Shown: positions 1-64,000 of the stretch, piece by piece
How positions within the stretch are numbered: position 1 is the first letter of the stretch
Layout of the letters: every line of letters starts with the position of its first letter
Origin: Spirochaetales bacterium
GTDB lineage: Bacteria; Spirochaetota; Spirochaetia; Treponematales; Treponemataceae
DNA: 64,000 bases
NCBI GenBank assembly: GCA_029098225.1
Contig: JAQXNX010000025.1
Span: 1 to 64,000 of the forward strand
Direction: 5' to 3'
Position numbers and translations under genes: made by a program
Notes under the pieces: model-generated
The model's database searches: none
What the model saw: the letters and a program-made list of their open reading frames with translations, nothing else
Told to the model about the DNA's origin: nothing

Positions 1-52
1 TGTAAGTCCTGATTAGGAATTCCTTTTCAAGCGGATTTAACTGCTTTCCCAT
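1..52 (-). CDS. 5' end of an unidentified protein (partial)
   Basis: An ATG on the minus strand at 52 is preceded by a strong Shine-Dalgarno (GGAGGTG, about 57-63) and opens a frame reading MGKQLNPLEKEFLIRTY that runs off the window. The good ribosome site and start geometry make it a real gene start, but 17 residues are too few to name a family. It lies downstream of argC on the same strand, about 120 bases from the argC stop, with a GC-rich hairpin between them. Confidence 0.55.
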   Translation of the reverse strand, partial: MGKQLNPLEKEFLIRTY

Positions 53-141
53 GTGACACCTCCACGGGGCTCTTCTTCGTTTATTATATCATCTTAAACA
101 AATTTTTTAGCCCCTCAGTGTCTACTTTTATTGTAGCATCA

Positions 142-160
142 CCCCCGGTCAAGCCGGGGG
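142..160. repeat. GC-rich palindrome 3' of argC
   Basis: A perfect 7-bp stem (CCCCCGG / CCGGGGG) around a TCAAG loop, followed by ATGACAGG. Read on the minus strand it is TGTCAT-CCCCCGG-CTTGA-CCGGGGG, a palindrome type that I recall as dispersed in intergenic regions of unrelated bacteria. It sits 12 bases after the argC stop and may help end transcription, but no clear T-tract follows on the minus strand. Confidence 0.55.
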
Positions 161-172
161 ATGACAGGGCTT

Positions 173-1117
173 TTATAGCCCGGTGCCCTCATCAATTCCC
201 ATCATTATGTTCATACACTGAACGGCAGCGCCGCTGGCACCCTTCCCAAGGTTGTCGAAGCGGGTAGTTACCATAATGCGGTCGTCGTTTCCATAAACAA
301 AAAGCTGCATGTTGTTTGTGCCTGCCAGAGTATTTGCAGGAATAAACTGCTCGTTCAGAACTCCTTCTCCCATAAAGCCTGCAACCTGAACAAAGCGGCA
401 GCCCTGGTAATGTGAGGCAAACATTTCCCATACGTCGTGCGCAGTTACTTTTTTTGAAAGCAGGCGGCTGTGAAGTCCTACAGTAACTGTCATGCCCTGG
501 AAGTAGTCACAAACATAAGGATTAAAAACCGGTTCAAAAGCAAGACCGCTAATCAGCTTTATTTCAGGCAGGTGCTTGTGCTGCTGAGTTAAAGCATAAA
601 GGCGAGGTGAGTCCAGTTCCGGATTTCTTGCAGGATCTTCATACTGGGCAATAGCCTTTTTTCCTGCTCCAGAGTATCCGCTTACAGCGTGAATTACTAC
701 AGGATAATCAGCTGGCATAATTCCGGACTTAACAAGAGGGTAGCAGATTGCAATAGAACCAGATGCATAACAGCCAGGTACTGCAACGCGGTTTGAGTTC
801 ACGATTTTTTCGCGGAATTCTTTTCCAAGTTCAGGAAAACCATAAGCCCAGTCAGGATTCGTACGGTGAGCTGTAGAAGCGTCAATTATGCGTGTTTTAG
901 GATTTGTACATAGCTGGGCAGACTCAATAGCCGCTGCGTCGGGCAGACAGAGGAATGTAAAATCAGAGGCATTAATCATTTTTGCCTTTTCTACAGGATC
1001 TTTTCTCTTATCTTCATCAATAGTAATAATTTCAATATCATTGCGTTTTTCAAAACGCTCAAAAATTTTAAGGCCGGTAGTGCCTTCTTTTCCGTCAATA
1101 AATACTTTGTAATTCAT
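173..1117 (-). CDS. argC: N-acetyl-gamma-glutamyl-phosphate reductase (type 2 ArgC)
   Basis: Cytoplasmic enzyme of arginine/ornithine synthesis that reduces N-acetyl-glutamyl phosphate to the semialdehyde with NADPH. The 314-residue length and the opening VFIDGKEGTTG fit the shorter type 2 ArgC class. The catalytic cysteine lies in the VPGCYASG motif near residue 116, and the substrate-loop stretch HAVSGYSGAGKKA follows. No other arginine genes are in the window. The ATG at 1117 has no Shine-Dalgarno; a sigma70 -10 box ends 6 bases before it, so the mRNA is probably leaderless. Confidence 0.93.
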   Translation of the reverse strand: MNYKVFIDGKEGTTGLKIFERFEKRNDIEIITIDEDKRKDPVEKAKMINASDFTFLCLPDAAAIESAQLCTNPKTRIIDASTAHRTNPDWAYGFPELGKEFREKIVNSNRVAVPGCYASGSIAICYPLVKSGIMPADYPVVIHAVSGYSGAGKKAIAQYEDPARNPELDSPRLYALTQQHKHLPEIKLISGLAFEPVFNPYVCDYFQGMTVTVGLHSRLLSKKVTAHDVWEMFASHYQGCRFVQVAGFMGEGVLNEQFIPANTLAGTNNMQLFVYGNDDRIMVTTRFDNLGKGASGAAVQCMNIMMGIDEGTGL

Positions 1118-1123
1118 ATTGCA

Positions 1124-1152
1124 ATTATAGAAAAAATCACTTTATTTCTCAA
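1124..1152 (-). promoter_or_regulatory. sigma70 promoter of argC
   Basis: Minus strand: TTGAGA (1152-1147), 17-base spacer, TATAAT (1129-1124). Six bases separate the -10 box from the argC ATG, placing the predicted transcript start at the start codon. Confidence 0.7.
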
Positions 1153-1166
1153 TAAAAAAAAATAAG

Positions 1167-1195
1167 TTGTTAAATTCTTTTTTGTAATTTATAAT
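1167..1195 (+). promoter_or_regulatory. sigma70 promoter of the EAL gene
   Basis: TTGTTA (1167-1172), 17-base spacer, TATAAT (1190-1195), divergent from the argC promoter. The GTG start at 1205 follows after nine bases, which supports that otherwise weak start codon. Confidence 0.65.
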
Positions 1196-1204
1196 TACTT
1201 TATT

Positions 1205-3187
1205 GTGATTTATTCATTTGACATTGCAGCTTTCATCGTTAGTTTGATTCTGCTTTTCTTTTATTACAACAAGAAAAATATCGCAACAATAGAGAACAAA
1301 TTATTTTTGTTCTATCTGATAATTCTTTTTATCGCTATTCCCCTTGAAATTCTTGCTTCAGTTATGAATAATGCACCGCATAAATTTCCTTTCGTTTTGC
1401 ATTGCATAGTTCAGGGACTTTCTTTTTCAGTTTCAAAATCTTTTGGTGTAGTTTACATTTTATATTGCGCAGGTGTTCTTGAGCTTTTAGGAAGAAAGGA
1501 TAATTCAAGGGAAAAAATCATTACTTTTATAACGACAATTCCTTATGTTATTTGCCTTGTGCTTATATGGTCGTCTATTATTTTTATTAAATCCGGCAGA
1601 CTTGCTTTTTTTATAACTGAATCTGGTAAAATCGGTTATACAAAAAACTTTTTCTTCTATTCATTATATTTTATAAACGCACTTTATATTTTTATTTCCT
1701 TTTTGCTGCTTATAAAATTCCGTTCAAAGGCCTATTTACAGTCAACATTTTTAATGATTTTTGCAGTGTGCGTTGTCGGCTTATGTGTTGCTTTTCAGCT
1801 GATTCATGGCTATATGATAGAACTGTTTGGACTGGCAACAGTTGCAATGGTTTTTTATCATTTTGTTCAGCGCCCGGAAGATGTTTTAGACAGCGTTACA
1901 GGAGTTTTTAATCAGATAGGTTTTGTCCGTGTTTCTGGCATGCTTTTTGCTAAAAAACAGAGATTTGCCTGCGTAAGCATAATAATTGATGATATTACAT
2001 TTATGGCAAACACTTTTGGAATTCAGCAGATGAATATATTTCTTGCAATGGTTGCCAATTTCTTTAAGCAGTCATTTTCGTATAAAAATATTTTCCACTT
2101 CAGTCAGGGATGTTTTTTTGTATTAATTCGAGAACCTAATGCAGAAAAAATTCAGAAAACTGTTCAAAAAATTCAAAACAGATTTAAAGATAACTGGTAT
2201 TACGATTCTGTTGAATTAAAGCTTTATACTCGTCTCTGTGTTTTTGATTGTCCGCGCGATGCAGAAAGTTCTGAAGAAATTCTTGATATTGTAAATCTTA
2301 TAGAAACTGATGACCGCTATAAACAGAATCTCCTTTTTGCAAATGAAATTGATGTTGAATATAAACGTCGGACAGACTATATAGAACATGCCTTAAGGAA
2401 AGGAATTACCTATAACCGATTTGACGTTTATTATCAGCCGATATTTTCAACTGAAGAAAAAAAACTTATTGGTGCCGAAGCCTTAATAAGATTAAAAGAT
2501 GAAAAAGGTAGATTTATTTCTCCGGAAGATTTTATTCCTATTGCCGAAAAAAGTGGAACTATTTTAAGAATTGGAGAATTTGTTTTTGAATCTGTTTGCC
2601 GTACTCTTTCTACTATTGGTGTAGAAGAATATGGAATAAAAAAAATAGATATTAATCTTTCTGTTGCACAATGTATGCAGGAAATCCTTTCTGAACAGAT
2701 TCTGGCAATTAGAAATATATATCAGGTTCCAACTTCTATCATCAATCTGGAAATTACAGAAACAGCTGCTGCGCATACACCGGAAATATTAATGAAGAAT
2801 ATGCAGCAGCTTTCGGATGCAGGTTTTGAACTTTCTCTTGATGACTATGGTTCTGGATATTCTAATATGGGATATATGCTTAATCTTCCGTTCAAGATGA
2901 TTAAAATAGATAAGTATATTGTCTGGAGTGCTTTTTCTGATGAACGTGCTAATAAAGCACTTGCGGCAACCATTAAAATGATAAAATCTATTGGAATGAC
3001 GGTTCTTGCAGAAGGTGTAGAAGAAAAAGAGCAGGTTGACTGGCTTTCTCAAATGGGCTGTGATTATCTTCAGGGCTATTATTTTGCAAAGCCTCTGGAA
3101 AAAGATGCCTTTCTTGAATTAATGAAGGCAAATAATTCTACTCAGGGAAAAATCTGCAGGATAACTGATATTTTAAAACCTGAATGA
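1205..3187 (+). CDS. membrane-anchored EAL-domain cyclic-di-GMP phosphodiesterase with degenerate GGDEF
   Basis: Predicted to hydrolyse c-di-GMP at the inner membrane. Residues 1-220 hold about seven hydrophobic segments of a membrane sensor module. A GGDEF-like domain follows, but the signature is SQGCFF, so cyclase activity is unlikely. The C-terminal EAL domain (about 395-650) keeps GAEALIR near residue 425, the Asn of DINLS, EITET, the metal-binding LDDYGSGYS, KIDK, AEGVEE and the LQGYYFAKP tail, all expected of an active phosphodiesterase. The GTG start at 1205 has no Shine-Dalgarno but fits the upstream promoter. The 3' end overlaps the convergent PAP2 gene by 15 bases. Confidence 0.9.
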   Translation: MIYSFDIAAFIVSLILLFFYYNKKNIATIENKLFLFYLIILFIAIPLEILASVMNNAPHKFPFVLHCIVQGLSFSVSKSFGVVYILYCAGVLELLGRKDNSREKIITFITTIPYVICLVLIWSSIIFIKSGRLAFFITESGKIGYTKNFFFYSLYFINALYIFISFLLLIKFRSKAYLQSTFLMIFAVCVVGLCVAFQLIHGYMIELFGLATVAMVFYHFVQRPEDVLDSVTGVFNQIGFVRVSGMLFAKKQRFACVSIIIDDITFMANTFGIQQMNIFLAMVANFFKQSFSYKNIFHFSQGCFFVLIREPNAEKIQKTVQKIQNRFKDNWYYDSVELKLYTRLCVFDCPRDAESSEEILDIVNLIETDDRYKQNLLFANEIDVEYKRRTDYIEHALRKGITYNRFDVYYQPIFSTEEKKLIGAEALIRLKDEKGRFISPEDFIPIAEKSGTILRIGEFVFESVCRTLSTIGVEEYGIKKIDINLSVAQCMQEILSEQILAIRNIYQVPTSIINLEITETAAAHTPEILMKNMQQLSDAGFELSLDDYGSGYSNMGYMLNLPFKMIKIDKYIVWSAFSDERANKALAATIKMIKSIGMTVLAEGVEEKEQVDWLSQMGCDYLQGYYFAKPLEKDAFLELMKANNSTQGKICRITDILKPE

Positions 3188-4141
3188 CAGTGCTATACAC
3201 GCTGGTGATATATTAAATGAAAAATCATTGTTCTGATTTTTCTTGAATTTAGAATAAAATAATTGTGTATGCATAAAAGGAATTGCAATTCCGCAGACAG
3301 TTCCAATTAATGCTCCAGTCATTACATCTGTAGCAAAATGATTTCCGCTTGCCATTCTTAAAAATGCTGTTGTCGTTGCCAGACCATAAGATGCTCCAAG
3401 AATCCAGAATCTTCCCGGGCTCTCAGGATAGTATTGAAAAAATGTGTAAGTTAAAAAACTTGCTGCAGCAAAAGAAAGTGTAGTGTGTCCTGAAGGGAAG
3501 GAATCATTCCAGTCTCCATCTTCAACCTTGCTTACAGGATAATTATCATAATACATATATGGGCGCGGACGGTTTACCAGCAGCTTAATCCATTCCTTAA
3601 TTCCCCATGCTGTAAGCATTGTCTGAACATACATGGTTCCGTCAACTGTAACTTCATTCCAGGAAAAGGTATTTTCTTTTGCATACATTGCCGGAAGAAT
3701 AATTGCAGGACTGGCAACAAGCAGAGCTTCGGTAACTGTAGATGTTGCACTCAAAGCCTTGTTGTAATCATTCATAAAAATCTGATCCATAAGGATTATA
3801 TCAGATTTAGATAATTCAGAATTTTCAAGGCAGTTATCTTTAAATGACCAGCCCCATTTTTTTTCTCCAAGGTCTGCAATTCCTGCAGAAATTGCAATTG
3901 CAGAAGCCGTAACAGATAACGGAATGTCCAGAGCAGGTTTTAGTTCAAAAGGATTTGTTTCGTCAATGTAAATAATTTTCTGTTTTAGCATTGGCGATGC
4001 ATTCACTTTGTCTTGATTTTTGAATGAATAGGCCGAAAGTTCAGAATTATCATAAATAAATAAATTCATATTTTGTGAGGCGAATAATTCTATAATAACA
4101 ATTTGAAAAAGAACTGTAAAAATAATTATTTTTTTCTTCAT
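3173..4141 (-). CDS. secreted or membrane PAP2-family phosphatase
   Basis: Type 2 phosphatidic acid phosphatase/haloperoxidase fold, likely removing phosphate from a lipid or isoprenoid phosphate at the outer face of the membrane. The three family motifs are present: a Lys-rich RPRP stretch (KLLVNRPRP), SFPSGHTT, and RMASGNHFATD with the catalytic His and Asp. The ATG at 4141 gives a clean signal peptide (MKKKIIIFTV...ELFAS); a longer frame starts 17 codons upstream but its added residues look like leader sequence. Length 322 aa. The substrate cannot be told from sequence. Confidence 0.88.
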   Translation of the reverse strand: MKKKIIIFTVLFQIVIIELFASQNMNLFIYDNSELSAYSFKNQDKVNASPMLKQKIIYIDETNPFELKPALDIPLSVTASAIAISAGIADLGEKKWGWSFKDNCLENSELSKSDIILMDQIFMNDYNKALSATSTVTEALLVASPAIILPAMYAKENTFSWNEVTVDGTMYVQTMLTAWGIKEWIKLLVNRPRPYMYYDNYPVSKVEDGDWNDSFPSGHTTLSFAAASFLTYTFFQYYPESPGRFWILGASYGLATTTAFLRMASGNHFATDVMTGALIGTVCGIAIPFMHTQLFYSKFKKNQNNDFSFNISPACIALSFRF

Positions 4142-4234
4142 TTTAATACTTCGCGGATATTGTAATTCATAATTAATAAAAATAAAAGCCAAATATGACT
4201 TTTTCTTTTTTCGTTTTCATCATATAATTAAAAT

Positions 4235-4939
4235 ATGAGTACACATATTAATGCTCCAGAAGGAGCAATTGCCGATTCGGTATTATTGCCAGGCGACCCG
4301 TTAAGGGCTAAGTTTATTGCAGAAAATTTTCTTGAAAATGCAAAATGTTATAATGAAGTCCGCGGAATGTACGGATTTACAGGAACTTATAAAGGAAAAA
4401 AGGTTTCAGTTCAGGGAACCGGAATGGGTCAGCCTTCTCTTTCTATTTATGTTCAGGAGCTTTTTCAATTTTATAATGTGCAAAATGCAATCAGAATAGG
4501 AACCTGTGGTTCAATAAAAGAAGATGTTCAGGTTCGTGATATTATTCTTGCAAATGGAGCCTGTACAGATTCTGCTCTGCAGAGTCAGCGCTTTGGACTT
4601 ATGCATTTTTCTCCTGTTCCAAGTTTTGAACTTTTAGATAAAGCTTATCATAAGGCTAAGGAACTGAATTTAAAAGCTGTAGTTGCTCCTTGTGCTTCCA
4701 GCGATAGGTTTTATGATGAAAATTCAAACTGGAAGCTCTGGCAGAAATATGGCGTTGCCGGAATAGAAATGGAAGCCGCAGAATTATATACTCTTGCAGC
4801 TCAGTTTAATAGAAAAGCGCTTGCTATTTTAACTGTAAGCGATCACATTATTACAGGTCAGGCTACAACTGCAGAAGAAAGGCAATCAACTTTTAAAGAT
4901 ATGATGAAGCTTGCCCTTGATACAATTATAGAAATGTAA
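4235..4939 (+). CDS. deoD: purine nucleoside phosphorylase, DeoD type
   Basis: Phosphorolysis of purine nucleosides to free base and ribose-1-phosphate for purine salvage. The 234-residue protein aligns along its length with hexameric DeoD: MSTHINAP start, [31 protein letters not shown], and the C-terminal [10 protein letters not shown] and VSDHI motifs. TATAAT at 4223-4228 sits six bases before the ATG with no Shine-Dalgarno, another likely leaderless start, though the -35 region is poor. Transcribed toward the nucleotidyltransferase gene 25 bases downstream, possibly in one operon. Confidence 0.94.
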
Positions 4940-4964
4940 GTTATAATTATTGGAGTGTAAAAAT

Positions 4965-5879
4965 ATGAAGCCAACTTTGTTAGTTTTAGCAGCAGGAATG
5001 GGAAGCCGCTATGGTGGAGTAAAACAGATAGATTCTGTAGGACTTCACGGTGAATGTCTTTTGGATTTTGCAACTTACGATGCAATGAAAAGCGGTTTTG
5101 GAAAAGTTGTTTTTATTATTAGAAAAGATATAGAAAGTGCATTCAGGGAACGTTTATTTGATAGAATTGCTAAGAATTTTGATGCTGAATATGTTTTTCA
5201 ACAGCACGAATCTCTTTTATCAGATGAACAGATAAAAGCCAGTGCCGGTAGAGAAAAACCATGGGGAACAACTCATGCAGTTTTGTGTGCAGAAAAAGCT
5301 GTAAAGACTCCATTTGCGGTTATAAATTCAGATGATTATTATGGAAGACAAGCATTCGAGGTTCTCGGAAAATATCTTTCTTCAATCGATCCTATGAGCT
5401 CAGAACACGCAATGGTAGGTTATGTACTTGGAAATACTATGAGCCGTTCTGGTTCTGTAAGTCGTGGTGTATGTACTGTTGCAGATGAAAAACTTGAAAA
5501 AATCGTAGAAAATCTAAAGATTTATTATGATGAAAAAGATAACATAATCAGCGAAATGCCTGATGGAGAAAAAGTTCATCTTACAGGAAAAGAATGGGTA
5601 AGTATGAATCTTTTTGGTTTTTCTCTTAAAGCATTTGAAGAATTCCATACTTACTGGGATAATTTTATTGCAAATAATGTAACTGCACCAAAGGCCGAAG
5701 CTCTTCTTCCAGTTGCAGCCAGTGATATTATTGAACATAAGCAGGGAATTATAAGGTTCTTTAATTCTCAGGAAACCTGGTTCGGTATGACTTATCCAGA
5801 AGACCGCCAGATTGTAAAAGATGAAATAGCCGCTAAGATAAAATCCTGTTATTATCCTGATCAGTTGTGGAGTCTCTAA
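4965..5879 (+). CDS. sugar-phosphate nucleotidyltransferase family protein
   Basis: The N-terminus LLVLAAGMGSRYGGVKQ is the nucleotide-binding signature of the GT-A type NTP transferases that charge sugar-1-phosphates. The rest matches a 304-residue family whose exact sugar is not obvious; the adjoining mannose-6-phosphate isomerase suggests hexose or mannose activation. The ATG at 4965 is chosen over a TTG at 4950 because GGAG (4952-4955) sits correctly before it. Its stop codon is immediately followed by the manA ATG, so the two are translationally linked. Confidence 0.82.
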   Translation: MKPTLLVLAAGMGSRYGGVKQIDSVGLHGECLLDFATYDAMKSGFGKVVFIIRKDIESAFRERLFDRIAKNFDAEYVFQQHESLLSDEQIKASAGREKPWGTTHAVLCAEKAVKTPFAVINSDDYYGRQAFEVLGKYLSSIDPMSSEHAMVGYVLGNTMSRSGSVSRGVCTVADEKLEKIVENLKIYYDEKDNIISEMPDGEKVHLTGKEWVSMNLFGFSLKAFEEFHTYWDNFIANNVTAPKAEALLPVAASDIIEHKQGIIRFFNSQETWFGMTYPEDRQIVKDEIAAKIKSCYYPDQLWSL

Positions 5880-6689
5880 ATGTTAAAGCTTAATGCAATA
5901 AAATCAGAAAAAATATGGGGCTATGAACTTTGGATAGCTTCTACACATCCAAATGGCTGTCAGGATGATTTTAAATCATTTTGTGGAGGCGATTATCCTC
6001 TTTTAGTAAAAGTTATTCAGGCAGATGATACTCTTTCCATTCAAGTTCATCCGGATGATGCCTGGGCCGTTAAACTGGAAGGCGAGGGTAACAGAGGAAA
6101 AACCGAATGCTGGTATGTGCTTGATGCTGCTCCAGACGCAAAAATTGTTTACGGAATTAAAGAAGGTTTTTCTAACGAAGTTCTTGCAAAAGCAATTTCA
6201 GAAAATTCTCTGGAAGAATATCTGGAATTTGTAAACGTAAAACCAGGCGACTTTATTTTTATTCCTGCAGGTACAGTTCATGCAATTGGAGCAGGTCTTC
6301 GCCTCATGGAAGTTCAGCAGTCCTGCGATTTAACTTACCGTCTTTATGACTGGGGACGCGGAAGAGAAGTTCATATAGAAAAAGGTCTTGCAGTAATAAA
6401 ACGCGAAGAAATGATTCCGGTAGCTCCTTTTCCTAAAACATTCGATTGCAAATATTTTACTTTGAATGAAATTGATGTTTCTGGGGAATGGAAATTTGTG
6501 AATGAAAATAAAGACGAAATTCCATCTTCTGTTCAGTTAATTTATATACTGGATTGTGAAGATTCAGCTGTTATTTCTGCTGATGGACAGAAATCAGTTT
6601 TGACTCCAGAAAATATTTTTGCGATAAAAGCTGGTGAAGAAATTTGTATACAAGGTAATGCAAAAATAATGCAGATAAGGGCAAAATAA
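5880..6689 (+). CDS. manA: mannose-6-phosphate isomerase, class I
   Basis: Zinc-dependent interconversion of mannose-6-phosphate and fructose-6-phosphate in the cytoplasm. The short Bacillus-like form (269 aa) shows the cupin metal site IQVHPDD, the Glu of GKTECWYVL, and the His in PAGTVHAIG, followed by DLTYRLYDWGR. It begins at the base after the preceding stop and its own stop overlaps the next ATG by one base, so the three genes form one unit. Confidence 0.93.
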   Translation: MLKLNAIKSEKIWGYELWIASTHPNGCQDDFKSFCGGDYPLLVKVIQADDTLSIQVHPDDAWAVKLEGEGNRGKTECWYVLDAAPDAKIVYGIKEGFSNEVLAKAISENSLEEYLEFVNVKPGDFIFIPAGTVHAIGAGLRLMEVQQSCDLTYRLYDWGRGREVHIEKGLAVIKREEMIPVAPFPKTFDCKYFTLNEIDVSGEWKFVNENKDEIPSSVQLIYILDCEDSAVISADGQKSVLTPENIFAIKAGEEICIQGNAKIMQIRAK

Positions 6690-7333
6690 TGTTAGTTTTT
6701 GATTTTCTTTTTCTTTCAATTTTATTGGTTTTCTATTTAATATTTAAGCGAGATAAAAAACTCACTTTGATAGTGGCAATCGGTGCCATGTGTGGGGTTT
6801 TGCTTGCATCTTATAAAGCTCTTTTTTTATTTTCAAGAAGAATTGTTCCTTATTCATTCATCAGTAATTTTGCCTATTTTAATTTGCGACAATCATTTGT
6901 TCCATGTGTTGTTCTTTTTGTTTTATTTGCTTTAATTTTTAAAGATACTCTAAAATCTAAAATTGAATATTTCCTTCCATTGGAGTTATCTTTTTATGTG
7001 GTTTATCTTCCATATTGTATCGTAAGTACTTCTGAAGGCTTGTATTCAAAATATTCACTTTTCTTAAAACCTGTTGTTTATGCAGCGATGCTTTTTCAGT
7101 GTGCAATTTCTTTAAGAATCGCATTCGAAAAAATTGAAGAAAAGAAAACTGTTCCTGCAGTTATTCATTCTGTAATTATTTTTGTATATCTGTTATTACC
7201 TGCATTTATAGAATGTCTTTTTTATCTTAATGATAAATTTTTCTTGCCGCTTATAATGACACTGGCAGTTTCTGCTCTTCCTGTTTTCTTTATGATCGTT
7301 TCAAAATTAAAAAATAATCAAAAAATGTCGTAA
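6689..7333 (+). CDS. hypothetical multi-pass membrane protein
   Basis: A 214-residue hydrophobic protein with about six membrane segments and short charged loops. I do not recognise a family. It is coupled to manA by a one-base overlap. Its last codons (NQKMS then TAA) lie inside a dispersed two-hairpin repeat that begins at 7316, so the repeat supplies its C-terminus and stop codon; the original end may have been different. Confidence 0.7.
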   Translation: MLVFDFLFLSILLVFYLIFKRDKKLTLIVAIGAMCGVLLASYKALFLFSRRIVPYSFISNFAYFNLRQSFVPCVVLFVLFALIFKDTLKSKIEYFLPLELSFYVVYLPYCIVSTSEGLYSKYSLFLKPVVYAAMLFQCAISLRIAFEKIEEKKTVPAVIHSVIIFVYLLLPAFIECLFYLNDKFFLPLIMTLAVSALPVFFMIVSKLKNNQKMS

Positions 7334-7381
7334 ACGCCATTTTTTGATTCACGCATTTTTTTGCTTCGAAAAAAAATACTC
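7316..7381 (+). repeat. two-hairpin dispersed repeat, copy A
   Basis: Arms AATCAAAAAATG (7316-7327) and CATTTTTTGATT (7338-7349) pair perfectly around the loop TCGTAAACGC, followed by a second hairpin GCATTTTTTTGCTTCG with an A-run. A second copy in the opposite orientation lies at 51660-51725 with the same loop and a compensatory base-pair change in the stem. The stop codon of the preceding gene lies in the first loop. Confidence 0.85.
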
Positions 7382-7387
7382 TAATTA

Positions 7388-7430
7388 AAAAAAACGGGCT
7401 GTCCAAAAATAAAGGACAGCCCGTTTTTTA
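7388..7430. terminator. bidirectional rho-independent terminator
   Basis: AAAACGGGCTGTCC (7391-7404) pairs with GGACAGCCCGTTTT (7414-7427), with A-runs before and T-runs after, between the rightward membrane-protein gene and the leftward aldolase gene. Confidence 0.8.
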
Positions 7431-7642
7431 ACGGATTTTCGATTTTAGGGCTGCTCGCATAGTCTCGCAGCTTGAGCCGTTTTTTTCGATAATCCTAAAT
7501 CGGCCTGCTGTCGCAGCCCGTTTTTTAACGGATTTTCGATATTAGGGCTGCTCGCATAGTCTCGCAGCTTGAGCCATTCTTTCGATAATCCTAAACCGGC
7601 TTGCTGTCGCAACCCGATTTTTAACGGATTTTCGATTTTAGG
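7419..7642. repeat. tandem 97-bp repeat at the aldolase 3' end
   Basis: Two full units (starting 7419 and 7516) and a partial third (from 7612) repeat with a 96-97 base period. Each holds GCCCGTTTTTTAACGG, ATTTTCGAT, a CTGCTCGCATAGTCTCGCAG palindrome, GAGCC, TCGATAATCCTAAA and a short hairpin with a TGTC loop whose stem varies. The last unit ends directly at the aldolase stop codon. Related single copies occur at 24484 and 56320. This accounts for most of the 309-base gap here. Confidence 0.85.
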
Positions 7643-8650
7643 CTAATCCAATGCGTGACCTGCTGAACCGAATACGTTCTTGTTCTTGTCTGCATACATC
7701 TTTACGAGTTCTGCACGTGCATCTGTGAGGTACTGACGTGGGTCGAAGTCCTCTGGATGCTCAACAAGGTGCTTACGGATAGCAGCTGTCATAGCAAGAC
7801 GTCCGTCTGAGTCTACGTTGATTTTGCAAACTGCAGACTTAGCAGCCTTGCGGAGCTGTTCTTCCGGAATACCTACAGAATTAGGAATCTTTCCGCCGTA
7901 TTTTTCGATTTCTGCAACGTAAATCTGTGGAACTGAAGAAGATCCGTGGAGTACGATTGGGAAACCTGGGAGTTTCTTTTCGATTTCTGCAAGTACATCG
8001 AATGCCAGTGGAGGTGGAACGAGAGTACCATCTTCGCGGCGTGTACACTGCTCTGGAGTGAACTTACAACGTCCGTGTGAAGTTCCGATAGAAATTGCGA
8101 GAGAGTCACAACCAGTCTTTGATGTGAAGTCGATTACTTCTTCTGGTTTTGTGTACTTAGATTCTTCAGCAGAAACATCCTCTTCTACACCGCCGAGAAC
8201 TCCAAGTTCTGCTTCTACAGTTACGTCGAACTGGTGAGCATACTCTACAACCTTCTTTGTGAGGGCTACGTTCTCGTCATAAGGAAGTGAAGAACCGTCG
8301 ATCATTACAGATGAGAATCCGTTGTCGATACAATCCTTAGCTACTTCGAAGTTTGGACCGTGGTCAAGGTGAAGAGCGATAGGAATATCACATCCGAGTT
8401 CGTGAGCATATTCAACAGCACCACGAGCCATGTTGCGGAGGATATTTGCGTTTGCGTAAGCGCGTGCTCCCTTTGAAACCTGGAGAATAACAGGAGATTT
8501 TGTCTCAACACAAGCCATGATGATAGCCTGCATCTGTTCCATATTATTGAAGTTATATGCCGGGATGGCATATCCGCCTTTCATAGCCTTTGCAAACATA
8601 TCACGTGTGTTTACGAGGCCGAGATCTTTGTAACTAATAATGTTAGCCAT
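7643..8650 (-). CDS. fba: class II fructose-1,6-bisphosphate aldolase
   Basis: Zinc-dependent glycolytic and gluconeogenic aldol cleavage of fructose bisphosphate. Landmarks include GYAIPAYNFNN, the metal-site HLDHGPNFE, EAELGVLGG, the LAISIGTSHG stretch and VLHGSSSVP; the length of 335 aa is typical. The ATG at 8650 is chosen over one at 8659 because AAAGGA is then properly spaced; from 8659 it would touch the start codon. Codons favour C/G-ending forms, as in highly expressed genes. Its stop abuts a dispersed repeat. Confidence 0.95.
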   Translation of the reverse strand: MANIISYKDLGLVNTRDMFAKAMKGGYAIPAYNFNNMEQMQAIIMACVETKSPVILQVSKGARAYANANILRNMARGAVEYAHELGCDIPIALHLDHGPNFEVAKDCIDNGFSSVMIDGSSLPYDENVALTKKVVEYAHQFDVTVEAELGVLGGVEEDVSAEESKYTKPEEVIDFTSKTGCDSLAISIGTSHGRCKFTPEQCTRREDGTLVPPPLAFDVLAEIEKKLPGFPIVLHGSSSVPQIYVAEIEKYGGKIPNSVGIPEEQLRKAAKSAVCKINVDSDGRLAMTAAIRKHLVEHPEDFDPRQYLTDARAELVKMYADKNKNVFGSAGHALD

Positions 8651-8700
8651 AATTAACATCCTTTTTTCAGACGACCATCGCCTGAGATTTCTTTGTAAAT

Positions 8701-8729
8701 AATATAGAATAAAAAAGTTTTTTATTCAA
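8701..8729 (-). promoter_or_regulatory. sigma70 promoter of the aldolase gene
   Basis: Minus strand TTGAAT (8729-8724), 17-base spacer, TATATT (8706-8701), giving a leader of about 45 bases with a good Shine-Dalgarno. Confidence 0.6.
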
Positions 8730-8818
8730 TAAGAAATCTACTTCAACGGAGAGTGGTAAGATGTATTTATGTATTTGTTGATTTTCTCAAAACTATATAA
8801 AAACCTGCTAAAATCCGT

Positions 8819-8847
8819 TTGACAAAGAATAATATAGGAAATATAAT
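8819..8847 (+). promoter_or_regulatory. consensus sigma70 promoter of the flaA pair
   Basis: TTGACA (8819-8824) and TATAAT (8842-8847) with a 17-base spacer: a perfect consensus. It would give a leader of about 78 bases before the first flaA gene. Confidence 0.8.
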
Positions 8848-8856
8848 TGAAAGAGT

Positions 8857-8883
8857 TATAAATTTGAATGATTATGCCGATAT
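8857..8883 (+). promoter_or_regulatory. possible sigma28-type promoter of flaA
   Basis: TATA (8857-8860), 15 bases, GCCGATAT (8876-8883), one mismatch in each half from TAAA-N15-GCCGATAA. It lies downstream of the consensus sigma70 promoter. Confidence 0.4.
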
Positions 8884-8932
8884 AATAATGTAATAATCTT
8901 TATATTGGGATAGTAAGATTAAGGAGTTTTGC

Positions 8933-9685
8933 ATGAAAAGGGGACTTAAAGTCTTTATTAGTCTTGCATGCTTTACTTTGATCGCTTTGCCGGTTTTCAG
9001 CCAGCCAAGTTCAAAGAGCATAGAGACATTCGTTTTGGAAGATTTTGATTCTGTTAACGGACAGAATTATTTGTATAACGGAGAGGCTTACAGTTGGGAT
9101 TGGACTGTAAATGCGAGCCGTTTTATTGCAGAAGGATTTCCTAAGTATAATTATTTTGATGGAGTTCCTAATTCTTTGAAGCAGCTCCTTAAAGGTACTG
9201 ATAAGGAATTAAAAGTATTAGGTGTACAGACAGCATTTAATCGTAAAGGAGACAACTGGTTTGAAGTTTACCCGACTGCAGATGGAAAACCTTTTGAAGT
9301 TCCTTTCGTAGGAGATGTTTCTCAGATAGATTTCTGGGTATGGGGTGCTAATTATAACTATCACCTTGAAATCATGTTAAGAGATGCTCTTGGTAGAGTT
9401 CATGTACTTTACGCTACTAATCTTGCATTCAATGGCTGGAGAAATGTTGTTGTAAATATTCCTGGATGGTTGCAGCAGCATTCTCACTTGCGTTCAGGTC
9501 CAGAAAATATGACATTTGTTGGATTTAGAATTCGTTCTGATGCAGAAGAATATGTAGATAACTTTGCAATCTTCTTTGATCAGATTAAATATACATCAAA
9601 TTCACTTTCTTTCATCTTCGATGGATATGAATTAAAAGACGTTGATTTTGGTGATTCTTCATCTGAATCGGAGGTTAAAGAATAA
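8933..9685 (+). CDS. flaA: flagellar filament outer layer (sheath) protein FlaA
   Basis: Spirochete-specific sheath protein of the periplasmic flagellar filament. A signal peptide (about residues 1-23, ending VFSQ) is followed by a FlaA domain with ETFVLEDFDS, LGVQTAFNRKGDNWFEV, IDFWVWGANYNYHLEI, NGWRNVVVNIP and FVGFRIRSDAEE. Length 250 aa. AAGGAG precedes the ATG. The stop overlaps the next ATG by one base, so the two FlaA proteins are made from one message, as with the FlaA pair of T. pallidum that I recall at TP0663-TP0664. Confidence 0.9.
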   Translation: MKRGLKVFISLACFTLIALPVFSQPSSKSIETFVLEDFDSVNGQNYLYNGEAYSWDWTVNASRFIAEGFPKYNYFDGVPNSLKQLLKGTDKELKVLGVQTAFNRKGDNWFEVYPTADGKPFEVPFVGDVSQIDFWVWGANYNYHLEIMLRDALGRVHVLYATNLAFNGWRNVVVNIPGWLQQHSHLRSGPENMTFVGFRIRSDAEEYVDNFAIFFDQIKYTSNSLSFIFDGYELKDVDFGDSSSESEVKE

Positions 9686-10407
9686 TGAAAAAAGTTCTTG
9701 CTCTTTGTATTATTACTTTGTTTGCAGCAGGTTTTGTTGCTGCACAGAATTCAAGCCTTCAGGAACCTAATCCTGAAAACGTAGGTGCAGATTCTGCAAT
9801 GGCTGCTCTTCGCGAAGTTTCAATTGATAAATTTGAACGTGAAGGTTCATGGAATGTTCATATTTCTGCAGACGATGGAATTATTTCTGGACGTCTTTTT
9901 GAAGGAAATCCTGCAATGAAGGAACCTTTGGCAGAAGATGAAGGTAAAGAAGATGAAGATACACAGGTTCTCGGTGTAAAGGTTGAATTCTTCCGCCGCG
10001 GAAAGAACTCATTTACAATTAAGTCTGCTCGCCCAATTGCTATTGAAGGAACAACAAAAACTGTTTCTGTATGGGTTTGTGGACGAAATCAGGATCATGA
10101 ATTGTATCTGCTTGTTCAGGATTATTTTGGTTCAAGCTTTGAGCTTTACATGGGAAGCCTTGGATTTTCTGGATGGAAAAAGCTTACTTGTGTAATTCCT
10201 CCTAGTCCAGATGGAGAACATGGAATTGTTCAGAGTAGTGCATACTATGGTGATAAACCAGGTCTTAAAGTTGTAGGATTCAGAGTAGATTGTAACCCAA
10301 TGCAGGCTCGCGGTTCATATTATATGTACTTCGATGATTTGAGAGCTGTTACAGACCTCTACGATATGGAAAATCACGACGAAGACGATATGGCTGATAA
10401 CTGGTAG
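9685..10407 (+). CDS. second FlaA-family flagellar sheath protein
   Basis: A 240-residue paralog of the preceding protein, with its own signal peptide (MKKVLALCII...GFVAAQ) and the same pattern: VLGVKVEFFRRGKNSF, VSVWVCGRNQDHELYL, FSGWKKLTCVIPP, VVGFRVDCNP and YMYFDDLR. It carries a more acidic tail (ENHDEDD). Coupled to the upstream gene by ATG overlapping the TAA. A terminator 28 bases downstream closes the operon. Confidence 0.87.
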   Translation: MKKVLALCIITLFAAGFVAAQNSSLQEPNPENVGADSAMAALREVSIDKFEREGSWNVHISADDGIISGRLFEGNPAMKEPLAEDEGKEDEDTQVLGVKVEFFRRGKNSFTIKSARPIAIEGTTKTVSVWVCGRNQDHELYLLVQDYFGSSFELYMGSLGFSGWKKLTCVIPPSPDGEHGIVQSSAYYGDKPGLKVVGFRVDCNPMQARGSYYMYFDDLRAVTDLYDMENHDEDDMADNW

Positions 10408-10434
10408 TCTTGTAGCTAAAAGTTTCAGATTGAT

Positions 10435-10468
10435 AAAAGGCCGCTTTTGAAAAGTGGTCTTTTTTTTT
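10435..10468 (+). terminator. rho-independent terminator of the flaA operon
   Basis: AAAGGCCGCTTTT pairs with AAAAGTGGTCTTT (G-U tolerated) around GA and runs into nine or more T residues. Confidence 0.85.
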
Positions 10469-10561
10469 GTTTTTTTTTGCGAAACAAAATAAATTAGAAA
10501 ATTAAAAAAAATATTGTTTATGTTTTTTTATAGGCTTGAAAATGTTCTGATATGCAGCTTT

Positions 10562-11284
10562 TTAATTAACACAATAATATTTTGTCCTGCCTTTTTTTTG
10601 TGTTTCTTTAATAACTTCCATTCTTAGTAAAACCCATAAAATTAAATTTCCAGAATAAGCCAGTCTTTTTGGAATGTTTGAATCTTTAATTAAAAGATTG
10701 TTTATGTCTTTTGCACAAAATTCCTGAGCAAGTCCGCAGGGTAATAAATTTATATAATCTTTTTTGCAGGTAAATTTTATTACTGAATTTATTGAATCTA
10801 GTTTTTTATCTGTTTTTATCCAGTCTCTTTTATAGCGTCTTGATTTTTGCAGAGTCTGTACTTTTTCGCCTTTTTTTTCTCTTGTTTCAATAATGTTTAT
10901 TTCTGGAATTTCCAGAATAAAATTTTTATTCAGTAAAACAGGAAATATTCCGGTAAGCTCGCGAAACAAATCATATATGTGGCCTTTTTTGGGGCTTTTT
11001 TTACTAGAGATGCATTTATTTTCTGAATTATAAGTTTTGATAGTTTTTGTAATTACTACAGGATGAACAACAGTAACTTTGTGTCCTTTTTCCAGGGCGT
11101 CATCTATTTTTGGTAAAAGCTGGCGTAAATTTTTTGTCTGAATTTCTATTACGCTATTGTCTTTTGTCAGAATGTCGTATACATGGCCTTCGCAAGAAAC
11201 TTCTGTTTTACCATTATATTTGAGGCAATAGAGATTTTTTAATTCTTTGTGCAAAGAGCTTTCGTTTATTGTAGAAAATTCCAT
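10562..11284 (-). CDS. conserved-looking hypothetical protein, possible nuclease-like fold
   Basis: A 240-residue basic protein I cannot place in a named family. The N-terminal part contains VYDILTKDNSVIEIQTKNL (near residues 36-54), which resembles the D...ExQ/K core of PD-(D/E)xK-type enzymes, then IDDALEKGHKVTVVHP. The last 40 residues look like a small winged-helix segment (ILWVLLRMEVIKETQKKGRTKYYCV). Lysine-rich and Cys-containing, with no signal peptide. It diverges from mraZ; a gene of unknown function sits at this place in T. pallidum too, by my memory. An AGGA site precedes the ATG. Function is unassigned. Confidence 0.75.
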   Translation of the reverse strand: MEFSTINESSLHKELKNLYCLKYNGKTEVSCEGHVYDILTKDNSVIEIQTKNLRQLLPKIDDALEKGHKVTVVHPVVITKTIKTYNSENKCISSKKSPKKGHIYDLFRELTGIFPVLLNKNFILEIPEINIIETREKKGEKVQTLQKSRRYKRDWIKTDKKLDSINSVIKFTCKKDYINLLPCGLAQEFCAKDINNLLIKDSNIPKRLAYSGNLILWVLLRMEVIKETQKKGRTKYYCVN

Positions 11285-11448
11285 CCAGTTTCCTGAGTTT
11301 TTTTATTTAAGTTTTCTTTGTGTTTTTTAAGCTGTATTTTATGTATAGTAGTATTTTTAAAAACTACTCGTAGAAAAAATAGTATTAATTTATGTACCCC
11401 CATGCAGCTTTTTTTTGCAATTTTTTTAATTATCTGCAAAAAAAGTCT

Positions 11449-11476
11449 TTGACATTAGCAAATTTTGATATAAAAT
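11449..11476 (+). promoter_or_regulatory. sigma70 promoter of the mraZ/division cluster
   Basis: TTGACA (11449-11454), 16 bases, TAAAAT (11471-11476). The first MraZ repeat begins at the last base of the -10 box. Confidence 0.7.
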
Positions 11477-11521
11477 GGTGAATAAGTGGGAAATAGTGGT
11501 AAAAAGTGGTAATAAGTGGGT
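11476..11521 (+). promoter_or_regulatory. MraZ operator of five TGGKN repeats
   Basis: TGG triplets start at 11476, 11487, 11497, 11507 and 11517 (TGGTG, TGGGA, TGGTA, TGGTA, TGGGT), 10-11 bases apart and joined by AT-rich spacers. MraZ of other bacteria binds direct TGGGN repeats with 10-base periodicity upstream of its own gene. Here the array fills the space from the -10 box to the start codon, so bound MraZ would block initiation. Confidence 0.8.
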
Positions 11522-11965
11522 ATGAATCTGTTTACTGGTGAATACAATAATACAATTGATGAGAAAGGTCGCGTTTCGTTTCCGACAAAATTGCGTTCTG
11601 TCATGGATCAAAATGTACTTATTGTCACCAAGGGTTTAGATCGCTGCTTATGGCTTTTTACTGCTAACGAGTGGGAAACTTTTCAGAGTAAGCTTATGAA
11701 TAATGCTTCTATGATGAAAAGTAAAAGTTTAAGTGTTGTAAGACATTTTATAGCTCCTGCTCAGTCTGTTGAGTTTGATAAGACCGGCAGATTGTCTATT
11801 CCGCAGAGTCTGCGTGAGTATGCAAATCTTTCTAAGGAATGTACTGTGCTTGGTATTGCACGTTATATGGAACTTTGGGATATGCAGACTTATAAAGATT
11901 ATCTTGCTGCTTCTGATGATATTTTCCATGAAGCAGCTGAAGAATTTAACGATATAAATTTTTAA
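11522..11965 (+). CDS. mraZ: transcriptional regulator MraZ
   Basis: Ring-forming AbrB-fold DNA-binding protein that represses the division and cell wall cluster it heads. Two SpoVT/AbrB-like repeats are visible: FTGEYNNTIDEKGRVSFPTKLR near residues 3-25 and QSVEFDKTGRLSIPQSLREYA near 80-100, each with the DxxGR signature. The ATG at 11522 is preferred over a GTG at 11516, which lies within the last operator repeat. Length 147 aa. No clear Shine-Dalgarno; the operator takes its place. First gene of the division cluster, 36 bases before rsmH. Confidence 0.93.
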   Translation: MNLFTGEYNNTIDEKGRVSFPTKLRSVMDQNVLIVTKGLDRCLWLFTANEWETFQSKLMNNASMMKSKSLSVVRHFIAPAQSVEFDKTGRLSIPQSLREYANLSKECTVLGIARYMELWDMQTYKDYLAASDDIFHEAAEEFNDINF

Positions 11966-12001
11966 ATTGATTTTATATTTTAAAATGGGTGGGATTTTAA
12001 A

Positions 12002-12979
12002 GTGGAAGTCGTACACACGCCAGTGTTGTTAAATGAATGTCTTAGTTTTCTTTCTCCAGAAGGTGAGGAGTATGAAAATCATTGTCTGATGATTGACTCA
12101 ACTATGGGCGAAGGCGGTCATTCATATAATTTTCTAAAAAAATATCCTTCCATAAATTTAGTTGGCCTTGATGCTGACAGTATGATTCAGCAAAGAGCAA
12201 AAGAACGATTAAGTGAATTTTCTTCACGTGTAAAATTTTATAATATCTGGTCTAAAGATTTTTATTCAAATTATCCTCAGGAGTTGGAAAAGCCTTCATT
12301 AATTTTATTTGATCTTGGAATTTCTGTTTTTCATTATGAAAAATCAGGAAGAGGATTTTCTTTTAGAAATGATGAACCTTTAGATATGCGTTTATCTTCT
12401 TCTGGAACAAGTGCAGCAGATCTTGTTAATGATTTGAATGAAAAAGAGCTTGCTGATTTAATTTATTTGTATGGCGAAGAAAAATTCAGCCGCAGAATTG
12501 CTGCAGCTATTGTAGAAAAACGCAATGGAGGACGAATTGAATCTTCTTCAAATCTTGCTCAGATAATCTGGGATTGCGTTCCTTCAAATTACAGATATGG
12601 AAATATTCATCCTGCTACAAGAACTTTTCAGGCTTTAAGAATTGCAGTTAACGGCGAATTAAAAAATCTTCCTCTTATGCTTCATAATGCTTTTAAATGC
12701 CTTGTACCAGGTGGAAAAATGGGTGTAATTACCTTTCATTCTCTTGAAGATAGAATTGTAAAAAATTATTTCAGAAATCTTGGAAAGAAATGTGTGTGTC
12801 CACCAGAGGTAGCCGTTTGCCGTTGTGGTGGTAAGCAGTGCGCAGAAATTCTTACAAGAAAGCCTGTTGTTCCCACAAAACAGGAAATTGAATCTAATTC
12901 ACCATCACGCAGTGCTAAGCTTCGTGTTGTAAGAAAAATAGCTGAACCTACAGAATATCATCTGGAAGGAGTAGAGTAA
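12002..12979 (+). CDS. rsmH: 16S rRNA (cytosine-1402-N4)-methyltransferase RsmH
   Basis: SAM-dependent methylation of C1402 in the ribosomal decoding site (formerly MraW). Signature elements: HTPVLLNECL at the N-terminus, DSTMGEGGHS SAM-binding loop, FDLGISVFHYE, RGFSFRNDEPLDMRL, ATRTFQALRIAVNGEL, and GVITFHSLEDRIVKNYF. It also contains a Cys cluster (CVCPPEVAVCRCGGKQC) typical of the family's C-terminal part. Length 325 aa. GTG start at 12002, confirmed by the HTPVLL motif immediately after. Six bases separate it from ftsL. Confidence 0.96.
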   Translation: MEVVHTPVLLNECLSFLSPEGEEYENHCLMIDSTMGEGGHSYNFLKKYPSINLVGLDADSMIQQRAKERLSEFSSRVKFYNIWSKDFYSNYPQELEKPSLILFDLGISVFHYEKSGRGFSFRNDEPLDMRLSSSGTSAADLVNDLNEKELADLIYLYGEEKFSRRIAAAIVEKRNGGRIESSSNLAQIIWDCVPSNYRYGNIHPATRTFQALRIAVNGELKNLPLMLHNAFKCLVPGGKMGVITFHSLEDRIVKNYFRNLGKKCVCPPEVAVCRCGGKQCAEILTRKPVVPTKQEIESNSPSRSAKLRVVRKIAEPTEYHLEGVE

Positions 12980-12984
12980 AAATT

Positions 12985-13287
12985 ATGAAAAAGAATTTTA
13001 AAGACTTTATGTATAAAATTTTTCTTACTCTTCTTGCAATTGCAATTCCTGCTTTACTTTGTCTTTATGCTGTTGAAGCTAAAAAATATACAACCTTAAA
13101 AAAAGAAGTTTCAGATCTTGAAGCAAAACAGGAAAAACTTGTTGAAGAAAATAAAAAGCTTGTAAGTGATATTGCAGTTCTTTCAAGTGCCGACAGAATA
13201 GAAAAAATAGCAGTTGAAGAGCTTGGAATGCATAAGGCTGAAACTGAAGATATTGTCAGAGTTGAAATGACGGGAGAGAAAAAGTGA
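12985..13287 (+). CDS. ftsL: cell division protein FtsL-like
   Basis: Small bitopic division protein of 100 aa: a short basic cytoplasmic tail, one membrane helix at about residues 12-32, then a heptad-rich coiled coil (about 38-65) and a conserved-looking DRIEKIAVEELGMHKA stretch, characteristic of FtsL/DivIC. Family members differ greatly in sequence, so the call rests on architecture and on its place between rsmH and murF. The 3' end overlaps murF by four bases (GTGA). Confidence 0.85.
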   Translation: MKKNFKDFMYKIFLTLLAIAIPALLCLYAVEAKKYTTLKKEVSDLEAKQEKLVEENKKLVSDIAVLSSADRIEKIAVEELGMHKAETEDIVRVEMTGEKK

Positions 13288-14756
13288 TTCAAAGCTTATT
13301 GAATTCAGAAGAGCTTTTGCGCGCTGTAAAAGGTTCAAAAATAGAAAAATCTCCTGCTGAATGCTTTTTTACAGATGTACAGACAGACAGTAGAAATATT
13401 GCAGAAAAGGGACAGAAAAATGGACCTTGTATGTTTGTTCCTCTTGTTGGAGAGAATCAGGATGGACATAAATATATTCCTTCAGTTCTTGACGGAAAAA
13501 AGAATGTCGGCGTAATTCTTTTAAATGAATCTGAATATAATTCAAAGCCAGAGTTTTATAATGAACTTGCAGAAAATAATCCTACTGTATTTTTTGTAAA
13601 GGTTTTAAATACTCTTCATGCTCTTCAGAATGCTGCAGAAGCTTATGCACAGAAAAAATGTGCAGATATGATAAAAATCAGTATTACAGGTTCCAGCGGA
13701 AAAACAACTACAAAAGAGATGATGGTAGCGGTTTGTAAAAGTTATTATGGTGAAGAATCAGTCGCTTATACAAAAGGAAACTTTAATTCCGAAACAGGTT
13801 TGCCTCTTTCAGTTTTTCAAATTCGTGGAGATGAAAAAGTCTGCATATTAGAAATGGGAATGAATCGTGTAAATGAAATTGGAGAAATTTCAAAAGTCTT
13901 CAAATCAAAATACGGAATTATTACAAATATCGGAACTGCTCATATTGGAATTTTGGGAAGCCAGGAAAATATTGCAAGAGAAAAAAGAAAGTCTTTTGAT
14001 TATATTCCTCAAGATGGAGCAGTTTTTGTAAATGCATCAGATCCTTTTGCAGATTTTTGTACAGAAAATGTAATAGGAAAAATTATTAAATTTGGAAAAG
14101 CTGTTCCAGCTTCTGAATGTGGCGTTCAGTTTTTGGAAGATAAAGGTTTATTCGGAACAGATTTTTTAGTAGATGGAATTAAGGTAAATCTTGCACTTTC
14201 TGGAGAATATAATTATTTAAATGCTCTTTCAGTAATTGCATGCGCTAAAGAAATAGGAATTCCGGCACAAAAAATTAAAGAAGGTTTAGAAAGCATGCGC
14301 GCAATTCCAGGAAGAATGGAAATATGTAAGCTTGCTTTAAAAAGCGGTAAAACCATAATCGGATTAAAAGATTGTTACAACGCAAATCTTGATTCAATGC
14401 AAAAAGTTTTAGAGTTCTGCAGGGGATTAAAGAATATTGGAAAGAAGATTTTTATTCTTGCAGATATGAAAGAACTTGGAAACGAAAGTCTGGAATCTCA
14501 TAAAAAAATCGGAAAGCTGGTAAAAGAGATTAAACCTGATTATGCTTTTTTTGTTGGAGAAGAAATGAAGGCTGCTTATGAGATCTGCAATGGAAAAAAT
14601 ATTGTATATTACGAAACAAATAGCGAAGAATATTTCAAAAAAATCTCAGAAAAGATAATCAGTGTTGCAGAAGAAAATGATCTTGTTTTGCTTAAAGGTT
14701 CTCATAGTATGCATCTTGAAAATATTATTCCTCTTTTGAGTCGGGAGGGTGTATGA
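13284..14756 (+). CDS. murF: UDP-N-acetylmuramoyl-tripeptide--D-alanyl-D-alanine ligase MurF
   Basis: ATP-dependent addition of D-Ala-D-Ala to the UDP-MurNAc tripeptide, the last cytoplasmic amino acid ligation of peptidoglycan synthesis. Mur ligase motifs: ITGSSGKTTTKEMM P-loop (about 134-147), KGNFNSETGLPLS, LEMGMNR, TNIGTAHIGILGS and the C-terminal DCYNANLDSM and LADMKELG. Length 490 aa. GTG start in a GTGA overlap with ftsL. No separate murE or mraY is in this cluster, which is a reduced version of the usual dcw set. Confidence 0.95.
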   Translation: MIQSLLNSEELLRAVKGSKIEKSPAECFFTDVQTDSRNIAEKGQKNGPCMFVPLVGENQDGHKYIPSVLDGKKNVGVILLNESEYNSKPEFYNELAENNPTVFFVKVLNTLHALQNAAEAYAQKKCADMIKISITGSSGKTTTKEMMVAVCKSYYGEESVAYTKGNFNSETGLPLSVFQIRGDEKVCILEMGMNRVNEIGEISKVFKSKYGIITNIGTAHIGILGSQENIAREKRKSFDYIPQDGAVFVNASDPFADFCTENVIGKIIKFGKAVPASECGVQFLEDKGLFGTDFLVDGIKVNLALSGEYNYLNALSVIACAKEIGIPAQKIKEGLESMRAIPGRMEICKLALKSGKTIIGLKDCYNANLDSMQKVLEFCRGLKNIGKKIFILADMKELGNESLESHKKIGKLVKEIKPDYAFFVGEEMKAAYEICNGKNIVYYETNSEEYFKKISEKIISVAEENDLVLLKGSHSMHLENIIPLLSREGV

Positions 14757-15940
14757 GCGGTTTTACATTCTACGCAGCAAAGCCTATAGAAAATTATCAT
14801 AAAATAGACACCTGGCTTTTAATTTCCATGGTGCTTTTATGGGGATTTGGAATTTTTACATTATTTGTAAGTACACAGAATTTTGGAACAAAAATGTTTA
14901 ATGATCCTCTTGTTTTTGTAAAAAGACAATTAATTTGTTCTGCTGTAGGATTTGCAGCTTTTATTTTCCTTCTTGTCTGCAATATAAAATTTATAAGAGA
15001 TATGATGCCGGTTATTTTAATCGGTACAATTGTTCTTTGTCTTTTAACATTTATACCTGCTTTTTCAATAGAAAAAAATGGTGCCAGAAGATGGTTAAAG
15101 CTTCCTGCAGGTTTTAATCTTCAGCCTTCGGAAATTGTAAAATTCTCTATGGTTTTATTCATGGCAAATTTCTTTGATAAACAGGAAAAACTTGAAAATC
15201 CGGAAGAAAAAAATGTTCTTCCTTGTGTAATTGTTTTTGTAATTCTTTGTCTTCTTGTTTTTTTACAAAAAGACTTGTCTACAGGAATTTTTATAATGCT
15301 TATAGGCCTTTCTATGTTCTTTGTTTCGGGTAGTAAAATGAAGTGGCTTATTCCATTTTTTATTATAGCAATTCCGGCTTTATTCCTTATGATTTCTATG
15401 AATCAGTTCAGATTACAGCGTGTCTTGGGCTGGATTAGACCGGATGAATATGCAACTACGGTAAGTTATCAGAGCCTGGCTGCAAAAAGAGCAATTAGTG
15501 CAGGTGGCTTGTGGGGAAACGGAATTGGAATAGGTTTGTACAGAATTAACAGTATTCCTGAAATTCAGTCGGATTATATTTTTGCTGGCTGGGCAGAAGC
15601 TATGGGATTTATAGGAGTTTTGGGATACTTCCTTTTGCTTGTTTTCTTTGCCTGGCGTGGTTACAGAACAGCGTTTATCTGTCCGGATAGATTTACTTCT
15701 TATGCAACCTTTGGCTGTGTTTCGTTAATTGTTTTGCAGTCATTAATTAACACACTGGTAGTGAGCGGTTTATTGCCATCTACTGGTATAACTTTGCCAT
15801 TTTTTTCGTTAGGCGGTTCATCAATTATGATTACTCTTGCAATGTGTGGCTTTATTCTAAATGCTTCAAGATGTGAGAAAATTGAAGAAAAAAATGACGA
15901 TAATAATATTATAGATCTGGAGAATTTAACTTATTTATAA
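14753..15940 (+). CDS. ftsW: peptidoglycan glycosyltransferase FtsW (SEDS family)
   Basis: Multi-pass membrane glycosyltransferase that polymerises lipid II at the septum. About ten hydrophobic segments, with family hallmarks NGARRWLKLP, LQPSEIVKFSMVLFMA, FLQKDLSTG, QSLAAKRAISAGGLWGNGIG, SDYIFAGWAEAMGFIG and the C-terminal LPFFSLGGSSIM. The motif LQKDLSTG carries the catalytically required Asp region of SEDS enzymes. Length 395 aa. ATGA overlap with murF shows translational coupling. Confidence 0.94.
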   Translation: MSGFTFYAAKPIENYHKIDTWLLISMVLLWGFGIFTLFVSTQNFGTKMFNDPLVFVKRQLICSAVGFAAFIFLLVCNIKFIRDMMPVILIGTIVLCLLTFIPAFSIEKNGARRWLKLPAGFNLQPSEIVKFSMVLFMANFFDKQEKLENPEEKNVLPCVIVFVILCLLVFLQKDLSTGIFIMLIGLSMFFVSGSKMKWLIPFFIIAIPALFLMISMNQFRLQRVLGWIRPDEYATTVSYQSLAAKRAISAGGLWGNGIGIGLYRINSIPEIQSDYIFAGWAEAMGFIGVLGYFLLLVFFAWRGYRTAFICPDRFTSYATFGCVSLIVLQSLINTLVVSGLLPSTGITLPFFSLGGSSIMITLAMCGFILNASRCEKIEEKNDDNNIIDLENLTYL

Positions 15941-15959
15941 AATAAGGTGGAAAAATAAA

Positions 15960-16808
15960 ATGAGTGATGTATCAGTATTATTGAATGAAGACTATCTTGA
16001 TAAGGACTATTTTTTAGATGCACAAATAGACCTTAAAGATGCCGGAGAAGAAAAAAACGAAAAAAAACTGAAGGTTATTAAAGTAGTATTCTGCATTTTG
16101 TGTTTTCTTCTTCTTGGGGAACTGGTGGTTTACAAATATGTACTGCCATGTTTTGACAGTCCAAGAATTACAATTTCTGGAAACAACTCATATACACCGG
16201 AAGAAATAGCTTCTCTTTTATTTCCTATGAATAGTACTTCCTGGTTGAATTTTGATGTGGAAAACGCTGTAACACTCATTTCTGCAGAAAGTGGAATAGA
16301 TAGAGTTAGTGTAGAAAAACATTTTCCTGATAAAATTCTTATTAAGATACAGGAAAGAATTCCTGTTGCAGTTATGTTCGTTATGGATAAAGGACATTCT
16401 GTTCCTGTTCAGATAGACAGAAATGGAGTTCTCTTTAAGGGAAAAGCTGCTAAAGATTCAGATTCAGTAATTCCAATTATTTCTGGAGTTCCTGTAGAAT
16501 ATATGGCACAGGGAATGAGAATTCCAAATATTTATAAGCCACTTTTTGATCAGATAGCAAATATTAACAGCTTGCCGCAAAAATACTTTGCAAGCATTTC
16601 TGAAATTTGTGTATTACCAAATGATTTTGGAAATTACGAACTGGAAATTATTCCTTCTCATTCAAAAGTTAAAGTTCGTACCGATCGCTCATTGAATGAA
16701 GACGCGTTAAAGTATATGATAGTAGTACTTGATGTTGTAAATCAGATTGGAACTGAAGTTGATAAAATAGATTTACGTTATGGTTCAGTTTCCTATACAA
16801 TGAACTGA
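15960..16808 (+). CDS. ftsQ: cell division protein FtsQ/DivIB
   Basis: Bitopic divisome scaffold acting with FtsL. A charged cytoplasmic tail of about 40 residues, one membrane helix (about 41-61), then a POTRA domain beginning RITISGNNSYTPEEIASLLF, and an extended beta region with FPDKILIKIQERIPVAVM, the usual FtsQ pattern. Length 282 aa. The identity is based on the POTRA/FtsQ signatures and on position between ftsW and ftsA. Confidence 0.88.
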   Translation: MSDVSVLLNEDYLDKDYFLDAQIDLKDAGEEKNEKKLKVIKVVFCILCFLLLGELVVYKYVLPCFDSPRITISGNNSYTPEEIASLLFPMNSTSWLNFDVENAVTLISAESGIDRVSVEKHFPDKILIKIQERIPVAVMFVMDKGHSVPVQIDRNGVLFKGKAAKDSDSVIPIISGVPVEYMAQGMRIPNIYKPLFDQIANINSLPQKYFASISEICVLPNDFGNYELEIIPSHSKVKVRTDRSLNEDALKYMIVVLDVVNQIGTEVDKIDLRYGSVSYTMN

Positions 16809-16830
16809 TTACATCTTTTAGGGGAAATGG

Positions 16831-18105
16831 ATGGCAGACGGAAAAATTGTTGGACTTGATATTGGAACAAGTGTAATAAGAGTTGCTATAGGAGAAGTTG
16901 ATGCTCAGACAGGAGAGGTTTCTATTGCAGGAACTTCTTCGGTAAAATCTGCAGGTTTAAGAAATGGCGTTATAGTAAATATAGAAGATGCAAAGAATGC
17001 TATTAAAGCCGCAGTGGATGCAGCAGAGCAGAATGCAGGAACAACAGTAGAATCAGTTATTACCGCAATTGGCGGCTCTCAGATAGAAAGTTTTAATTCA
17101 AGAGGAACAGTTCCTGTTTCTAGTTCTGGTAAAGCAACAAAAGAAATTTCTCGTGCAGATGTAGAGCGTGTAATTGAATGTGCCACAGCTGTAAAGGTTA
17201 CCGACGATAGAGAAAAGCTTCACGTTATTCCGCAGAATTATATTGTAGATGGAGTTGGTGGAATTACTGATCCAATTCACAGAATGGGAACCCGACTTGA
17301 AGCAGAAGTTCATATTGTTACTGCTGCTAAATCTATTATTCAGAATATCCGTTCCTGCATTCAGCGTGCAGATTATATTCTTGATTTTGTAATGCTCAAA
17401 ACTCTAGCTCAGACACAGTCAGTTTGTCATCAAGATGAAATGGAGCTTGGTTCTATAGTTATTGATCTTGGTGCAGGAACAACAGATGTTCTTGTTTTGA
17501 TAAACGGTTCACCAATCAGTACAGCTTCTATTCCTGTTGGTGGAAATCTTGTAACAAATGATATTGCAATTGTTACGGGAATTTCTGTGGCAACCGCAGA
17601 AAAAATAAAAGTAGAGTCAGGCTGCTGCTTCCTTCCAATGATTACGAGTGAAAATGATATGGAAGTAATTCTTCCCGGAGTTGGTGGAAGACCTCCTGAG
17701 GTTATAATGCAGTCTCAGCTTTGTCAGATTATTCAGGCAAGAATGGAACAGATTTTTGGAATGGTAAAAGCAGCCATTCAGAAAAATACAAATGATTCAA
17801 TCAAGCAGCTTTCTGGAAATATTATTCTTACTGGCGGTGGCGCGATGATGGAAGGTGCTGTTGAACTGGCGCAGCAGGTATTCAGAACATCTTCCGTTCG
17901 TCTTGGTGTGCCGGAAAGTCTTGGTGGCGTAGAAGAAGATTATAGAAGACCTGATTTTGCAACGGTTATTGGACTTGTGCTTGCAAACAAATCTTTAGCA
18001 CACAAAAAAGATACTCGTCATAAAATCAAAAAGTATTCTTCTTCTGGCGAAAAGACAAAAAAGGAAGAGGGATTTTTTAAGAAAATTATAAAATCACTTT
18101 TTTAG
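16831..18105 (+). CDS. ftsA: cell division protein FtsA
   Basis: Actin-like ATPase that tethers FtsZ to the membrane. Actin-fold phosphate motifs: VGLDIGTSVIRVAIG at the N-terminus, IVIDLGAGTTDVLVL near residue 210, and NIILTGGGAMMEG near 330. The 1C domain follows the first motif (SAGLRNGVIVNIEDA). The C-terminal end KKEEGFFKKIIKSLF is an amphipathic helix suited to membrane binding. Length 424 aa. It is 80 bases upstream of ftsZ. Confidence 0.95.
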   Translation: MADGKIVGLDIGTSVIRVAIGEVDAQTGEVSIAGTSSVKSAGLRNGVIVNIEDAKNAIKAAVDAAEQNAGTTVESVITAIGGSQIESFNSRGTVPVSSSGKATKEISRADVERVIECATAVKVTDDREKLHVIPQNYIVDGVGGITDPIHRMGTRLEAEVHIVTAAKSIIQNIRSCIQRADYILDFVMLKTLAQTQSVCHQDEMELGSIVIDLGAGTTDVLVLINGSPISTASIPVGGNLVTNDIAIVTGISVATAEKIKVESGCCFLPMITSENDMEVILPGVGGRPPEVIMQSQLCQIIQARMEQIFGMVKAAIQKNTNDSIKQLSGNIILTGGGAMMEGAVELAQQVFRTSSVRLGVPESLGGVEEDYRRPDFATVIGLVLANKSLAHKKDTRHKIKKYSSSGEKTKKEEGFFKKIIKSLF

Positions 18106-18185
18106 GAAAAGGTTCTAAAAGCTTTTGTTTTTAGCAGTTTCTTAAATTTTGAAGCATAAAACTCTAAGATTTTGTGGGAGGATAT

Positions 18186-19544
18186 ATGGGAAATCTTGGA
18201 ATTGAAATTGTTGATGATGAAACAGAGACAATGGATGGCAGAAGCCCGACTGTAATTAAGGTCGTAGGTTGTGGTGGCGGCGGTTCAAATGCTGTGAATC
18301 GTATGATCACAAGAGATTTGAGTAATGTTGATTTTATTGTACTTAACACAGACCTTCAGGCTTTGGGAAAATCAAATGCTCCTACAAAACTTGCAATCGG
18401 GCAGAAGGTAACAAAAGGTTTGGGAGCCGGTGGAAGACCAGAAATTGGTGAACAGTCTGCAGAAGAAGATAAAGAATTAATAACAGACGTTTTGCGCGGT
18501 GCAGATATGGTTTTCATAACTGCAGGAATGGGCGGTGGAACAGGAACTGGTTCTGCACCTGTAGTTGCGCGTATAGCAAAAGAACTTGGTTGTCTTACAG
18601 TTGCAGTTGTAACTACTCCGTTTGAGTTTGAAGGAAACGTAAGAATGCGTCAGGCCAAAAAAGGGCTTGAAAAACTTCATGAACAGGTTGATTCTCTTAT
18701 TGTAATTCCAAATGAGCAGCTTTTCAAAAATATTGATAAAAATCTTACAGTAAAAGAATCATTCCGCGAAGCAGATGAAGTATTGTGTCAGGGAGTAGAA
18801 GGTATTTCAAATATCATTACAAGTCCTGGAGATGTAAATACGGATTTTGCAGATGTTCGTAATGCAATGGCAGGACAGGGAAATGCGATTTTTGGAATTG
18901 GTATTGGAGAAGGTGAAAACCGTGCAACCGATGCTGCTTATAACGCAATTCATAACCCAATGCTTGAAAATTCAAAAATTGATGGAGCAAAGAATCTTCT
19001 TATCAATATTTGTGCTTCTGAAGAAATTACACTTAACGAAGTTGGCGAAATCTGTAAGATTGTTACAGCATCTGCAGATCCTGATTATAATATGTACTGG
19101 GGACAGGTTACTCAGCCAGAAATGGAAGGCCGTGTAAGTGTAACTGTAATTGCAACAGGCTTTGAAACTTCTGAACAACCAGATGCTGCTCCTGTAGCAG
19201 AACCAGTAATAGAAGAACCGAAATCTTTACCAGAAAATGTAGTAGCTGCAAGCGATCTTGATAAAATTCTTAATGGAAAAAGCTCTTCACAGTCTTTGTC
19301 TAATTCAAATTCTTATGCTTCTTTTGTTTCAAAAAAAGATTTTGCGAATACAAATTCTCCAGAAAAGAAACCAGAAGCTGGATCTCTTGCTGACGGACTT
19401 TTTTCTAACGAAGATTATAATCAGACAAGCTATAAGCAGTTTACACCACCAAGCGGATTTAATTCCAATCCTGCAGATTTAACTCAGCCTGCAATCTGGA
19501 ATAAAATGGAGTTTGGAAAAACAATAAAGCTTTCTGATGATTAA
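18186..19544 (+). CDS. ftsZ: cell division GTPase FtsZ
   Basis: Tubulin-like GTPase that forms the Z ring. Signatures: VVGCGGGGSNAVNRM, the tubulin signature GMGGGTGTGSAPVVA (about 117-131), RPEIGEQSAEED, and DFADVRNAM T7 loop region with the catalytic Asp. The ATG at 18186 has GGAGG seven bases upstream, better than a GTG at 18174 that lies in the same site. Length 452 aa. A Ser/Asn-rich linker (about 330-430) precedes an unusual tail PAIWNKMEFGKTIKLSDD in place of the common IPxFL peptide. Confidence 0.96.
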   Translation: MGNLGIEIVDDETETMDGRSPTVIKVVGCGGGGSNAVNRMITRDLSNVDFIVLNTDLQALGKSNAPTKLAIGQKVTKGLGAGGRPEIGEQSAEEDKELITDVLRGADMVFITAGMGGGTGTGSAPVVARIAKELGCLTVAVVTTPFEFEGNVRMRQAKKGLEKLHEQVDSLIVIPNEQLFKNIDKNLTVKESFREADEVLCQGVEGISNIITSPGDVNTDFADVRNAMAGQGNAIFGIGIGEGENRATDAAYNAIHNPMLENSKIDGAKNLLINICASEEITLNEVGEICKIVTASADPDYNMYWGQVTQPEMEGRVSVTVIATGFETSEQPDAAPVAEPVIEEPKSLPENVVAASDLDKILNGKSSSQSLSNSNSYASFVSKKDFANTNSPEKKPEAGSLADGLFSNEDYNQTSYKQFTPPSGFNSNPADLTQPAIWNKMEFGKTIKLSDD

Positions 19545-19585
19545 TTTTTTAATTGAACAGCTTGGAGACTGAAATTTTATAATTT

Positions 19586-20461
19586 ATGACTTCAGATGAA
19601 TTTTTGAATCATTTTTATTCGGATTTAATTCTAGTTGGACGAAAATCTGAACTGACAGCTCTGACTTATAAAATTTCAACAAAAGAGTTTTTTGATTTTC
19701 TGGCAAAACAAAGAATCAAACTGCGTGATGTTTCTGTTAATGATTTAATCAGCTATTTTACCATGCGCCGGACAGCAGAATGTACAGAATATACACTTGC
19801 AAAAGATATTTCTGCCATAAGAAGCCTTGGAGATTATCTGGTTAGAAAGAATTATTGGGAAGAAAATTATGCACTTTTGCTGGATAAACCAAAGATTACA
19901 AAAAATATTCCTGGCGTTCTTTCTGTAGAAGAGGTTGATACTCTGCTTTCCTGTATAGATGTATCTACTGAATTGGGAAAACGAGATGATGCTCTTTTTG
20001 AATTAATATATTCATGTGGATTAAGAATTTCAGAAGCTTGTACATTAACTGTAGCAAATCTTCATCTTGATGAAATGCTTATTCTTGTTCATGGAAAAGG
20101 TGATAAGGAGAGAATTGTTCCCTTTGGAAACAGGGCTTTACAAAAACTTCTGATTTATATTCAGGAGGTTCGTCCTGTTCTTACAAAAGGAAAAAATGTA
20201 GCTGAACTTTTTGTAAATTATCGTGGAGAAGGTATTTCCAGAAAGGGTGTATGGAAAAAGTTTAAAGAACTGGAAGTAAAAAGTGGAATAAAGGCAAAAG
20301 TTCATACTTTGCGCCATAGTTTTGCAACGCATCTGCTTTCTGGTGGTGCGGATTTGCGTTCCGTTCAGGAGCTTCTTGGCCATACAGATTTGTCTACAAC
20401 GACAATCTATACTCATATTACAGATAATCAGCTTGAACAGGCTCATGAAAAATATTTTTAG
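19586..20461 (+). CDS. xerD: tyrosine recombinase, XerD-like
   Basis: Site-specific recombinase of the Xer type, expected to resolve chromosome dimers at dif together with the second Xer protein at 28026. The catalytic set is complete: Arg in CGLRISE, Lys in GKGDKER, HTLRHSFATH (His-x-x-Arg), GHTDLSTT and the Tyr in TTIYTHI. Length 291 aa. Assignment as XerD rather than XerC rests on position after ftsZ, where T. pallidum has its XprB/XerD-type gene as I recall. No Shine-Dalgarno. Confidence 0.85.
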   Translation: MTSDEFLNHFYSDLILVGRKSELTALTYKISTKEFFDFLAKQRIKLRDVSVNDLISYFTMRRTAECTEYTLAKDISAIRSLGDYLVRKNYWEENYALLLDKPKITKNIPGVLSVEEVDTLLSCIDVSTELGKRDDALFELIYSCGLRISEACTLTVANLHLDEMLILVHGKGDKERIVPFGNRALQKLLIYIQEVRPVLTKGKNVAELFVNYRGEGISRKGVWKKFKELEVKSGIKAKVHTLRHSFATHLLSGGADLRSVQELLGHTDLSTTTIYTHITDNQLEQAHEKYF

Positions 20462-20510
20462 TTTGCGAATGCCGATAAGCCGTGTGTGGCCACTACTGTG
20501 GAGGAATTAA

Positions 20511-21233
20511 ATGAAGTGTAGAATTTCTTTTTGCTTTATATGTGGAATTTTTAGTCTTTTATTATTTTCTTGTGGGGTTTCTAATAAATCTATAAAATGG
20601 AATCAGGAACTGGAAGAAAATGTTTCTAATCCTACCAGTATTGAAGAATTAAAAGAAGCTATAGGAAAGTATCAGCAGAAAGTTGCAGAAATTCAGCAGG
20701 CCAATTCGCAGATTGGAATCTGGTATAAAATTCTTGGCACCCGTTATGTTGATCAGAAAATGTATGGCGAAGCATTAAAGTGCTTTCAGGAAGCCTTAAA
20801 ATATTATCCTGATAACCAGAATTTATATTATTATGTAGGTGTTTGTGCAGGCTATATGTCTCATGCATCTATGGATTTTGATGCTCAGGGATATAGCGAA
20901 ATGCGTTATAATTATTTAAAATTGTCTGAAGATGCTTTTTTACGTGCAATTCAGATAGAAGAACGTTATGTCCGTGCCTTGTATGGAATTGGAGTTCTAT
21001 ATGTTTATGAACTTGATGAAAGTAATAAAGCAATTCCATATCTGGAAAAAATACTTACAATAGACACTAAAAATGTTGATGCAATGTTTGTTCTTGCAAA
21101 AGCATATTATGATGCACAGGAATTTGACAAATCTGCAAAAATATATGATAAAATAATAAATACAACAAAATCTGAGCAAAAAAAGGCCAATGCTGCGGAG
21201 GGAAAGAAAATAGCCTTAGATGCCTTGTATTAA
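20511..21233 (+). CDS. TPR-repeat lipoprotein
   Basis: A 240-residue protein with a lipoprotein signal: LLLFSC with Cys at position 21. The mature part holds several tetratricopeptide repeats, for example MYGEALKCFQEALKYYPDN, RYVRALYGIGVLYVYE and VDAMFVLAKAYYDAQEFDKSAKIYDKI. TPR lipoproteins act as protein-protein scaffolds in the spirochete envelope; the partner is unknown. GGAGGA precedes the ATG. Its 3' end overlaps dprA by 14 bases, and a gene of this type lies between ftsZ/xerD and dprA in T. pallidum. Confidence 0.85.
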   Translation: MKCRISFCFICGIFSLLLFSCGVSNKSIKWNQELEENVSNPTSIEELKEAIGKYQQKVAEIQQANSQIGIWYKILGTRYVDQKMYGEALKCFQEALKYYPDNQNLYYYVGVCAGYMSHASMDFDAQGYSEMRYNYLKLSEDAFLRAIQIEERYVRALYGIGVLYVYELDESNKAIPYLEKILTIDTKNVDAMFVLAKAYYDAQEFDKSAKIYDKIINTTKSEQKKANAAEGKKIALDALY

Positions 21234-22293
21234 TTATCCGGAAGAAGAAAAAAATACAATTTTAAGACTCTCAATATCAAGAATCACCTTTTTAAAGTTC
21301 GAAGAAAAGAAATTTTTGTGTAATTATATTGACAATCCTTATACGCTTGCATTACTTTCTATAGAAGAAATTGAAAAACTAATTCAAAGAAGTTTTTCTA
21401 AAAAGGTGATATGGAACGGTCCTAAAAATTTAGAGGCGGCTGTTAAATCATTTTTTTATTGCAGAAAGATGGGGATTCAAATTTTGTTTTATGATAACGA
21501 TTTGTATCCTGAGCTTTTAGCAAATATTTCTGATCCTCCTTTTGTATTATATTGCAGGGGAGATGCAGGTATTCTTAAAGGTAATAACGTTTCTGTTGTT
21601 GGAACAAGACGGCTTACTTACGAAGGAAAACTTGCGGCAAAATCTTTTGCGTATGATGCAGTTCTACAGGGTGTTAATGTTGTAAGCGGACTTGCAAATG
21701 GAGCAGATGGTTTTGCTCATAGAGGAGCAGTAGATGCTTATTATGATTTTCTTGATAAAAAAATAGAAAGTCAGCCGGAAGGAAAAACTATTGCTGTTCT
21801 TCCTGGCAGTATAGATAATATTGTTCCGGCAGGAAATAAGAAGCTTGCGGAAAAAATATTAGCTGCCGGCGGATGTTTAATAAGCGAATATGAGCCTGGA
21901 TTACCGATGGATGTCTGGCACTATGTTGCAAGGAATAGAATTATTGCCGGGCTATCTAAAGCGGTTGTCGTTGTTCAGGCACCGGCAGGAAGCGGCGCAT
22001 TAATTACTGCAGATTTTGCTTTGGATTATGGCAGGGATGTATTTTTTCATAAAGCAACTTTTTGTGAAAGTGCAGTTAAACTTGCTGAAAAATCTGATGA
22101 AGACTTATCTGTTCTGCATGCAGCAGGAAAGGTAAGTAAATATAAATTGGAGAATACTCCAAAAAAATTTCTTGATGCAGGAGCACCTGTTATTAAAGAT
22201 TTTGCTGATTATTGTACTGCTTTAACGGAACTTCCCGGATCAAGATTTTTTGATGATAAGAATGATGATTATTGTCAAAAAGAATTATTTTAG
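21220..22293 (+). CDS. dprA: DNA processing protein DprA (Smf)
   Basis: Binds incoming single-stranded DNA and loads RecA during natural transformation; also widespread in bacteria with no known competence. The Rossmann-like core is complete: VVGTRRLTYEGKLAA (about 128-142), NVVSGLANGADGFAHRGAVD, IAVLPGSIDNIVPAGNKKLA and the ARNRIIAGLSKAVVVVQA to GSGALITADFALDYGRDVF stretch. Length 357 aa. The N-terminal 100 residues resemble the helical extension of other DprA proteins. Overlaps the upstream gene and lies 40 bases before topA. Confidence 0.94.
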   Translation: MPCINYPEEEKNTILRLSISRITFLKFEEKKFLCNYIDNPYTLALLSIEEIEKLIQRSFSKKVIWNGPKNLEAAVKSFFYCRKMGIQILFYDNDLYPELLANISDPPFVLYCRGDAGILKGNNVSVVGTRRLTYEGKLAAKSFAYDAVLQGVNVVSGLANGADGFAHRGAVDAYYDFLDKKIESQPEGKTIAVLPGSIDNIVPAGNKKLAEKILAAGGCLISEYEPGLPMDVWHYVARNRIIAGLSKAVVVVQAPAGSGALITADFALDYGRDVFFHKATFCESAVKLAEKSDEDLSVLHAAGKVSKYKLENTPKKFLDAGAPVIKDFADYCTALTELPGSRFFDDKNDDYCQKELF

Positions 22294-22333
22294 AAATTAA
22301 TAAGGTTAAACATAAGTTTTTACGAGGATTTGT

Positions 22334-24469
22334 ATGGCTGAAAAGAAAACTGCAAAAAAGACTAAGAAAAATCAGACTTTAGTAATAGTTGAGTCTCCGA
22401 CAAAGGCACACACAATTGAGAAGTATCTGGGCCCAGGTTATGTGGTTCGTGCTTCGGTTGGACACCTTATAGACCTGCCTAAGTCGCGCATGGCAATCGA
22501 TATTGAAAACGGATTCCAGCCAGAATACATTACGGTTCGCGGAAAGGCGAAGTTGCTAAAAGAACTCCAGAAGGAAGCAAAAAAATCAGAAGCTGTCCTT
22601 CTTGCATCCGATAACGACCGCGAAGGAGAGGCAATTGCCTGGCACTTAAACCGTGCCCTGCGCGATAAAACTGATGCAAAAATCAGCCGTATCGTATTTA
22701 ACGAAATTACACCTACTGCAATTACAGAGGCTGTAAAGCACCCTGGCGAAATTGTTGAGGCTAAGGTAAATGCCCAGAAGGCCCGCCGTGTTCTCGACCG
22801 TCTTGTAGGTTACAACTTGAGCCCGCTTTTGTGGGTTAAGGTAAAGAATGGCCTTTCTGCCGGTCGTGTTCAGTCTGTAGCCTTGCGCCTTATCTGTGAG
22901 CGCGAAAAAGAAGTAGAAGACTTTTTGCCGGAAGAATACTGGTCTCTTGATGCAGACTTCATTAAGGGTAAATCAAATTTTACTGCCCAGCTTGTAAAAT
23001 ATAAGGGCGAGGCTCCGGAGCTTAAGTCTGAAGATGCTGTAAAAGACATCATCGAAAAAATAAAGAATTCCGAGAGCAAGGTTTCTTCAATCAAGAAAAC
23101 TGAGAAAACTGTCCGCCCTAAGCCACCTTTTACAACTTCAAAATTGCAGCAGGCTGCGGCTAACCGTCTTGGTTTTACTTCTCGCAAAACTATGCAGATT
23201 GCACAGCAGCTTTATGAAGGTATTCAGATTGGTGAAAATCATGTGGGGCTTATTACTTACATGCGTACCGACTCTGTCCGCATTTCTGAAACTGCCCTTG
23301 CTGATGTCCGCGAATGGCTTTCTAAAAATCATCCGTCTGAACTGCCGGCTGAGCCTATTCATTATGCTGTTGGAAAATCTGCACAGGATGCCCATGAAGG
23401 TATTCGCCCTACATATACATCGTATACTCCGGAAAGTGTAAAAGAGTATTTGAGCCATGATCAGTTCCGCCTTTATTCAATTATCTGGGAGCGCTTTGTT
23501 TCTTCTCAGATGAACAATGCAAAAATGGTAACTACCTCTGTTGAAATTGAAGCAGGCGATGCTCTCTTCCGTGTTGCTGCAAGTAAGATTTCTGAAAAAG
23601 GTTTTTATCAGGTAATCAAGCTGCTTTCTTCTAAAGAGGAAAAATCTTCTTCGCTTCCTGCAATGAAAGAGGGCGAAGTTCTTACTGTAGATAACTTCCA
23701 TCCGGAGCAGCACTTTACACAGGGACCTGCCCGCTATACAGATGCTTCGATTGTCCGCATGCTGGAGGAAAAGGGAATCGGTCGTCCTTCAACTTATGCA
23801 ACAATCATTTCTGTACTGCTGGACCGCTACTATGTAACAAGAAGCAACAAGCAGCTGGTTCCAACTCAGCTTGGTAAGATGATTAATAAGATTCTTGTTG
23901 AATCTTTCCCTGCTGTTATTAACGAAGAGTTTACTGCCAAGGTTGAAAATGAACTCGACCAGGTAGAAGAAGATAAGTTAGTTTGGAATAACATTATTTC
24001 TGATTTCTATGGTCCTTTTAAGCAGACTGTAGATAATGTAATGGAACATCAGGAAAGTATTAAGGGCTTCCTTGATGAGCAGACTGATAAGGTTTGTGAG
24101 CTTTGCGGTAAGCCTATGGTAAAGAAGCTTGGCCGCTTCGGCTTCTTCCTTGCCTGCTCGGGCTTCCCTGAGTGTCATAATACCAAGTCTATTCCTCTGG
24201 CTAAATGTCCAGTCTGTGGTACCGGCGAAATTGTTGAACGCAAAACAAAGGGGCGCGGTAAAGCTTTCTACGGTTGTACAAATTATCCAACCTGTACCTT
24301 TATCAGTCACTTTAAGCCAATTGACCAGTACTGTCCAAAGTGCGGCTGGTTCCTGGTTGAAAAGTTTGACAAGAAGAATGGGGCTTATAAATCTTGCATT
24401 AACCCGGACTGTGACTACTTACACACTAGCGGTGAGGAGGCTGTCGTATCCGCAACTGATGAAGAATAA
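22334..24469 (+). CDS. topA: DNA topoisomerase I
   Basis: Type IA topoisomerase that relaxes negative supercoils. TOPRIM motif LVIVESPTKAHTIEKYLG near residue 20, DNDREGEAIAWHL near 95, and the active tyrosine in GLITYMRTDSVRIS near 310. Three C4 zinc ribbons close the protein: CELC...CSGFPEC, CPVC...CTNYPTC and CPKC...CINPDC. Length 711 aa. Codons are richer in C/G third positions than in the flanking dprA and division genes. Its 3' end is duplicated 192 bases downstream, beyond a repeat (see 24587-24667). Confidence 0.95.
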   Translation: MAEKKTAKKTKKNQTLVIVESPTKAHTIEKYLGPGYVVRASVGHLIDLPKSRMAIDIENGFQPEYITVRGKAKLLKELQKEAKKSEAVLLASDNDREGEAIAWHLNRALRDKTDAKISRIVFNEITPTAITEAVKHPGEIVEAKVNAQKARRVLDRLVGYNLSPLLWVKVKNGLSAGRVQSVALRLICEREKEVEDFLPEEYWSLDADFIKGKSNFTAQLVKYKGEAPELKSEDAVKDIIEKIKNSESKVSSIKKTEKTVRPKPPFTTSKLQQAAANRLGFTSRKTMQIAQQLYEGIQIGENHVGLITYMRTDSVRISETALADVREWLSKNHPSELPAEPIHYAVGKSAQDAHEGIRPTYTSYTPESVKEYLSHDQFRLYSIIWERFVSSQMNNAKMVTTSVEIEAGDALFRVAASKISEKGFYQVIKLLSSKEEKSSSLPAMKEGEVLTVDNFHPEQHFTQGPARYTDASIVRMLEEKGIGRPSTYATIISVLLDRYYVTRSNKQLVPTQLGKMINKILVESFPAVINEEFTAKVENELDQVEEDKLVWNNIISDFYGPFKQTVDNVMEHQESIKGFLDEQTDKVCELCGKPMVKKLGRFGFFLACSGFPECHNTKSIPLAKCPVCGTGEIVERKTKGRGKAFYGCTNYPTCTFISHFKPIDQYCPKCGWFLVEKFDKKNGAYKSCINPDCDYLHTSGEEAVVSATDEE

Positions 24470-24483
24470 TGCAGATGCAAGAT

Positions 24484-24586
24484 TACATTCGCTGCTCGCT
24501 AGTCTCGCAGCGAGCCGTTACGATGGATGAACCTAAAAAATTGCACTGTCGTACAATTTTTTTTAACGGTTCTTCGATAGTAGGCA
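24484..24586 (+). repeat. diverged copy of the gene-end repeat
   Basis: Contains GCTGCTCGCTAGTCTCGCAG, CGAGCCG, CCTAAA, a hairpin AAATTG...CAATTT with the ACTGTCGT loop, a run of eight T residues, then AACGG, TTCGATAGTAGG. The order matches the units at 7419-7642 and 56320-56407. The hairpin plus T-run could terminate topA transcription. Confidence 0.75.
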
Positions 24587-24667
24587 TGCATCAATCCGGA
24601 TTGTGACTACCTCCACACTAGCGGTGAAGAGGCTGCGGTGATGCCGGAAGGTGAGGGTGAAGAATAA
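24587..24667 (+). pseudogene. duplicated 3' tail of topA
   Basis: Translates as CINPDCDYLHTSGEEA followed by AVMPEGEGEE and a stop, in the same phase as topA but beyond its stop codon. The first 16 residues are identical to the topA end starting at 24395, while six of 48 bases differ, all silent. After that the tails diverge. It has no start codon and is separated by a repeat, so it looks like the remnant end of an alternative topA allele. Confidence 0.8.
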
Positions 24668-24694
24668 ATATAGTTTGAAATAAATGAATGAAAG

Positions 24695-24722
24695 CGGCGT
24701 GTTTTATGGCACGCCGTTTTTT
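24695..24722 (+). terminator. rho-independent terminator after topA
   Basis: CGGCGTG (24695-24701) pairs with CACGCCG (24710-24716) and is followed by six T residues. Probably the original topA terminator, now beyond the inserted repeat and duplicated tail. Confidence 0.85.
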
Positions 24723-24791
24723 GTTTTAAATTTCGAAATCCAGGCAGGCACGACTTGCGGTGTAGCAGATTTTTACGGATTTGTTTACAAA

Positions 24792-25112
24792 TTAGTGTTT
24801 TTTCATTTCTTCCAGTAAAGCGATTACAGATTTCTGGTCGTTTTCGGAAAGATTTGTAAAGATTGAAAGAAACTTACCTGTCATATCTGATTTTTGAAAT
24901 TCTGCTTTATTTTTTCTACCTTCTACAAGTTCTTCTACAGTTGTATTTAATACTTTTGCGATTTTTACTGCAGAATCGATGTTTGGTAAAGCATCGTGGT
25001 TGTTTATATAATTTCTTAATGTGTTTACGCTGATTCCTGTTTTTTCAGAAAGTTCTTTTGGTTTTATATCTTGAAAATCCATTTCTTCGCGTAAATTTTC
25101 TTTAAATCCCAT
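24792..25112 (-). CDS. Cro/CI-type helix-turn-helix regulator
   Basis: A 106-residue DNA-binding protein with an XRE-family HTH near residues 15-65: LREEMDFQDIKPKELSEKTGISVNTLRNYI, then the AVKIAKVLNTTVEELVEG stabilising helices (quoted in two parts). The C-terminal 35 residues (FLSIFTNLSENDQKSVIALLEEM) are helical and may dimerise. The ATG at 25112 is chosen because upstream codons in the longer frame are AT-rich leader. It diverges from an acyltransferase gene; a 34-bp palindrome lies between, the likely binding site of this regulator. Confidence 0.82.
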   Translation of the reverse strand: MGFKENLREEMDFQDIKPKELSEKTGISVNTLRNYINNHDALPNIDSAVKIAKVLNTTVEELVEGRKNKAEFQKSDMTGKFLSIFTNLSENDQKSVIALLEEMKKH

Positions 25113-25176
25113 ACTGTCAGAATAATCTAAAAAGACGAAAAATATCTTGAAAATAATCTGATAAGATATATAATGT

Positions 25177-25210
25177 TTTGTAAAGTGATTAGATATAATC
25201 ACTTTACAAA
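25177..25210. promoter_or_regulatory. 34-bp near-perfect palindrome between divergent genes
   Basis: Fifteen-base arms TTTGTAAAGTGATTA (25177-25191) and TAATCACTTTACAAA (25196-25210) match exactly around GATA. It lies 65 bases upstream of the HTH gene and 34 before the acyltransferase ATG. Length, symmetry and position suit an operator for a dimeric or tetrameric HTH protein controlling both genes. Confidence 0.75.
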
Positions 25211-25243
25211 TCTTTTAAGATTATTTTTTTTCAGTTTTTCCGT

Positions 25244-26266
25244 ATGAAATCAGCATCATATATTACTTCTTCAAAAATAGAATGGATTGCGTCATTACGT
25301 GGACTTGCAGCTTTCTTGGTTTTTGTCAGTCATTTGAAGAATATATCCATAAATTCACATTTACTTTTTATTCTTGGTAGAATGGGTGTAGTAGCCTTTT
25401 TTTTAATAACAGGATATTTGACATTAGGTTCTAGATATAAGAGAAATAGAAAACAATATGCATTAAATAGATTTATAAGATTATATCCCGTATATTGGTT
25501 GTTACTTATTATCACATATATTTTTAGAACGAATGAAATTTCATATATTCGTTTATTAGCCAACATGACATTTTTTGAAGAATTTGTTGGATTTGATACA
25601 ATTTTAGGTGCCAGCTGGATGATGCCAATCCAGGTTTCATTTTATTTTATCATTATGATTTTTCCTGTATCTTTCTTTTTGTATAAGGAGTCGATAAAAG
25701 ATAATCTAAAACGTGGAATTATCCTTGAAATTATTTTTTCAATTCTTGCTTTTATTCTGGCGCTACTCAGATACTTTACAGAAAAGCCTTTTCCAACAGC
25801 CTTCTTTTTGTTACTTAATGTTGCAATAATTGGAGTTTATATAAAATTAATAGATGACACGAATTTAAATATAAAAACAAAAATTGTTTATATAATTCCA
25901 TTTCTTATTGTGTTTGAATTTGCTCTAGTTATATCAACTTTCTTTTCATATCATGAAGAATGGATTTTTTATGAAATAGCATACAACCTTGGAATTCTTT
26001 TATTTATACTATTTAAGTTATATAATAAAGGAAAAATGATTATAAATAAAATATTTTCAGAAATAGGGCGAATTGGATTTACATTCTTTTTAGGGGCTGA
26101 AATACCAGTAATCTTATTTGAAAAGTTTTTCAGCTTTGATAGTATGAATAATCTTTTAGTATGCCTTGTAAAATTTATTCTGGCTTTTATTTTTGCTGAA
26201 CTGATTACATGGATATTTGAAAAGCCGGTGTTATTACTTGGAAAGAAACTGGAAGAACGAATTTAA
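25244..26266 (+). CDS. membrane acyltransferase family 3 (OafA/WecH-like)
   Basis: Multi-pass O-acyltransferase, about ten hydrophobic segments over 340 aa. The family 3 hallmark WIASLRGLAAFLVFVSHLKN holds the catalytic His near residue 30, and RFIRLYPVYWL follows near 75. Such enzymes acetylate or acylate surface sugars or lipids; the acceptor is not apparent. Strongly A/T-biased codons relative to topA and glpK on either side, and placement beside a phage-like HTH gene, suggest a mobile or recently acquired pair. Confidence 0.85.
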   Translation: MKSASYITSSKIEWIASLRGLAAFLVFVSHLKNISINSHLLFILGRMGVVAFFLITGYLTLGSRYKRNRKQYALNRFIRLYPVYWLLLIITYIFRTNEISYIRLLANMTFFEEFVGFDTILGASWMMPIQVSFYFIIMIFPVSFFLYKESIKDNLKRGIILEIIFSILAFILALLRYFTEKPFPTAFFLLLNVAIIGVYIKLIDDTNLNIKTKIVYIIPFLIVFEFALVISTFFSYHEEWIFYEIAYNLGILLFILFKLYNKGKMIINKIFSEIGRIGFTFFLGAEIPVILFEKFFSFDSMNNLLVCLVKFILAFIFAELITWIFEKPVLLLGKKLEERI

Positions 26267-26278
26267 ATTGTTTACACT

Positions 26279-26391
26279 GCGTGAGGGATTGGAGGGGTGA
26301 GCGAAGCGAAAACATGCCGAAGGCATGGTCGGAGGCGAGAGCCGGAGCCCCGCAAAGCCCGACCGAAGCGAAGCGACGGGCACGCCCAAAT
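26279..26391. repeat. GC-rich dispersed repeat (GCGTGAGGGATTG type), copy 1
   Basis: About 113 bases, far richer in G+C than its surroundings, starting GCGTGAGGGATTGGAGGGG and ending GGAGCCCCGCAAAGCCCGAC ... CACGCCCAAAT. The interior has small hairpins such as CATGCCGAAGGCATG. A second copy with the same ends and a different interior is at 38384-38504. It fills the space between the acyltransferase and glpK. Confidence 0.85.
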
Positions 26392-26407
26392 CATATTTCA
26401 AATGAAT

Positions 26408-26437
26408 TTGCTTTATGGCGATGATAATGCTATCATC
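26408..26437 (+). promoter_or_regulatory. glpK promoter with overlapping palindrome
   Basis: TTGCTT (26408-26413), 17 bases, TATCAT (26431-26436), six bases before the glpK ATG. A palindrome GATGATA-ATGC-TATCATC (26420-26437) covers the -10 box and could be an operator. No Shine-Dalgarno is present. Confidence 0.55.
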
Positions 26438-26442
26438 ATTTT

Positions 26443-27942
26443 ATGGAAAAAACTAAAAAATTTGTAATTGCTTTAGATGAAGGAACAACCTCCTGCCGTG
26501 CGGTTTTGTATGATAAGGATGCGCATGCACTTGATTCAAGGCAGATGGAGTTTACCCAGATTTTTCCAAAGCCGGGTTGGGTAGAGCATAATGCAGAAGA
26601 GATTTTTAAAACTCAGCTCAAGGTCCTTCAGAATCTGATTGTTGATAATGATATTAAACATGAACAGATTGAAGCCATTGGAATTACTAATCAGCGTGAG
26701 ACTGTTGTAATCTGGGATAAGCTTACCGGTAAACCTGTTTATAATGCAATTGTCTGGCAGTGCAGGCGTACTGCTGATTATTGTGAGCAGCTGATGGCTG
26801 AGGGCTGGACGGAAAAAATCCGTGAGAAAACCGGCCTTAAAATAGACGCATATTTTTCTGCAACAAAAATTAAATGGATTTTAGATAATGTTCCCGGCGT
26901 TCGGAATCGTGCCGAGAAGGGCGAACTGCTTGCGGGAACTATTGATACCTGGCTTATCTGGAAGCTGAGCGGCGGCCGCTGTCATTTTACAGATTATACG
27001 AATGCCAGCCGTACCATGCTTTACAATATTTATAAGCTTGACTGGGATGAAGAACTTTTGCAGCTGCTCAATATTCCGCGCTGTCTTTTACCTCAGGTCT
27101 GCGATTCTTCAAAAGTTTATTGTAATACAGAAAAAGAGGTCTGCGGATTTTCTGTTCCTATTGCTTCTGCAGTTGGTGATCAGCAGGCGGCTCTTTTTGG
27201 ACAGGGCTGTTTTAAAAAGGGAGATGCCAAAAACACTTACGGTACCGGTTGCTTTATGCTTATGAACACAGGCTCTTCTGCTGTTGCTTCAAATCAACTT
27301 TTAACTACGATTGCACTCGGAATGAACGGCAAGATTGAATATGCTCTTGAGGGAAGTGTCTTTATTGGCGGAGCATTAATCAAATGGCTTCGTGATGAGC
27401 TTGAAATGATTTCAACAGCGAACGAAATTAATATTCAGGCGGCAAAGGTAGCTGATTCTAACGGAGTTTATATTGTTCCAGCCTTTGTAGGGCTTGGAAC
27501 TCCTTACTGGGATATGTATGCGCGTGGCGCAATTGTCGGGCTTACCCGCGGTGTAAAGAAAGCGCATATCTGTCGTGCAGCTCTTGAAGGAATTGCTTAC
27601 GAAGTTCGCGACGTTATGGATACTATGGTTTCTGATTCTGGTATACCTATTAATATTTTGAACGTAGACGGCGGAGCCTGCGTAAGTGATATTATGATGC
27701 AGTTTCAGGCTGATATTATGAACATAAAGGTTTGCAGACCTAAGAATGTTGAAACGACAGCTTTGGGAGCAGCTTATCTTGCGGGACTGGCAACAGGCTT
27801 CTGGAAGAATCGGGATGAGCTTCTTAAGCGCCGCGAGACAGATAAAATCTTTAAGCCACAGATGAAGGAAGATCAGCGTAAGAAACTCTATGCCGGCTGG
27901 CAGAAGGCTGTAGAACGATCCAGAAACTGGAGTGATAACTAA
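26443..27942 (+). CDS. glpK: glycerol kinase
   Basis: ATP-dependent phosphorylation of glycerol to glycerol-3-phosphate. FGGY-family signatures: ALDEGTTSCRAVLYD at the N-terminus, GWVEHNAEEI, NQRETVVIWDKLTG, the family motif region GVYIVPAFVGLGTPYWD near 350, and the C-terminal NVDGGACVSDIMMQFQADI. Length 499 aa, as usual. No uptake facilitator or glycerol-3-phosphate dehydrogenase is adjacent. It lies between a GC-rich repeat and xerC, in the zone that separates topA from xerC. Confidence 0.96.
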   Translation: MEKTKKFVIALDEGTTSCRAVLYDKDAHALDSRQMEFTQIFPKPGWVEHNAEEIFKTQLKVLQNLIVDNDIKHEQIEAIGITNQRETVVIWDKLTGKPVYNAIVWQCRRTADYCEQLMAEGWTEKIREKTGLKIDAYFSATKIKWILDNVPGVRNRAEKGELLAGTIDTWLIWKLSGGRCHFTDYTNASRTMLYNIYKLDWDEELLQLLNIPRCLLPQVCDSSKVYCNTEKEVCGFSVPIASAVGDQQAALFGQGCFKKGDAKNTYGTGCFMLMNTGSSAVASNQLLTTIALGMNGKIEYALEGSVFIGGALIKWLRDELEMISTANEINIQAAKVADSNGVYIVPAFVGLGTPYWDMYARGAIVGLTRGVKKAHICRAALEGIAYEVRDVMDTMVSDSGIPINILNVDGGACVSDIMMQFQADIMNIKVCRPKNVETTALGAAYLAGLATGFWKNRDELLKRRETDKIFKPQMKEDQRKKLYAGWQKAVERSRNWSDN

Positions 27943-28025
27943 CTGCAGGCTGATAATTCAAAATAGAAAAAAATAACTTTAAGCAAAATCTGTTTGATTA
28001 TGAAGCAGATGCCGATAAATACATT

Positions 28026-28928
28026 ATGAAGTTGATTGAACTTAAAGAAGAATTTTTAGCTTATCTGGGAAAAATTAGAAATGTTTCTCCAAATACTGTT
28101 ACAGGTTACAGAAATGATTTGAATCAGCTTATGTTTTTTCTTACTCCAGAACTGGAAATAAATTCTGTAACAAAAGAAAATTTACTTCTTTGCATAGGAC
28201 AGCTTTCTCGAGAAAAAAAATCAGCAGCGTCTATAAACAGGTTTATTGCTTCGGTAAGAATGATGTTTTCTTATGGATTGAAATTCGGGCATTTAAAAAA
28301 GAATCCTGCGCTTGAATTAAAGACTGTTAAAAATCCAAAGAAAATTCCAAGATTTATGACAGAAAATGAAGTTGAAAAAATCTGTAATCAGCCGAAGATC
28401 CATGAACTTTTATGGGAAAAACGTGATGAAGCACTTTTTAAAATGCTGTATTCTTCCGGATGCCGTATAAGTGAAATTACAAATCTTAAGCTTAAAGACA
28501 TTTCCTATGATATGCACTGGGCTTTTGTTACAGGAAAAGGAAATAAAACCCGCAAAGTTTTTTTTGATGAAGCATCTCGTTCTGCTTTAAGAGTTTATCT
28601 TGAAGACAGAAAAAAAGTTCTCGAAGCGCATAATATTGAAATAAAAAAAAATGAACGATTATTCTTAAATCAAAAGGGAATGCCTTTAACAGTTGCCGGA
28701 GCCCGCTATATAGTTACAAGATATTCCGGGATAGAAGGAACTAATAAACATATAAATCCGCATGCATTCCGCCACACTTTTGCAACTCATTTAATTTCGC
28801 AGGGTGCTGATGTTCGTATAGTTCAGGAAATGCTTGGGCATGCAAATATTTCTACAACTCAGCGGTATACACATGTTACTACCGAAAAACTCATTGAAAC
28901 GTATAATAAGGCACATCCGCATTCCTAG
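28026..28928 (+). CDS. xerC: tyrosine recombinase, XerC-like
   Basis: Second Xer-type recombinase, 300 aa, with all catalytic residues: Arg in SGCRISEI, Lys in GKGNKTRK, HAFRHTFATH, GHANISTT and Tyr in TQRYTHV. The C-terminal ETYNKAHPHS resembles the XerC ending. It precedes hslV-hslU, the same arrangement as the codV-clpQ-clpY operon of Bacillus, and T. pallidum has a codV-like gene after topA. The partner would be the protein at 19586. A GCCGATAA string just before the start has no matching -35 and is not taken as a promoter. Confidence 0.86.
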   Translation: MKLIELKEEFLAYLGKIRNVSPNTVTGYRNDLNQLMFFLTPELEINSVTKENLLLCIGQLSREKKSAASINRFIASVRMMFSYGLKFGHLKKNPALELKTVKNPKKIPRFMTENEVEKICNQPKIHELLWEKRDEALFKMLYSSGCRISEITNLKLKDISYDMHWAFVTGKGNKTRKVFFDEASRSALRVYLEDRKKVLEAHNIEIKKNERLFLNQKGMPLTVAGARYIVTRYSGIEGTNKHINPHAFRHTFATHLISQGADVRIVQEMLGHANISTTQRYTHVTTEKLIETYNKAHPHS

Positions 28929-29062
28929 CCAGGTGGCAATGTTTTTTTTCAACTTTCGAATTGATTGAACCTGGCTTTAACATTTTGCAAGGCAAAATGT
29001 TGTAAAAAATTTGAATATTTTTTTAATTGCCTACTGCCCATTAAATCATTATATTTTAACTT

Positions 29063-29608
29063 ATGGGAAATAAAACAAAAATCAGAAGTACGACTATTCT
29101 TGCTGTCCGCAGAAACGGGCAGGTTGCTATGGCTGGCGATGGCCAGTGTACTTTGGGCGAGACTGTTTGTAAGGGAAACTCTCGTAAGGTTCGAAAAATA
29201 TATGACGGAAAGATTCTCACCGGTTTTGCGGGCTCTGTGGCAGATGCTTTTACTCTGCTGGACCGCTTTGAGGCTAAGGTGAAGGAATATAACGGCGACA
29301 TCATGCGCTCTGCTGTTGAGCTTGCAAAGGCCTGGCGTACAGACCGCACCCTGCAGAAGCTTGAGGCTATGCTTCTTGTTGCCGACAAAAAACAGATTCT
29401 TTTGATCAGCGGCGACGGCAACGTTATTGAGCCTGAGCACGATGCAATTGCAATTGGCAGCGGCGGAAATTACGCTTACTCTGCGGCCCTTGCTTATCTT
29501 GACAGCTCCGACCTGAGCGCCCGTGAGATTGCAGAACGCTCTCTTAAAATTGCCGGCAGTATCTGCATTTACACAAATCAGAATTTGACTGTTGAGACAT
29601 TGGAATAA
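29063..29608 (+). CDS. hslV: ATP-dependent protease subunit HslV (ClpQ)
   Basis: Proteasome-like peptidase that forms a double hexamer with HslU. The conserved [20 protein letters not shown] contains the nucleophile: by alignment with the mature TTI start of other HslV proteins it is Thr10, so a nine-residue propeptide MGNKTKIRS would need removal. [20 protein letters not shown] and [14 protein letters not shown] follow. Length 181 aa. TTGCCT-N17-TATATT (29027-29055) ends seven bases before the ATG, implying a leaderless transcript. Three bases separate it from hslU. Confidence 0.95.
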
Positions 29609-29611
29609 TTT

Positions 29612-31165
29612 ATGGAAAACACAGAAAACAAAACAGAACTTACACCAAAACAGATTGTAGAGAGACTGGACTCATATATCATCGGGCAGGAAAAGGCTAA
29701 GCGTGCCGTTGCAGTTGCCCTTCGTAACCGCTTCCGCCGCCTTAAGCTGCCGGAAGAAATCCGCGATGAAGTTGCTCCAAAAAATATTTTGATGATTGGA
29801 CCAACCGGCTGTGGTAAAACTGAAATTGCCCGCCGCCTTGCAAAGCTCTGCGGCGCCCCATTCCTCAAGGTTGAAGCTACAAAATATACTGAGGTCGGCT
29901 ACGTTGGCCGTGATGTAGAAAGCATGATCCGCGACCTTATGGCTGTAGGCTACAACGACGTTAAGGCCGAGATGGAAGAGCAGCTGCGTGAAAAGTCTGT
30001 GAGTGTGGTTGAAGAACGCCTTTTGGATCTGCTTTTGCCTGGAACCGGCGACGATAAAAAGAAGAAGAGCGACAAGCCATCTTCTGACTCTAAAATGGAA
30101 ATCAAGCCTCTGGGCTTTTTGAGCCAGCCAAGTGCCGGTGAAATCACTATAGATTTGAACAAGGTTGCTGCAGATATGCAGTCAGCTCTGAACGAGGCAA
30201 ATCAGGCTGCAGCAGACCAGCAGAAGGCCGACGAGGAAGCCGCAGAATCCGCCGAGGCTGCCGCAGAAAAAGAGCGGGAAAATCACACCCGCGAAAAGTT
30301 CCGCCAGATGCTGCGCGAAGGAAAACTTGAAGACCGCGAAGTTGAAATGGTTGTTCACCGCCCTCAGGGAATGCCGAATATGGAAATTATTGCCGGCGGC
30401 AGTATTGATGACCTTCAGAACAGCATGCAGGGAATCTTGAATATGATGAACGGTCAGGGCCGCGGCAAGAAGCGTAACATCACTGTAAAAGAAGCCCGCA
30501 AGATTCTTACCGAAGAAGTTCTCGATAACATGGTAGACCACGACAAGGTTGCCGACGAAGCCAAGAAGCGTGTAGAGCAGAGCGGAATTATTTTTATTGA
30601 TGAAATTGATAAGATTGCCGTTCACGGTGAAAGCCACGGACAGGACGTAAGTCGCGAAGGTGTTCAGCGAGATATCCTTCCAATCGTTGAAGGAAGTAAC
30701 GTTAATACAAAGTTCGGCGTAGTTGATACAACTCACATTCTCTTTATTGCAGCCGGTGCCTTCAGTGTAGCCGCTCCTAGTGACCTCATTCCGGAATTGC
30801 AGGGCCGCTTCCCGCTTCGTGTAGAGCTTGATTCCCTCCACAAGGATGATTTTAAACGCATTCTCAGCGAGCCAAAGAACAGCCTGATTATGCAGTATAC
30901 TTCGCTGCTCGAAACAGAAGGTGTAAAACTCGATATCACAGAGGACGCTCTCGACCGCATGAGTACAGTTGCAGAAGAGGTGAATGCCAGCGCAGAAAAC
31001 ATCGGTGCCCGCCGCCTGCACACAATCATGGAAAAGGTTCTTGCCGACATCAACTTTGAAGCAGACGAACACAAGGGCGAAACAATCAAAATTGACGCAG
31101 CCTACGTTGACGAGAAGCTTGAAGGTATCAGTCAGAACCAGGATTTGAGCAGATACATTCTGTAA
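29612..31165 (+). CDS. hslU: ATP-dependent protease ATPase subunit HslU (ClpY)
   Basis: AAA+ unfoldase that feeds substrates to HslV. Walker A GPTGCGKTEIARRLAKL near residue 57, the pore loop GYVGRD near 90, Walker B IIFIDEIDKIA near 327, and sensor residues in ENIGARRLHTIMEKVL. A long acidic/Ala-rich, probably coiled intermediate domain (about 140-240, with QQKADEEAAESAEAAAEKE) is larger than in E. coli, giving 517 aa. The C-terminus ends DLSRYIL, the tail that docks into HslV. C/G-rich codons, like topA. Confidence 0.95.
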   Translation: MENTENKTELTPKQIVERLDSYIIGQEKAKRAVAVALRNRFRRLKLPEEIRDEVAPKNILMIGPTGCGKTEIARRLAKLCGAPFLKVEATKYTEVGYVGRDVESMIRDLMAVGYNDVKAEMEEQLREKSVSVVEERLLDLLLPGTGDDKKKKSDKPSSDSKMEIKPLGFLSQPSAGEITIDLNKVAADMQSALNEANQAAADQQKADEEAAESAEAAAEKERENHTREKFRQMLREGKLEDREVEMVVHRPQGMPNMEIIAGGSIDDLQNSMQGILNMMNGQGRGKKRNITVKEARKILTEEVLDNMVDHDKVADEAKKRVEQSGIIFIDEIDKIAVHGESHGQDVSREGVQRDILPIVEGSNVNTKFGVVDTTHILFIAAGAFSVAAPSDLIPELQGRFPLRVELDSLHKDDFKRILSEPKNSLIMQYTSLLETEGVKLDITEDALDRMSTVAEEVNASAENIGARRLHTIMEKVLADINFEADEHKGETIKIDAAYVDEKLEGISQNQDLSRYIL

Positions 31166-31176
31166 ATTGATACAGC

Positions 31177-31201
31177 GGTGGTTGAGGCTCTCGAAGCCAC
31201 C
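31177..31201. repeat. GGTGGTTGAG-type palindrome
   Basis: GGTGGTTGAG (31177-31186) and CTCGAAGCCACC (31190-31201) form an imperfect hairpin 3' of hslU. The sequence is of the GGTTGAG...CTCGAA.CC type that I recall as dispersed in many bacterial phyla; a longer relative is at 49711-49751. Confidence 0.5.
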
Positions 31202-31245
31202 ATCAAACTTGCTGATTTTCCATTTCGTAGTATAATTAATATATT

Positions 31246-33783
31246 ATGAAACACGGAAAATCAGCACTGTTTATTTTATTCTTTTTTTTATTTCTAATCA
31301 CAAATCTTACAGCAAAAGAAACACAAATCGCAAAAGATGTTAAAAAGGCTCTGAATTCTTATGCAGGACTGCCGGAACTTAAAAAACGCGGTTTTAATCT
31401 TAAATCACTTGATTCTGCCCAGACTGGAGAAGATATTTACAATGCCCTCTTGCCTTACATGATTCAGAACGGAATACCATTAGATAATGTTTTTAGCTTC
31501 TGTGATAAACAGTCTTATAAGACATATAATTTTAAGCAGCATTATACAGTTCATTTTACAGATGATTACGGCACAAAAGAAAAGCTCCTGAAAAAAGGCT
31601 ACAAGGAAGACGAAATCTTTGCATATTTTTCAAAAGGAAAAGACGTATACCGTGGTGGTCATTTTTCGTGGGATGTGGCAAAGAACTTTCCGGAAATTGG
31701 TCGATGGATGATGCCGCAGTTTCCGCCTCTTGTAGAAAAAAACTTCATTTACTTTTGGCCGGCATACTGGACCGAAAAGTTTTATCCAGATTACTGGGAA
31801 ACATCTTTATCAAAAGCTTATATCATTATTGATTTGCGTCTGGATCAGAGTGGTGACTGGCAGATTTCACAATTCTTTGACTACCTGGAAAACGGTGGTT
31901 ACAAAGGAGAACTGATAATTATAGTTGATTCCTCTTCTGACACAGGTGAAAGCCTTCTTGCCTATCGTATGACAAAGTGGCAGAACGGGAAAGAAGTTCC
32001 ACGAAACTTTAAGGTTACTTCAATCGGAGAAAATACTCTTGGCCAGGGAAACTTTTCCGGTGAATGGCAGAGGTTCGAAACAGACAGCTGCATACTCTGG
32101 GGAGTACGAAAAGAAGTCAACAAATGGAAAAGCTATGAAGAGGGCATTGGCATTATGCCTGATATCTGGGCAGAAACTCCAGAAGAAATTTTTAAGACTG
32201 TAGAAGATTTAACCGGAATAAAGAATTTTTCTGCAAGCACCGCAGTTTATCAGAAATTCATAAACAGTCTCATAATGCAAAATCAAAGCGGTTCAAACAC
32301 AAAGCTCCCACAGGCATTTTTCGATATTAAAGATAATAAATTATTTTTAGACAGTGTTTCTGATTATCTGGATTTGATGCAGGATTATTATAACAGGTCT
32401 GCATTTTTGAGAAGTAATAATTTAAAAAATATTTACCTTCCAGACAGTCTGCTTCAGATACAGGATTTAAAACTGCTTTTGGAGACCTGCAAAAAATTTA
32501 CAGCAATTCAAAAGAAATGGTATGACTTTTGTTCAGAAAATCTTGATAACCGCTCAGAATTTATTGATGTTCTCAGGGGCTCATACAATAACCTGTCTGT
32601 TGAAAAATATCTTACAGCCTTGAACAATGATGTAGAAATATCAATATTAAAAAGTAAGAAAGCAATCAGCGGAGTACAGGGGGATGATTACCTTCAAATG
32701 CTTGCTTCAACAATTGATTTTAAGCCTGATGTAAAAATGGCAAATCGTAAGCTTGAAGCTGTTTTTCTTATGTTCAACAAATATGACATTCTTGTAAACG
32801 AAGGTTTTGATATTCACAAAATGGATTACATGACAAAACCGGAAGAAATTCAAAATTATCTGCAGCAGTTTTTCCTTTCTAAAGAAGGTTACCCGCGCGA
32901 TCTTCATACTGGCATAAATATTACAACTAATGCGGGAACAAATTATCCTGTAAAGCAGACTTCGCGTTATATTGTTTTTAATGATGAATATGGAACAAAG
33001 GATCAGCTGAAGAAAAAAGGGTATGTGGAAGATGTAACTATGTTTTATTATCCGTATCACGATGGAAAATTCTGGACAAAAGAAAATAACTGGTGCACTG
33101 GAAAAATGATTATGGCAATGCCGAATAATCAGTATCAGGAAACTGAATACAAGAATCTTTATTACACTACAAAAAAATCTGTTTATTTTAAGTTTAATTC
33201 TTTTGCGCAATATATTGGTAATGGTCCGGAATTATCAGACCCTGAAATTGAAGAAATGATTGTAAGGCTTTCAAAGGAAACGGAAAAAGAAAATGTCATT
33301 TTTGATATTTCAAAAAATCCCGGAGGTTTTGGTCATACTACAGACAGAATTTCTAAGGCAGTAAAGCAGGCCGGTATTAAAAATGTTTATGTGGTTATGG
33401 ATAAAGGTGCTTTTTCATGTGCAGACCATTTTCCCTTTGATGCAAAATATAAAATTTTTGGCGGCCTGAATGTTACGCTTGTGGGCTATCCTACAATGGG
33501 CGGAAACGGTTCCGGTTCTCCGGAGCATTACATTATTGAGTTCCCTGACTTTAAGGTGTATGCAGATATTGCAACAAGCTTTACAAATTCAGAGACCGAG
33601 CATGAAGGCTGGGGTGGTACTCCCGATGTTTATGCAGATGATATGACTGATGCTTTAGGCGCAATCAGGACATTGACCGGAGATAACGACATTCAGCCTT
33701 TTGAAAGTGAAGAGCGAAAGCAGTTCAACAAAGGTAAAAAACGCTGGCTTGAGAACGATTTGATTTTTGAAATAAAGAATTAA
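31246..33783 (+). CDS. secreted tandem S41-like (tail-specific protease fold) protein
   Basis: An 845-residue exported protein (signal peptide MKHGKSALFIL...NLTAK). It appears to hold two related S41-like modules. Module 1 (about 100-330) has HFTDDYGTKEKLLKKGY, YIIIDLRLDQSG, LIIIVDSSSDTGES and MPDIWAETPEEIF. Module 2 (about 560-835) has VFNDEYGTKDQLKKKGY, VIFDISKNPGG, VYVVMDKGAFSCADHF and TPDVYADDMTDAL. The expected S41 serine is kept only in module 2 (FSCAD); module 1 has Asp there. A TTGCTG-N16-TATAAT promoter ends nine bases before the ATG. Substrate unknown; a paralog follows directly. Confidence 0.75.
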   Translation: MKHGKSALFILFFFLFLITNLTAKETQIAKDVKKALNSYAGLPELKKRGFNLKSLDSAQTGEDIYNALLPYMIQNGIPLDNVFSFCDKQSYKTYNFKQHYTVHFTDDYGTKEKLLKKGYKEDEIFAYFSKGKDVYRGGHFSWDVAKNFPEIGRWMMPQFPPLVEKNFIYFWPAYWTEKFYPDYWETSLSKAYIIIDLRLDQSGDWQISQFFDYLENGGYKGELIIIVDSSSDTGESLLAYRMTKWQNGKEVPRNFKVTSIGENTLGQGNFSGEWQRFETDSCILWGVRKEVNKWKSYEEGIGIMPDIWAETPEEIFKTVEDLTGIKNFSASTAVYQKFINSLIMQNQSGSNTKLPQAFFDIKDNKLFLDSVSDYLDLMQDYYNRSAFLRSNNLKNIYLPDSLLQIQDLKLLLETCKKFTAIQKKWYDFCSENLDNRSEFIDVLRGSYNNLSVEKYLTALNNDVEISILKSKKAISGVQGDDYLQMLASTIDFKPDVKMANRKLEAVFLMFNKYDILVNEGFDIHKMDYMTKPEEIQNYLQQFFLSKEGYPRDLHTGINITTNAGTNYPVKQTSRYIVFNDEYGTKDQLKKKGYVEDVTMFYYPYHDGKFWTKENNWCTGKMIMAMPNNQYQETEYKNLYYTTKKSVYFKFNSFAQYIGNGPELSDPEIEEMIVRLSKETEKENVIFDISKNPGGFGHTTDRISKAVKQAGIKNVYVVMDKGAFSCADHFPFDAKYKIFGGLNVTLVGYPTMGGNGSGSPEHYIIEFPDFKVYADIATSFTNSETEHEGWGGTPDVYADDMTDALGAIRTLTGDNDIQPFESEERKQFNKGKKRWLENDLIFEIKN

Positions 33784-33811
33784 TAAACATCAGGAAAGAC
33801 AGGTATTGAGT

Positions 33812-36373
33812 ATGAAAAAATCAGGAATTGCAGCAGTATTTATTTTTTTCTTTTTGATTTCATCACTTACTGCAAAAGAAAGCCAGATTGCAAAGGATGC
33901 AAAAAAAGCTTTAAATTCTTATGCCGGTTTGCCGGAGCTTAAAAATCGTGGATTTAATCTTAAATCAATTGATAATGTAAATTCAATGGATGAGGTTTAC
34001 AATCTTCTTTTGCCCTTTATGATTCAAAATGGGGTGCCTTTAGATAATGCAATTGGATTTTATGATAAACAGACTAATAAAACTTATGATTTTAAGCAGC
34101 ATTATACAGTTCATTTTACAGATGATTACGGTACAAAAGATCAGCTTTTGAAAAAGGGTTATAAGGAAGAGGAAATCTTTGCATATTTTTCAAAAGGGAA
34201 GAATGTTTACAGAGGTGGAAAGTTTTTTTGGGAAAAGGCTGAACCGGCAGCAGAGCTTGGTCAGTGGATGATGCCGCATTTTCCTCCGATAAGTGCTGAC
34301 CAGTTTATTTATTTCTGGCCGGCCTACTGGATGGAAAATTTTTATTCAGATTACTGGGAAAAGGCCCTCTCAAAATCTTATATCATAATTGACTTGCGTC
34401 TGGATCAGTCTGGTGGTGACTGGCAGATTTCTCAATTTTTTGATTATCTTGAACAGAAAGAATATAAGGGTGAAGTTATAATAATAATTGATTCTTCTGC
34501 TACAATTGGAGAGTCGCTGATTGCTTACCGTATGACAAAATGGCAGAACGGGAAAGAAATGCCACGAAGTTTTAAGTATTCGTTGATTGGCGAAAATACA
34601 CTTGGACTCCAGAATTTTTCCGGCGAATGGCAGAGGTTCGAAACAGACCAGACTATCTTCTGGGGAGTTCGTAAAGAAGTTAACAAATGGAAAAGTTATG
34701 AAGAAGGCGTTGGCGTAATGCCTGATATCTGGGCAGAAAATCCCGATGATATTTTTAAGACAGTTGAAGTTATAACCGGAATAAAAGGTTTTTCTTCATA
34801 TGTTGCAGCTTATCAGAACTTTATAAATACTCTTACAATTCAACAGAGTGTAAATTATTATGTGAACTTTAAGCTTCCTCAATTCTTTTTTAATCTGAAG
34901 GATGATAAAAAGTTTGTCCAGAATCTTAATGATTATCTGAATCTATTCTCTAAGTTTTTAAATCAAGCTTCCTTTCTTAGTAAAAATAATCTTTATGCTT
35001 TTTATATTCCAGGTTCATTCTATGAGATAAAAGAAGCAAAAACTTTCTTAGAAACTTTTTCGGAATTTATAAAAATTCAGAGTAAATGGTATGAGTTTTG
35101 CTTTGAAAATATTGAAAAACGAAGTGCAATCAAAGGCAGTTTTTTGAATCAGGTAGAATTTCAGTTAGGTAAACTTCCTGCTGAGCAGTATCTTGTTGAA
35201 TTGAATAAATTCATGGAAAAATCAGTTATTCAAAATCAGATTCAATTTGAAGACTATCAGGGCTTAGAAGGCATTAACTCTATGATTTCAAAATATAGAG
35301 TAGAGTTTAAGCCTGATGTAAAAGAAGAAAACAGAAGGCTCGAAAGTCTTTTTCTGATTTTTAATAAATATGACCTTCTTGTAAGCAAAGGGTTTGATAT
35401 TCATAAAATGGATTACATGACAACCCCTCAAGAAATTCTGAATTACATACAGCCGTTTTTCCTTTCTGAAGACGGGTATCCGCTTGATCTTCATACAGAA
35501 CTTGAGATGACTACAAAAGAAGGTCAGAAATATGTAATGAAGCAGACCACGCGTTATATTGTTTTTAATGATGAATATGGAACTAAGGAACAGCTTAAAA
35601 AGAAGGGCTATGTTGAAGATGTAACGATGTTCTATTATCCCTATCACGATGGTAAATTCTGGAAAAATGAAAAAAGCTGGCGTACCGGCAGAATGATAAT
35701 GGCAATGCCTGATTATGCTTATCAGGAAACTGAATCAAAGCATTTTTATTATACAACCAAAAAATCTGTTTACTTTAAGTTCCGGAATTTTCCGCATCCT
35801 ATTGGAAGTGGACCCGAAATTGAAAACTTTGAACTTGAAGAGATGATAGTTAAGCTTTCAAAAGAAACAGATAAGGAAAACGTAATTTTTGATATTTCAA
35901 AGAATGCAGGTGGCGATGCCTTTACTTCCCAAAGAATTTCTGAGGCTGTTCAAAAAGCGGGTATTAAAAATGTTTATATAATTATTGATAAAGGCGCATT
36001 CTCGTGTGGAGATCATTTTCCGCTTGGCGCTAAATCTTACTATTTCAAGGATCAGAATGTTACGCTTGTAGGCTATCCTACCAGAGGAGGAACTGGTTCC
36101 GGCGACAGAGAAAATTATATTATTGATTTCCCGGACTTTCAGGTTGATATAGATATTGCAACAAGCCTTCAAAATTCCGAAACCGAGCACGAAGGCTGGG
36201 GTGCAACTCCGGATGTTTATGCAGATGATTTAACTGACGCTCTTGGAGCAATAAAGGCTCTGACCGGCGACAACGAAATCAAGCCGTTTGAAACCGAAGA
36301 ACGTAAGCAGCACAACAAAGGCAAAAAGCGCTGGTTAGATGATGATTTAATCTTTGAAATTAATTTGAATTAA
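33812..36373 (+). CDS. second secreted tandem S41-like protein
   Basis: Close paralog of the preceding gene (853 aa), collinear from signal peptide (MKKSGIAAVFIF...SLTAKE) to the C-terminus, with the same two modules. Module 1 reads IIIIDSSATIGES at the would-be serine site and module 2 reads VYIIIDKGAFSCGDHF, so again only the C-terminal copy keeps the serine. The central 330-520 region is the most divergent between the paralogs. ATG at 33812 is chosen; a TTG two codons upstream is less likely. The two genes are 28 bases apart and probably cotranscribed. Confidence 0.75.
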   Translation: MKKSGIAAVFIFFFLISSLTAKESQIAKDAKKALNSYAGLPELKNRGFNLKSIDNVNSMDEVYNLLLPFMIQNGVPLDNAIGFYDKQTNKTYDFKQHYTVHFTDDYGTKDQLLKKGYKEEEIFAYFSKGKNVYRGGKFFWEKAEPAAELGQWMMPHFPPISADQFIYFWPAYWMENFYSDYWEKALSKSYIIIDLRLDQSGGDWQISQFFDYLEQKEYKGEVIIIIDSSATIGESLIAYRMTKWQNGKEMPRSFKYSLIGENTLGLQNFSGEWQRFETDQTIFWGVRKEVNKWKSYEEGVGVMPDIWAENPDDIFKTVEVITGIKGFSSYVAAYQNFINTLTIQQSVNYYVNFKLPQFFFNLKDDKKFVQNLNDYLNLFSKFLNQASFLSKNNLYAFYIPGSFYEIKEAKTFLETFSEFIKIQSKWYEFCFENIEKRSAIKGSFLNQVEFQLGKLPAEQYLVELNKFMEKSVIQNQIQFEDYQGLEGINSMISKYRVEFKPDVKEENRRLESLFLIFNKYDLLVSKGFDIHKMDYMTTPQEILNYIQPFFLSEDGYPLDLHTELEMTTKEGQKYVMKQTTRYIVFNDEYGTKEQLKKKGYVEDVTMFYYPYHDGKFWKNEKSWRTGRMIMAMPDYAYQETESKHFYYTTKKSVYFKFRNFPHPIGSGPEIENFELEEMIVKLSKETDKENVIFDISKNAGGDAFTSQRISEAVQKAGIKNVYIIIDKGAFSCGDHFPLGAKSYYFKDQNVTLVGYPTRGGTGSGDRENYIIDFPDFQVDIDIATSLQNSETEHEGWGATPDVYADDLTDALGAIKALTGDNEIKPFETEERKQHNKGKKRWLDDDLIFEINLN

Positions 36374-36374
36374 G

Positions 36375-36407
36375 AAAAAACTGCTTCAGTCAGGCAAACT
36401 GAAGCAG
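36375..36407 (-). terminator. rho-independent terminator of the SDR gene
   Basis: CTGCTTCAGT (36381-36390) and ACTGAAGCAG (36398-36407) pair perfectly; on the minus strand the stem is followed by six T residues (36380-36375). It would end the leftward oxidoreductase run. Confidence 0.85.
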
Positions 36408-36454
36408 AAGGAGAGGAGTAATTTTTAATTAATGTTTATATGAGCTCTTGCACA

Positions 36455-37201
36455 TTATCTGAAAAGCTGCGGATAATCTGCGGCTTTTTTTATTGCTTCT
36501 TCAAGTGTCAGCCCTGTAAAATCCTGGGCACCCAGCCAGCGGCCGCTCTTTTTGTCATCAACAAAAGCACCGACTACGATTCCAGGAATTACGCTGTCGG
36601 GGTCGTTAGGGGCGTTTGGTCCGCCGAGGTCTGTGCGGCACCAGCCCGGGTCTGCGAGGTTGATGCAGACATCTGTGCCGTTTAGTTTTCCGGCAAGGTC
36701 ACTTGTTACTTTATCGAGGGCGGCTTTACTTGCACTGTAGCCTGCCTGTTCCGGTTCATTACGGATTCCGCTTGTTGTGTTGATTACCCGGCCAAAGCCT
36801 CTTTCAATCATCTTTGGAATAAAGTGATAGCAAAGCATCATCGGGGCAATTGTATTGATTACAAAGCTCTTTTCGTAATCCTCTGCCGGAGTTTTCCAGT
36901 AGTCGGTGCGATAAGCAATCTGCACTGCGGCATCGTTGAAAAGAATGTCGACAGGTTTGCCTTTTGCGTCAATTTCTTCTATCAGCTTTTGAACCTGTGA
37001 AAGGTCACTGAGTTCTGCTGCTACATCGTAGGCTTCTACGCCCATTGCTTTGACCTCTGAGAGTACGGCAGCAGTGTGCTCAAGCGAGCGGCTATGCAAA
37101 ATCAGATTACAGCCTTTTCCAGCCATAAACTTTGCGATTCTATAACCGATTCCTCGGTTTGCGCCGGTAACCAGCGCCCATTTTCCTTTTACGTCTGTCA
37201 T
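36455..37201 (-). CDS. short-chain dehydrogenase/reductase
   Basis: NAD(P)-dependent oxidoreductase of the classical SDR type, 248 aa. Cofactor motif LVTGANRGIGYRIA near residue 10, LFNDAAVQ in place of the usual NNAG, catalytic Ser in TTSG and the YSASK pair near 160. The ATG at 37201 is preceded by GGAG; an upstream ATG at 37213 would place that site inside the coding region. Substrate cannot be told. C/G-rich codons. It is the last gene of a leftward run with an epimerase-like protein and an alcohol dehydrogenase. Confidence 0.88.
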   Translation of the reverse strand: MTDVKGKWALVTGANRGIGYRIAKFMAGKGCNLILHSRSLEHTAAVLSEVKAMGVEAYDVAAELSDLSQVQKLIEEIDAKGKPVDILFNDAAVQIAYRTDYWKTPAEDYEKSFVINTIAPMMLCYHFIPKMIERGFGRVINTTSGIRNEPEQAGYSASKAALDKVTSDLAGKLNGTDVCINLADPGWCRTDLGGPNAPNDPDSVIPGIVVGAFVDDKKSGRWLGAQDFTGLTLEEAIKKAADYPQLFR

Positions 37202-37361
37202 TATTTTCTCCAAAAATAATATAAAAACAAAGATAAAAAGGATAAAAAGATAATAAAGATAAGAATTTCCTAACTGTACAACCAGGGAACTTCAAAAGTT
37301 AAATGAGTTTTAAAACTTCAGCGCTATCTTTAAAATCCTTTTCATCTTTTATATCTTGTTT

Positions 37362-38357
37362 CTATTTCATCCTTTCAACTATCTCATCGCACCACTTGTC
37401 AAAGTCCGGGTCTTCTACCTGGCATTCACTGTGGGCGAGAACGTATTCTATTGTCTCTTTGATTCCCTGATCTGCACGTTTTGTTGCGACAAAATCAGGA
37501 ACAAGAGCTTTTAATTTACTGCAGTCAAAAACAACCGAGTTTGCCTTGTCACCAATCAGGCTGCCGGTAAAATCATAATCAGAATGACTTGCAAGATAGG
37601 TCGAAGAAACATACACCGGTTTAAGTTCAACGCCAAGCGATGCTGCAATACACTGGTAAATCTGATTCCAGGTTACGCTTTCGTCGCTCATAATCTGAAC
37701 AGCTTCGCCAATTGCGTGAATGTTTCCCATTAAGCCAACAAAGCCCTTTGCAAAATCAGAATTGTGGGTAATAGTCCAGAGACTTGTTCCGTCTCCGTGA
37801 ATAATCACAGGCTTTCCTTCTTTGATTCTCTTTACAACCTGCCAGCTTCCCTTGTCGCCGTGAACTCCGAGAGGTACGCTTCTTTCATCATAAGTGTGAC
37901 TCGGGCGGATAATTGTTATAGGGAAGTTTTCTTCGCGGTAAAGTTTCATCAGATAGTCTTCGCAGGCAATCTTGTTGCGGGAATATTCCCAGTAAGGATT
38001 TGCAAGCGGAGTTTTTTCGCTGATTACATAGTTGCTACACGGCTTCTGGTAAGCCGAGGCAGAAGAGATATACATAAACTGACGTACCTTTCCCTTAAGA
38101 AGGCGGAAGTCTCGCTCCAGCTGAGCAGGTACAAAGCCGATAAAGTCGCAGGCAACGTCAAACTGCATTCCTGCCAGTTTTGCTGCTGCTGCGGCCTCAT
38201 CATTTATATCTACCGTAATAAAATGTGCGCCCTTAAGACGCGGGTCTGTATTACGGTTTCCTCTATTAATAAGGTACAGTTCCCAGCCTTTTTCCAGCAG
38301 CAGCTTTGAAATTGCCATGCTGATTGTGCCGGTTCCGCCTATGAATAATGCTTTCAT
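37362..38357 (-). CDS. NAD-dependent epimerase/dehydratase family protein
   Basis: Extended SDR of 331 aa with the Rossmann motif FIGGTGTISMAIS at the N-terminus, YISSASAYQKP and the active-site Tyr-x-x-x-Lys in YSRNKIACE near residue 140, then IIRPSHTYDER. These suggest a sugar-nucleotide or related epimerase/reductase, but the substrate is unknown. The ATG at 38357 with GGAG upstream is the start; a longer frame that begins at 38504 is translated from the GC-rich repeat and is rejected. Confidence 0.85.
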   Translation of the reverse strand: MKALFIGGTGTISMAISKLLLEKGWELYLINRGNRNTDPRLKGAHFITVDINDEAAAAAKLAGMQFDVACDFIGFVPAQLERDFRLLKGKVRQFMYISSASAYQKPCSNYVISEKTPLANPYWEYSRNKIACEDYLMKLYREENFPITIIRPSHTYDERSVPLGVHGDKGSWQVVKRIKEGKPVIIHGDGTSLWTITHNSDFAKGFVGLMGNIHAIGEAVQIMSDESVTWNQIYQCIAASLGVELKPVYVSSTYLASHSDYDFTGSLIGDKANSVVFDCSKLKALVPDFVATKRADQGIKETIEYVLAHSECQVEDPDFDKWCDEIVERMK

Positions 38358-38383
38358 AAGATCTCCATAATTAATTATAAAAT

Positions 38384-38504
38384 GCGTGAGGGATTGTAGG
38401 GGGGCAACCGAAGGTTGCGTACCGCCACCGCAACGAAGTGAGGAGGCTGGAGCGACAGCGGAACCCCGAAAAGCCCGACGGCAGCTGGCTGCCGTCACGC
38501 CCAT
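38384..38504. repeat. GC-rich dispersed repeat, copy 2
   Basis: Begins GCGTGAGGGATTGTAGGGG and ends GAACCCCGAAAAGCCCGACG ... CACGCCCA, the same outer blocks as 26279-26391, with a different interior (CAACCGAAGGTTG, GGCAGCTGGCTGCC hairpins). It fills the gap between the epimerase-like gene and the alcohol dehydrogenase. Confidence 0.85.
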
Positions 38505-38510
38505 TTGTTT

Positions 38511-39695
38511 TTACAGACTAGCCTTAGCGGCGATTTTGTAGATTTCTGCGATATCCTCCGAACTCAACTTTACAAAGCCGCCGGTTGTCGCACCCTCGGC
38601 TAAGCCAAACTTCTTTACGAGGGTAGGGATATCTTCTTCCTTTGCACCAAGCTCTGCGAAATTAATCGGCATACCGATGCTGTGCAGGAACTCGCGGAAA
38701 CGTTTGATTCCCTCTCGGGCAGTTGCTTCTGGATCCGCAAAATCCATCTTGCAGCCCCAGACTCTTGTAGCCCACTGAGCAAAACGCATTACATCGTGCT
38801 TGTAAACAAAATCCATCCAGGCAGGCATAATTACCGCAAGACCGGCACCGTGAGCGCAGTCATACAAACCGCTAAGTTCATGCTCAATTCCGTGGCTGTT
38901 CCAGTCCTGGTCGCGACCAACTCCTACGATGTTATTGTGGGCAACCATTCCGGCCCACATGATGTTAGCGCGGGCTTCATAATCATTTGCGTCAGCAATT
39001 ACCTTTGGAGTTTCGTGAATCATTGCCATCAAAACTGCCTCACACAAACGATCGGTAGTTTCTACATTCTTTGTGTTAGTAAAGTAACGCTCGCAAACGT
39101 GAGCCATAATATCAGTTGCACCACAGGCTGTCTGGTAGGCAGGCAGAGTCTGTGTTAATGCCGGATTCAAAATAGAAAATTTCGGACGAATACATTCACC
39201 GCTGGCCCCGCGCTTTACCATGCCGTCTTTTTTAGTAATTACAGAGTCGCCTGAGCCCTCGCTTCCCGCAGCCGCAATAGTCAAAACAGTTCCAACCGGA
39301 ACCGCAGCTTTTGCCGCAGCCTTTCCGCTGTAAAAATCCCAGAAGTCTCCGTCGTAGCAGACACCCATAGCAATAGCCTTTGCGCTGTCAATTACAGAAC
39401 CGCCACCTACAGCAAGAATGAAATCAACGCCTTCGCGCTTACACAAATCAATTCCCTGATAAACTAAATCATCAAGCGGGTTAGGGTGAACGCCGCCAAG
39501 CTCAACAAATGTAAGACCTGCTCCCTTTAAAGACTCGCGAACACGTCCAAGCAGACCAGACTTCTCAGCAGATTTTCCGCCAAAGTGCAGCAGAACTTTA
39601 CTTCCGCCAAATTCCTTTACCAGATTTCCGGCATTCTGCTCAGTATCTTTTCCAAAAACAAATTTAGTTGGACTGTAAAATGTAAAGTTTTCCAT
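38511..39695 (-). CDS. iron-containing alcohol dehydrogenase (butanol dehydrogenase type)
   Basis: Group III metal-dependent dehydrogenase, 394 aa, probably NADPH-linked reduction of an aldehyde to an alcohol in fermentation. Landmarks: FYSPTKFVFGKDTE, nucleotide-binding VGGGSVIDSAKAIA near residue 95, and metal ligands in TDIMAHVCERYF and HGIEHELSGLYDCAHGAGLAV. These fit the BdhA/YugJ branch. AGGAGA precedes the ATG. First gene of the leftward run ending at the SDR. Confidence 0.92.
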   Translation of the reverse strand: MENFTFYSPTKFVFGKDTEQNAGNLVKEFGGSKVLLHFGGKSAEKSGLLGRVRESLKGAGLTFVELGGVHPNPLDDLVYQGIDLCKREGVDFILAVGGGSVIDSAKAIAMGVCYDGDFWDFYSGKAAAKAAVPVGTVLTIAAAGSEGSGDSVITKKDGMVKRGASGECIRPKFSILNPALTQTLPAYQTACGATDIMAHVCERYFTNTKNVETTDRLCEAVLMAMIHETPKVIADANDYEARANIMWAGMVAHNNIVGVGRDQDWNSHGIEHELSGLYDCAHGAGLAVIMPAWMDFVYKHDVMRFAQWATRVWGCKMDFADPEATAREGIKRFREFLHSIGMPINFAELGAKEEDIPTLVKKFGLAEGATTGGFVKLSSEDIAEIYKIAAKASL

Positions 39696-39760
39696 AATTT
39701 CTCCTGATTAATATTTTTTTTTTACGAAGGAAGAATTTTCCCGCGCAATTATTTTATAAG

Positions 39761-39802
39761 TGCAGCAGATACAGGCTTGCGTGTATAAAAAAATCTGCTG
39801 CA
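39761..39802. other. 10-bp inverted repeat upstream of the alcohol dehydrogenase
   Basis: TGCAGCAGAT (39761-39770) and ATCTGCTGCA (39793-39802) pair exactly around a 22-base loop, 66 bases upstream of the leftward dehydrogenase start. An operator or 5' leader hairpin is possible. Apart from this and the flagellar promoter, I see nothing definite in the 352-base gap 39696-40047, which is AT-rich. Confidence 0.5.
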
Positions 39803-39983
39803 ATTCCGTTTACATTTTACCCTCACATCTTCAAAATTCAAAATATAACTCTCTGATTAAATTGTACAAATCTATATTTCAACATATGTAAAAGAAGAAA
39901 TTATCTGTTTAAATGTTATTTTGGCAACCTGAAATTACTATTTTTTCTACCTGAAAAAAATAATTTCTTCGTTAAAAAACTGC

Positions 39984-40010
39984 TAAACAATTTTATTTAC
40001 ATGCCGAAAA
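39984..40010 (+). promoter_or_regulatory. sigma28 (FliA)-type promoter of the flgB operon
   Basis: TAAA (39984-39987), 15 bases, GCCGAAAA (40003-40010): one mismatch to the TAAA-N15-GCCGATAA consensus. Transcription would start about 30 bases before the flgB start codon. Confidence 0.6.
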
Positions 40011-40029
40011 AGAAGAAGATGTAAATAAA
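39992..40029. promoter_or_regulatory. 11-bp inverted repeat around the flgB promoter
   Basis: TTTATTTACAT (39992-40002) and ATGTAAATAAA (40019-40029) flank the GCCGAAAA box, which lies in the loop. It could be an operator for a repressor or activator of flagellar genes. Confidence 0.5.
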
Positions 40030-40047
40030 TAAAACTGGAGGACATAA

Positions 40048-40464
40048 TTGAATAGTTTTACACGTTCGATTGATTTGTTACAGCGTGAAATGGATGTAAC
40101 AAGTCTGCGATATCAGGTAACTGCCAATAACCTTGCAAACAGCGAAGTTCCAAATTTTAAGCGGTCTGTCGTAAATTTTGAAAGTGAATTAAAGCGTGCT
40201 TTTGATTCCGAAGAAAATGCAAGAACAGGTTTCCATCTGACAACTACAAATGATAAACATATACAGATTAATGTACCTTATGATTATCATGATGTTCAGC
40301 CTCGCCGTGTACTTGATTATACAACTTCAGCAAAAGCAAACGGCAACAATGTAGATGCAGAAACTGAAGCAAACAATATTCTTCAGATTCAGATGCAATA
40401 CAGAATGCTTAGTCAGTTAACCAGTTTTGAATTTGAACAGGTTAATATCGCTATGAAGAAATAA
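40048..40464 (+). CDS. flgB: flagellar basal-body rod protein FlgB
   Basis: Proximal rod subunit of the periplasmic flagellum, 138 aa. The N-terminal LRYQVTANNLANSEVPNFKR and C-terminal MQYRMLSQLTSFEFEQVNIAM are the coiled rod-protein signatures. Starts with TTG at 40048, five bases after GGAGGA; no ATG is available near the conserved N-terminus. First gene of the basal-body/motor operon. Confidence 0.95.
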   Translation: MNSFTRSIDLLQREMDVTSLRYQVTANNLANSEVPNFKRSVVNFESELKRAFDSEENARTGFHLTTTNDKHIQINVPYDYHDVQPRRVLDYTTSAKANGNNVDAETEANNILQIQMQYRMLSQLTSFEFEQVNIAMKK

Positions 40465-40488
40465 GTAAAAAATCACTGACATATACGC

Positions 40489-40536
40489 CTTCGTCAAGGC
40501 ACGCTAAAGCTTAAAGCCTTGACAAAGTCGTTTGTC
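40489..40536 (+). other. mutually exclusive hairpins between flgB and flgC
   Basis: GTCAAGGC (40493-40500) pairs with GCCTTGAC (40516-40523), extendable to about 11 pairs. The right arm is also part of GACAAA-GTCG-TTTGTC (40521-40536). Only one can form at a time. The second is followed by AATTTTAT. This may be an attenuator or mRNA processing site inside the operon. Confidence 0.5.
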
Positions 40537-40562
40537 AATTTTATAAGGAGTATAAAATTGCC

Positions 40563-41021
40563 ATGGGAATGTTTACTAGTATAAATATAGCTGCAACCGG
40601 AATGAGTGCAGAACGTCTTAGAAGTGATGTAATTTCTAATAATATTGCGAATGCAACTACTACCAGAACTCAGGAGGGTGGTGCATTTAAAAAATCTTCA
40701 GTTGTTTTTACACCTGTTGCAGATTCATATCCTCAATGGAATACTCCTTTTACTCCATCATCAATTGATAATGGACCTGGAAAGGGTGTAAAGGTTCTGG
40801 AAATTGTAAAGGATACTTCAGAAGGAACTTATGTATATGATCCTCAGCATCCTGATGCAATTAAATCTGGACCACATGCCGGTTATGTTGAGTATCCTAA
40901 TGTTAATATTGTAAATGAAATGGTAGATTTAATTGCAGCTTCAAGAGCTTATGAAGCAAATGCTACTGTAGTTGATGGAGCAAAAGATATGTTTTCTGCT
41001 GCTCTTGATATATCAAAATAA
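40563..41021 (+). CDS. flgC: flagellar basal-body rod protein FlgC
   Basis: Proximal rod subunit, 152 aa. The N-terminus MFTSINIAATGMSAERLR and SNNIANATTTRTQEGG, and the C-terminal VNIVNEMVDLIAASRAYEAN are diagnostic. AAGGAG lies 12 bases before the ATG at 40563. It follows flgB after a 98-base gap containing alternative hairpins. Confidence 0.95.
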   Translation: MGMFTSINIAATGMSAERLRSDVISNNIANATTTRTQEGGAFKKSSVVFTPVADSYPQWNTPFTPSSIDNGPGKGVKVLEIVKDTSEGTYVYDPQHPDAIKSGPHAGYVEYPNVNIVNEMVDLIAASRAYEANATVVDGAKDMFSAALDISK

Positions 41022-41071
41022 TAATTGACAAACTGGATTTTGAATTGTAGATTGTCTATAGGTGGAAGAAA

Positions 41072-41476
41072 ATGAAAATTGATAATATCCAATCTATAAA
41101 TTTAGTAAGGACAAATCCTGCACATTTTGGAACCGGGAAAATTCAGCCAGTTACACAGAAAACTTATGGCGGGGATCCTATAATTCAAAAGGTTTCCGGA
41201 ATTTCATCAAATACCGGCGCAGTTTCTCTTCAGCGTACTTCTGCAACTAATGGTTCAAAATCATTTGAAGATTATTTATTGGAAGCAGTTAATTCCGTAA
41301 ATGATAATCAGATGGAAGTAAATAAGCTTCAGGAAAAGTTAATTACAGATCCAGACAGTATAGATATTCATGATGTAACAATTGCAGTTTCTAAAGCTCG
41401 AATGTCTATGAATCTTGCACAGACAGTTATTGACCGTCTTGTAACCAGCTGGAACGAAATTACAACTACACGATAA
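41072..41476 (+). CDS. fliE: flagellar hook-basal body complex protein FliE
   Basis: Small adaptor joining the MS ring to the rod, 134 aa. The C-terminal half FEDYLLEAVNSVNDNQMEV and DIHDVTIAVSKARMSMNLAQTV is the conserved FliE domain; the first 60 residues are Thr/Ser/Gly-rich and longer than in E. coli FliE. It lies between flgC and fliF as in other spirochetes. Confidence 0.93.
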   Translation: MKIDNIQSINLVRTNPAHFGTGKIQPVTQKTYGGDPIIQKVSGISSNTGAVSLQRTSATNGSKSFEDYLLEAVNSVNDNQMEVNKLQEKLITDPDSIDIHDVTIAVSKARMSMNLAQTVIDRLVTSWNEITTTR

Positions 41477-41518
41477 TTTTTGTTCAACTAACTAACTTTC
41501 GTTATTTTATTTTTTTAT

Positions 41519-41547
41519 TTGCAAAATTTCTTCCTCTATGTTATACT
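41519..41547 (+). promoter_or_regulatory. internal sigma70 promoter before fliF
   Basis: TTGCAA (41519-41524), 17 bases, TATACT (41542-41547), in the 159-base gap between fliE and fliF. It could drive fliF-fliJ separately from the flgB promoter. Confidence 0.6.
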
Positions 41548-41635
41548 TAATTAAATTTAGTATAAATTTCTTTAAAAAATTCGTTCACGGGTGGGCAGCG
41601 TTTTTCTTAAACATTGTCTCCTGGTGGGAGGAAAG

Positions 41636-43342
41636 ATGAACGAATGGCTTAAACAGGTTGCCACTAGAGCTAAAGAGCTATGGGGAAAGTGGAAGCCGAT
41701 TCAAAAAGTCATAATAATTGGAATTGTCTTATTAATAATCGTTGCAATTATTTTTGCAGCTAAGCTTTCTTCGCGTCCTGCTACTGTACGTCTGTTTAAT
41801 TCTCCTGTAACAGATGAAAATGCCCGTGCCAGTATTGTAACTCGTCTTGATTCTGAAAATGTTGAATCCTGGATTTCTTCTGACGGATATATTTCTGTAG
41901 CAGATCAGAATACTGCAAGACGAATGCGCGAAATCCTTATCAGCGAAAATCTTGTTCCTTCTTCAATAGATCCATGGGCAGGTTATTACGACAGAAGCTG
42001 GTCTACAACTGATGCTGATCAGAATGTTAAACTTAAAAATACAATACAAAAGCAGTTGATTCAGCATATTGAATCTATTTCCGAAATTACTAAAGCAGAT
42101 GTAAATATTGTTCTTCCGGAAAAGCAGATTTTTGCGGCTGATCAGGAACCTGTAACAGCCAGTGTAATTATTAAAACAACTCCTACAAGTACTCTTCTTA
42201 CAGATCAGAAAAGAATTTTAGGTCTTCAGAGACTTATCCTTAGTGCTGTAGAAGGCTTAAAAGAAGAAAACCTTATTATTACAGATTCTGATGGTAAGCA
42301 GATTAATGATTTTGAGGGAATGGAAGCAAGCACAAGACTTGATCTTGTTGCAAAGCAGCAGAAAATAATTCATCAGGAAGAGGTTCGCTTAAGGGCAGAA
42401 ATATTAAAGGCTTTACAGAGAACCTTCTCTGAAGACCGATGCCGAGAAATGAGTATTCGTGTAGAAATGGATATGTCAGAAAAGGTAAGTGATTCTACAG
42501 AAATTACTCCAATAGTAATGAAGCCTGATAATCCGGATACTCCTTATGATGATTCAGAATTACTTCAGTCTATTCCTCGTTCTGTTCAAACTGTAACTAA
42601 CGAATGGCAGGGAACCGGCTGGAATCCTGAAGGCGTTACCGGAGTAGAAGGTCAGAATCCTCCTACTTATTCAGATAACAGAAATGTCATCGGACATTCA
42701 ACTCAGACTGGTGTTGTTCAGAATAATGAAATGAATTCAAAAACTACTCATGAAGTTACTTCTCCAAAAATTGATAAAATCTCTGTTTCTGTAAACCTTG
42801 ATGGAACCTGGGTTAAGGAACTTGATGAAAAAGGAAATGTAAAGCTTACAGAATCAAATCATATTTCAAGAACTTATACTCCAATTTCTGATCGTGATCT
42901 TTCAGAAGCAGTAAGACTTATTCAGGGTGCTATCGGTTATAACCGCAACCGTGGAGACAGAGTAGAAGTTACAAATATTGCTTATTATCGTCAGGATGAA
43001 TTTGATGCAGAAGATGCTGCTTATTTTGCTGCACAGAGAAGAAAGCTTATAATAATAATAGTTTTAATTTCTATTGCAGTTGTATTAATCAGCTTTATTT
43101 TAATTAGAATTATCAGTCGTGAACTTGAACGCCGAAGACGCGAAAGAGAAGCTCGTCTTCTTGCAGAGCAGCAGGCGGCAAGAGAGCGGGCCCTTTGGGA
43201 AGCAAAAGACGAAGGCATGGAAGTTACAATGTCTGTCGAAGAAACACGACGTATGGAACTTCAGGAAAATGCAATTGCAATGGCAAAAGAGCATCCTGAA
43301 GATGTTGCAATGCTTATCCGCACTTGGCTTATGGAGGAATAA
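41636..43342 (+). CDS. fliF: flagellar MS-ring protein FliF
   Basis: Membrane ring on which the motor and export apparatus are built, 568 aa. Membrane helices near residues 23-43 (VIIIGIVLLIIVAIIFAAK) and near 450-475 (LIIIIVLISIAVVLISFILI) bound a periplasmic part with ring-building motifs (SWSTTDADQNVKLKNTIQ, ITKADVNIVLPEKQIF). The cytoplasmic tail ends EDVAMLIRTWLMEE, the segment that binds FliG. The ATG at 41636 has GGGAGGA upstream. Its stop abuts fliG. Confidence 0.95.
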   Translation: MNEWLKQVATRAKELWGKWKPIQKVIIIGIVLLIIVAIIFAAKLSSRPATVRLFNSPVTDENARASIVTRLDSENVESWISSDGYISVADQNTARRMREILISENLVPSSIDPWAGYYDRSWSTTDADQNVKLKNTIQKQLIQHIESISEITKADVNIVLPEKQIFAADQEPVTASVIIKTTPTSTLLTDQKRILGLQRLILSAVEGLKEENLIITDSDGKQINDFEGMEASTRLDLVAKQQKIIHQEEVRLRAEILKALQRTFSEDRCREMSIRVEMDMSEKVSDSTEITPIVMKPDNPDTPYDDSELLQSIPRSVQTVTNEWQGTGWNPEGVTGVEGQNPPTYSDNRNVIGHSTQTGVVQNNEMNSKTTHEVTSPKIDKISVSVNLDGTWVKELDEKGNVKLTESNHISRTYTPISDRDLSEAVRLIQGAIGYNRNRGDRVEVTNIAYYRQDEFDAEDAAYFAAQRRKLIIIIVLISIAVVLISFILIRIISRELERRRREREARLLAEQQAARERALWEAKDEGMEVTMSVEETRRMELQENAIAMAKEHPEDVAMLIRTWLMEE

Positions 43343-44452
43343 ATGTCTGATGAAATGGTAACGACCGAAGCTGCTAAAACAGAATCAAAACCAGCAGCAA
43401 AACCTGGAAGCCTTAAACCGGGTGGAAGTGGAAAAAAAGGGTCAAAAGATTATAAAAGTCTTACTGGTCGTCAAAAGGCAGCTATATTCCTTATTTCTCT
43501 TGGACCAGATGTTTCTTCCGAAATCATGAAGCACCTTCGCGAAGACGAAGTAGAAACATTAACCTTTGAAATTGCACGTCAGGAAAAAGTTAATCCTGAA
43601 TTTAAAGATGCCGTACTTGAAGAGTTCCAGGAGCTCATGAATGCTCAGAACTTTATTACAACCGGTGGTATTGATTATGCCCGCGAGCTCCTCGAAAAAT
43701 CTCTTGGTTCTCAAAAAGCTATCGATATCATCAACCGCCTCACAAGTTCTCTTCAGGTTCGTCCGTTCGACTTTATCCGCCGTACAGACCCGGCACATTT
43801 GCTCAACTTTATTCAGCAGGAATATCCGCAGACAATTGCCTTGATTCTTGCTTATCTTGAACCTGGTAAAGCTGCTATTATTTTGCAGAATCTTCCGGAA
43901 GATATGCAGGCAGAAGTTTCTAAGCGACTTGCAACAATGGACCGAACTTCACCAGATGTATTGCGTGAGGTTGAACGCGTATTGGAAAAGAAACTTTCTA
44001 CTCTGTCTTCAGAAGACTATACTGCTGCCGGTGGTGTTGAAGCTATCGTAGAAATCTTGAACCTTGTTGACCGTTCATCTGAAAAGTCTATTATCGAAGC
44101 TTTGGAAGAGGACGATCCGGATTTGGCAGAGGAAATCAAAAAGCGAATGTTCGTATTCGAAGATATCGTTATGCTCGACGACCGTGCCATTCAGAAGGTA
44201 CTCCGCGATGTCGACCAGCAGGAACTCGCAAAAGCGCTTAAATCTGTTGATACTGAAGTTCAGGATAAGATTTTCCGTAACATGTCTAAGCGTGCTGCCA
44301 GTATGCTTAAGGAAGATATGGAATTCATGGGACCTGTCCGCCTGAAGGATGTTGAAGAGTCTCAGCAGAAGATTGTATCAATCATCCGACGTCTCGAAGA
44401 TAATGGAGATATTGTAATTGCACGTTCTGGTGAGGACGAGCTTGTAAGCTAA
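43343..44452 (+). CDS. fliG: flagellar motor switch protein FliG
   Basis: Rotor protein that converts ion flow at the stators to torque, 369 aa. A Lys/Gly/Ala-rich N-terminal extension of about 40 residues precedes SLTGRQKAAIFLISLGPD; the middle holds FIQQEYPQTIALILAYL with the EHPQ-like motif as EYPQ, and the C-terminal torque domain has FEDIVMLDDRAIQKVLRDVD. Codons are richer in C/G than in fliF or fliH. ATG directly follows the fliF stop. Confidence 0.95.
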   Translation: MSDEMVTTEAAKTESKPAAKPGSLKPGGSGKKGSKDYKSLTGRQKAAIFLISLGPDVSSEIMKHLREDEVETLTFEIARQEKVNPEFKDAVLEEFQELMNAQNFITTGGIDYARELLEKSLGSQKAIDIINRLTSSLQVRPFDFIRRTDPAHLLNFIQQEYPQTIALILAYLEPGKAAIILQNLPEDMQAEVSKRLATMDRTSPDVLREVERVLEKKLSTLSSEDYTAAGGVEAIVEILNLVDRSSEKSIIEALEEDDPDLAEEIKKRMFVFEDIVMLDDRAIQKVLRDVDQQELAKALKSVDTEVQDKIFRNMSKRAASMLKEDMEFMGPVRLKDVEESQQKIVSIIRRLEDNGDIVIARSGEDELVS

Positions 44453-44470
44453 TAACAAAAAGGATTGAAT

Positions 44471-45394
44471 ATGGCAAAAGCAGTTTTTAGACCTGGGGAA
44501 GCAAAGCAGATTGATGAAAAAGTAATGCTTCCGCTTTTTAAAGATTATGCTCCTCCTGTAGAAGAAGTCGAAGAAGTTGAGGAAGAATATACCGGTCCTT
44601 CAATTGAAGATATAAAACGCGAGATAGAAGAGTATAAAGCTCAATTCGAAGTTGAAAAACAGGAAATGCTTACTAAAGCTCAGCAGGAGGCTGATGAAAT
44701 AATTCAGCGGGCTCATGATGCTGCTTTTGACGAAGTTAAACAACAGACAGATGCTGCTCAGGTTATAAAATCTGATGCTCAGACAGAAGCTCAGAAGATT
44801 ATAGATGAAGCAAAAGCTGAAGCTTCTAAAATAGTTGCAGATGCTGAAGCAGAAAAAGAAAGACTCGAAAATGAGTCTAGACAGAATGGCTTTAATCAGG
44901 GAAAAGCAGAAGGCTATCAGGATGGAGAAGCTGAAGTCAATCGCCTTGTTGAGAGAATGCATAAAATGCTTGAAGCTGTAATGCAAAAGCGTGAAGAAAT
45001 CCTTAAGGATACAGAAAGCCAGATTGTTGAACTTGTAATTCTTATGGCTAGAAAGGTTGTTAAGGTTCTTTCTGAAAATCAGAAAAATGTCGTTATGGCT
45101 AATACTCTTGCAGCTCTTAAAAAAGTGCGAACACGTGGAGATGTAACAATTCGTGTTAATTTTGAAGATGTAAAATTAACTTCTGAGCATGCAAAAGAAT
45201 TTATTCAGCATGTTGAAAATGTTCAGAAAATTACAGTTCTTGAAGATTCTTCTGTAGAGAAGGGCGGCTGTATTGTGGAAACTGACTTTGGTGCTATTGA
45301 TGCCAGAATCTCAAGCCAGCTTACTGAACTTGAAAATAAGATACTTGAACTTTCGCCAGTAAAGAATATTAAGAAATCAGATTCACTTGAATAA
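44471..45394 (+). CDS. fliH: flagellar assembly protein FliH
   Basis: Regulator and stator-like partner of the export ATPase FliI, 307 aa. The central part (about 45-150) is a long Glu/Ala/Lys-rich coiled coil (EIIQRAHDAAFDEVKQQTDA), followed by the conserved C-terminal domain with NGFNQGKAEGYQDGEAE and ILEDSSVEKGGCIVETDFG. ATG at 44471 with AGGA upstream is preferred to TTG at 44465. Confidence 0.92.
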   Translation: MAKAVFRPGEAKQIDEKVMLPLFKDYAPPVEEVEEVEEEYTGPSIEDIKREIEEYKAQFEVEKQEMLTKAQQEADEIIQRAHDAAFDEVKQQTDAAQVIKSDAQTEAQKIIDEAKAEASKIVADAEAEKERLENESRQNGFNQGKAEGYQDGEAEVNRLVERMHKMLEAVMQKREEILKDTESQIVELVILMARKVVKVLSENQKNVVMANTLAALKKVRTRGDVTIRVNFEDVKLTSEHAKEFIQHVENVQKITVLEDSSVEKGGCIVETDFGAIDARISSQLTELENKILELSPVKNIKKSDSLE

Positions 45395-45426
45395 TTTTAT
45401 TATTTGAAATTGAAAGGATGAATAAT

Positions 45427-46893
45427 TTGGAAAGTTCTGATATTGCCATAAAAACAAATTTTAATTTCACAAAATATCTTGAAAATGTTCTTGATGCAGA
45501 AACTATTAAATATACTGGAAGAGTTGCTGCCGTAAAAGGTCTTGAAGTTATTAGTGAAGGTCCTCGTTCTGAAATAGGTGAGATTTGTACAATCAAACTT
45601 GCAGATGGTTCATTTTTACAGGCTGAAGTTACAGGTCTTAATGGAAAAATGGTTCAGCTTGCTCCGTTTGGTGCAACAAAAGGAATTGGTGTTGGCTGCG
45701 AAGTTGTTGCTTCTGGTCAAACTCTTTTAGTTCCTGTAGGAAAAAATCTTCTTGGCAGAATGATTGATGCATCAGGTCGTCCATGTGATGATAAAGGTGA
45801 ACTTATTCCAGAAATGTATTATCCTGCTGTAAACGAACCTCCAAGTCCTAATGATCGCACAGATATTAATCGAAGAATTGTAACTGGAGTTCGAGCAATT
45901 GATTCTCTTTTGACTGTAGGAAAAGGTCAGCGTCTTGGAATTTTTGCCGGCTCTGGAGTTGGTAAATCTACACTTCTTAGTATAATTGCCCGTAACACAA
46001 ATGCTGATATAAATGTAATTGGCTTAATTGGTGAACGTGGCCGCGAAGTTCTTGACTTTGTAAAAAGAGATCTTGGTGTAGAAGGTATGAAGCGTTCTGT
46101 AATTGTTGTTGCAACAAGTGATGAGCCTTCAATCTGTCGTCTTCGTGCTGCTCAGGTTTGTACTTCTATTGCAGAATATTTTAGAGATCAGGGCTTTGAT
46201 GTAATGCTTATGATGGATTCTGTAACTCGTTTTGCACATGCTCAAAGAGAGCTTGGTCTGGCAGCAGGTGAACCTCCGGCTCAAAAAGGTTATCCACCAA
46301 GCGTATTTGATATGATTCCTAAGCTTCTTGAAAGAAGTGGTACAAATAAAAAGGGTACAATCACTGCTTTTTATACAGTTCTTGTTGATGGTGATGATAT
46401 GAACGAACCTATTACAGATAAGGTTCGCGGAACATTAGATGGGCATATTGTTTTAAGCCGGCGTCTTGCACAGGCTTATCATTATCCTGCAATCGATATT
46501 TTGAATTCAATTTCTCGTCTTTCTAAAAGAGTATGCGGTGCACAGACAAGAAAAGCTGTTGGTCAGTTGCGTACCTGGATGTCTGTTTACGAAGAAAATG
46601 AAACAATGATAACTGCAGGAATTTATCAGAAAGGTTCTTCTCCTTCTGTAGACATTGCAATAGATAAACATGATCAGATTGAAGAATTTTTAAAGCAGGA
46701 AGAGTACGAACCTTGTCCTATAGAAGAAACCTTGCAGAAGCTTTCTGAACTTACTGGAATAGAAATTCCAGAGAATGAATATGTTGAAAATCCTGCTGTT
46801 TCAATTCCAACAACTGCACAGATAGTAGATTCTTCAAAAAGCGGAGATAATTCAGAGCAGAATTCTTTAGAGGCTAACACTTTGACAAATTAG
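45427..46893 (+). CDS. fliI: flagellum-specific ATPase FliI
   Basis: F1-beta-like ATPase of the flagellar type III export system, 488 aa. Walker A GIFAGSGVGKSTLLSIIAR near residue 175, VIGLIGERGREVLDFV, MLMMDSVTRFAHAQREL and the export-ATPase signature GEPPAQKGYPPSVF. AAAGGA overlaps the ATG at 45418, so the TTG at 45427, eight bases after it, is the likelier start. C-terminal 30 residues are Ser-rich. It is followed by fliJ after 16 bases. Confidence 0.93.
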   Translation: MESSDIAIKTNFNFTKYLENVLDAETIKYTGRVAAVKGLEVISEGPRSEIGEICTIKLADGSFLQAEVTGLNGKMVQLAPFGATKGIGVGCEVVASGQTLLVPVGKNLLGRMIDASGRPCDDKGELIPEMYYPAVNEPPSPNDRTDINRRIVTGVRAIDSLLTVGKGQRLGIFAGSGVGKSTLLSIIARNTNADINVIGLIGERGREVLDFVKRDLGVEGMKRSVIVVATSDEPSICRLRAAQVCTSIAEYFRDQGFDVMLMMDSVTRFAHAQRELGLAAGEPPAQKGYPPSVFDMIPKLLERSGTNKKGTITAFYTVLVDGDDMNEPITDKVRGTLDGHIVLSRRLAQAYHYPAIDILNSISRLSKRVCGAQTRKAVGQLRTWMSVYEENETMITAGIYQKGSSPSVDIAIDKHDQIEEFLKQEEYEPCPIEETLQKLSELTGIEIPENEYVENPAVSIPTTAQIVDSSKSGDNSEQNSLEANTLTN

Positions 46894-46909
46894 TTTTTTT
46901 TGCTGCGTT

Positions 46910-47326
46910 ATGAAGAAATTTAAATTTGAACTTGAAAAAATTCTTGAGTATCGTAATTACGAAAAAAAAGCAGCCGAAGGTGAGCTTGCAAAAGCTCTGG
47001 CAGTAGAAGCCCAGATTAATGCCCAGTTAGAAGCTATAGCTCTTAAACTTGTTCAGATGAACAAAAGTATGAAAACTTCTTATAACTTTAATGATATTAT
47101 TGCTCAAAGCCAGCATACAAATCTACTTAATTATCAAAAGGAAGAACTTCTAAAACAGCTTGCTCAGGCAAAGCTTGTCACTGAACAAAAACGTTCCGTT
47201 CTTCGCGAATGCATGAAAAAAACAACCGCTCTGGAAAAGTTAAAAGAAAAGCAGCTCGCCGACTGGAAAGCCGCCGCCGATTACGAAGAAGCAGAATTAT
47301 TGGATGAAGTAAAGAATAAACTCTAG
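46910..47326 (+). CDS. fliJ: flagellar export protein FliJ
   Basis: Coiled-coil stalk protein of the export apparatus, 138 aa, almost entirely predicted helix with a KKFKFELEKILEYRNYEKKAAEGELA start and heptad repeats throughout. The family is recognised mainly by this architecture and by its position after fliI. Last gene of the operon; the next gene is convergent, 31 bases away. Confidence 0.88.
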   Translation: MKKFKFELEKILEYRNYEKKAAEGELAKALAVEAQINAQLEAIALKLVQMNKSMKTSYNFNDIIAQSQHTNLLNYQKEELLKQLAQAKLVTEQKRSVLRECMKKTTALEKLKEKQLADWKAAADYEEAELLDEVKNKL

Positions 47327-47357
47327 GAGTTTTCTTCCGGAATGAATGAAGTTCTGG

Positions 47358-47900
47358 TCAATACCATCTGTTAATTATGTATTCAATTTCATCGGCAATT
47401 TTCTTATATTTTTTTCGATATACTACATAGCAGAGAAAAACAATTAAAAAAATAAAAAGAATCACAGGAATAATTTCTTTAAAATTAAAATTCATAATTA
47501 TTCCGGCGTATACAAGCATATAAATAAAAAAAATAATGAAACTAAGACTAAAATACCCTTTAATAATTACACATCTGTTTTCGGAATCAACAGAAATATT
47601 TCCAATTAAGAAATCTGAATTACTTCTGGTAAATACAAAAATCTTTCTTCGGAAGAAGAATAAATCTTCGGAAATCATTTTTCCTGTAAGTTTCGAAAAA
47701 TTCATTTTTTTATCCATGGTATTTATAAATTCCTGAATTCTTTTAGACGCTTTGACCGTATCAGAAATTTCGATTTTTTTAGTAAAAATTGGAATACCAA
47801 ATTTAAAATAAAATGCATTCCAGGTTGCAAAAAGTATAAGATTTATGATTAAAATAAAGATTAATACTATGGATGATATTTCTATAAAATTAGCTGGCAT
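47358..47900 (-). CDS. hypothetical membrane protein
   Basis: A 180-residue protein with one N-terminal membrane helix (about 8-30), a charged soluble stretch (about 35-110) and two closely spaced C-terminal helices (about 112-155), ending with Lys-rich residues. I do not recognise the family. No Shine-Dalgarno is visible before the ATG. It follows the kinase gene on the same strand but a strong 15-bp hairpin lies between. Confidence 0.65.
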   Translation of the reverse strand: MPANFIEISSIVLIFILIINLILFATWNAFYFKFGIPIFTKKIEISDTVKASKRIQEFINTMDKKMNFSKLTGKMISEDLFFFRRKIFVFTRSNSDFLIGNISVDSENRCVIIKGYFSLSFIIFFIYMLVYAGIIMNFNFKEIIPVILFIFLIVFLCYVVYRKKYKKIADEIEYIINRWY

Positions 47901-47914
47901 TTTTTAATAAATTA

Positions 47915-47951
47915 ATTACAACCGGGTTTTGTGTATAAACCCGGTTGTAAT
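47915..47951 (-). terminator. strong hairpin after the nucleoside kinase gene
   Basis: ATTACAACCGGGTTT (47915-47929) pairs with AAACCCGGTTGTAAT (47937-47951), 15 perfect pairs and a 7-base loop, eight bases after the kinase stop. On the minus strand the following sequence is TAATTTATT rather than a full T-tract, so termination may be partial. Confidence 0.65.
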
Positions 47952-47958
47952 ATGCAGG

Positions 47959-49626
47959 TTAATATTTAAATGCACTTCCGCCGATGAATTCGCGGATAAT
48001 TGAGCGTGGCGGTACTGCGCTTGGCGAGATTGTGGCGAAGTTCTCGAGGAACTGGAGAAGTCTTCTTGCCTCGGCATATTCCTTTTCCATTGGAGTAACC
48101 TGGCGGAGAAGTGGTGCTGCATATACACGAAGAACTGAAAGTTCATAATCAAGTGCTGTATTCAAAACTGCATCTGCGTTGTTCTGGAACGGGAAGATGT
48201 GAAGCTCTTCACCACGTCTTACACTTGGCCACATTTCAATTGTTCCTGCTGCAGGTTTTCCGCGGAAGTTGTTGTCGCGTACAATGCGGCGGATCAGGCG
48301 GTTATCGCTGGTAGAAATGCGGTTGTGGTCATCCAGGTTGAGCTGGGTGAGGGCAGAAAGATAAATCTTAAACTTGAACTCCGGTGCAACTTTTGGAGTA
48401 AGCTTATCATTCAAGCCATGGATTCCTTCCAGAATAAGAATCTCATTTTCAGAGAGACGGAGTTTGTTCTTCTCTTCAAAATATGAAGTTCCTGTGTGGA
48501 AGTCGTAGCTTGGAATTGTAACTTCTTTACCATTGAACAAATCAACAAGCTGGTTATTCAAAAGCTCAATATTCAAAGCTTCAAGACATTCATAGTCCGG
48601 CTTGCCGTCTGCATCAAGTGGAGTTTTTTCGTGACCAACATAGTAGCAGTCAAGGCTGATTACCTTTGGCTGGTAGCCCATAGCCTGAAGCTCGAGGGCT
48701 AGTTTTTTAGCCGAAGTAGTTTTTCCCGAAGAAGAAGGTCCCGCAATCAGAACTACGCGGACAGTCTTTTTATCAACAATCTGGGAAGCGATTTTTGATA
48801 TATTCTTCTGCTGATAGATTTCTGTGATTTCAATGAAGTCGTTAATCTTGCGTTTACCAATGAGTTCATTGAGGGAAGCAGCAGAAGTAACGTTCATTCT
48901 CTTGCCCCATTCCTTGTACTTGCTGTAAATTTCAAAAAGTTTTGGCTGGTCAACAAATGGAGTGAGTTTGTCCGGATCAGAAGATTTTGGGAAGCGGAGA
49001 AGGAAGCCTTCGCCATACTTCATCAATTCAAAAGTCTTAAGCACGCTTGTTGAAAGTACAAGAGGACCAAAGTACAAATCAGAAAAATCACCAATCGAAT
49101 TGATTTTGATGGTTGGAGTACAGTTGAACTTAATCTGCTTGCGGGTTTCTACAAGGTTGAGTTTTTCAAAAAGCTCTGCAGCCTTAGCGTATGGAATAGT
49201 CTCTGTTGTGATTGGAATATCCTTTTCAACAAGAGATTTCATTTCGCTGGTGAGCTGTTTGATTTCTTTTTCTGTAATTTTCTTTGCACCTTCCAGAGTG
49301 TAGTAGTAGCCGTAACCAAGGCTGTGACCTACAAGAAGTCGGGCCTTAGGAAAAAGGTTGTGAGCAGCAGCGGCAAGTAAGAGACAAAGTGAGCGGCGGT
49401 AAACGGCAGCTCCGTCCTTTGATTTTGCAACAACCGGCTCGAGGGCTGCGTCGTAAGTAAGAGGCATGTCCAGAGGGCATATTTCGTTGCTGATTCTTAC
49501 TGCGTAGATTTCTTTATCCGGGATTCCAAAGTTTCCTGTAATTACCGAAACAGGTGTGCCATATGGTACCAGTTTTTTGGTGATTTCTTTTTCGTCTTTT
49601 ATAAATGTAATGCTGATGTCGTTCAT
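47959..49626 (-). CDS. TGS/ThrRS-like domain-nucleoside (uridine) kinase fusion
   Basis: A 555-residue fusion. Residues 1-60 form a TGS-type domain; 60-220 resemble the editing-type second domain of threonyl-tRNA synthetase (AAAAHNLFPKARLLVGHSLGYGYYY). The C-terminal 290-500 region is a uridine kinase/phosphoribulokinase-type P-loop kinase: VVLIAGPSSSGKTTSAKKLA, ISLDCYYVG, PSYDFHTG, LILEGIHGLN and RRIVRDNNFRG. Such fusions occur in clostridia and spirochetes and are annotated as nucleoside kinases. The two editing-site His residues are missing. Start follows a clear AGGTATC leader only weakly resembling a Shine-Dalgarno. Confidence 0.85.
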   Translation of the reverse strand: MNDISITFIKDEKEITKKLVPYGTPVSVITGNFGIPDKEIYAVRISNEICPLDMPLTYDAALEPVVAKSKDGAAVYRRSLCLLLAAAAHNLFPKARLLVGHSLGYGYYYTLEGAKKITEKEIKQLTSEMKSLVEKDIPITTETIPYAKAAELFEKLNLVETRKQIKFNCTPTIKINSIGDFSDLYFGPLVLSTSVLKTFELMKYGEGFLLRFPKSSDPDKLTPFVDQPKLFEIYSKYKEWGKRMNVTSAASLNELIGKRKINDFIEITEIYQQKNISKIASQIVDKKTVRVVLIAGPSSSGKTTSAKKLALELQAMGYQPKVISLDCYYVGHEKTPLDADGKPDYECLEALNIELLNNQLVDLFNGKEVTIPSYDFHTGTSYFEEKNKLRLSENEILILEGIHGLNDKLTPKVAPEFKFKIYLSALTQLNLDDHNRISTSDNRLIRRIVRDNNFRGKPAAGTIEMWPSVRRGEELHIFPFQNNADAVLNTALDYELSVLRVYAAPLLRQVTPMEKEYAEARRLLQFLENFATISPSAVPPRSIIREFIGGSAFKY

Positions 49627-49710
49627 GATAGATACCTCACAGTTGTTCGATTTTTTTCTCCGATTCTTCTATTATAAAGGGTAAAATCTGATTTGTGAAA
49701 TAAAAAAAAT

Positions 49711-49751
49711 ACGGTGGTTGAGTAGGCCAATGGCCGTATCGGAACCACCGT
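49711..49751. repeat. GGTGGTTGAG...AACCACC palindrome
   Basis: ACGGTGGTT (49711-49719) pairs with AACCACCGT (49743-49751); the interior AGGCCAATGGCCGTATCGG forms a second small stem. This belongs to a palindrome type I recall from many bacterial phyla. It lies between the kinase gene start and the CPBP protease gene end. Confidence 0.6.
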
Positions 49752-49814
49752 GTTACTGTTACTACGAATGTTGGATTTTGGAAGAAAAATCGATGTGAGG
49801 TAAATATTTCAAAA

Positions 49815-50663
49815 CTATATTATTTCTTTCTTGTTTTTGCCAATCAGGTAAATGCAAATTGAAACCAGAATATATCCTATGATTGATGGCAAGGCAGCTT
49901 CTACACCAAAGTTTCCGCCTGTAAGAAGTTTGCCTGCTGATTTTACTGGAATTATAATATAAGAAGCATTTGGTTTTCCATTAACTATTTCTCCGATTCC
50001 AAATAAATTTCCAATTATCAAAAAATTCCAGAGAGAATGAGCTAAAGCACCCGGCCATATAGAATCAGAATTCAGGGCAAAGAAAGTAAACATTACTGCT
50101 ACAGATGAACCAGCCAGAATAAGAAGTATTAAATCTAATAAATTAAAAGTCTGCATGTTCAGAATGTGAAGGCAGGCAAATAAAACTGCAGGTATGATGA
50201 CGGCTGCTTTCTGGCCTAATGTCTTTTTCATATAACGGAAAATCATGCCGCGAAAAATCAGCTCTTCGCATATTCCTGCAGGAAGTCCAGTGTTGAAAAT
50301 GCCATTGATTAAAGAATTGAGAAGCTTTCCTTCTTTTGTAACATAAGGCTTTCCTGGCAATATGTATGCATAAAAAAGAAGAATTAAAAGGGGTAAAAGA
50401 ATTGCCAGAATAATAAGGGGCAGCTTTATTGGCTTTAATTTGAGCCCCAGAGTTTCATCGTCAATTTTTAAGACTTTAGCTGATACCAGCCAGGCGAGTA
50501 AAACCGTTATTGTAATACGTAAAATACATGAAATAATACATGCAAGGTTTTGAAAATTAAAAATAGTTAGTATGGTATTCTGCACCAGACTTCCAGGCAC
50601 AAATACGATAATTGACAAAATAATTACGCCAATATTTTTTAAAATTGTTTTAAATTTGTTCAT
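49815..50663 (-). CDS. CPBP-family intramembrane metalloprotease
   Basis: Multi-pass membrane protein of 282 aa with the CAAX-prenyl protease/bacteriocin-processing (Abi) motifs: EELIFRGMIFRYM (Glu-Glu-x-x-x-Arg), FACLHI and ALAHSLWN with the metal-binding His residues. Bacterial members process peptides or confer self-immunity; no bacteriocin gene is seen nearby. The ATG at 50663 has AGGAG seven bases upstream; an upstream start at 50702 is less likely. Confidence 0.87.
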   Translation of the reverse strand: MNKFKTILKNIGVIILSIIVFVPGSLVQNTILTIFNFQNLACIISCILRITITVLLAWLVSAKVLKIDDETLGLKLKPIKLPLIILAILLPLLILLFYAYILPGKPYVTKEGKLLNSLINGIFNTGLPAGICEELIFRGMIFRYMKKTLGQKAAVIIPAVLFACLHILNMQTFNLLDLILLILAGSSVAVMFTFFALNSDSIWPGALAHSLWNFLIIGNLFGIGEIVNGKPNASYIIIPVKSAGKLLTGGNFGVEAALPSIIGYILVSICIYLIGKNKKEII

Positions 50664-50807
50664 TACATCACTCCTGTTAAAAACTATGAAATAATAATAC
50701 AAATGTTTGAAATATACTAGAAATATACTAGATTATTGAATAAATTTTTCATTTGTGGTATTTTTAACAGATAAAATTAGTATTCTATTATATACAAGGA
50801 GTTCCTA

Positions 50808-51551
50808 ATGTCAGGACATAGTAAATGGGCCACCATTAAACATGCAAAGGGTTTGGCCGATGCAAAGCGTGGTAAGATTTTTACCAAATTTATTAAGGAA
50901 ATTTCTATTGCTGCACGTATGGGCGGTGGAGACCCTAACTCTAACCCTCGTCTTAGAACTGTAATTATTAAGGCTCGTGCTGCTAACATGCCTAAAGATA
51001 ACATTGAACGTGCTATCAAAAAGGGTACTGGTGAAGACGGCGGAGCAGCATACGAAGAGTATCTCTACGAAGGTTATGCTCCTGGCGGAGTTGCTGTAAT
51101 GGTTGAAGTTCTTTCTGATAACAAGAACCGTGCAGCTGCTGATGTTAAGAACATCTTTACAAAGAACGGTGGTAACCTTGGAACTTCTGGTTCTGTTTCT
51201 CGTATGTTCCAGAGAAAAGGTACAATCGAACTTGATGCTGAAAAGGTTTCAGAAGACGAAGTAATGGAAGTTGCTCTTGAAGCTGGCGCTGATGATATCG
51301 TAAACGAAGACGGAATTATTACTGTAACTACAACTCCAGATGCATTCTCTGCTGTTGCAGAAGCTATTCAGGAAAAGGGTTATGAAACACTTTCTGCTGA
51401 TGTAGGAATGGTTCCGGATGCTTATACTCCGGTTGATAAGGATACTGCTGCTAAGGTTCAGCGCCTTATTGACCGTCTTGAAGACAACGACGATGTTCAG
51501 AACGTATACCATACAGCTGAATATCCAGATGACTTCGAGCCAGAGGAATAA
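50808..51551 (+). CDS. yebC: YebC/PmpR-family regulator
   Basis: Conserved 247-residue protein of the TACO1/YebC family, long annotated as a DNA-binding regulator and recently tied to relief of ribosome stalling at proline stretches. MSGHSKWATIKHAKGLADAK, RMGGGDPNSNPRLR, ANMPKDNIERAIKKGTG and GYAPGGVAVMVE are diagnostic. AAGGAG precedes the ATG. The neighbour downstream is ruvC, a common bacterial pairing, but a terminator and a repeat lie between. Confidence 0.95.
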   Translation: MSGHSKWATIKHAKGLADAKRGKIFTKFIKEISIAARMGGGDPNSNPRLRTVIIKARAANMPKDNIERAIKKGTGEDGGAAYEEYLYEGYAPGGVAVMVEVLSDNKNRAAADVKNIFTKNGGNLGTSGSVSRMFQRKGTIELDAEKVSEDEVMEVALEAGADDIVNEDGIITVTTTPDAFSAVAEAIQEKGYETLSADVGMVPDAYTPVDKDTAAKVQRLIDRLEDNDDVQNVYHTAEYPDDFEPEE

Positions 51552-51623
51552 TAATAGAAACTGCGTTAAAAAAAATTGCGGATACTTGGAGCAATTTTTT
51601 AGCAGTTACCATTTTATTTAGCT

Positions 51624-51658
51624 AAAAAATCCGTTCCGGTAAGGAGCGGATTTTTTTT
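51624..51658. terminator. rho-independent terminator of yebC
   Basis: AAAAAATCCG with TCC pairs across GGTAA to GGA and CGGATTTTTT, ending in eight T residues. Confidence 0.85.
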
Positions 51659-51659
51659 G

Positions 51660-51725
51660 AGCATTTATTTTGCGAAGCAAAAAAATGCGTGAATCAAACA
51701 ATGGCGTTTACGACATTGTTTGATT
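51660..51725 (-). repeat. two-hairpin dispersed repeat, copy B
   Basis: Reverse orientation of the element at 7316-7381. Arms AATCAAACAATG (51692-51703) and CATTGTTTGATT (51714-51725) pair exactly; the loop on the minus strand is TCGTAAACGC, identical to copy A. Relative to copy A one stem pair is changed from A-T to C-G on both sides. The outer hairpin GCATTTATTTTGC / GCAAAAAAATGC occupies 51661-51688. It ends 16 bases before ruvC. Confidence 0.85.
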
Positions 51726-51741
51726 ATCCGATAATATTTAT

Positions 51742-52368
51742 ATGAATGCAAAGTTTTCTTCCCTGCCTGGGAGTGAAAAAGCTGAAGATTTATTGAATTC
51801 TCCTGAAAGTGCCGCTTCTAGCTGTGGTGGACCGAATTCTCGCGGTCTGGGAACTGAAAATGAACCGAGTTCTCTTTGGCATGGCCGGGGTCGTGTGCGC
51901 CGTGTTCTTGGTATTGACCCGGGACTGGCAAATACTGGCTTTGGCGTAGTGGACTTTTGTGATGGCCGCTACCGAATGGTAAGTTATGGCTGCATTACTA
52001 CTAAAGCCGACCAGCCGCACGGGGAAAGACTTCTTACAATTTACAGCAGACTCTGCGCTGTGATTGATGAATTCCAGCCGGATGAAGCTGGCATGGAAAC
52101 TTTGTATTTTGCGCGTAACGTAACTTCTGCAATGGGAGTTGCAGAGGCCCGCGGGGTGGTAACGCTCTGTCTTGCCCAGCATAATATAAAGCTTGGTGAA
52201 TATCAGCCGAATCAGATTAAACAGGCAGTAACCGGAACGGCCGCTGCGGATAAGGAGCTGGTTGAACGCTATGTAAAGATTCTGCTGGGATTAAAAACTG
52301 AGCCTAAACCGGATCATGCGGCCGATGCGCTAGCGGGTGCGATAACTCATTTGCATTATTCTAATTAA
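51742..52368 (+). CDS. ruvC: Holliday junction resolvase RuvC, with N-terminal extension
   Basis: Endonuclease that cuts Holliday junctions with RuvAB. The catalytic acids are visible: Asp in VLGIDPGLANTGFG, Glu in GMETLYFARNVTSAMG, and the pair in KPDHAADALAGAI. The core begins at about residue 53; the first 51 residues are Ser/Gly/Glu-rich and absent from typical RuvC. Start uncertain: the ATG at 51742 gives 208 aa; GTG at 51895, just before RRVLGIDPG, would give the usual length. Overlaps convergent truB by eight bases. Confidence 0.92.
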   Translation: MNAKFSSLPGSEKAEDLLNSPESAASSCGGPNSRGLGTENEPSSLWHGRGRVRRVLGIDPGLANTGFGVVDFCDGRYRMVSYGCITTKADQPHGERLLTIYSRLCAVIDEFQPDEAGMETLYFARNVTSAMGVAEARGVVTLCLAQHNIKLGEYQPNQIKQAVTGTAAADKELVERYVKILLGLKTEPKPDHAADALAGAITHLHYSN

Positions 52369-53416
52369 GTACAAAGCGATAGCCCGGGCGGCCTTTTTCG
52401 TCCTTGTAAATCAAGCCTAAAAATTTATTTTCCTTGTTGAAGACTGCAATCTGCGAGCCGGCAGGGTAGTCGTGAAGATTCTCTGCGAACATAGAGCTTA
52501 TGATTTTTTTGCCATTGAAGAAGTCGGCTTGTGCAGATTCAGTGGTAATGTTAATTGTTTCAAAGCCACATTCTTCTGCAGTGGCCTTGTCGAAGGAAAG
52601 AAGTTTTTTCCGTATTTCTTCCTGCAAAGAGATTTCCTGCGGAGTTAGAATGAAGGTACTATGGACAGGCTTTTTTCCTTCCATAGCTTTATTTTTTGCA
52701 GCTTCACAGGCTTCTTCCTCTTGCTTTAAAAAAAGCTGAGCCTGAAGGATTGCTTCGTCAATCGAAAATGGCTTGAGTGCTTCAAAGCCTGCGGCTTCTT
52801 TAATTCGGAAATTTCCAACCTTTGTTCTGTAAAGCCCTATAAGATGAGCTGCACTACCACATTCATAGGCAATATCTCTTGCAAGGCTTCTTATATAAGT
52901 TCCTTTAGAAACAGAAAAATCAATTAGGGCGTATTCTACATGTCCATCACTGCCGGTTTTTATTTCCTTGATTTCAGCTTTATATAGTTTGATTTTACGT
53001 GGTGGAATCTGGGTTTCCTCTCCTTTGCGAGCAAGATCACTGGCACGTTTGCCGTTTATATGAATTGCACTAAATGAGGGAGGTATCTGCATTATCTGAT
53101 GACTTATTTTTTCTACGGCAAGTCTAAAATCCTGTTCTGAGGGAAGAGGAGCCTGTTTTGTTACCCTGCCTGTAAATTCCAGAGTGTCAGTTTCTTCTCC
53201 GAATTTAATTACGGCTTCATAAGATTTATCAAAGGCTGTAATGTTTCCTGCAAGACGAGTCAGACGACCTGTGCAGACAACAAGTAAGCCTTGTGCAAAG
53301 CTGTCTAAGGTTCCTGTGTGTCCAACCTTATTCGTTCCTAAGGCTTTTTTTACGCTATTAAGAGAAGAAAAAGAAGTTGGTCCAGGCTTTTTTGCTAGAA
53401 GAACAATTCCATCCAT
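52361..53416 (-). CDS. truB: tRNA pseudouridine(55) synthase TruB
   Basis: Makes pseudouridine at position 55 in the T-loop of tRNAs. MDGIVLLAKKPGPTSFSS opens the protein; the catalytic Asp is in GHTGTLDSFAQGLL, where the usual Pro after Asp is Ser. YEAVIKFGEETDTLEFTG, IPPSFSAIHINGKRA and KGTYIRSLARDIA follow. The ATG at 53416 lies one base past the stop of the upstream EAL gene and has no own ribosome site, so it is probably coupled; longer starts (GTG at 53494) lie inside that gene. 351 aa, with an extended C-terminal part. Confidence 0.93.
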   Translation of the reverse strand: MDGIVLLAKKPGPTSFSSLNSVKKALGTNKVGHTGTLDSFAQGLLVVCTGRLTRLAGNITAFDKSYEAVIKFGEETDTLEFTGRVTKQAPLPSEQDFRLAVEKISHQIMQIPPSFSAIHINGKRASDLARKGEETQIPPRKIKLYKAEIKEIKTGSDGHVEYALIDFSVSKGTYIRSLARDIAYECGSAAHLIGLYRTKVGNFRIKEAAGFEALKPFSIDEAILQAQLFLKQEEEACEAAKNKAMEGKKPVHSTFILTPQEISLQEEIRKKLLSFDKATAEECGFETINITTESAQADFFNGKKIISSMFAENLHDYPAGSQIAVFNKENKFLGLIYKDEKGRPGYRFVLN

Positions 53417-53417
53417 A

Positions 53418-55079
53418 TCAGTTTGTTTCTGATAAAGTTTTTGCATCATCAAGGCAAACTGGTTTTCCCCAGATATAACCTTGAATGAAGTCACACTTAT
53501 GCTCTTTTAAAATATTTAGCTGTTCTATCTTTTCTACACCTTCAGATATAACTTCACAATTCATTATATGACCCATGTAAATTACTGAATCTACTATATC
53601 GCGCAAATTCTGATTTTCTTCAATATCATCAATTAAAGATTTATCAATTTTTAAAAGATTTATTGGAAGTTTCATCATTTGGCGAATAGAAGTATAACCG
53701 GTTCCAAAATCATCAAGTGCTATTTGAACGCCAATTTCGTGCAGTTTATCTATATTAGAAACTGTTGTTTCCATAGATTCTGCAAATGAATATTCTGTAA
53801 TTTCAATTTCCAGATTTTCTGGCGGGAATCGTAATTCACCAATAAGAAGTTTTACACGGTCTGCAAAATCTGAACTGCTCATATTTTTTGCTGAAACATT
53901 TATAGAAAGTATTAAATCTGAATTTGAGTTTTCTGTCAAAGGTTTAAATTCTTTCATTGCTTTTTTAAGAACGTATTCATCAATTTTCATTATTAAATTT
54001 GATTTTTCTGCAGCAGGAATAAAGTAGTTTGGACTGATAATTGTTCCATTAGGTTTTCTGCATCGAATTAAGGTTTCAAAACCTCTGAGTTTTTTTTCTG
54101 AAGTAGTATACTGAGGCTGATAGACAAGATAAAAATAATCTCCTTTTAATGCTTCCTGAACAAGGGCTTCTGCATTTCTCTGTTCAACCTCAGAGTTTTT
54201 CATAGATTCATCATAAATATAAAATCTATTATCTACTGTATTTCGTGTAGCAACCAGAGCTGTTTCTGCTTCATTTAAAATTCGTGATGCTGTAGTTTTA
54301 TCGTTGTATGGTGGATTTGAATAGACAAGTCCTGCCCTCAGATTTAATACACAACTTGTTTCATTTTTTGTAGCTTCATTTTGCAAAGGAAACGTAACAA
54401 CTTCTGGAACAAGAATTTTTCTTAAGCGGTTTTCAGGAGATTCTCCAGGCTCAAAAATTACAGCAAAGGTTGAGCCTGTAATTCTGAATATTTTATCATT
54501 TTTGTTTAATATTGAACTGATTTTTTCTGTTGTCTTTTTAAGAAGAAAATCGCCTGTTTGAATACCGTATAAATCATTAATATGTTTAAATTCTTCCAAT
54601 TCTACACATGCAACAGTAAATGCTTTTTTTGCGTTTATATGTTCGTTAATTATTTTTACATAGCTTCTTCGGTTTCCATGGCCGGTTACATAGTCTGTAA
54701 GATTGCTTATAGACAATCTTTTATAGAAAGAGTAAATAATTATAACTGTAAAAATCGCAACTATGTTTGTAATTAATCCTGGCAGAGAAGACAATGCTTT
54801 CATTTTTATTATACCATATAAAAGGTTTATAAAAGCAATTGAAAGAAGTGCAAATGAGATTTTTATTCCTTTTTTATAATCTGTAAAAACAAGCGAAATA
54901 TATACTAACGAACTTAAACCTGAAATCAGGCCCTGTTTTGCTGTTACTGGAATTCTTATAGAACCAATTTGAATTAAATCATTTTGAATGTTACCGGAAT
55001 ATCTTAGTAAAAAAATAAAAAATATACCCAAAAGGGTAAAAATACAGAGCATGAGATTCTTGCGTGTTATATATTTCAA
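53418..55079 (-). CDS. membrane EAL-domain c-di-GMP phosphodiesterase with degenerate GGDEF
   Basis: A 553-residue signalling protein with about five membrane segments in the first 120 residues, a GGDEF domain whose signature is TGSTF (non-catalytic), and an EAL domain with FETLIR near residue 330, INVSAKN, EITEYS, LDDFGTGYTS, KIDKS, SEGVEK and IQGYIWGKP. Key phosphodiesterase residues are kept. Together with the 1205 gene this gives two EAL enzymes and no intact cyclase in the window. It precedes truB on the same strand with coupled translation. Confidence 0.9.
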   Translation of the reverse strand: MKYITRKNLMLCIFTLLGIFFIFLLRYSGNIQNDLIQIGSIRIPVTAKQGLISGLSSLVYISLVFTDYKKGIKISFALLSIAFINLLYGIIKMKALSSLPGLITNIVAIFTVIIIYSFYKRLSISNLTDYVTGHGNRRSYVKIINEHINAKKAFTVACVELEEFKHINDLYGIQTGDFLLKKTTEKISSILNKNDKIFRITGSTFAVIFEPGESPENRLRKILVPEVVTFPLQNEATKNETSCVLNLRAGLVYSNPPYNDKTTASRILNEAETALVATRNTVDNRFYIYDESMKNSEVEQRNAEALVQEALKGDYFYLVYQPQYTTSEKKLRGFETLIRCRKPNGTIISPNYFIPAAEKSNLIMKIDEYVLKKAMKEFKPLTENSNSDLILSINVSAKNMSSSDFADRVKLLIGELRFPPENLEIEITEYSFAESMETTVSNIDKLHEIGVQIALDDFGTGYTSIRQMMKLPINLLKIDKSLIDDIEENQNLRDIVDSVIYMGHIMNCEVISEGVEKIEQLNILKEHKCDFIQGYIWGKPVCLDDAKTLSETN

Positions 55080-55169
55080 TTTACAATCCTATTATTGTGT
55101 GTTATGAATAAAGTATAAGTTATTAACAGGTATTTGTAAATTAATATTTTTTTTGCGAATTTATGTTAT

Positions 55170-55216
55170 AAAAAAGAGCGCCCTTATAGAATTTTTAGTA
55201 AACCCAAAGGCCGCTC
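55170..55216 (-). terminator. rho-independent terminator of znuA
   Basis: On the minus strand GAGCGGCC (55216-55209) pairs with GGGCGCTC (55183-55176) and is followed by a T-run (55175-55170). It closes the metal operon. Confidence 0.7.
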
Positions 55217-55232
55217 CTAAAAACATATTTAA

Positions 55233-56291
55233 TTACTTCAAAGCTTCTTCAATTACCTTAAGGTTTTCTTCCATAACTTTTAGATAAGTTGTTCCTTTTT
55301 CTGCCTGCTTAGAAGTTGTAGATTGAAGTGAATCTAAAGTAAGCACCTTTGCATTTTTATTTTTGCTGTTCTGAATGATTGTTCGGGCAATCTTTCCATC
55401 TCCGCTTTCAATCTTAAGAACCGTGTTGAGGTTAAGCTCATCAACCTTTTTAGCAAGGAAGATAACAGTTTCAAAGCTTGCTTCTGTTTCTGCTGAACAA
55501 CCTACAAAGGCTGCAAAGTAGTCAAGACCATAGTCTTCAACAAAGTAGCGGAATGGGAATCGGTCTCCAAAGAGAATTGTCTTTTTGCTTCCGGCTTTTA
55601 CTGCGGCAGCATATTTTGCATCGAGGGCGTCGAGCTTTGAAGAGTAGGCTGCTAAGTTTGCCTTGTAAGTTGCGGCATTGGCTGAATCTTTTTCGCAAAG
55701 TGCATTTGCAATTTCAGCACTTAAAATTTTTGCATTTCTGAGTGAGAGCCATACATGTTCGTCATATTCAACTTCATCTTCATCATGATGATGGTGGTGA
55801 TGTTCTTCTGCTTCGTGGTCATCTTCATCGTCGTCATGATCGCCATCGTGGTGATGGTGCCCGTCCTCGTCTTCTTCCTCTTCTGCCTGCATTCCTTCTT
55901 TTACTTCTTCCTCTTTTACTTTGTCACCGAGAGTTTCCAGAAGGTTAATAACCTTTATATTTTTATTCGTTACATTTTTAAGGGCATCTTTAACCCAGTT
56001 GTCACTTTCTCCACCAACGTATATAAAAATATCTGCATTTGAAATTTTTGCGATATCCTGGAATGAAGGCTGATATGAATGAAGGTCGACTCCATTTCCG
56101 ATTAAAAGAGTAAGGTCAATATTATCTGAATTTCCTGCAATTTCACGTACCCAGTCATATTCCGGGAAGATTGTGGTTACGACTTTGATTTTGTCTGATT
56201 TGTTATTTGACTTTTTTGCTTTTGCAGCAAACACTGATGTTGTGAGTGCGAGGAGAATTGTCACTCCTGCGATTATTTTCTTTGTTTTCAT
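55233..56291 (-). CDS. znuA: zinc ABC transporter substrate-binding protein ZnuA-like
   Basis: Periplasmic metal-binding protein of cluster A-I transporters, 352 aa, with signal peptide MKTKKIIAGVTILLALTTSVFA. The family start VVTTIFPEYDWVREIAG and metal ligands YDEHVWLSLRNAKI, FGDRFPFRYFVEDYGL fit zinc uptake. A His/Asp/Glu-rich loop at about 140-180 (GHHHHDGDHDDDEDDHEAEE then HHHHHHDEDEV) is the mark of zinc-specific members. The start may also be a TTG at 56297, nearer to the GGAG site. The ABC ATPase and permease are not adjacent, so must be elsewhere. Confidence 0.9.
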   Translation of the reverse strand: MKTKKIIAGVTILLALTTSVFAAKAKKSNNKSDKIKVVTTIFPEYDWVREIAGNSDNIDLTLLIGNGVDLHSYQPSFQDIAKISNADIFIYVGGESDNWVKDALKNVTNKNIKVINLLETLGDKVKEEEVKEGMQAEEEEDEDGHHHHDGDHDDDEDDHEAEEHHHHHHDEDEVEYDEHVWLSLRNAKILSAEIANALCEKDSANAATYKANLAAYSSKLDALDAKYAAAVKAGSKKTILFGDRFPFRYFVEDYGLDYFAAFVGCSAETEASFETVIFLAKKVDELNLNTVLKIESGDGKIARTIIQNSKNKNAKVLTLDSLQSTTSKQAEKGTTYLKVMEENLKVIEEALK

Positions 56292-56319
56292 AAAATTCAA
56301 TTTAATCTCCTTATAAGTC

Positions 56320-56407
56320 GGCAAGCACAGCTTGCCTCTGAGCCATTTTTTCGATAATCCTAAAACAATCCTTTCGGATTGTTTTTTAACGGATTTTCGA
56401 TTTTAGG
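56320..56407. repeat. gene-end repeat between cobW and znuA
   Basis: Contains GAGCC, TTTTTTCGATAATCCTAAA, hairpin ACAATCC-TTTC-GGATTGT, TTTTTTAACGG and ATTTTCGATTTTAGG, matching the units at 7419-7642. The outer end supplies the TAA stop of the cobW-like gene. The GGCAAGCACAGCTTGCC stem at 56320-56336 is at its other end. Confidence 0.8.
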
Positions 56408-57548
56408 CTTCATCAAGGCAACTTTTAAGAGCTGCCGTGATTGCTTCTTTATTATATCCCTTTCCGATGATTACAAGCTGATTTACTCTGTCGCCGAATT
56501 CCTCGTCCCAGGCTTCTTTTACGTCGGGATTGTATTCGAGGTATTCCTGCTTCTGTTTTTCTTCCAGAGCGTCTATCCAATAGGCAACGGTCATTACCGA
56601 AGAGTTGCGGCCGGCCTGTTCAAAAAGCTGCACGTTGGCATCTGCATCAGAAAACCAGATATAGCCCTTTGCGCGGATAAGCTCTTTTGGATAATTGTTG
56701 TTTACAAAATTCATAAAGCGTTCGCGGTTGAAAGGTCTTTTTTCTTCAAACACAAAGCTTGAAATTCCATATTCGCCGGTACAGCCTTCTGTTGCACGGT
56801 TAGGCTCGTTCAGGCTGTTGATTGCCTTTTGAATTGCGGATGAAGAATCAATCTGTTCGTAGTTGAAAGGCTCGGTTGTAGTAATCTGATCGATGTCGAT
56901 GTTTCCGTTTACGCTGTGGAAAATCGGGGCACGAGGCTGGAAGTCTCGGATGATTGCTTCAACTTCTTTAAGCTGCTCTTCATTCAAAAGGTCGCACTTA
57001 TTGAGCACGATAAAATTACAGAACTCAATCTGGTCTACAATGAGAGTAGAGATTTCTTCTGCGGTAAGGTTATTTTCGTCGATTGCATTTTTGTCTGCCT
57101 TCTGTTTGAGCTCATCCAGGAACTCGCGGTAGATTCTGTCTGCATCAACAACTGTAACTACTGAAGTAAGATAAACGTTTGTGTCAGGATTATCTTCTTC
57201 GTAAGCGAGGAAGCTGGCAGATACAGCACCCGGGTCAGAGATTCCTGAAGCTTCAACAAATACAACATCAACTGTATCAAGGTTGGAGATTTTTTCAATC
57301 TGTTTAATAAATTCTTCGCGCAGTGTACAGCAGATACAGCCGTTCTGAAGCTCGAACATAGGACATTCCGTTACGTTCGAGCCGTTCTTTTTAAGAATCT
57401 CTGCATCTACGTTAATGCTTCCCATGTCGTTTACAATTAAAGCAACGCGGCGCTTTTCCTGGCGAAGCAGGTTATTGAGTAAAGTTGTTTTTCCAGATCC
57501 TAAGTAGCCGGTGATAAGGACTACAGGTTTTTTGTTATTCTTTTTCAT
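56403..57548 (-). CDS. CobW/COG0523-family GTPase, probable zinc metallochaperone
   Basis: G3E-family GTPase of 381 aa. P-loop ITGYLGSGKTTLLNNLLR at the N-terminus, the metal-binding CxCC motif in NGCICCTLREE near residue 70, EASGISDP and NKCDLL for guanine recognition, and a CobW C-terminal domain. COG0523 proteins deliver metals such as Zn to target enzymes under scarcity. Location between a Fur-family regulator and znuA supports a zinc role. The stop codon is in the adjacent repeat. Confidence 0.88.
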   Translation of the reverse strand: MKKNNKKPVVLITGYLGSGKTTLLNNLLRQEKRRVALIVNDMGSINVDAEILKKNGSNVTECPMFELQNGCICCTLREEFIKQIEKISNLDTVDVVFVEASGISDPGAVSASFLAYEEDNPDTNVYLTSVVTVVDADRIYREFLDELKQKADKNAIDENNLTAEEISTLIVDQIEFCNFIVLNKCDLLNEEQLKEVEAIIRDFQPRAPIFHSVNGNIDIDQITTTEPFNYEQIDSSSAIQKAINSLNEPNRATEGCTGEYGISSFVFEEKRPFNRERFMNFVNNNYPKELIRAKGYIWFSDADANVQLFEQAGRNSSVMTVAYWIDALEEKQKQEYLEYNPDVKEAWDEEFGDRVNQLVIIGKGYNKEAITAALKSCLDEA

Positions 57549-57589
57549 AGTGATTGTTTCCTTATAGTGTCATTAAATAAAGACAACTG

Positions 57590-57640
57590 TCATGCTGAAC
57601 CTTCGCAGCATAGCTGCTTGGAGACTCGCTTTCGGCATGA
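57590..57640. repeat. TGTCATGCTGAAC-type palindrome
   Basis: TCATGCTGAA (57590-57599) pairs with TTCGGCATGA (57631-57640) allowing one G-U, with an inner GCAGC-ATA-GCTGC hairpin. The sequence CTGTCATGCTGAAC is a dispersed palindrome type I recall in many phyla. It separates cobW from the small membrane-protein gene. Confidence 0.6.
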
Positions 57641-57649
57641 TAACGGGGG

Positions 57650-57964
57650 TTAAATCACCAGCTTTACTTTCTGCTTTACAAGTGTAGCAGGTATAAAAAA
57701 TGGTGTTGAAAAAATTATAAGATTTATAAAAATGAATGGTATATAAATTATAGAAGAATTAGTGTTTGTAATACACGAATTCTTTGCAGAATGAATAACT
57801 TGAAGCACGAGGCAGATAGGGCAGTCATCTTCATTACAGAAGTTTTCGTGTCCGGCATGAATGCATTCAAAAATAATTAAAGAAAGAAGGGAGAGAAAAA
57901 TAATGCATGCTGTAAGGCGTACAATTTTCCCGAACTTATTATGTGCCTTATTTATTGTCTTCAT
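57650..57964 (-). CDS. small Cys-rich membrane protein of the metal operon
   Basis: A 104-residue protein with a helix near residues 17-37 and another near 72-95, joined by a loop HAGHENFCNEDDCPICLVL with His and three Cys that could bind a metal. I know similar small proteins only as hypothetical neighbours of zinc uptake genes. ATG at 57964 has AAGGA six bases upstream. It overlaps the Fur-family gene by 17 bases, so it belongs to the same operon. Confidence 0.75.
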   Translation of the reverse strand: MKTINKAHNKFGKIVRLTACIIFLSLLSLIIFECIHAGHENFCNEDDCPICLVLQVIHSAKNSCITNTNSSIIYIPFIFINLIIFSTPFFIPATLVKQKVKLVI

Positions 57965-58391
57965 TTTTATCCTTCTTATTTTTAGCTGCACAGTCTGTGC
58001 ATACTCCGTAAAAAACAGTTCTCAACGGATTTAATACAAAGCCGTGTTCAACCTGCAAGTGTCCGCCAAGTTCATTAAGCTCTTCACATTCAAGATGAAT
58101 GAGCCGGCCACATACTTCGCATTTCAGATGAAAATGCTGAGCATTAGATTTACAGTTTTCACCTGCATACTCAAAACAGGCTGCTGAATGGTCATCTATA
58201 AAATATTTCTGGATTTTTCCTTCAGAAACAAATTTTTCTAGCTGACGGTATATTGTCGCAATTCCTATAGAAATATTTTTGCTTTCAAAATGTGCCCGTA
58301 CGTCTTCTGCTGTAAAATGCTTTCCCTGCATTTCGCGAAGATAAGAAAAAAGTAAATCCTGCTGTTTTGTTTTATAGGCTGCTTTATGCAT
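57948..58391 (-). CDS. Fur-family metal-responsive repressor (Fur or Zur)
   Basis: A 147-residue regulator with the winged-helix region FTAEDVRAHFESKNISIGIA and TIYRQLEKFVSEGKI, and metal sites HFHLKCEVCGRLIHLECEE and CTDC, giving the two CxxC pairs of a structural zinc site. Sequence does not separate Fur, Zur and PerR; downstream zinc genes suggest Zur, while the two upstream boxes match the Fur consensus TGATAATNATTATCA. The ATG at 58391 is chosen; the longer frame runs into the operator. Heads the operon to znuA. Confidence 0.88.
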   Translation of the reverse strand: MHKAAYKTKQQDLLFSYLREMQGKHFTAEDVRAHFESKNISIGIATIYRQLEKFVSEGKIQKYFIDDHSAACFEYAGENCKSNAQHFHLKCEVCGRLIHLECEELNELGGHLQVEHGFVLNPLRTVFYGVCTDCAAKNKKDKNEDNK

Positions 58392-58407
58392 TTTTACTGC
58401 TCTTTTC

Positions 58408-58430
58408 AATTTGATAATGATTATCAAATT
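58408..58430. promoter_or_regulatory. Fur-type box 1
   Basis: A perfect 23-bp palindrome centred on G58419 with core TGATAATGATTATCA. It overlaps the end of a TATAAT (58433-58428) of a minus-strand promoter whose TTGACA is at 58454-58449 (15-base spacer). Confidence 0.85.
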
Positions 58431-58456
58431 ATATGAATTGCAAAAAAATGTCAATA

Positions 58457-58471
58457 TGATAATGATTATCA
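58457..58471. promoter_or_regulatory. Fur-type box 2
   Basis: TGATAATGATTATCA, exact 7-1-7 inverted repeat centred at 58464, 45 bases from box 1 and next to the -35 box of the regulator's promoter. It also lies upstream of the divergent xylanase gene. Confidence 0.8.
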
Positions 58472-58555
58472 AATTGTATAATTTTACAATTTTTTCATTG
58501 TTTTTTTATATGTTTTATTATTATTTGATTTACAATTTTGCTAAGAGGTAAAGCT

Positions 58556-59836
58556 ATGAAAGATTTATCACAAAGAAAAGCAAGTGCTAAAATTCAGATA
58601 AAAAATGCAGATGGTAAAATTTTAAGTAATACAAAAGTATCTATAAATCTGGTGAATCATGAATTTCTTTTTGGATGCGGAGCTTTTGAAACTCTTCCTT
58701 ATACAAATGGTCCTGAAGTTCATAATGGAAATGGAAGTCTTAATAAGGTAAAGCTTTTGGAAGGCGAGGATAAAGAAGCTTATCATGCGCGTCTTGAAGA
58801 CCGAATGCAAAAGTGGCTTCGACTTTTTAATTATGGAACGCTTCCTTTTTATTGGGGAGGTTTTGAAATGGAAGAAGGGTCTCCAAATACAGAGCCGCTT
58901 ATGGCGGCTGCAAAATTTCTTAAAAATAAAGGTGTTACTGTAAAAGGACATCCGCTTTGCTGGCATACTGGCTGCGTTCCGTGGCTCATGAATTATGATA
59001 ATAAAACAATTTTACAGAAGCAGCTGGATCGTATTCATCGCGAAGTCGGAAATTTTAAGGGTATTATAGATATGTGGGATGTTATAAACGAAGTTGTAAT
59101 AATGCCGGTTTATAATAAATATGATAATGCCATTACAAGAATATGTAAGGAACTTGGACGCGTTGGCCTTGTAAAAAAAGTTTTTGACGCCGCACAGGAA
59201 ACTAATCCTGATGGGATTTTTTTGATTAATGATTTTAATCTTTCTACAAATTATGAGATTTTAATTGACGGCTGTCTGAACGCCGGTGTGCCGATTAAAA
59301 CTATTGGTCTGCAGTCGCACCAGCATCAGGGTGTGTGGTCGTACGAAAAAACAGAAGAAATATTAAGCCGTTTTGAACATTTTGGTTTGCCAATTCATTT
59401 TACCGAAAACACAATTGTTGCCGGCCCCCTTGTTGCTCCAGAAATAACAGATTTGCAGGATGCTCATTATGAAGATGATGCTGCTACTCCTGAATATGAA
59501 CAAAAGCAGGCAGACGACCTTGAAAAAATGTATAGAAATCTTTTTGAAAATCATCCGCAGGTTACAGCAATTACAAACTGGGATTTTGGAGATGGAGCAT
59601 GGCTTAATGCACCAAGCGGTGTAATCAGAAAAGATGGCTCACTCAAGCCGGCCTATAATGTTCTTTATCATCTGATAAAAGAAGAATGGCATACTGAATA
59701 TGAGGCTGTTACAGATGAAGCTGGTTATGTAAAAATTGAAGGCATTAAAGGACTTTATGAAATTTGTGCAGGAGGAAGAACAGGTAAATATAAATTAAGC
59801 AATTCTTCCAGCGAGAATTTTGTAAAACTAAACTAA
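58556..59836 (+). CDS. GH10 endo-1,4-beta-xylanase, cytoplasmic
   Basis: Glycoside hydrolase family 10 enzyme, 426 aa, cleaving xylan or xylo-oligosaccharides. GHPLCWHTGCVPWL, acid/base Glu179 in DVINEVV, GLQSHQH and nucleophile Glu284 in IHFTEN are present, then ITNWDFGDG. A 40-residue beta segment precedes the barrel and about 50 residues follow it. No signal peptide, so it probably acts on imported oligosaccharides. The ATG at 58556 follows AGAGG at good spacing. No sugar transporter lies next to it. Confidence 0.88.
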   Translation: MKDLSQRKASAKIQIKNADGKILSNTKVSINLVNHEFLFGCGAFETLPYTNGPEVHNGNGSLNKVKLLEGEDKEAYHARLEDRMQKWLRLFNYGTLPFYWGGFEMEEGSPNTEPLMAAAKFLKNKGVTVKGHPLCWHTGCVPWLMNYDNKTILQKQLDRIHREVGNFKGIIDMWDVINEVVIMPVYNKYDNAITRICKELGRVGLVKKVFDAAQETNPDGIFLINDFNLSTNYEILIDGCLNAGVPIKTIGLQSHQHQGVWSYEKTEEILSRFEHFGLPIHFTENTIVAGPLVAPEITDLQDAHYEDDAATPEYEQKQADDLEKMYRNLFENHPQVTAITNWDFGDGAWLNAPSGVIRKDGSLKPAYNVLYHLIKEEWHTEYEAVTDEAGYVKIEGIKGLYEICAGGRTGKYKLSNSSSENFVKLN

Positions 59837-59885
59837 AGACTATGCATTTTTAAGCTTTTATTAATTAATAGGATAGCTTTTGAAA

Positions 59886-60485
59886 TTAATTAAGCTTTAC
59901 GTCACCGTTTGTAAGATCTAAAAGCTGCTTTTGAAATGTTTCTTTTTCGCTGGAAAAAATTTCTCCATTAATTTTTATTGAGGTTGCAAAATCTTCGGTT
60001 AGAGAAGATATGTGAAAATTTTCCATTAATTTTTTTATCATTTTATATGGAGAATATTCGCATTCAAAATTAAATGGTGATTTTTCAACAAGCTCTTCAA
60101 AAAGGCCGGCATTGTCTGCAGCGGTAATTACGGCTTTAGCTCCTCCTGAATAGGCTTTTACAAGGCCGCCTGTTCCAAGTAATGTTCCGCCAAACCAGCG
60201 TGTAACTGTTAAAACTGTGTTTGTGCATTTTCGGCCTTTTAAAACATCTAAGGCTGGGCGCCCCGCAGTTCCGGATGGTTCGCCATCATCGCTCATTCCC
60301 ATTACTTCTCCGCCGGGACCAATTATAAATGCATGGACAACGTGTGTTGCATCAGAGTATTTTGTTTTTTGAGCTTTTATAAGTTCTCGTGCTGCCGCCT
60401 GACTTGTGCAGGGAAAAAGCTCGGAGAGGAACCGCGAACCTTTTATTGTTTCTTCGTAATTAATGTATTCTTTTAGAACTTCCAT
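59886..60485 (-). CDS. yigZ: IMPACT/YigZ-family protein
   Basis: A 199-residue protein of the widely conserved YigZ/IMPACT family. The signature SDDGEPSGTAGRPALDVL and VTRWFGGTLLGTGGLVKAY are diagnostic; the C-terminal part is a short ferredoxin-like domain. The bacterial role is uncertain. It follows the parC-like gene on the same strand, separated by a GC-rich repeat. Confidence 0.92.
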   Translation of the reverse strand: MEVLKEYINYEETIKGSRFLSELFPCTSQAAARELIKAQKTKYSDATHVVHAFIIGPGGEVMGMSDDGEPSGTAGRPALDVLKGRKCTNTVLTVTRWFGGTLLGTGGLVKAYSGGAKAVITAADNAGLFEELVEKSPFNFECEYSPYKMIKKLMENFHISSLTEDFATSIKINGEIFSSEKETFQKQLLDLTNGDVKLN

Positions 60486-60495
60486 ATCTTAAAAA

Positions 60496-60596
60496 CGAGC
60501 CCGGGGCGTTGCGGGGAGGCGAAGGTAAAAAAGAACTTCTCCCCGCTGGGAAGGTAGGGCGCAACAACGTGCGACCGTAGGGAGGGGCTCCTCCCT
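60496..60596. repeat. GC-rich multi-stem repeat
   Basis: About 100 bases, very GC-rich against an AT-rich background, with nested pairing: GAGCCC (60497-60502) to GGGCTC (60585-60590), GTTGCG to CGCAAC, GCGGGGAG to CTCCCCGC, and a final AGGGAGG-GGCT-CCTCCCT hairpin (60579-60596) followed by TCTTTTTTTT. It lies between the parC-like gene and yigZ and differs from the GCGTGAGGG repeat. Confidence 0.75.
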
Positions 60597-60604
60597 TCTT
60601 TTTT

Positions 60605-62536
60605 TTATCCTTTGACCGCTTCTACAACAATGTCCTGAACTTCTTTTGGAACAACACGAACGCCTTTTGCTTTTAATGATTTTTCTTCATAATCGCCGGC
60701 TTTAAATGTTTCCTTTAGAACTTTTACCCGAGGCTTTTTAACATAGTTCAAGGTAAATGCAAAAGTCTTTCGTGTATCTATATGCAGAATTTCCATTCCT
60801 TCTGGCGCAAAGAAATAATCGCGGTTCATGATGAAGGCTGGAATTTTACATCTCTTAATGTAAACGTACTGTGTTGCAGGTTCACGATAAATAATTGTGA
60901 ATAAAACCTTAGAAAGACTTTCTTTGTCTGCAAATCCACAGTAACGCATTTCTGGTCCAACAAATAATTTTTTTGGTGTTTCAGAAACAGAATAAATTCC
61001 GCTTTTTCTGACATAAAGAATTTTGTCGTATGGTGTAACTTTAAATAATTCAACTCCCCCGGAAACTTCTGTTCCAAGGTTTCCATTTTTTTCGTCATAT
61101 CGGAGTGAAAGATCTCGTTTTGTAACTGCCTTTACATCTACGGTGTTGATATTTGTAATTTGAGTATGGCGGCTTAGAGAATCTTCTCCGAATGAATTCA
61201 ACTTCTTTTCTATTCCGTCCAGCCAGCTGATTGCATATTCTACAAGATGTTTAAGAAGACGATTGATTTCTTTAATACGAGCGTTGATAGCTTCTACCTC
61301 AGCTTTATTCTTGCTCATATCATAAAGCGAAATTCGGCGGATTGGGATTTTCAAAAGGTGGTCAACATCTTCGTCTGTAATCGGGCGGATCAGCTCTTTT
61401 GCAAATGGCTTAAAGCCGTCCTTTACAGCCTTGATTACGCCTTCTTCTGTTTTCTGCTGTTCAATTTTTTTATAGATTCGTTCTTCAACAAAGATTCTCT
61501 CCAGAGTACGCAGATGAAGCTTTTCCATGAGATCTTCTTTTTCAAGCTGAAGTTCTGCCTTTAGAATTCCGACCAGCTGTTTTGAGTGATACTGAATAAC
61601 CTGAGTACATGTCATCTGAACAGGCATGTTGTCTTTAATGACAAGAAGATTACAGTAAATTGTCTGTTCACAGTCTGTAAATGCATAAAGAGAATCTACA
61701 ACGTCTTTTGTGTAAACACCGCGCTGAAGTCTGATTTCAATATTAACTTTATCTGAAGTATAATCCTGAATAGAAGTTGCTTTAATTTTTCCATTTTTAA
61801 CGGCTTTTTCTATTGAGTTACAAAGACTTTCCGTTGTTGAACCGTAAGGAAGCTCAGTAATGACAATTTTCTTATCATCACTTGTATCCATTTTTGCCCG
61901 GGTTACAATTTTTCCAAGTCCATCCTGATAATCAGAAACATCAATAAGTCCGCCGGTAGGAAAGTCTGGGAAGAGCTGGAATTTTTCGCCGCGCAGACAT
62001 TTTTTTTCTGCGTCAATTACTTCGTGAATATTATGGCTTAAAATATTTGTACTCATTCCAACGGCAATACCTTCGGCTCCCATAATAAGAACGAGTGGAA
62101 GTTTTGCCTGATAAGCAATCGGTTCAACATCGCGGGCATCGTAAGTATCTACATACTGAGTAATTCTTGGATTTGTATTTAAAATATCTTTTGTAATCTG
62201 GCGAAGCCGGCATTCAATGTAACGTGGAGCAGATGCACCGTCTCCAGTGTACATGTTACCAAAGTTTCCCTGCTTATCTATAAATAATTCTTTGTTTGCA
62301 AGATTTACCAGTGCGGTATAAATGGAAGCATCACCATGCGGGTGATATGCCATTACTTTTCCAACAACATTTGCAACTTTTGTAAAACGTCCGTCGTCGG
62401 TTTTAATAAGAGTATGAATAATTCTTCGCTGAACAGGTTTTAAACCGTCTGTAATTTCTGGAATTGCGCGGTCACGAATAACATAACTTGCATATTGAAT
62501 GAAATTCTGGTCGAAGAGATTTTTTACATAAGCCAT
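60605..62536 (-). CDS. parC: type IIA topoisomerase subunit A (ParC-like)
   Basis: Breakage-reunion subunit of DNA topoisomerase IV or a gyrase-like enzyme. At 643 aa it is shorter than usual GyrA. YASYVIRDRAIPEITDGLKP opens the protein; HPHGDASIY and SAPRYIECRLR with the active Tyr106 follow, as do GIAVGMSTNI and LPYGST. The C-terminal region lacks clear GyrA-box repeats, arguing for ParC. The B subunit is not in the window. No Shine-Dalgarno is evident. Confidence 0.88.
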   Translation of the reverse strand: MAYVKNLFDQNFIQYASYVIRDRAIPEITDGLKPVQRRIIHTLIKTDDGRFTKVANVVGKVMAYHPHGDASIYTALVNLANKELFIDKQGNFGNMYTGDGASAPRYIECRLRQITKDILNTNPRITQYVDTYDARDVEPIAYQAKLPLVLIMGAEGIAVGMSTNILSHNIHEVIDAEKKCLRGEKFQLFPDFPTGGLIDVSDYQDGLGKIVTRAKMDTSDDKKIVITELPYGSTTESLCNSIEKAVKNGKIKATSIQDYTSDKVNIEIRLQRGVYTKDVVDSLYAFTDCEQTIYCNLLVIKDNMPVQMTCTQVIQYHSKQLVGILKAELQLEKEDLMEKLHLRTLERIFVEERIYKKIEQQKTEEGVIKAVKDGFKPFAKELIRPITDEDVDHLLKIPIRRISLYDMSKNKAEVEAINARIKEINRLLKHLVEYAISWLDGIEKKLNSFGEDSLSRHTQITNINTVDVKAVTKRDLSLRYDEKNGNLGTEVSGGVELFKVTPYDKILYVRKSGIYSVSETPKKLFVGPEMRYCGFADKESLSKVLFTIIYREPATQYVYIKRCKIPAFIMNRDYFFAPEGMEILHIDTRKTFAFTLNYVKKPRVKVLKETFKAGDYEEKSLKAKGVRVVPKEVQDIVVEAVKG

Positions 62537-62714
62537 TTAATTTTCCCCTTTGGACAAAAATTTATAATAAACAAATTGTCCGAACCCATTTGAAATTATA
62601 AATGAAAAGAATGTTATTTTCAAGTTTTTTGGGAAAAGGAGGGAAAATCATTCCTCTAGCTTTAACTGCCTTCGTTTTTTTACAGCTGCGTATATAATTG
62701 GCAGTTTTTGAGTT

Positions 62715-64000
62715 CTAATTTCGTCCTGCGGCTTTTTCCAGTAATTCAATCAGTTCACTGTAATTTTTACGAATTGTTTTTTTATGAGCGTCCTGAATAA
62801 ACTCCAGTTCGTTTCGAAAAAGTCTGTCTTTTGCAGAAACCGGCATATACTGAATATTGCTTCTTGTATAATAATGTTCAATACAACCTTTTGGTAAAAT
62901 GTAAATTCTTGCAGCTTCAGCCGCAGCAAGAATGAATGAAGCAAGATTTTTAATCAGAGGTATGGTTTTTGCAGTTTCGGGTGGAAGGCATTTTTCAATT
63001 TCGTCACTAATACTGTTAATACCCTGTAAAAGCACAGTTTTATAAGTATCAACACTTTCTGCATTTTCATGTTTTTCTCGCAGCTGTGATAATTTTTCCA
63101 TAAGAGTCTGCATTTTTTGAGGAACATTATTTTCTTCAAAATATTTATTTAAGTCCTGCGATATTTTTATAAGATAACGTTCAAGGCGATAAATCAATTT
63201 ACTGAGTGTGATTTCTTGAGCTGTTTCTTTTGTAGAAAAAATTGAACTGTAAAAATCAGCCTGTCTTTCCTTTTGTTTCTCAAGCCAGCCGATTACCCGT
63301 TCATCTTCATTAGCTACATCTCGAAGTTTACCAGAAAACAGGGAGTCCAAATCAGTTATAATTCGTCCGTTAGTTCCTAATAACGAGCATACCTTGCAAA
63401 AAACTCCAAGTTCGTCTTTTCCACCAACGTCAATAATTCCGGTTCCTGCTGCATTGTATTCATCTTCAATAAATGTAAGCAAATGAGTAAACATCTGCTG
63501 ATCAGTATAACCTTCAACAAAAATCTGGTTATCAGAAAAAAAGAATTGTTTGTGGTAAGTATTAAATCGGGGTAGAAAACGACGGAATAATGCGTCATCT
63601 TCATCAGACAGTTCTTCAATGCTTGTCGGTACACGATTTATATGACATGCAATTACACCAATCAAATCCTCACTGTTTCTTAAATCAATAAAGAAAGGGG
63701 AGTGAGAAATTAAAAAGAAAAGTCTTCGCGATGAATGTTGAGTTTCTTTTCGAATTTCATTAATAAAAAACGACTGAAACTGCGGGTGAAGATGAAGCTC
63801 AGGTTCATCAAAAAAAATACATTCCTTTTCGCTCGCAGAAGAATTGTCGCCTTTAGAATATAAATTTATAAGCAGGTGAATAATTTCCCTCAGTCCATGA
63901 CATTCAACCTGTTCAAGCATATATTCTACATTCCAGGCCTTGTTTTCTACAATTGGAATTAACGTTCCGTCAATGTCTTCTATAAATTTAATTGCTTTTC
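62715..64000 (-). CDS. OLD-type ATPase with TOPRIM domain (partial)
   Basis: The gene enters from beyond 64000; 428 C-terminal residues are visible with no stop on the way, so any start inside the window is unlikely to be real. Walker B and D-loop ECIFFDEPELHLHPQFQSF and the H-loop LISHSPFFID mark an AAA/ABC-type ATPase; IFVEGYTDQQMF, IIDVGGKDEL and ITDLDSLF form a TOPRIM nuclease core. This arrangement is that of OLD family nucleases, several of which defend against phage. Walker A lies outside the window. Confidence 0.8.
   Translation of the reverse strand, partial: KAIKFIEDIDGTLIPIVENKAWNVEYMLEQVECHGLREIIHLLINLYSKGDNSSASEKECIFFDEPELHLHPQFQSFFINEIRKETQHSSRRLFFLISHSPFFIDLRNSEDLIGVIACHINRVPTSIEELSDEDDALFRRFLPRFNTYHKQFFFSDNQIFVEGYTDQQMFTHLLTFIEDEYNAAGTGIIDVGGKDELGVFCKVCSLLGTNGRIITDLDSLFSGKLRDVANEDERVIGWLEKQKERQADFYSSIFSTKETAQEITLSKLIYRLERYLIKISQDLNKYFEENNVPQKMQTLMEKLSQLREKHENAESVDTYKTVLLQGINSISDEIEKCLPPETAKTIPLIKNLASFILAAAEAARIYILPKGCIEHYYTRSNIQYMPVSAKDRLFRNELEFIQDAHKKTIRKNYSELIELLEKAAGRN

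Follow-up and report, generated by a model that had tools for sequence, protein, structure and literature searches.

The whole stretch of 64,000 nucleotides analyzed here (the window) is part of a Treponema genome, the nearest named records being from uncultured Treponema, including two from water-buffalo rumen and omasum, and contains two adjacent genes, designated W1 and W2. In both predicted products a signal peptide precedes an N-terminal module of about 300 residues (N-module), which is joined by a linker of 150-190 residues to a C-terminal module of about 350 residues (C-module). The modules were aligned in 33 rows from the source and related genomes, namely 17 N-modules and 16 "active modules" (7 C-modules and 9 single-module relatives). 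The features of the locus are as follows:

29063..31165, forward strand: hslV and hslU, conserved left neighbours (synteny in relatives)
31246..33783, forward strand: W1, predicted secreted fusion of a dead S41 module and an S41 module with an active site, 845 aa (ORF; Pfam S41 match, E 4e-7; AF2 model, pLDDT 83.6)
31246..31314, forward strand: W1 signal peptide, likely cleaved after LTA (by inspection of the sequence; the model has a helix at 4-21)
31315..32271, forward strand: W1 N-terminal dead S41 module, residues about 24-342 (AF2 model of the module folded alone, pLDDT 92.4, pTM 0.90; S41 structural matches; catalytic columns lost)
31489..31491, forward strand: W1 Val82, which occupies the catalytic His position (alignment)
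31930..31950, forward strand: W1 SSSDTGE loop (residues 229-235), which aligns with the nucleophile Ser site and is shorter by one residue than its counterpart in active modules
32272..32727, forward strand: W1 helical linker, which contains two repeats, each about 45 residues long (model; fast evolving, 39% identity to W2)
32728..33780, forward strand: W1 C-terminal S41 module (residues 495-845), in which the catalytic residues are intact (PF03572; S41 chains, Z 9-13)
32905..32907, forward strand: W1 His554, predicted general base (His in 16/16 active modules and 0/17 N-modules)
33322..33327, forward strand: W1 Gly693-Gly694, S41 Gly-Gly loop (each Gly in 16/16 active modules and 7/17 N-modules)
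33415..33417, forward strand: W1 Ser724 of AFSCAD, predicted nucleophile (16/16 active modules)
33604..33606, forward strand: W1 Glu787 of EGxGxxPD, predicted third catalytic residue (16/16 active modules and 17/17 N-modules)
33806..36373, forward strand: W2, tandem paralogue of W1, 855 aa from TTG (ORF)
33875..34831, forward strand: W2 N-terminal dead S41 module, with Ala82 at the His place and an SSATIGE loop (alignment)
35315..36370, forward strand: W2 C-terminal S41 module, with His563, Gly702-Gly703, Ser733 and Glu796 (Pfam, alignment)
36455..39695, reverse strand: SDR, epimerase-like and Fe-alcohol dehydrogenase genes, conserved right neighbours (synteny in relatives)

The two reading frames are separated by 22 bases and are probably co-transcribed; for W2, an ATG at 33812, which gives a protein of 853 aa, is a more likely start than the TTG. 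By inspection, both N-termini have a Sec-type signal peptide (MKHGKSALFILFFFLFLITNLTA-KE). The proteins are 66-67% identical overall, with 75% identity in the N-module and 72% in the C-module, so that the adjacent paralogs described from the sequence alone were confirmed. Their further duplication as neighbouring genes is also real, but it was seen in this genome only, as a single gene occupies the site between hslU and SDR in three relatives (G204, G127 and G216). Repeats of about 45 residues (LPxxFxxIKDxKxF type) were observed in the linkers, two each in W1, W2 and the G124 protein, one in other S41-type genes and several in the transglutaminase-type genes described below. Rfam and tRNA scans of the 64-kb window gave no matches.

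Several lines of evidence suggest that both modules are S41 folds and related to each other. When the N- and C-modules of one protein were compared by BLASTP, E values of 3e-9 (W1) and 7e-17 (W2; 26% identity over 318 aa) were obtained, and local-alignment scores exceeded those of shuffled sequences by 12 and 22 s.d., respectively, whereas a control comparison of N-module and linker fell at -0.9 s.d. PF03572 (Peptidase_S41) matched W1 and W2 with 30.2 and 29.8 bits (curated cut-off 24 bits), and the best stretch was the C-module in both. In the model of full-length W1 (pTM 0.63), the 42 top structural matches were S41-fold chains, comprising proteases and IRBP modules (Z 9.1-12.8), nearly all of which aligned to the C-module alone; the best was 3k50 (Z 12.8, rmsd 4.8, 216 residues aligned). 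The W1 N-module folded alone likewise had S41-fold chains as its 40 top matches (Z 7.4-11.7, against 5.7 for the next unrelated fold), most of them spanning the whole module, and the best was 4l8k (Z 11.7, rmsd 3.8, 223 residues aligned). Searches against PDB chains found nothing real with the W1 sequence and no match with the N-module profile, and a profile of the C-modules gave only weak matches. As the best Pfam S41 stretches also fall in the C-module, the S41 identity of the N-module rests on its fold and on homology to active modules, including a profile match to an active single-module S41 protein (E 1.8e-37). The sequence-only reading had named halves that were not S41 folds, or were unrelated, as the outcome that would count against it; by structure matching both halves were S41-like, and they were mutually homologous.

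The two modules differ in their catalytic residues. Thirteen alignment columns were near-invariant in the active modules; the N-modules keep nine of them, and those lost are the His, the two Gly and the Ser. At the His place the 17 N-modules have V, A, T, S or L. In the C-modules of W1 and W2 the serine site reads AFSCAD and AFSCGD, with the nucleophile three residues before a conserved acidic residue, as in all 16 active modules, whereas the N-module loops read SSSDTGE and SSATIGE. None of the 17 N-modules has a Ser at this E-3 place, although the Ser column is the less certain one because an alternative gap placement gives a Ser to three of them, at E-2 within the shortened loop. The restriction of the S41-type serine to the C-terminal module had been noticed from the sequence alone, and the suggested pairing of a dead N-terminal with an intact C-terminal site was supported; the catalytic His, which only the C-module has, was missed at that time. 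These alignments suggest that the N-module is a pseudo-enzyme of S41 fold rather than a peptidase, and that the C-module is probably a secreted serine peptidase. Elsewhere in the same genome, a single-module lipoprotein relative with intact His and Ser was observed on contig C10 (L003:1489-2367, reverse strand).

The tail-specific proteases CtpA, CtpB and Prc (Tsp) use a Ser/Lys dyad and have a PDZ domain. They share the S41 core fold with both modules; however, a Ser/Lys mechanism was rejected for the C-modules because the Lys of GKG is absent, the motif here being PT[MRK]GG[NT] with GGx in place of GKG and a conserved His instead. The residues H554, S724 and E787, assigned by alignment and invariant across the active modules, are of the His/Ser/Glu type, and resemble the catalytic set His105/Ser499/Glu558 of the Chlamydia protease CPAF (CT_858, PDB 3dor) (PMC8787135), the equivalence of Glu787 and Glu558 being based on motif and spacing, not coordinates. 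CPAF matches both modules in structure, but it has one protease domain and a cryptic PDZ-like domain (PMC4734761), in place of two modules of which one is dead. The nisin resistance protein NSR (PDB 4y68), an S41-type protein with a His98/Ser236 dyad (PMC4698656), also has the His/Ser pair and matches the C-module (Z 12.5) and the N-module (Z 10.0), but is a nisin-specific single module. By analogy with CPAF or NSR, the C-module would cleave peptides with Ser724 as nucleophile and His554 as base, together with Glu787.

The residues that are conserved in the N-modules also raise the alternative that these are enzymes whose site has migrated, formed by W1 His99 (31540-31542), the conserved Glu and a Ser or Thr at the D+2 place of the modified loop. 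All 17 N-modules, but none of the active modules, have His99; Glu299 is retained in 17/17, and a Ser or Thr lies two residues past Asp228 in 16/17. However, one N-module has Asn at the D+2 place, most N-modules have a disrupted Gly-Gly loop, and we know of no S41 enzyme with such an arrangement, which makes a migrated site very improbable.

The dead module is under purifying selection, like the active one. By the NG86 method, dN/dS was 0.12-0.25 for the N-module and 0.07-0.27 for the C-terminal domain; the low N-module values imply that the dead module is maintained. For the linker, dN/dS reached 0.41-0.70 in three distant pairs. Single values are rough in distant pairs, where dS is near or above 1, but close pairs agree.

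The search for homologs and genomic context proposed by the sequence-only reading revealed a wider distribution of the dead module. Among 196 genomes of the genus, an N-module profile detected 17 N-modules in 15 genomes, all with at least 439 bits, the next match below them being an active single-module protein with 129 bits, and all 17 sit in long frames of 645-1189 codons. Their C-terminal partners are an S41 C-module in seven genes (one with an in-frame stop), a transglutaminase-like domain with complete Cys/His/Asp motifs in eight, three FGE-like domains in one and a second, different S41 subtype in one. Partners also differ at corresponding genomic sites. At the site between hslU and SDR, the position of W1 and W2 in the window is taken in genome G216 by the FGE fusion (immediate flanks 85-91% identical), and at a second site an S41 partner in G124 corresponds to a transglutaminase partner in G062 (flanks 93% identical). 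Because most of the genomes are incomplete drafts, many of them metagenomic, some fusions could be misassembled; yet the eight transglutaminase fusions recur. Viral contigs and phage records were also searched, and no relative of the N-module was found.

Two genes at the hslU-SDR site have features of their own. The G216 gene (L046:5117-8677, reverse strand) encodes a 1187-aa protein in which the dead S41 module is followed by the three FGE-sulfatase-like domains, which by eye are without the usual end motif of catalytic FGE. The W1 orthologue of G204 (L013:1542-3961), located between hslU and SDR, has an in-frame TAA early in the C-module core with the frame open beyond it, which reflects either an assembly error or a pseudogene.

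The module tree bears on the internal duplication that had been proposed from the sequence alone as the origin of the two halves. In a maximum-likelihood tree, the N-modules formed one clade (support 100/99). The C-modules did not: six grouped with single-module active S41 relatives and the seventh (G204b) with another S41 subtype, and a single C clade was rejected (AU p 1.5e-5). A constraint joining the N-modules with the six C-modules was also rejected (AU p 0.013), which is moderate evidence for their separation because some single-module branches are long. With the N-module clade placed apart from the C-modules, a fusion between two divergent S41 lineages is a moderately better fit than duplication in place, and the proposed internal duplication was not upheld. 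A plain duplication after which one site decayed and the dead half persisted just for the folding stability of a two-module protease would account for halves that are homologous over their full length; given that the N- and C-modules are not closest relatives, that nine genes have the dead module without an S41 partner and that purifying selection on the dead half equals that on the active half, we regard such a history as improbable.

The best explanation, to which we assign a probability of about 0.55, is that W1 and W2 are secreted proteins in which a dead S41 adaptor module precedes a His/Ser/Glu-type S41 catalytic module, with a helical-repeat linker between them. The dead module would have lost cleavage while keeping the predicted S41 groove, and may act as a putative adaptor for binding or scaffolding, by which a ligand, substrate or partner is held at the place of action of the exchangeable C-terminal domain. 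Because related bacteria join the same dead module to quite different C-terminal domains, it resembles a reusable part with a binding or scaffold function. The conserved structure of the dead module could also serve folding, dimerisation or autoinhibition alone.

Pseudoenzyme halves often regulate active partners. The dead module might therefore be an intramolecular regulator that packs on the catalytic module or dimerises, keeping the protease off until triggered, with no substrate binding; CPAF, for instance, is held inactive by an internal segment (PMC4734761), and in the present proteins both modules are conserved and the linker is of variable length. A common role in the specific inhibition of an S41 partner is nevertheless unlikely because the same module is joined to unrelated folds (transglutaminase-like and FGE-like), and the pTM of the whole-chain model gives no confident arrangement of the modules, so that regulation appears unlikely.

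For the adaptor reading, a precedent in which dead S41 modules have become binding modules is RBP3/IRBP, which has tandem S41-fold modules of about 300 aa that have lost catalytic residues and bind lipophilic ligands (PMC11750400). Its modules match both modules of W1 in structure (N-module versus 7jti, Z 9.5; versus 4lur, Z 9.2), but RBP3 is a vertebrate carrier of four dead modules with no active module or other domain types, whereas here one of two modules is intact. Such similarity also points to another possibility, i.e., that the ligand of the dead module is not a peptide but a small hydrophobic or cell-envelope molecule, by analogy with the retinoids and fatty acids bound by RBP3 modules; this is quite unlikely considering that transglutaminase-like partners suggest protein substrates. 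The earlier impression that no named family has this organization was thus partly correct: the proteins belong to family S41 (PF03572; MEROPS S41), as the C-modules are above the Pfam cut-off and both modules have the S41 fold, and dead S41 tandems are known in RBP3/IRBP, but the N-module is without catalytic residues and the layout of two modules and a helical linker is in none of the Pfam and NCBIfam models found. Neither a dead/active S41 tandem nor an S41-transglutaminase fusion was described in the literature searched, with subscription journals mostly outside its coverage.

A broader proposal, held tentatively and at somewhat less than even odds, is that the dead S41 module and its helical-repeat stalk are a standard N-terminal carrier in rumen treponemes, and that the C-terminal domains are exchanged by recombination at fixed sites. 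If true, it would represent a secreted system of modular construction with a pseudo-protease at its base, the exchanged domains being an S41 protease, a transglutaminase-like cysteine enzyme and FGE-like domains. S41 pseudo-proteases have so far been known chiefly from vertebrate RBP3; a bacterial clade that has lost exactly the catalytic residues, is under selection and has several types of partners would show how a protease fold is converted to a binding module of general use. The intact S41 module in the tandem would serve as a built-in active control for any remaining binding by the dead groove.

In addition, an uneven pattern of divergence was observed among close transglutaminase-type genes. 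Comparison of L048:1280-3655 with L055 and L056 showed identities of mostly 95-99% in the N-module and linker, 62-75% in the first part of the transglutaminase-like domain and then about 90% again, a recombination mosaic.
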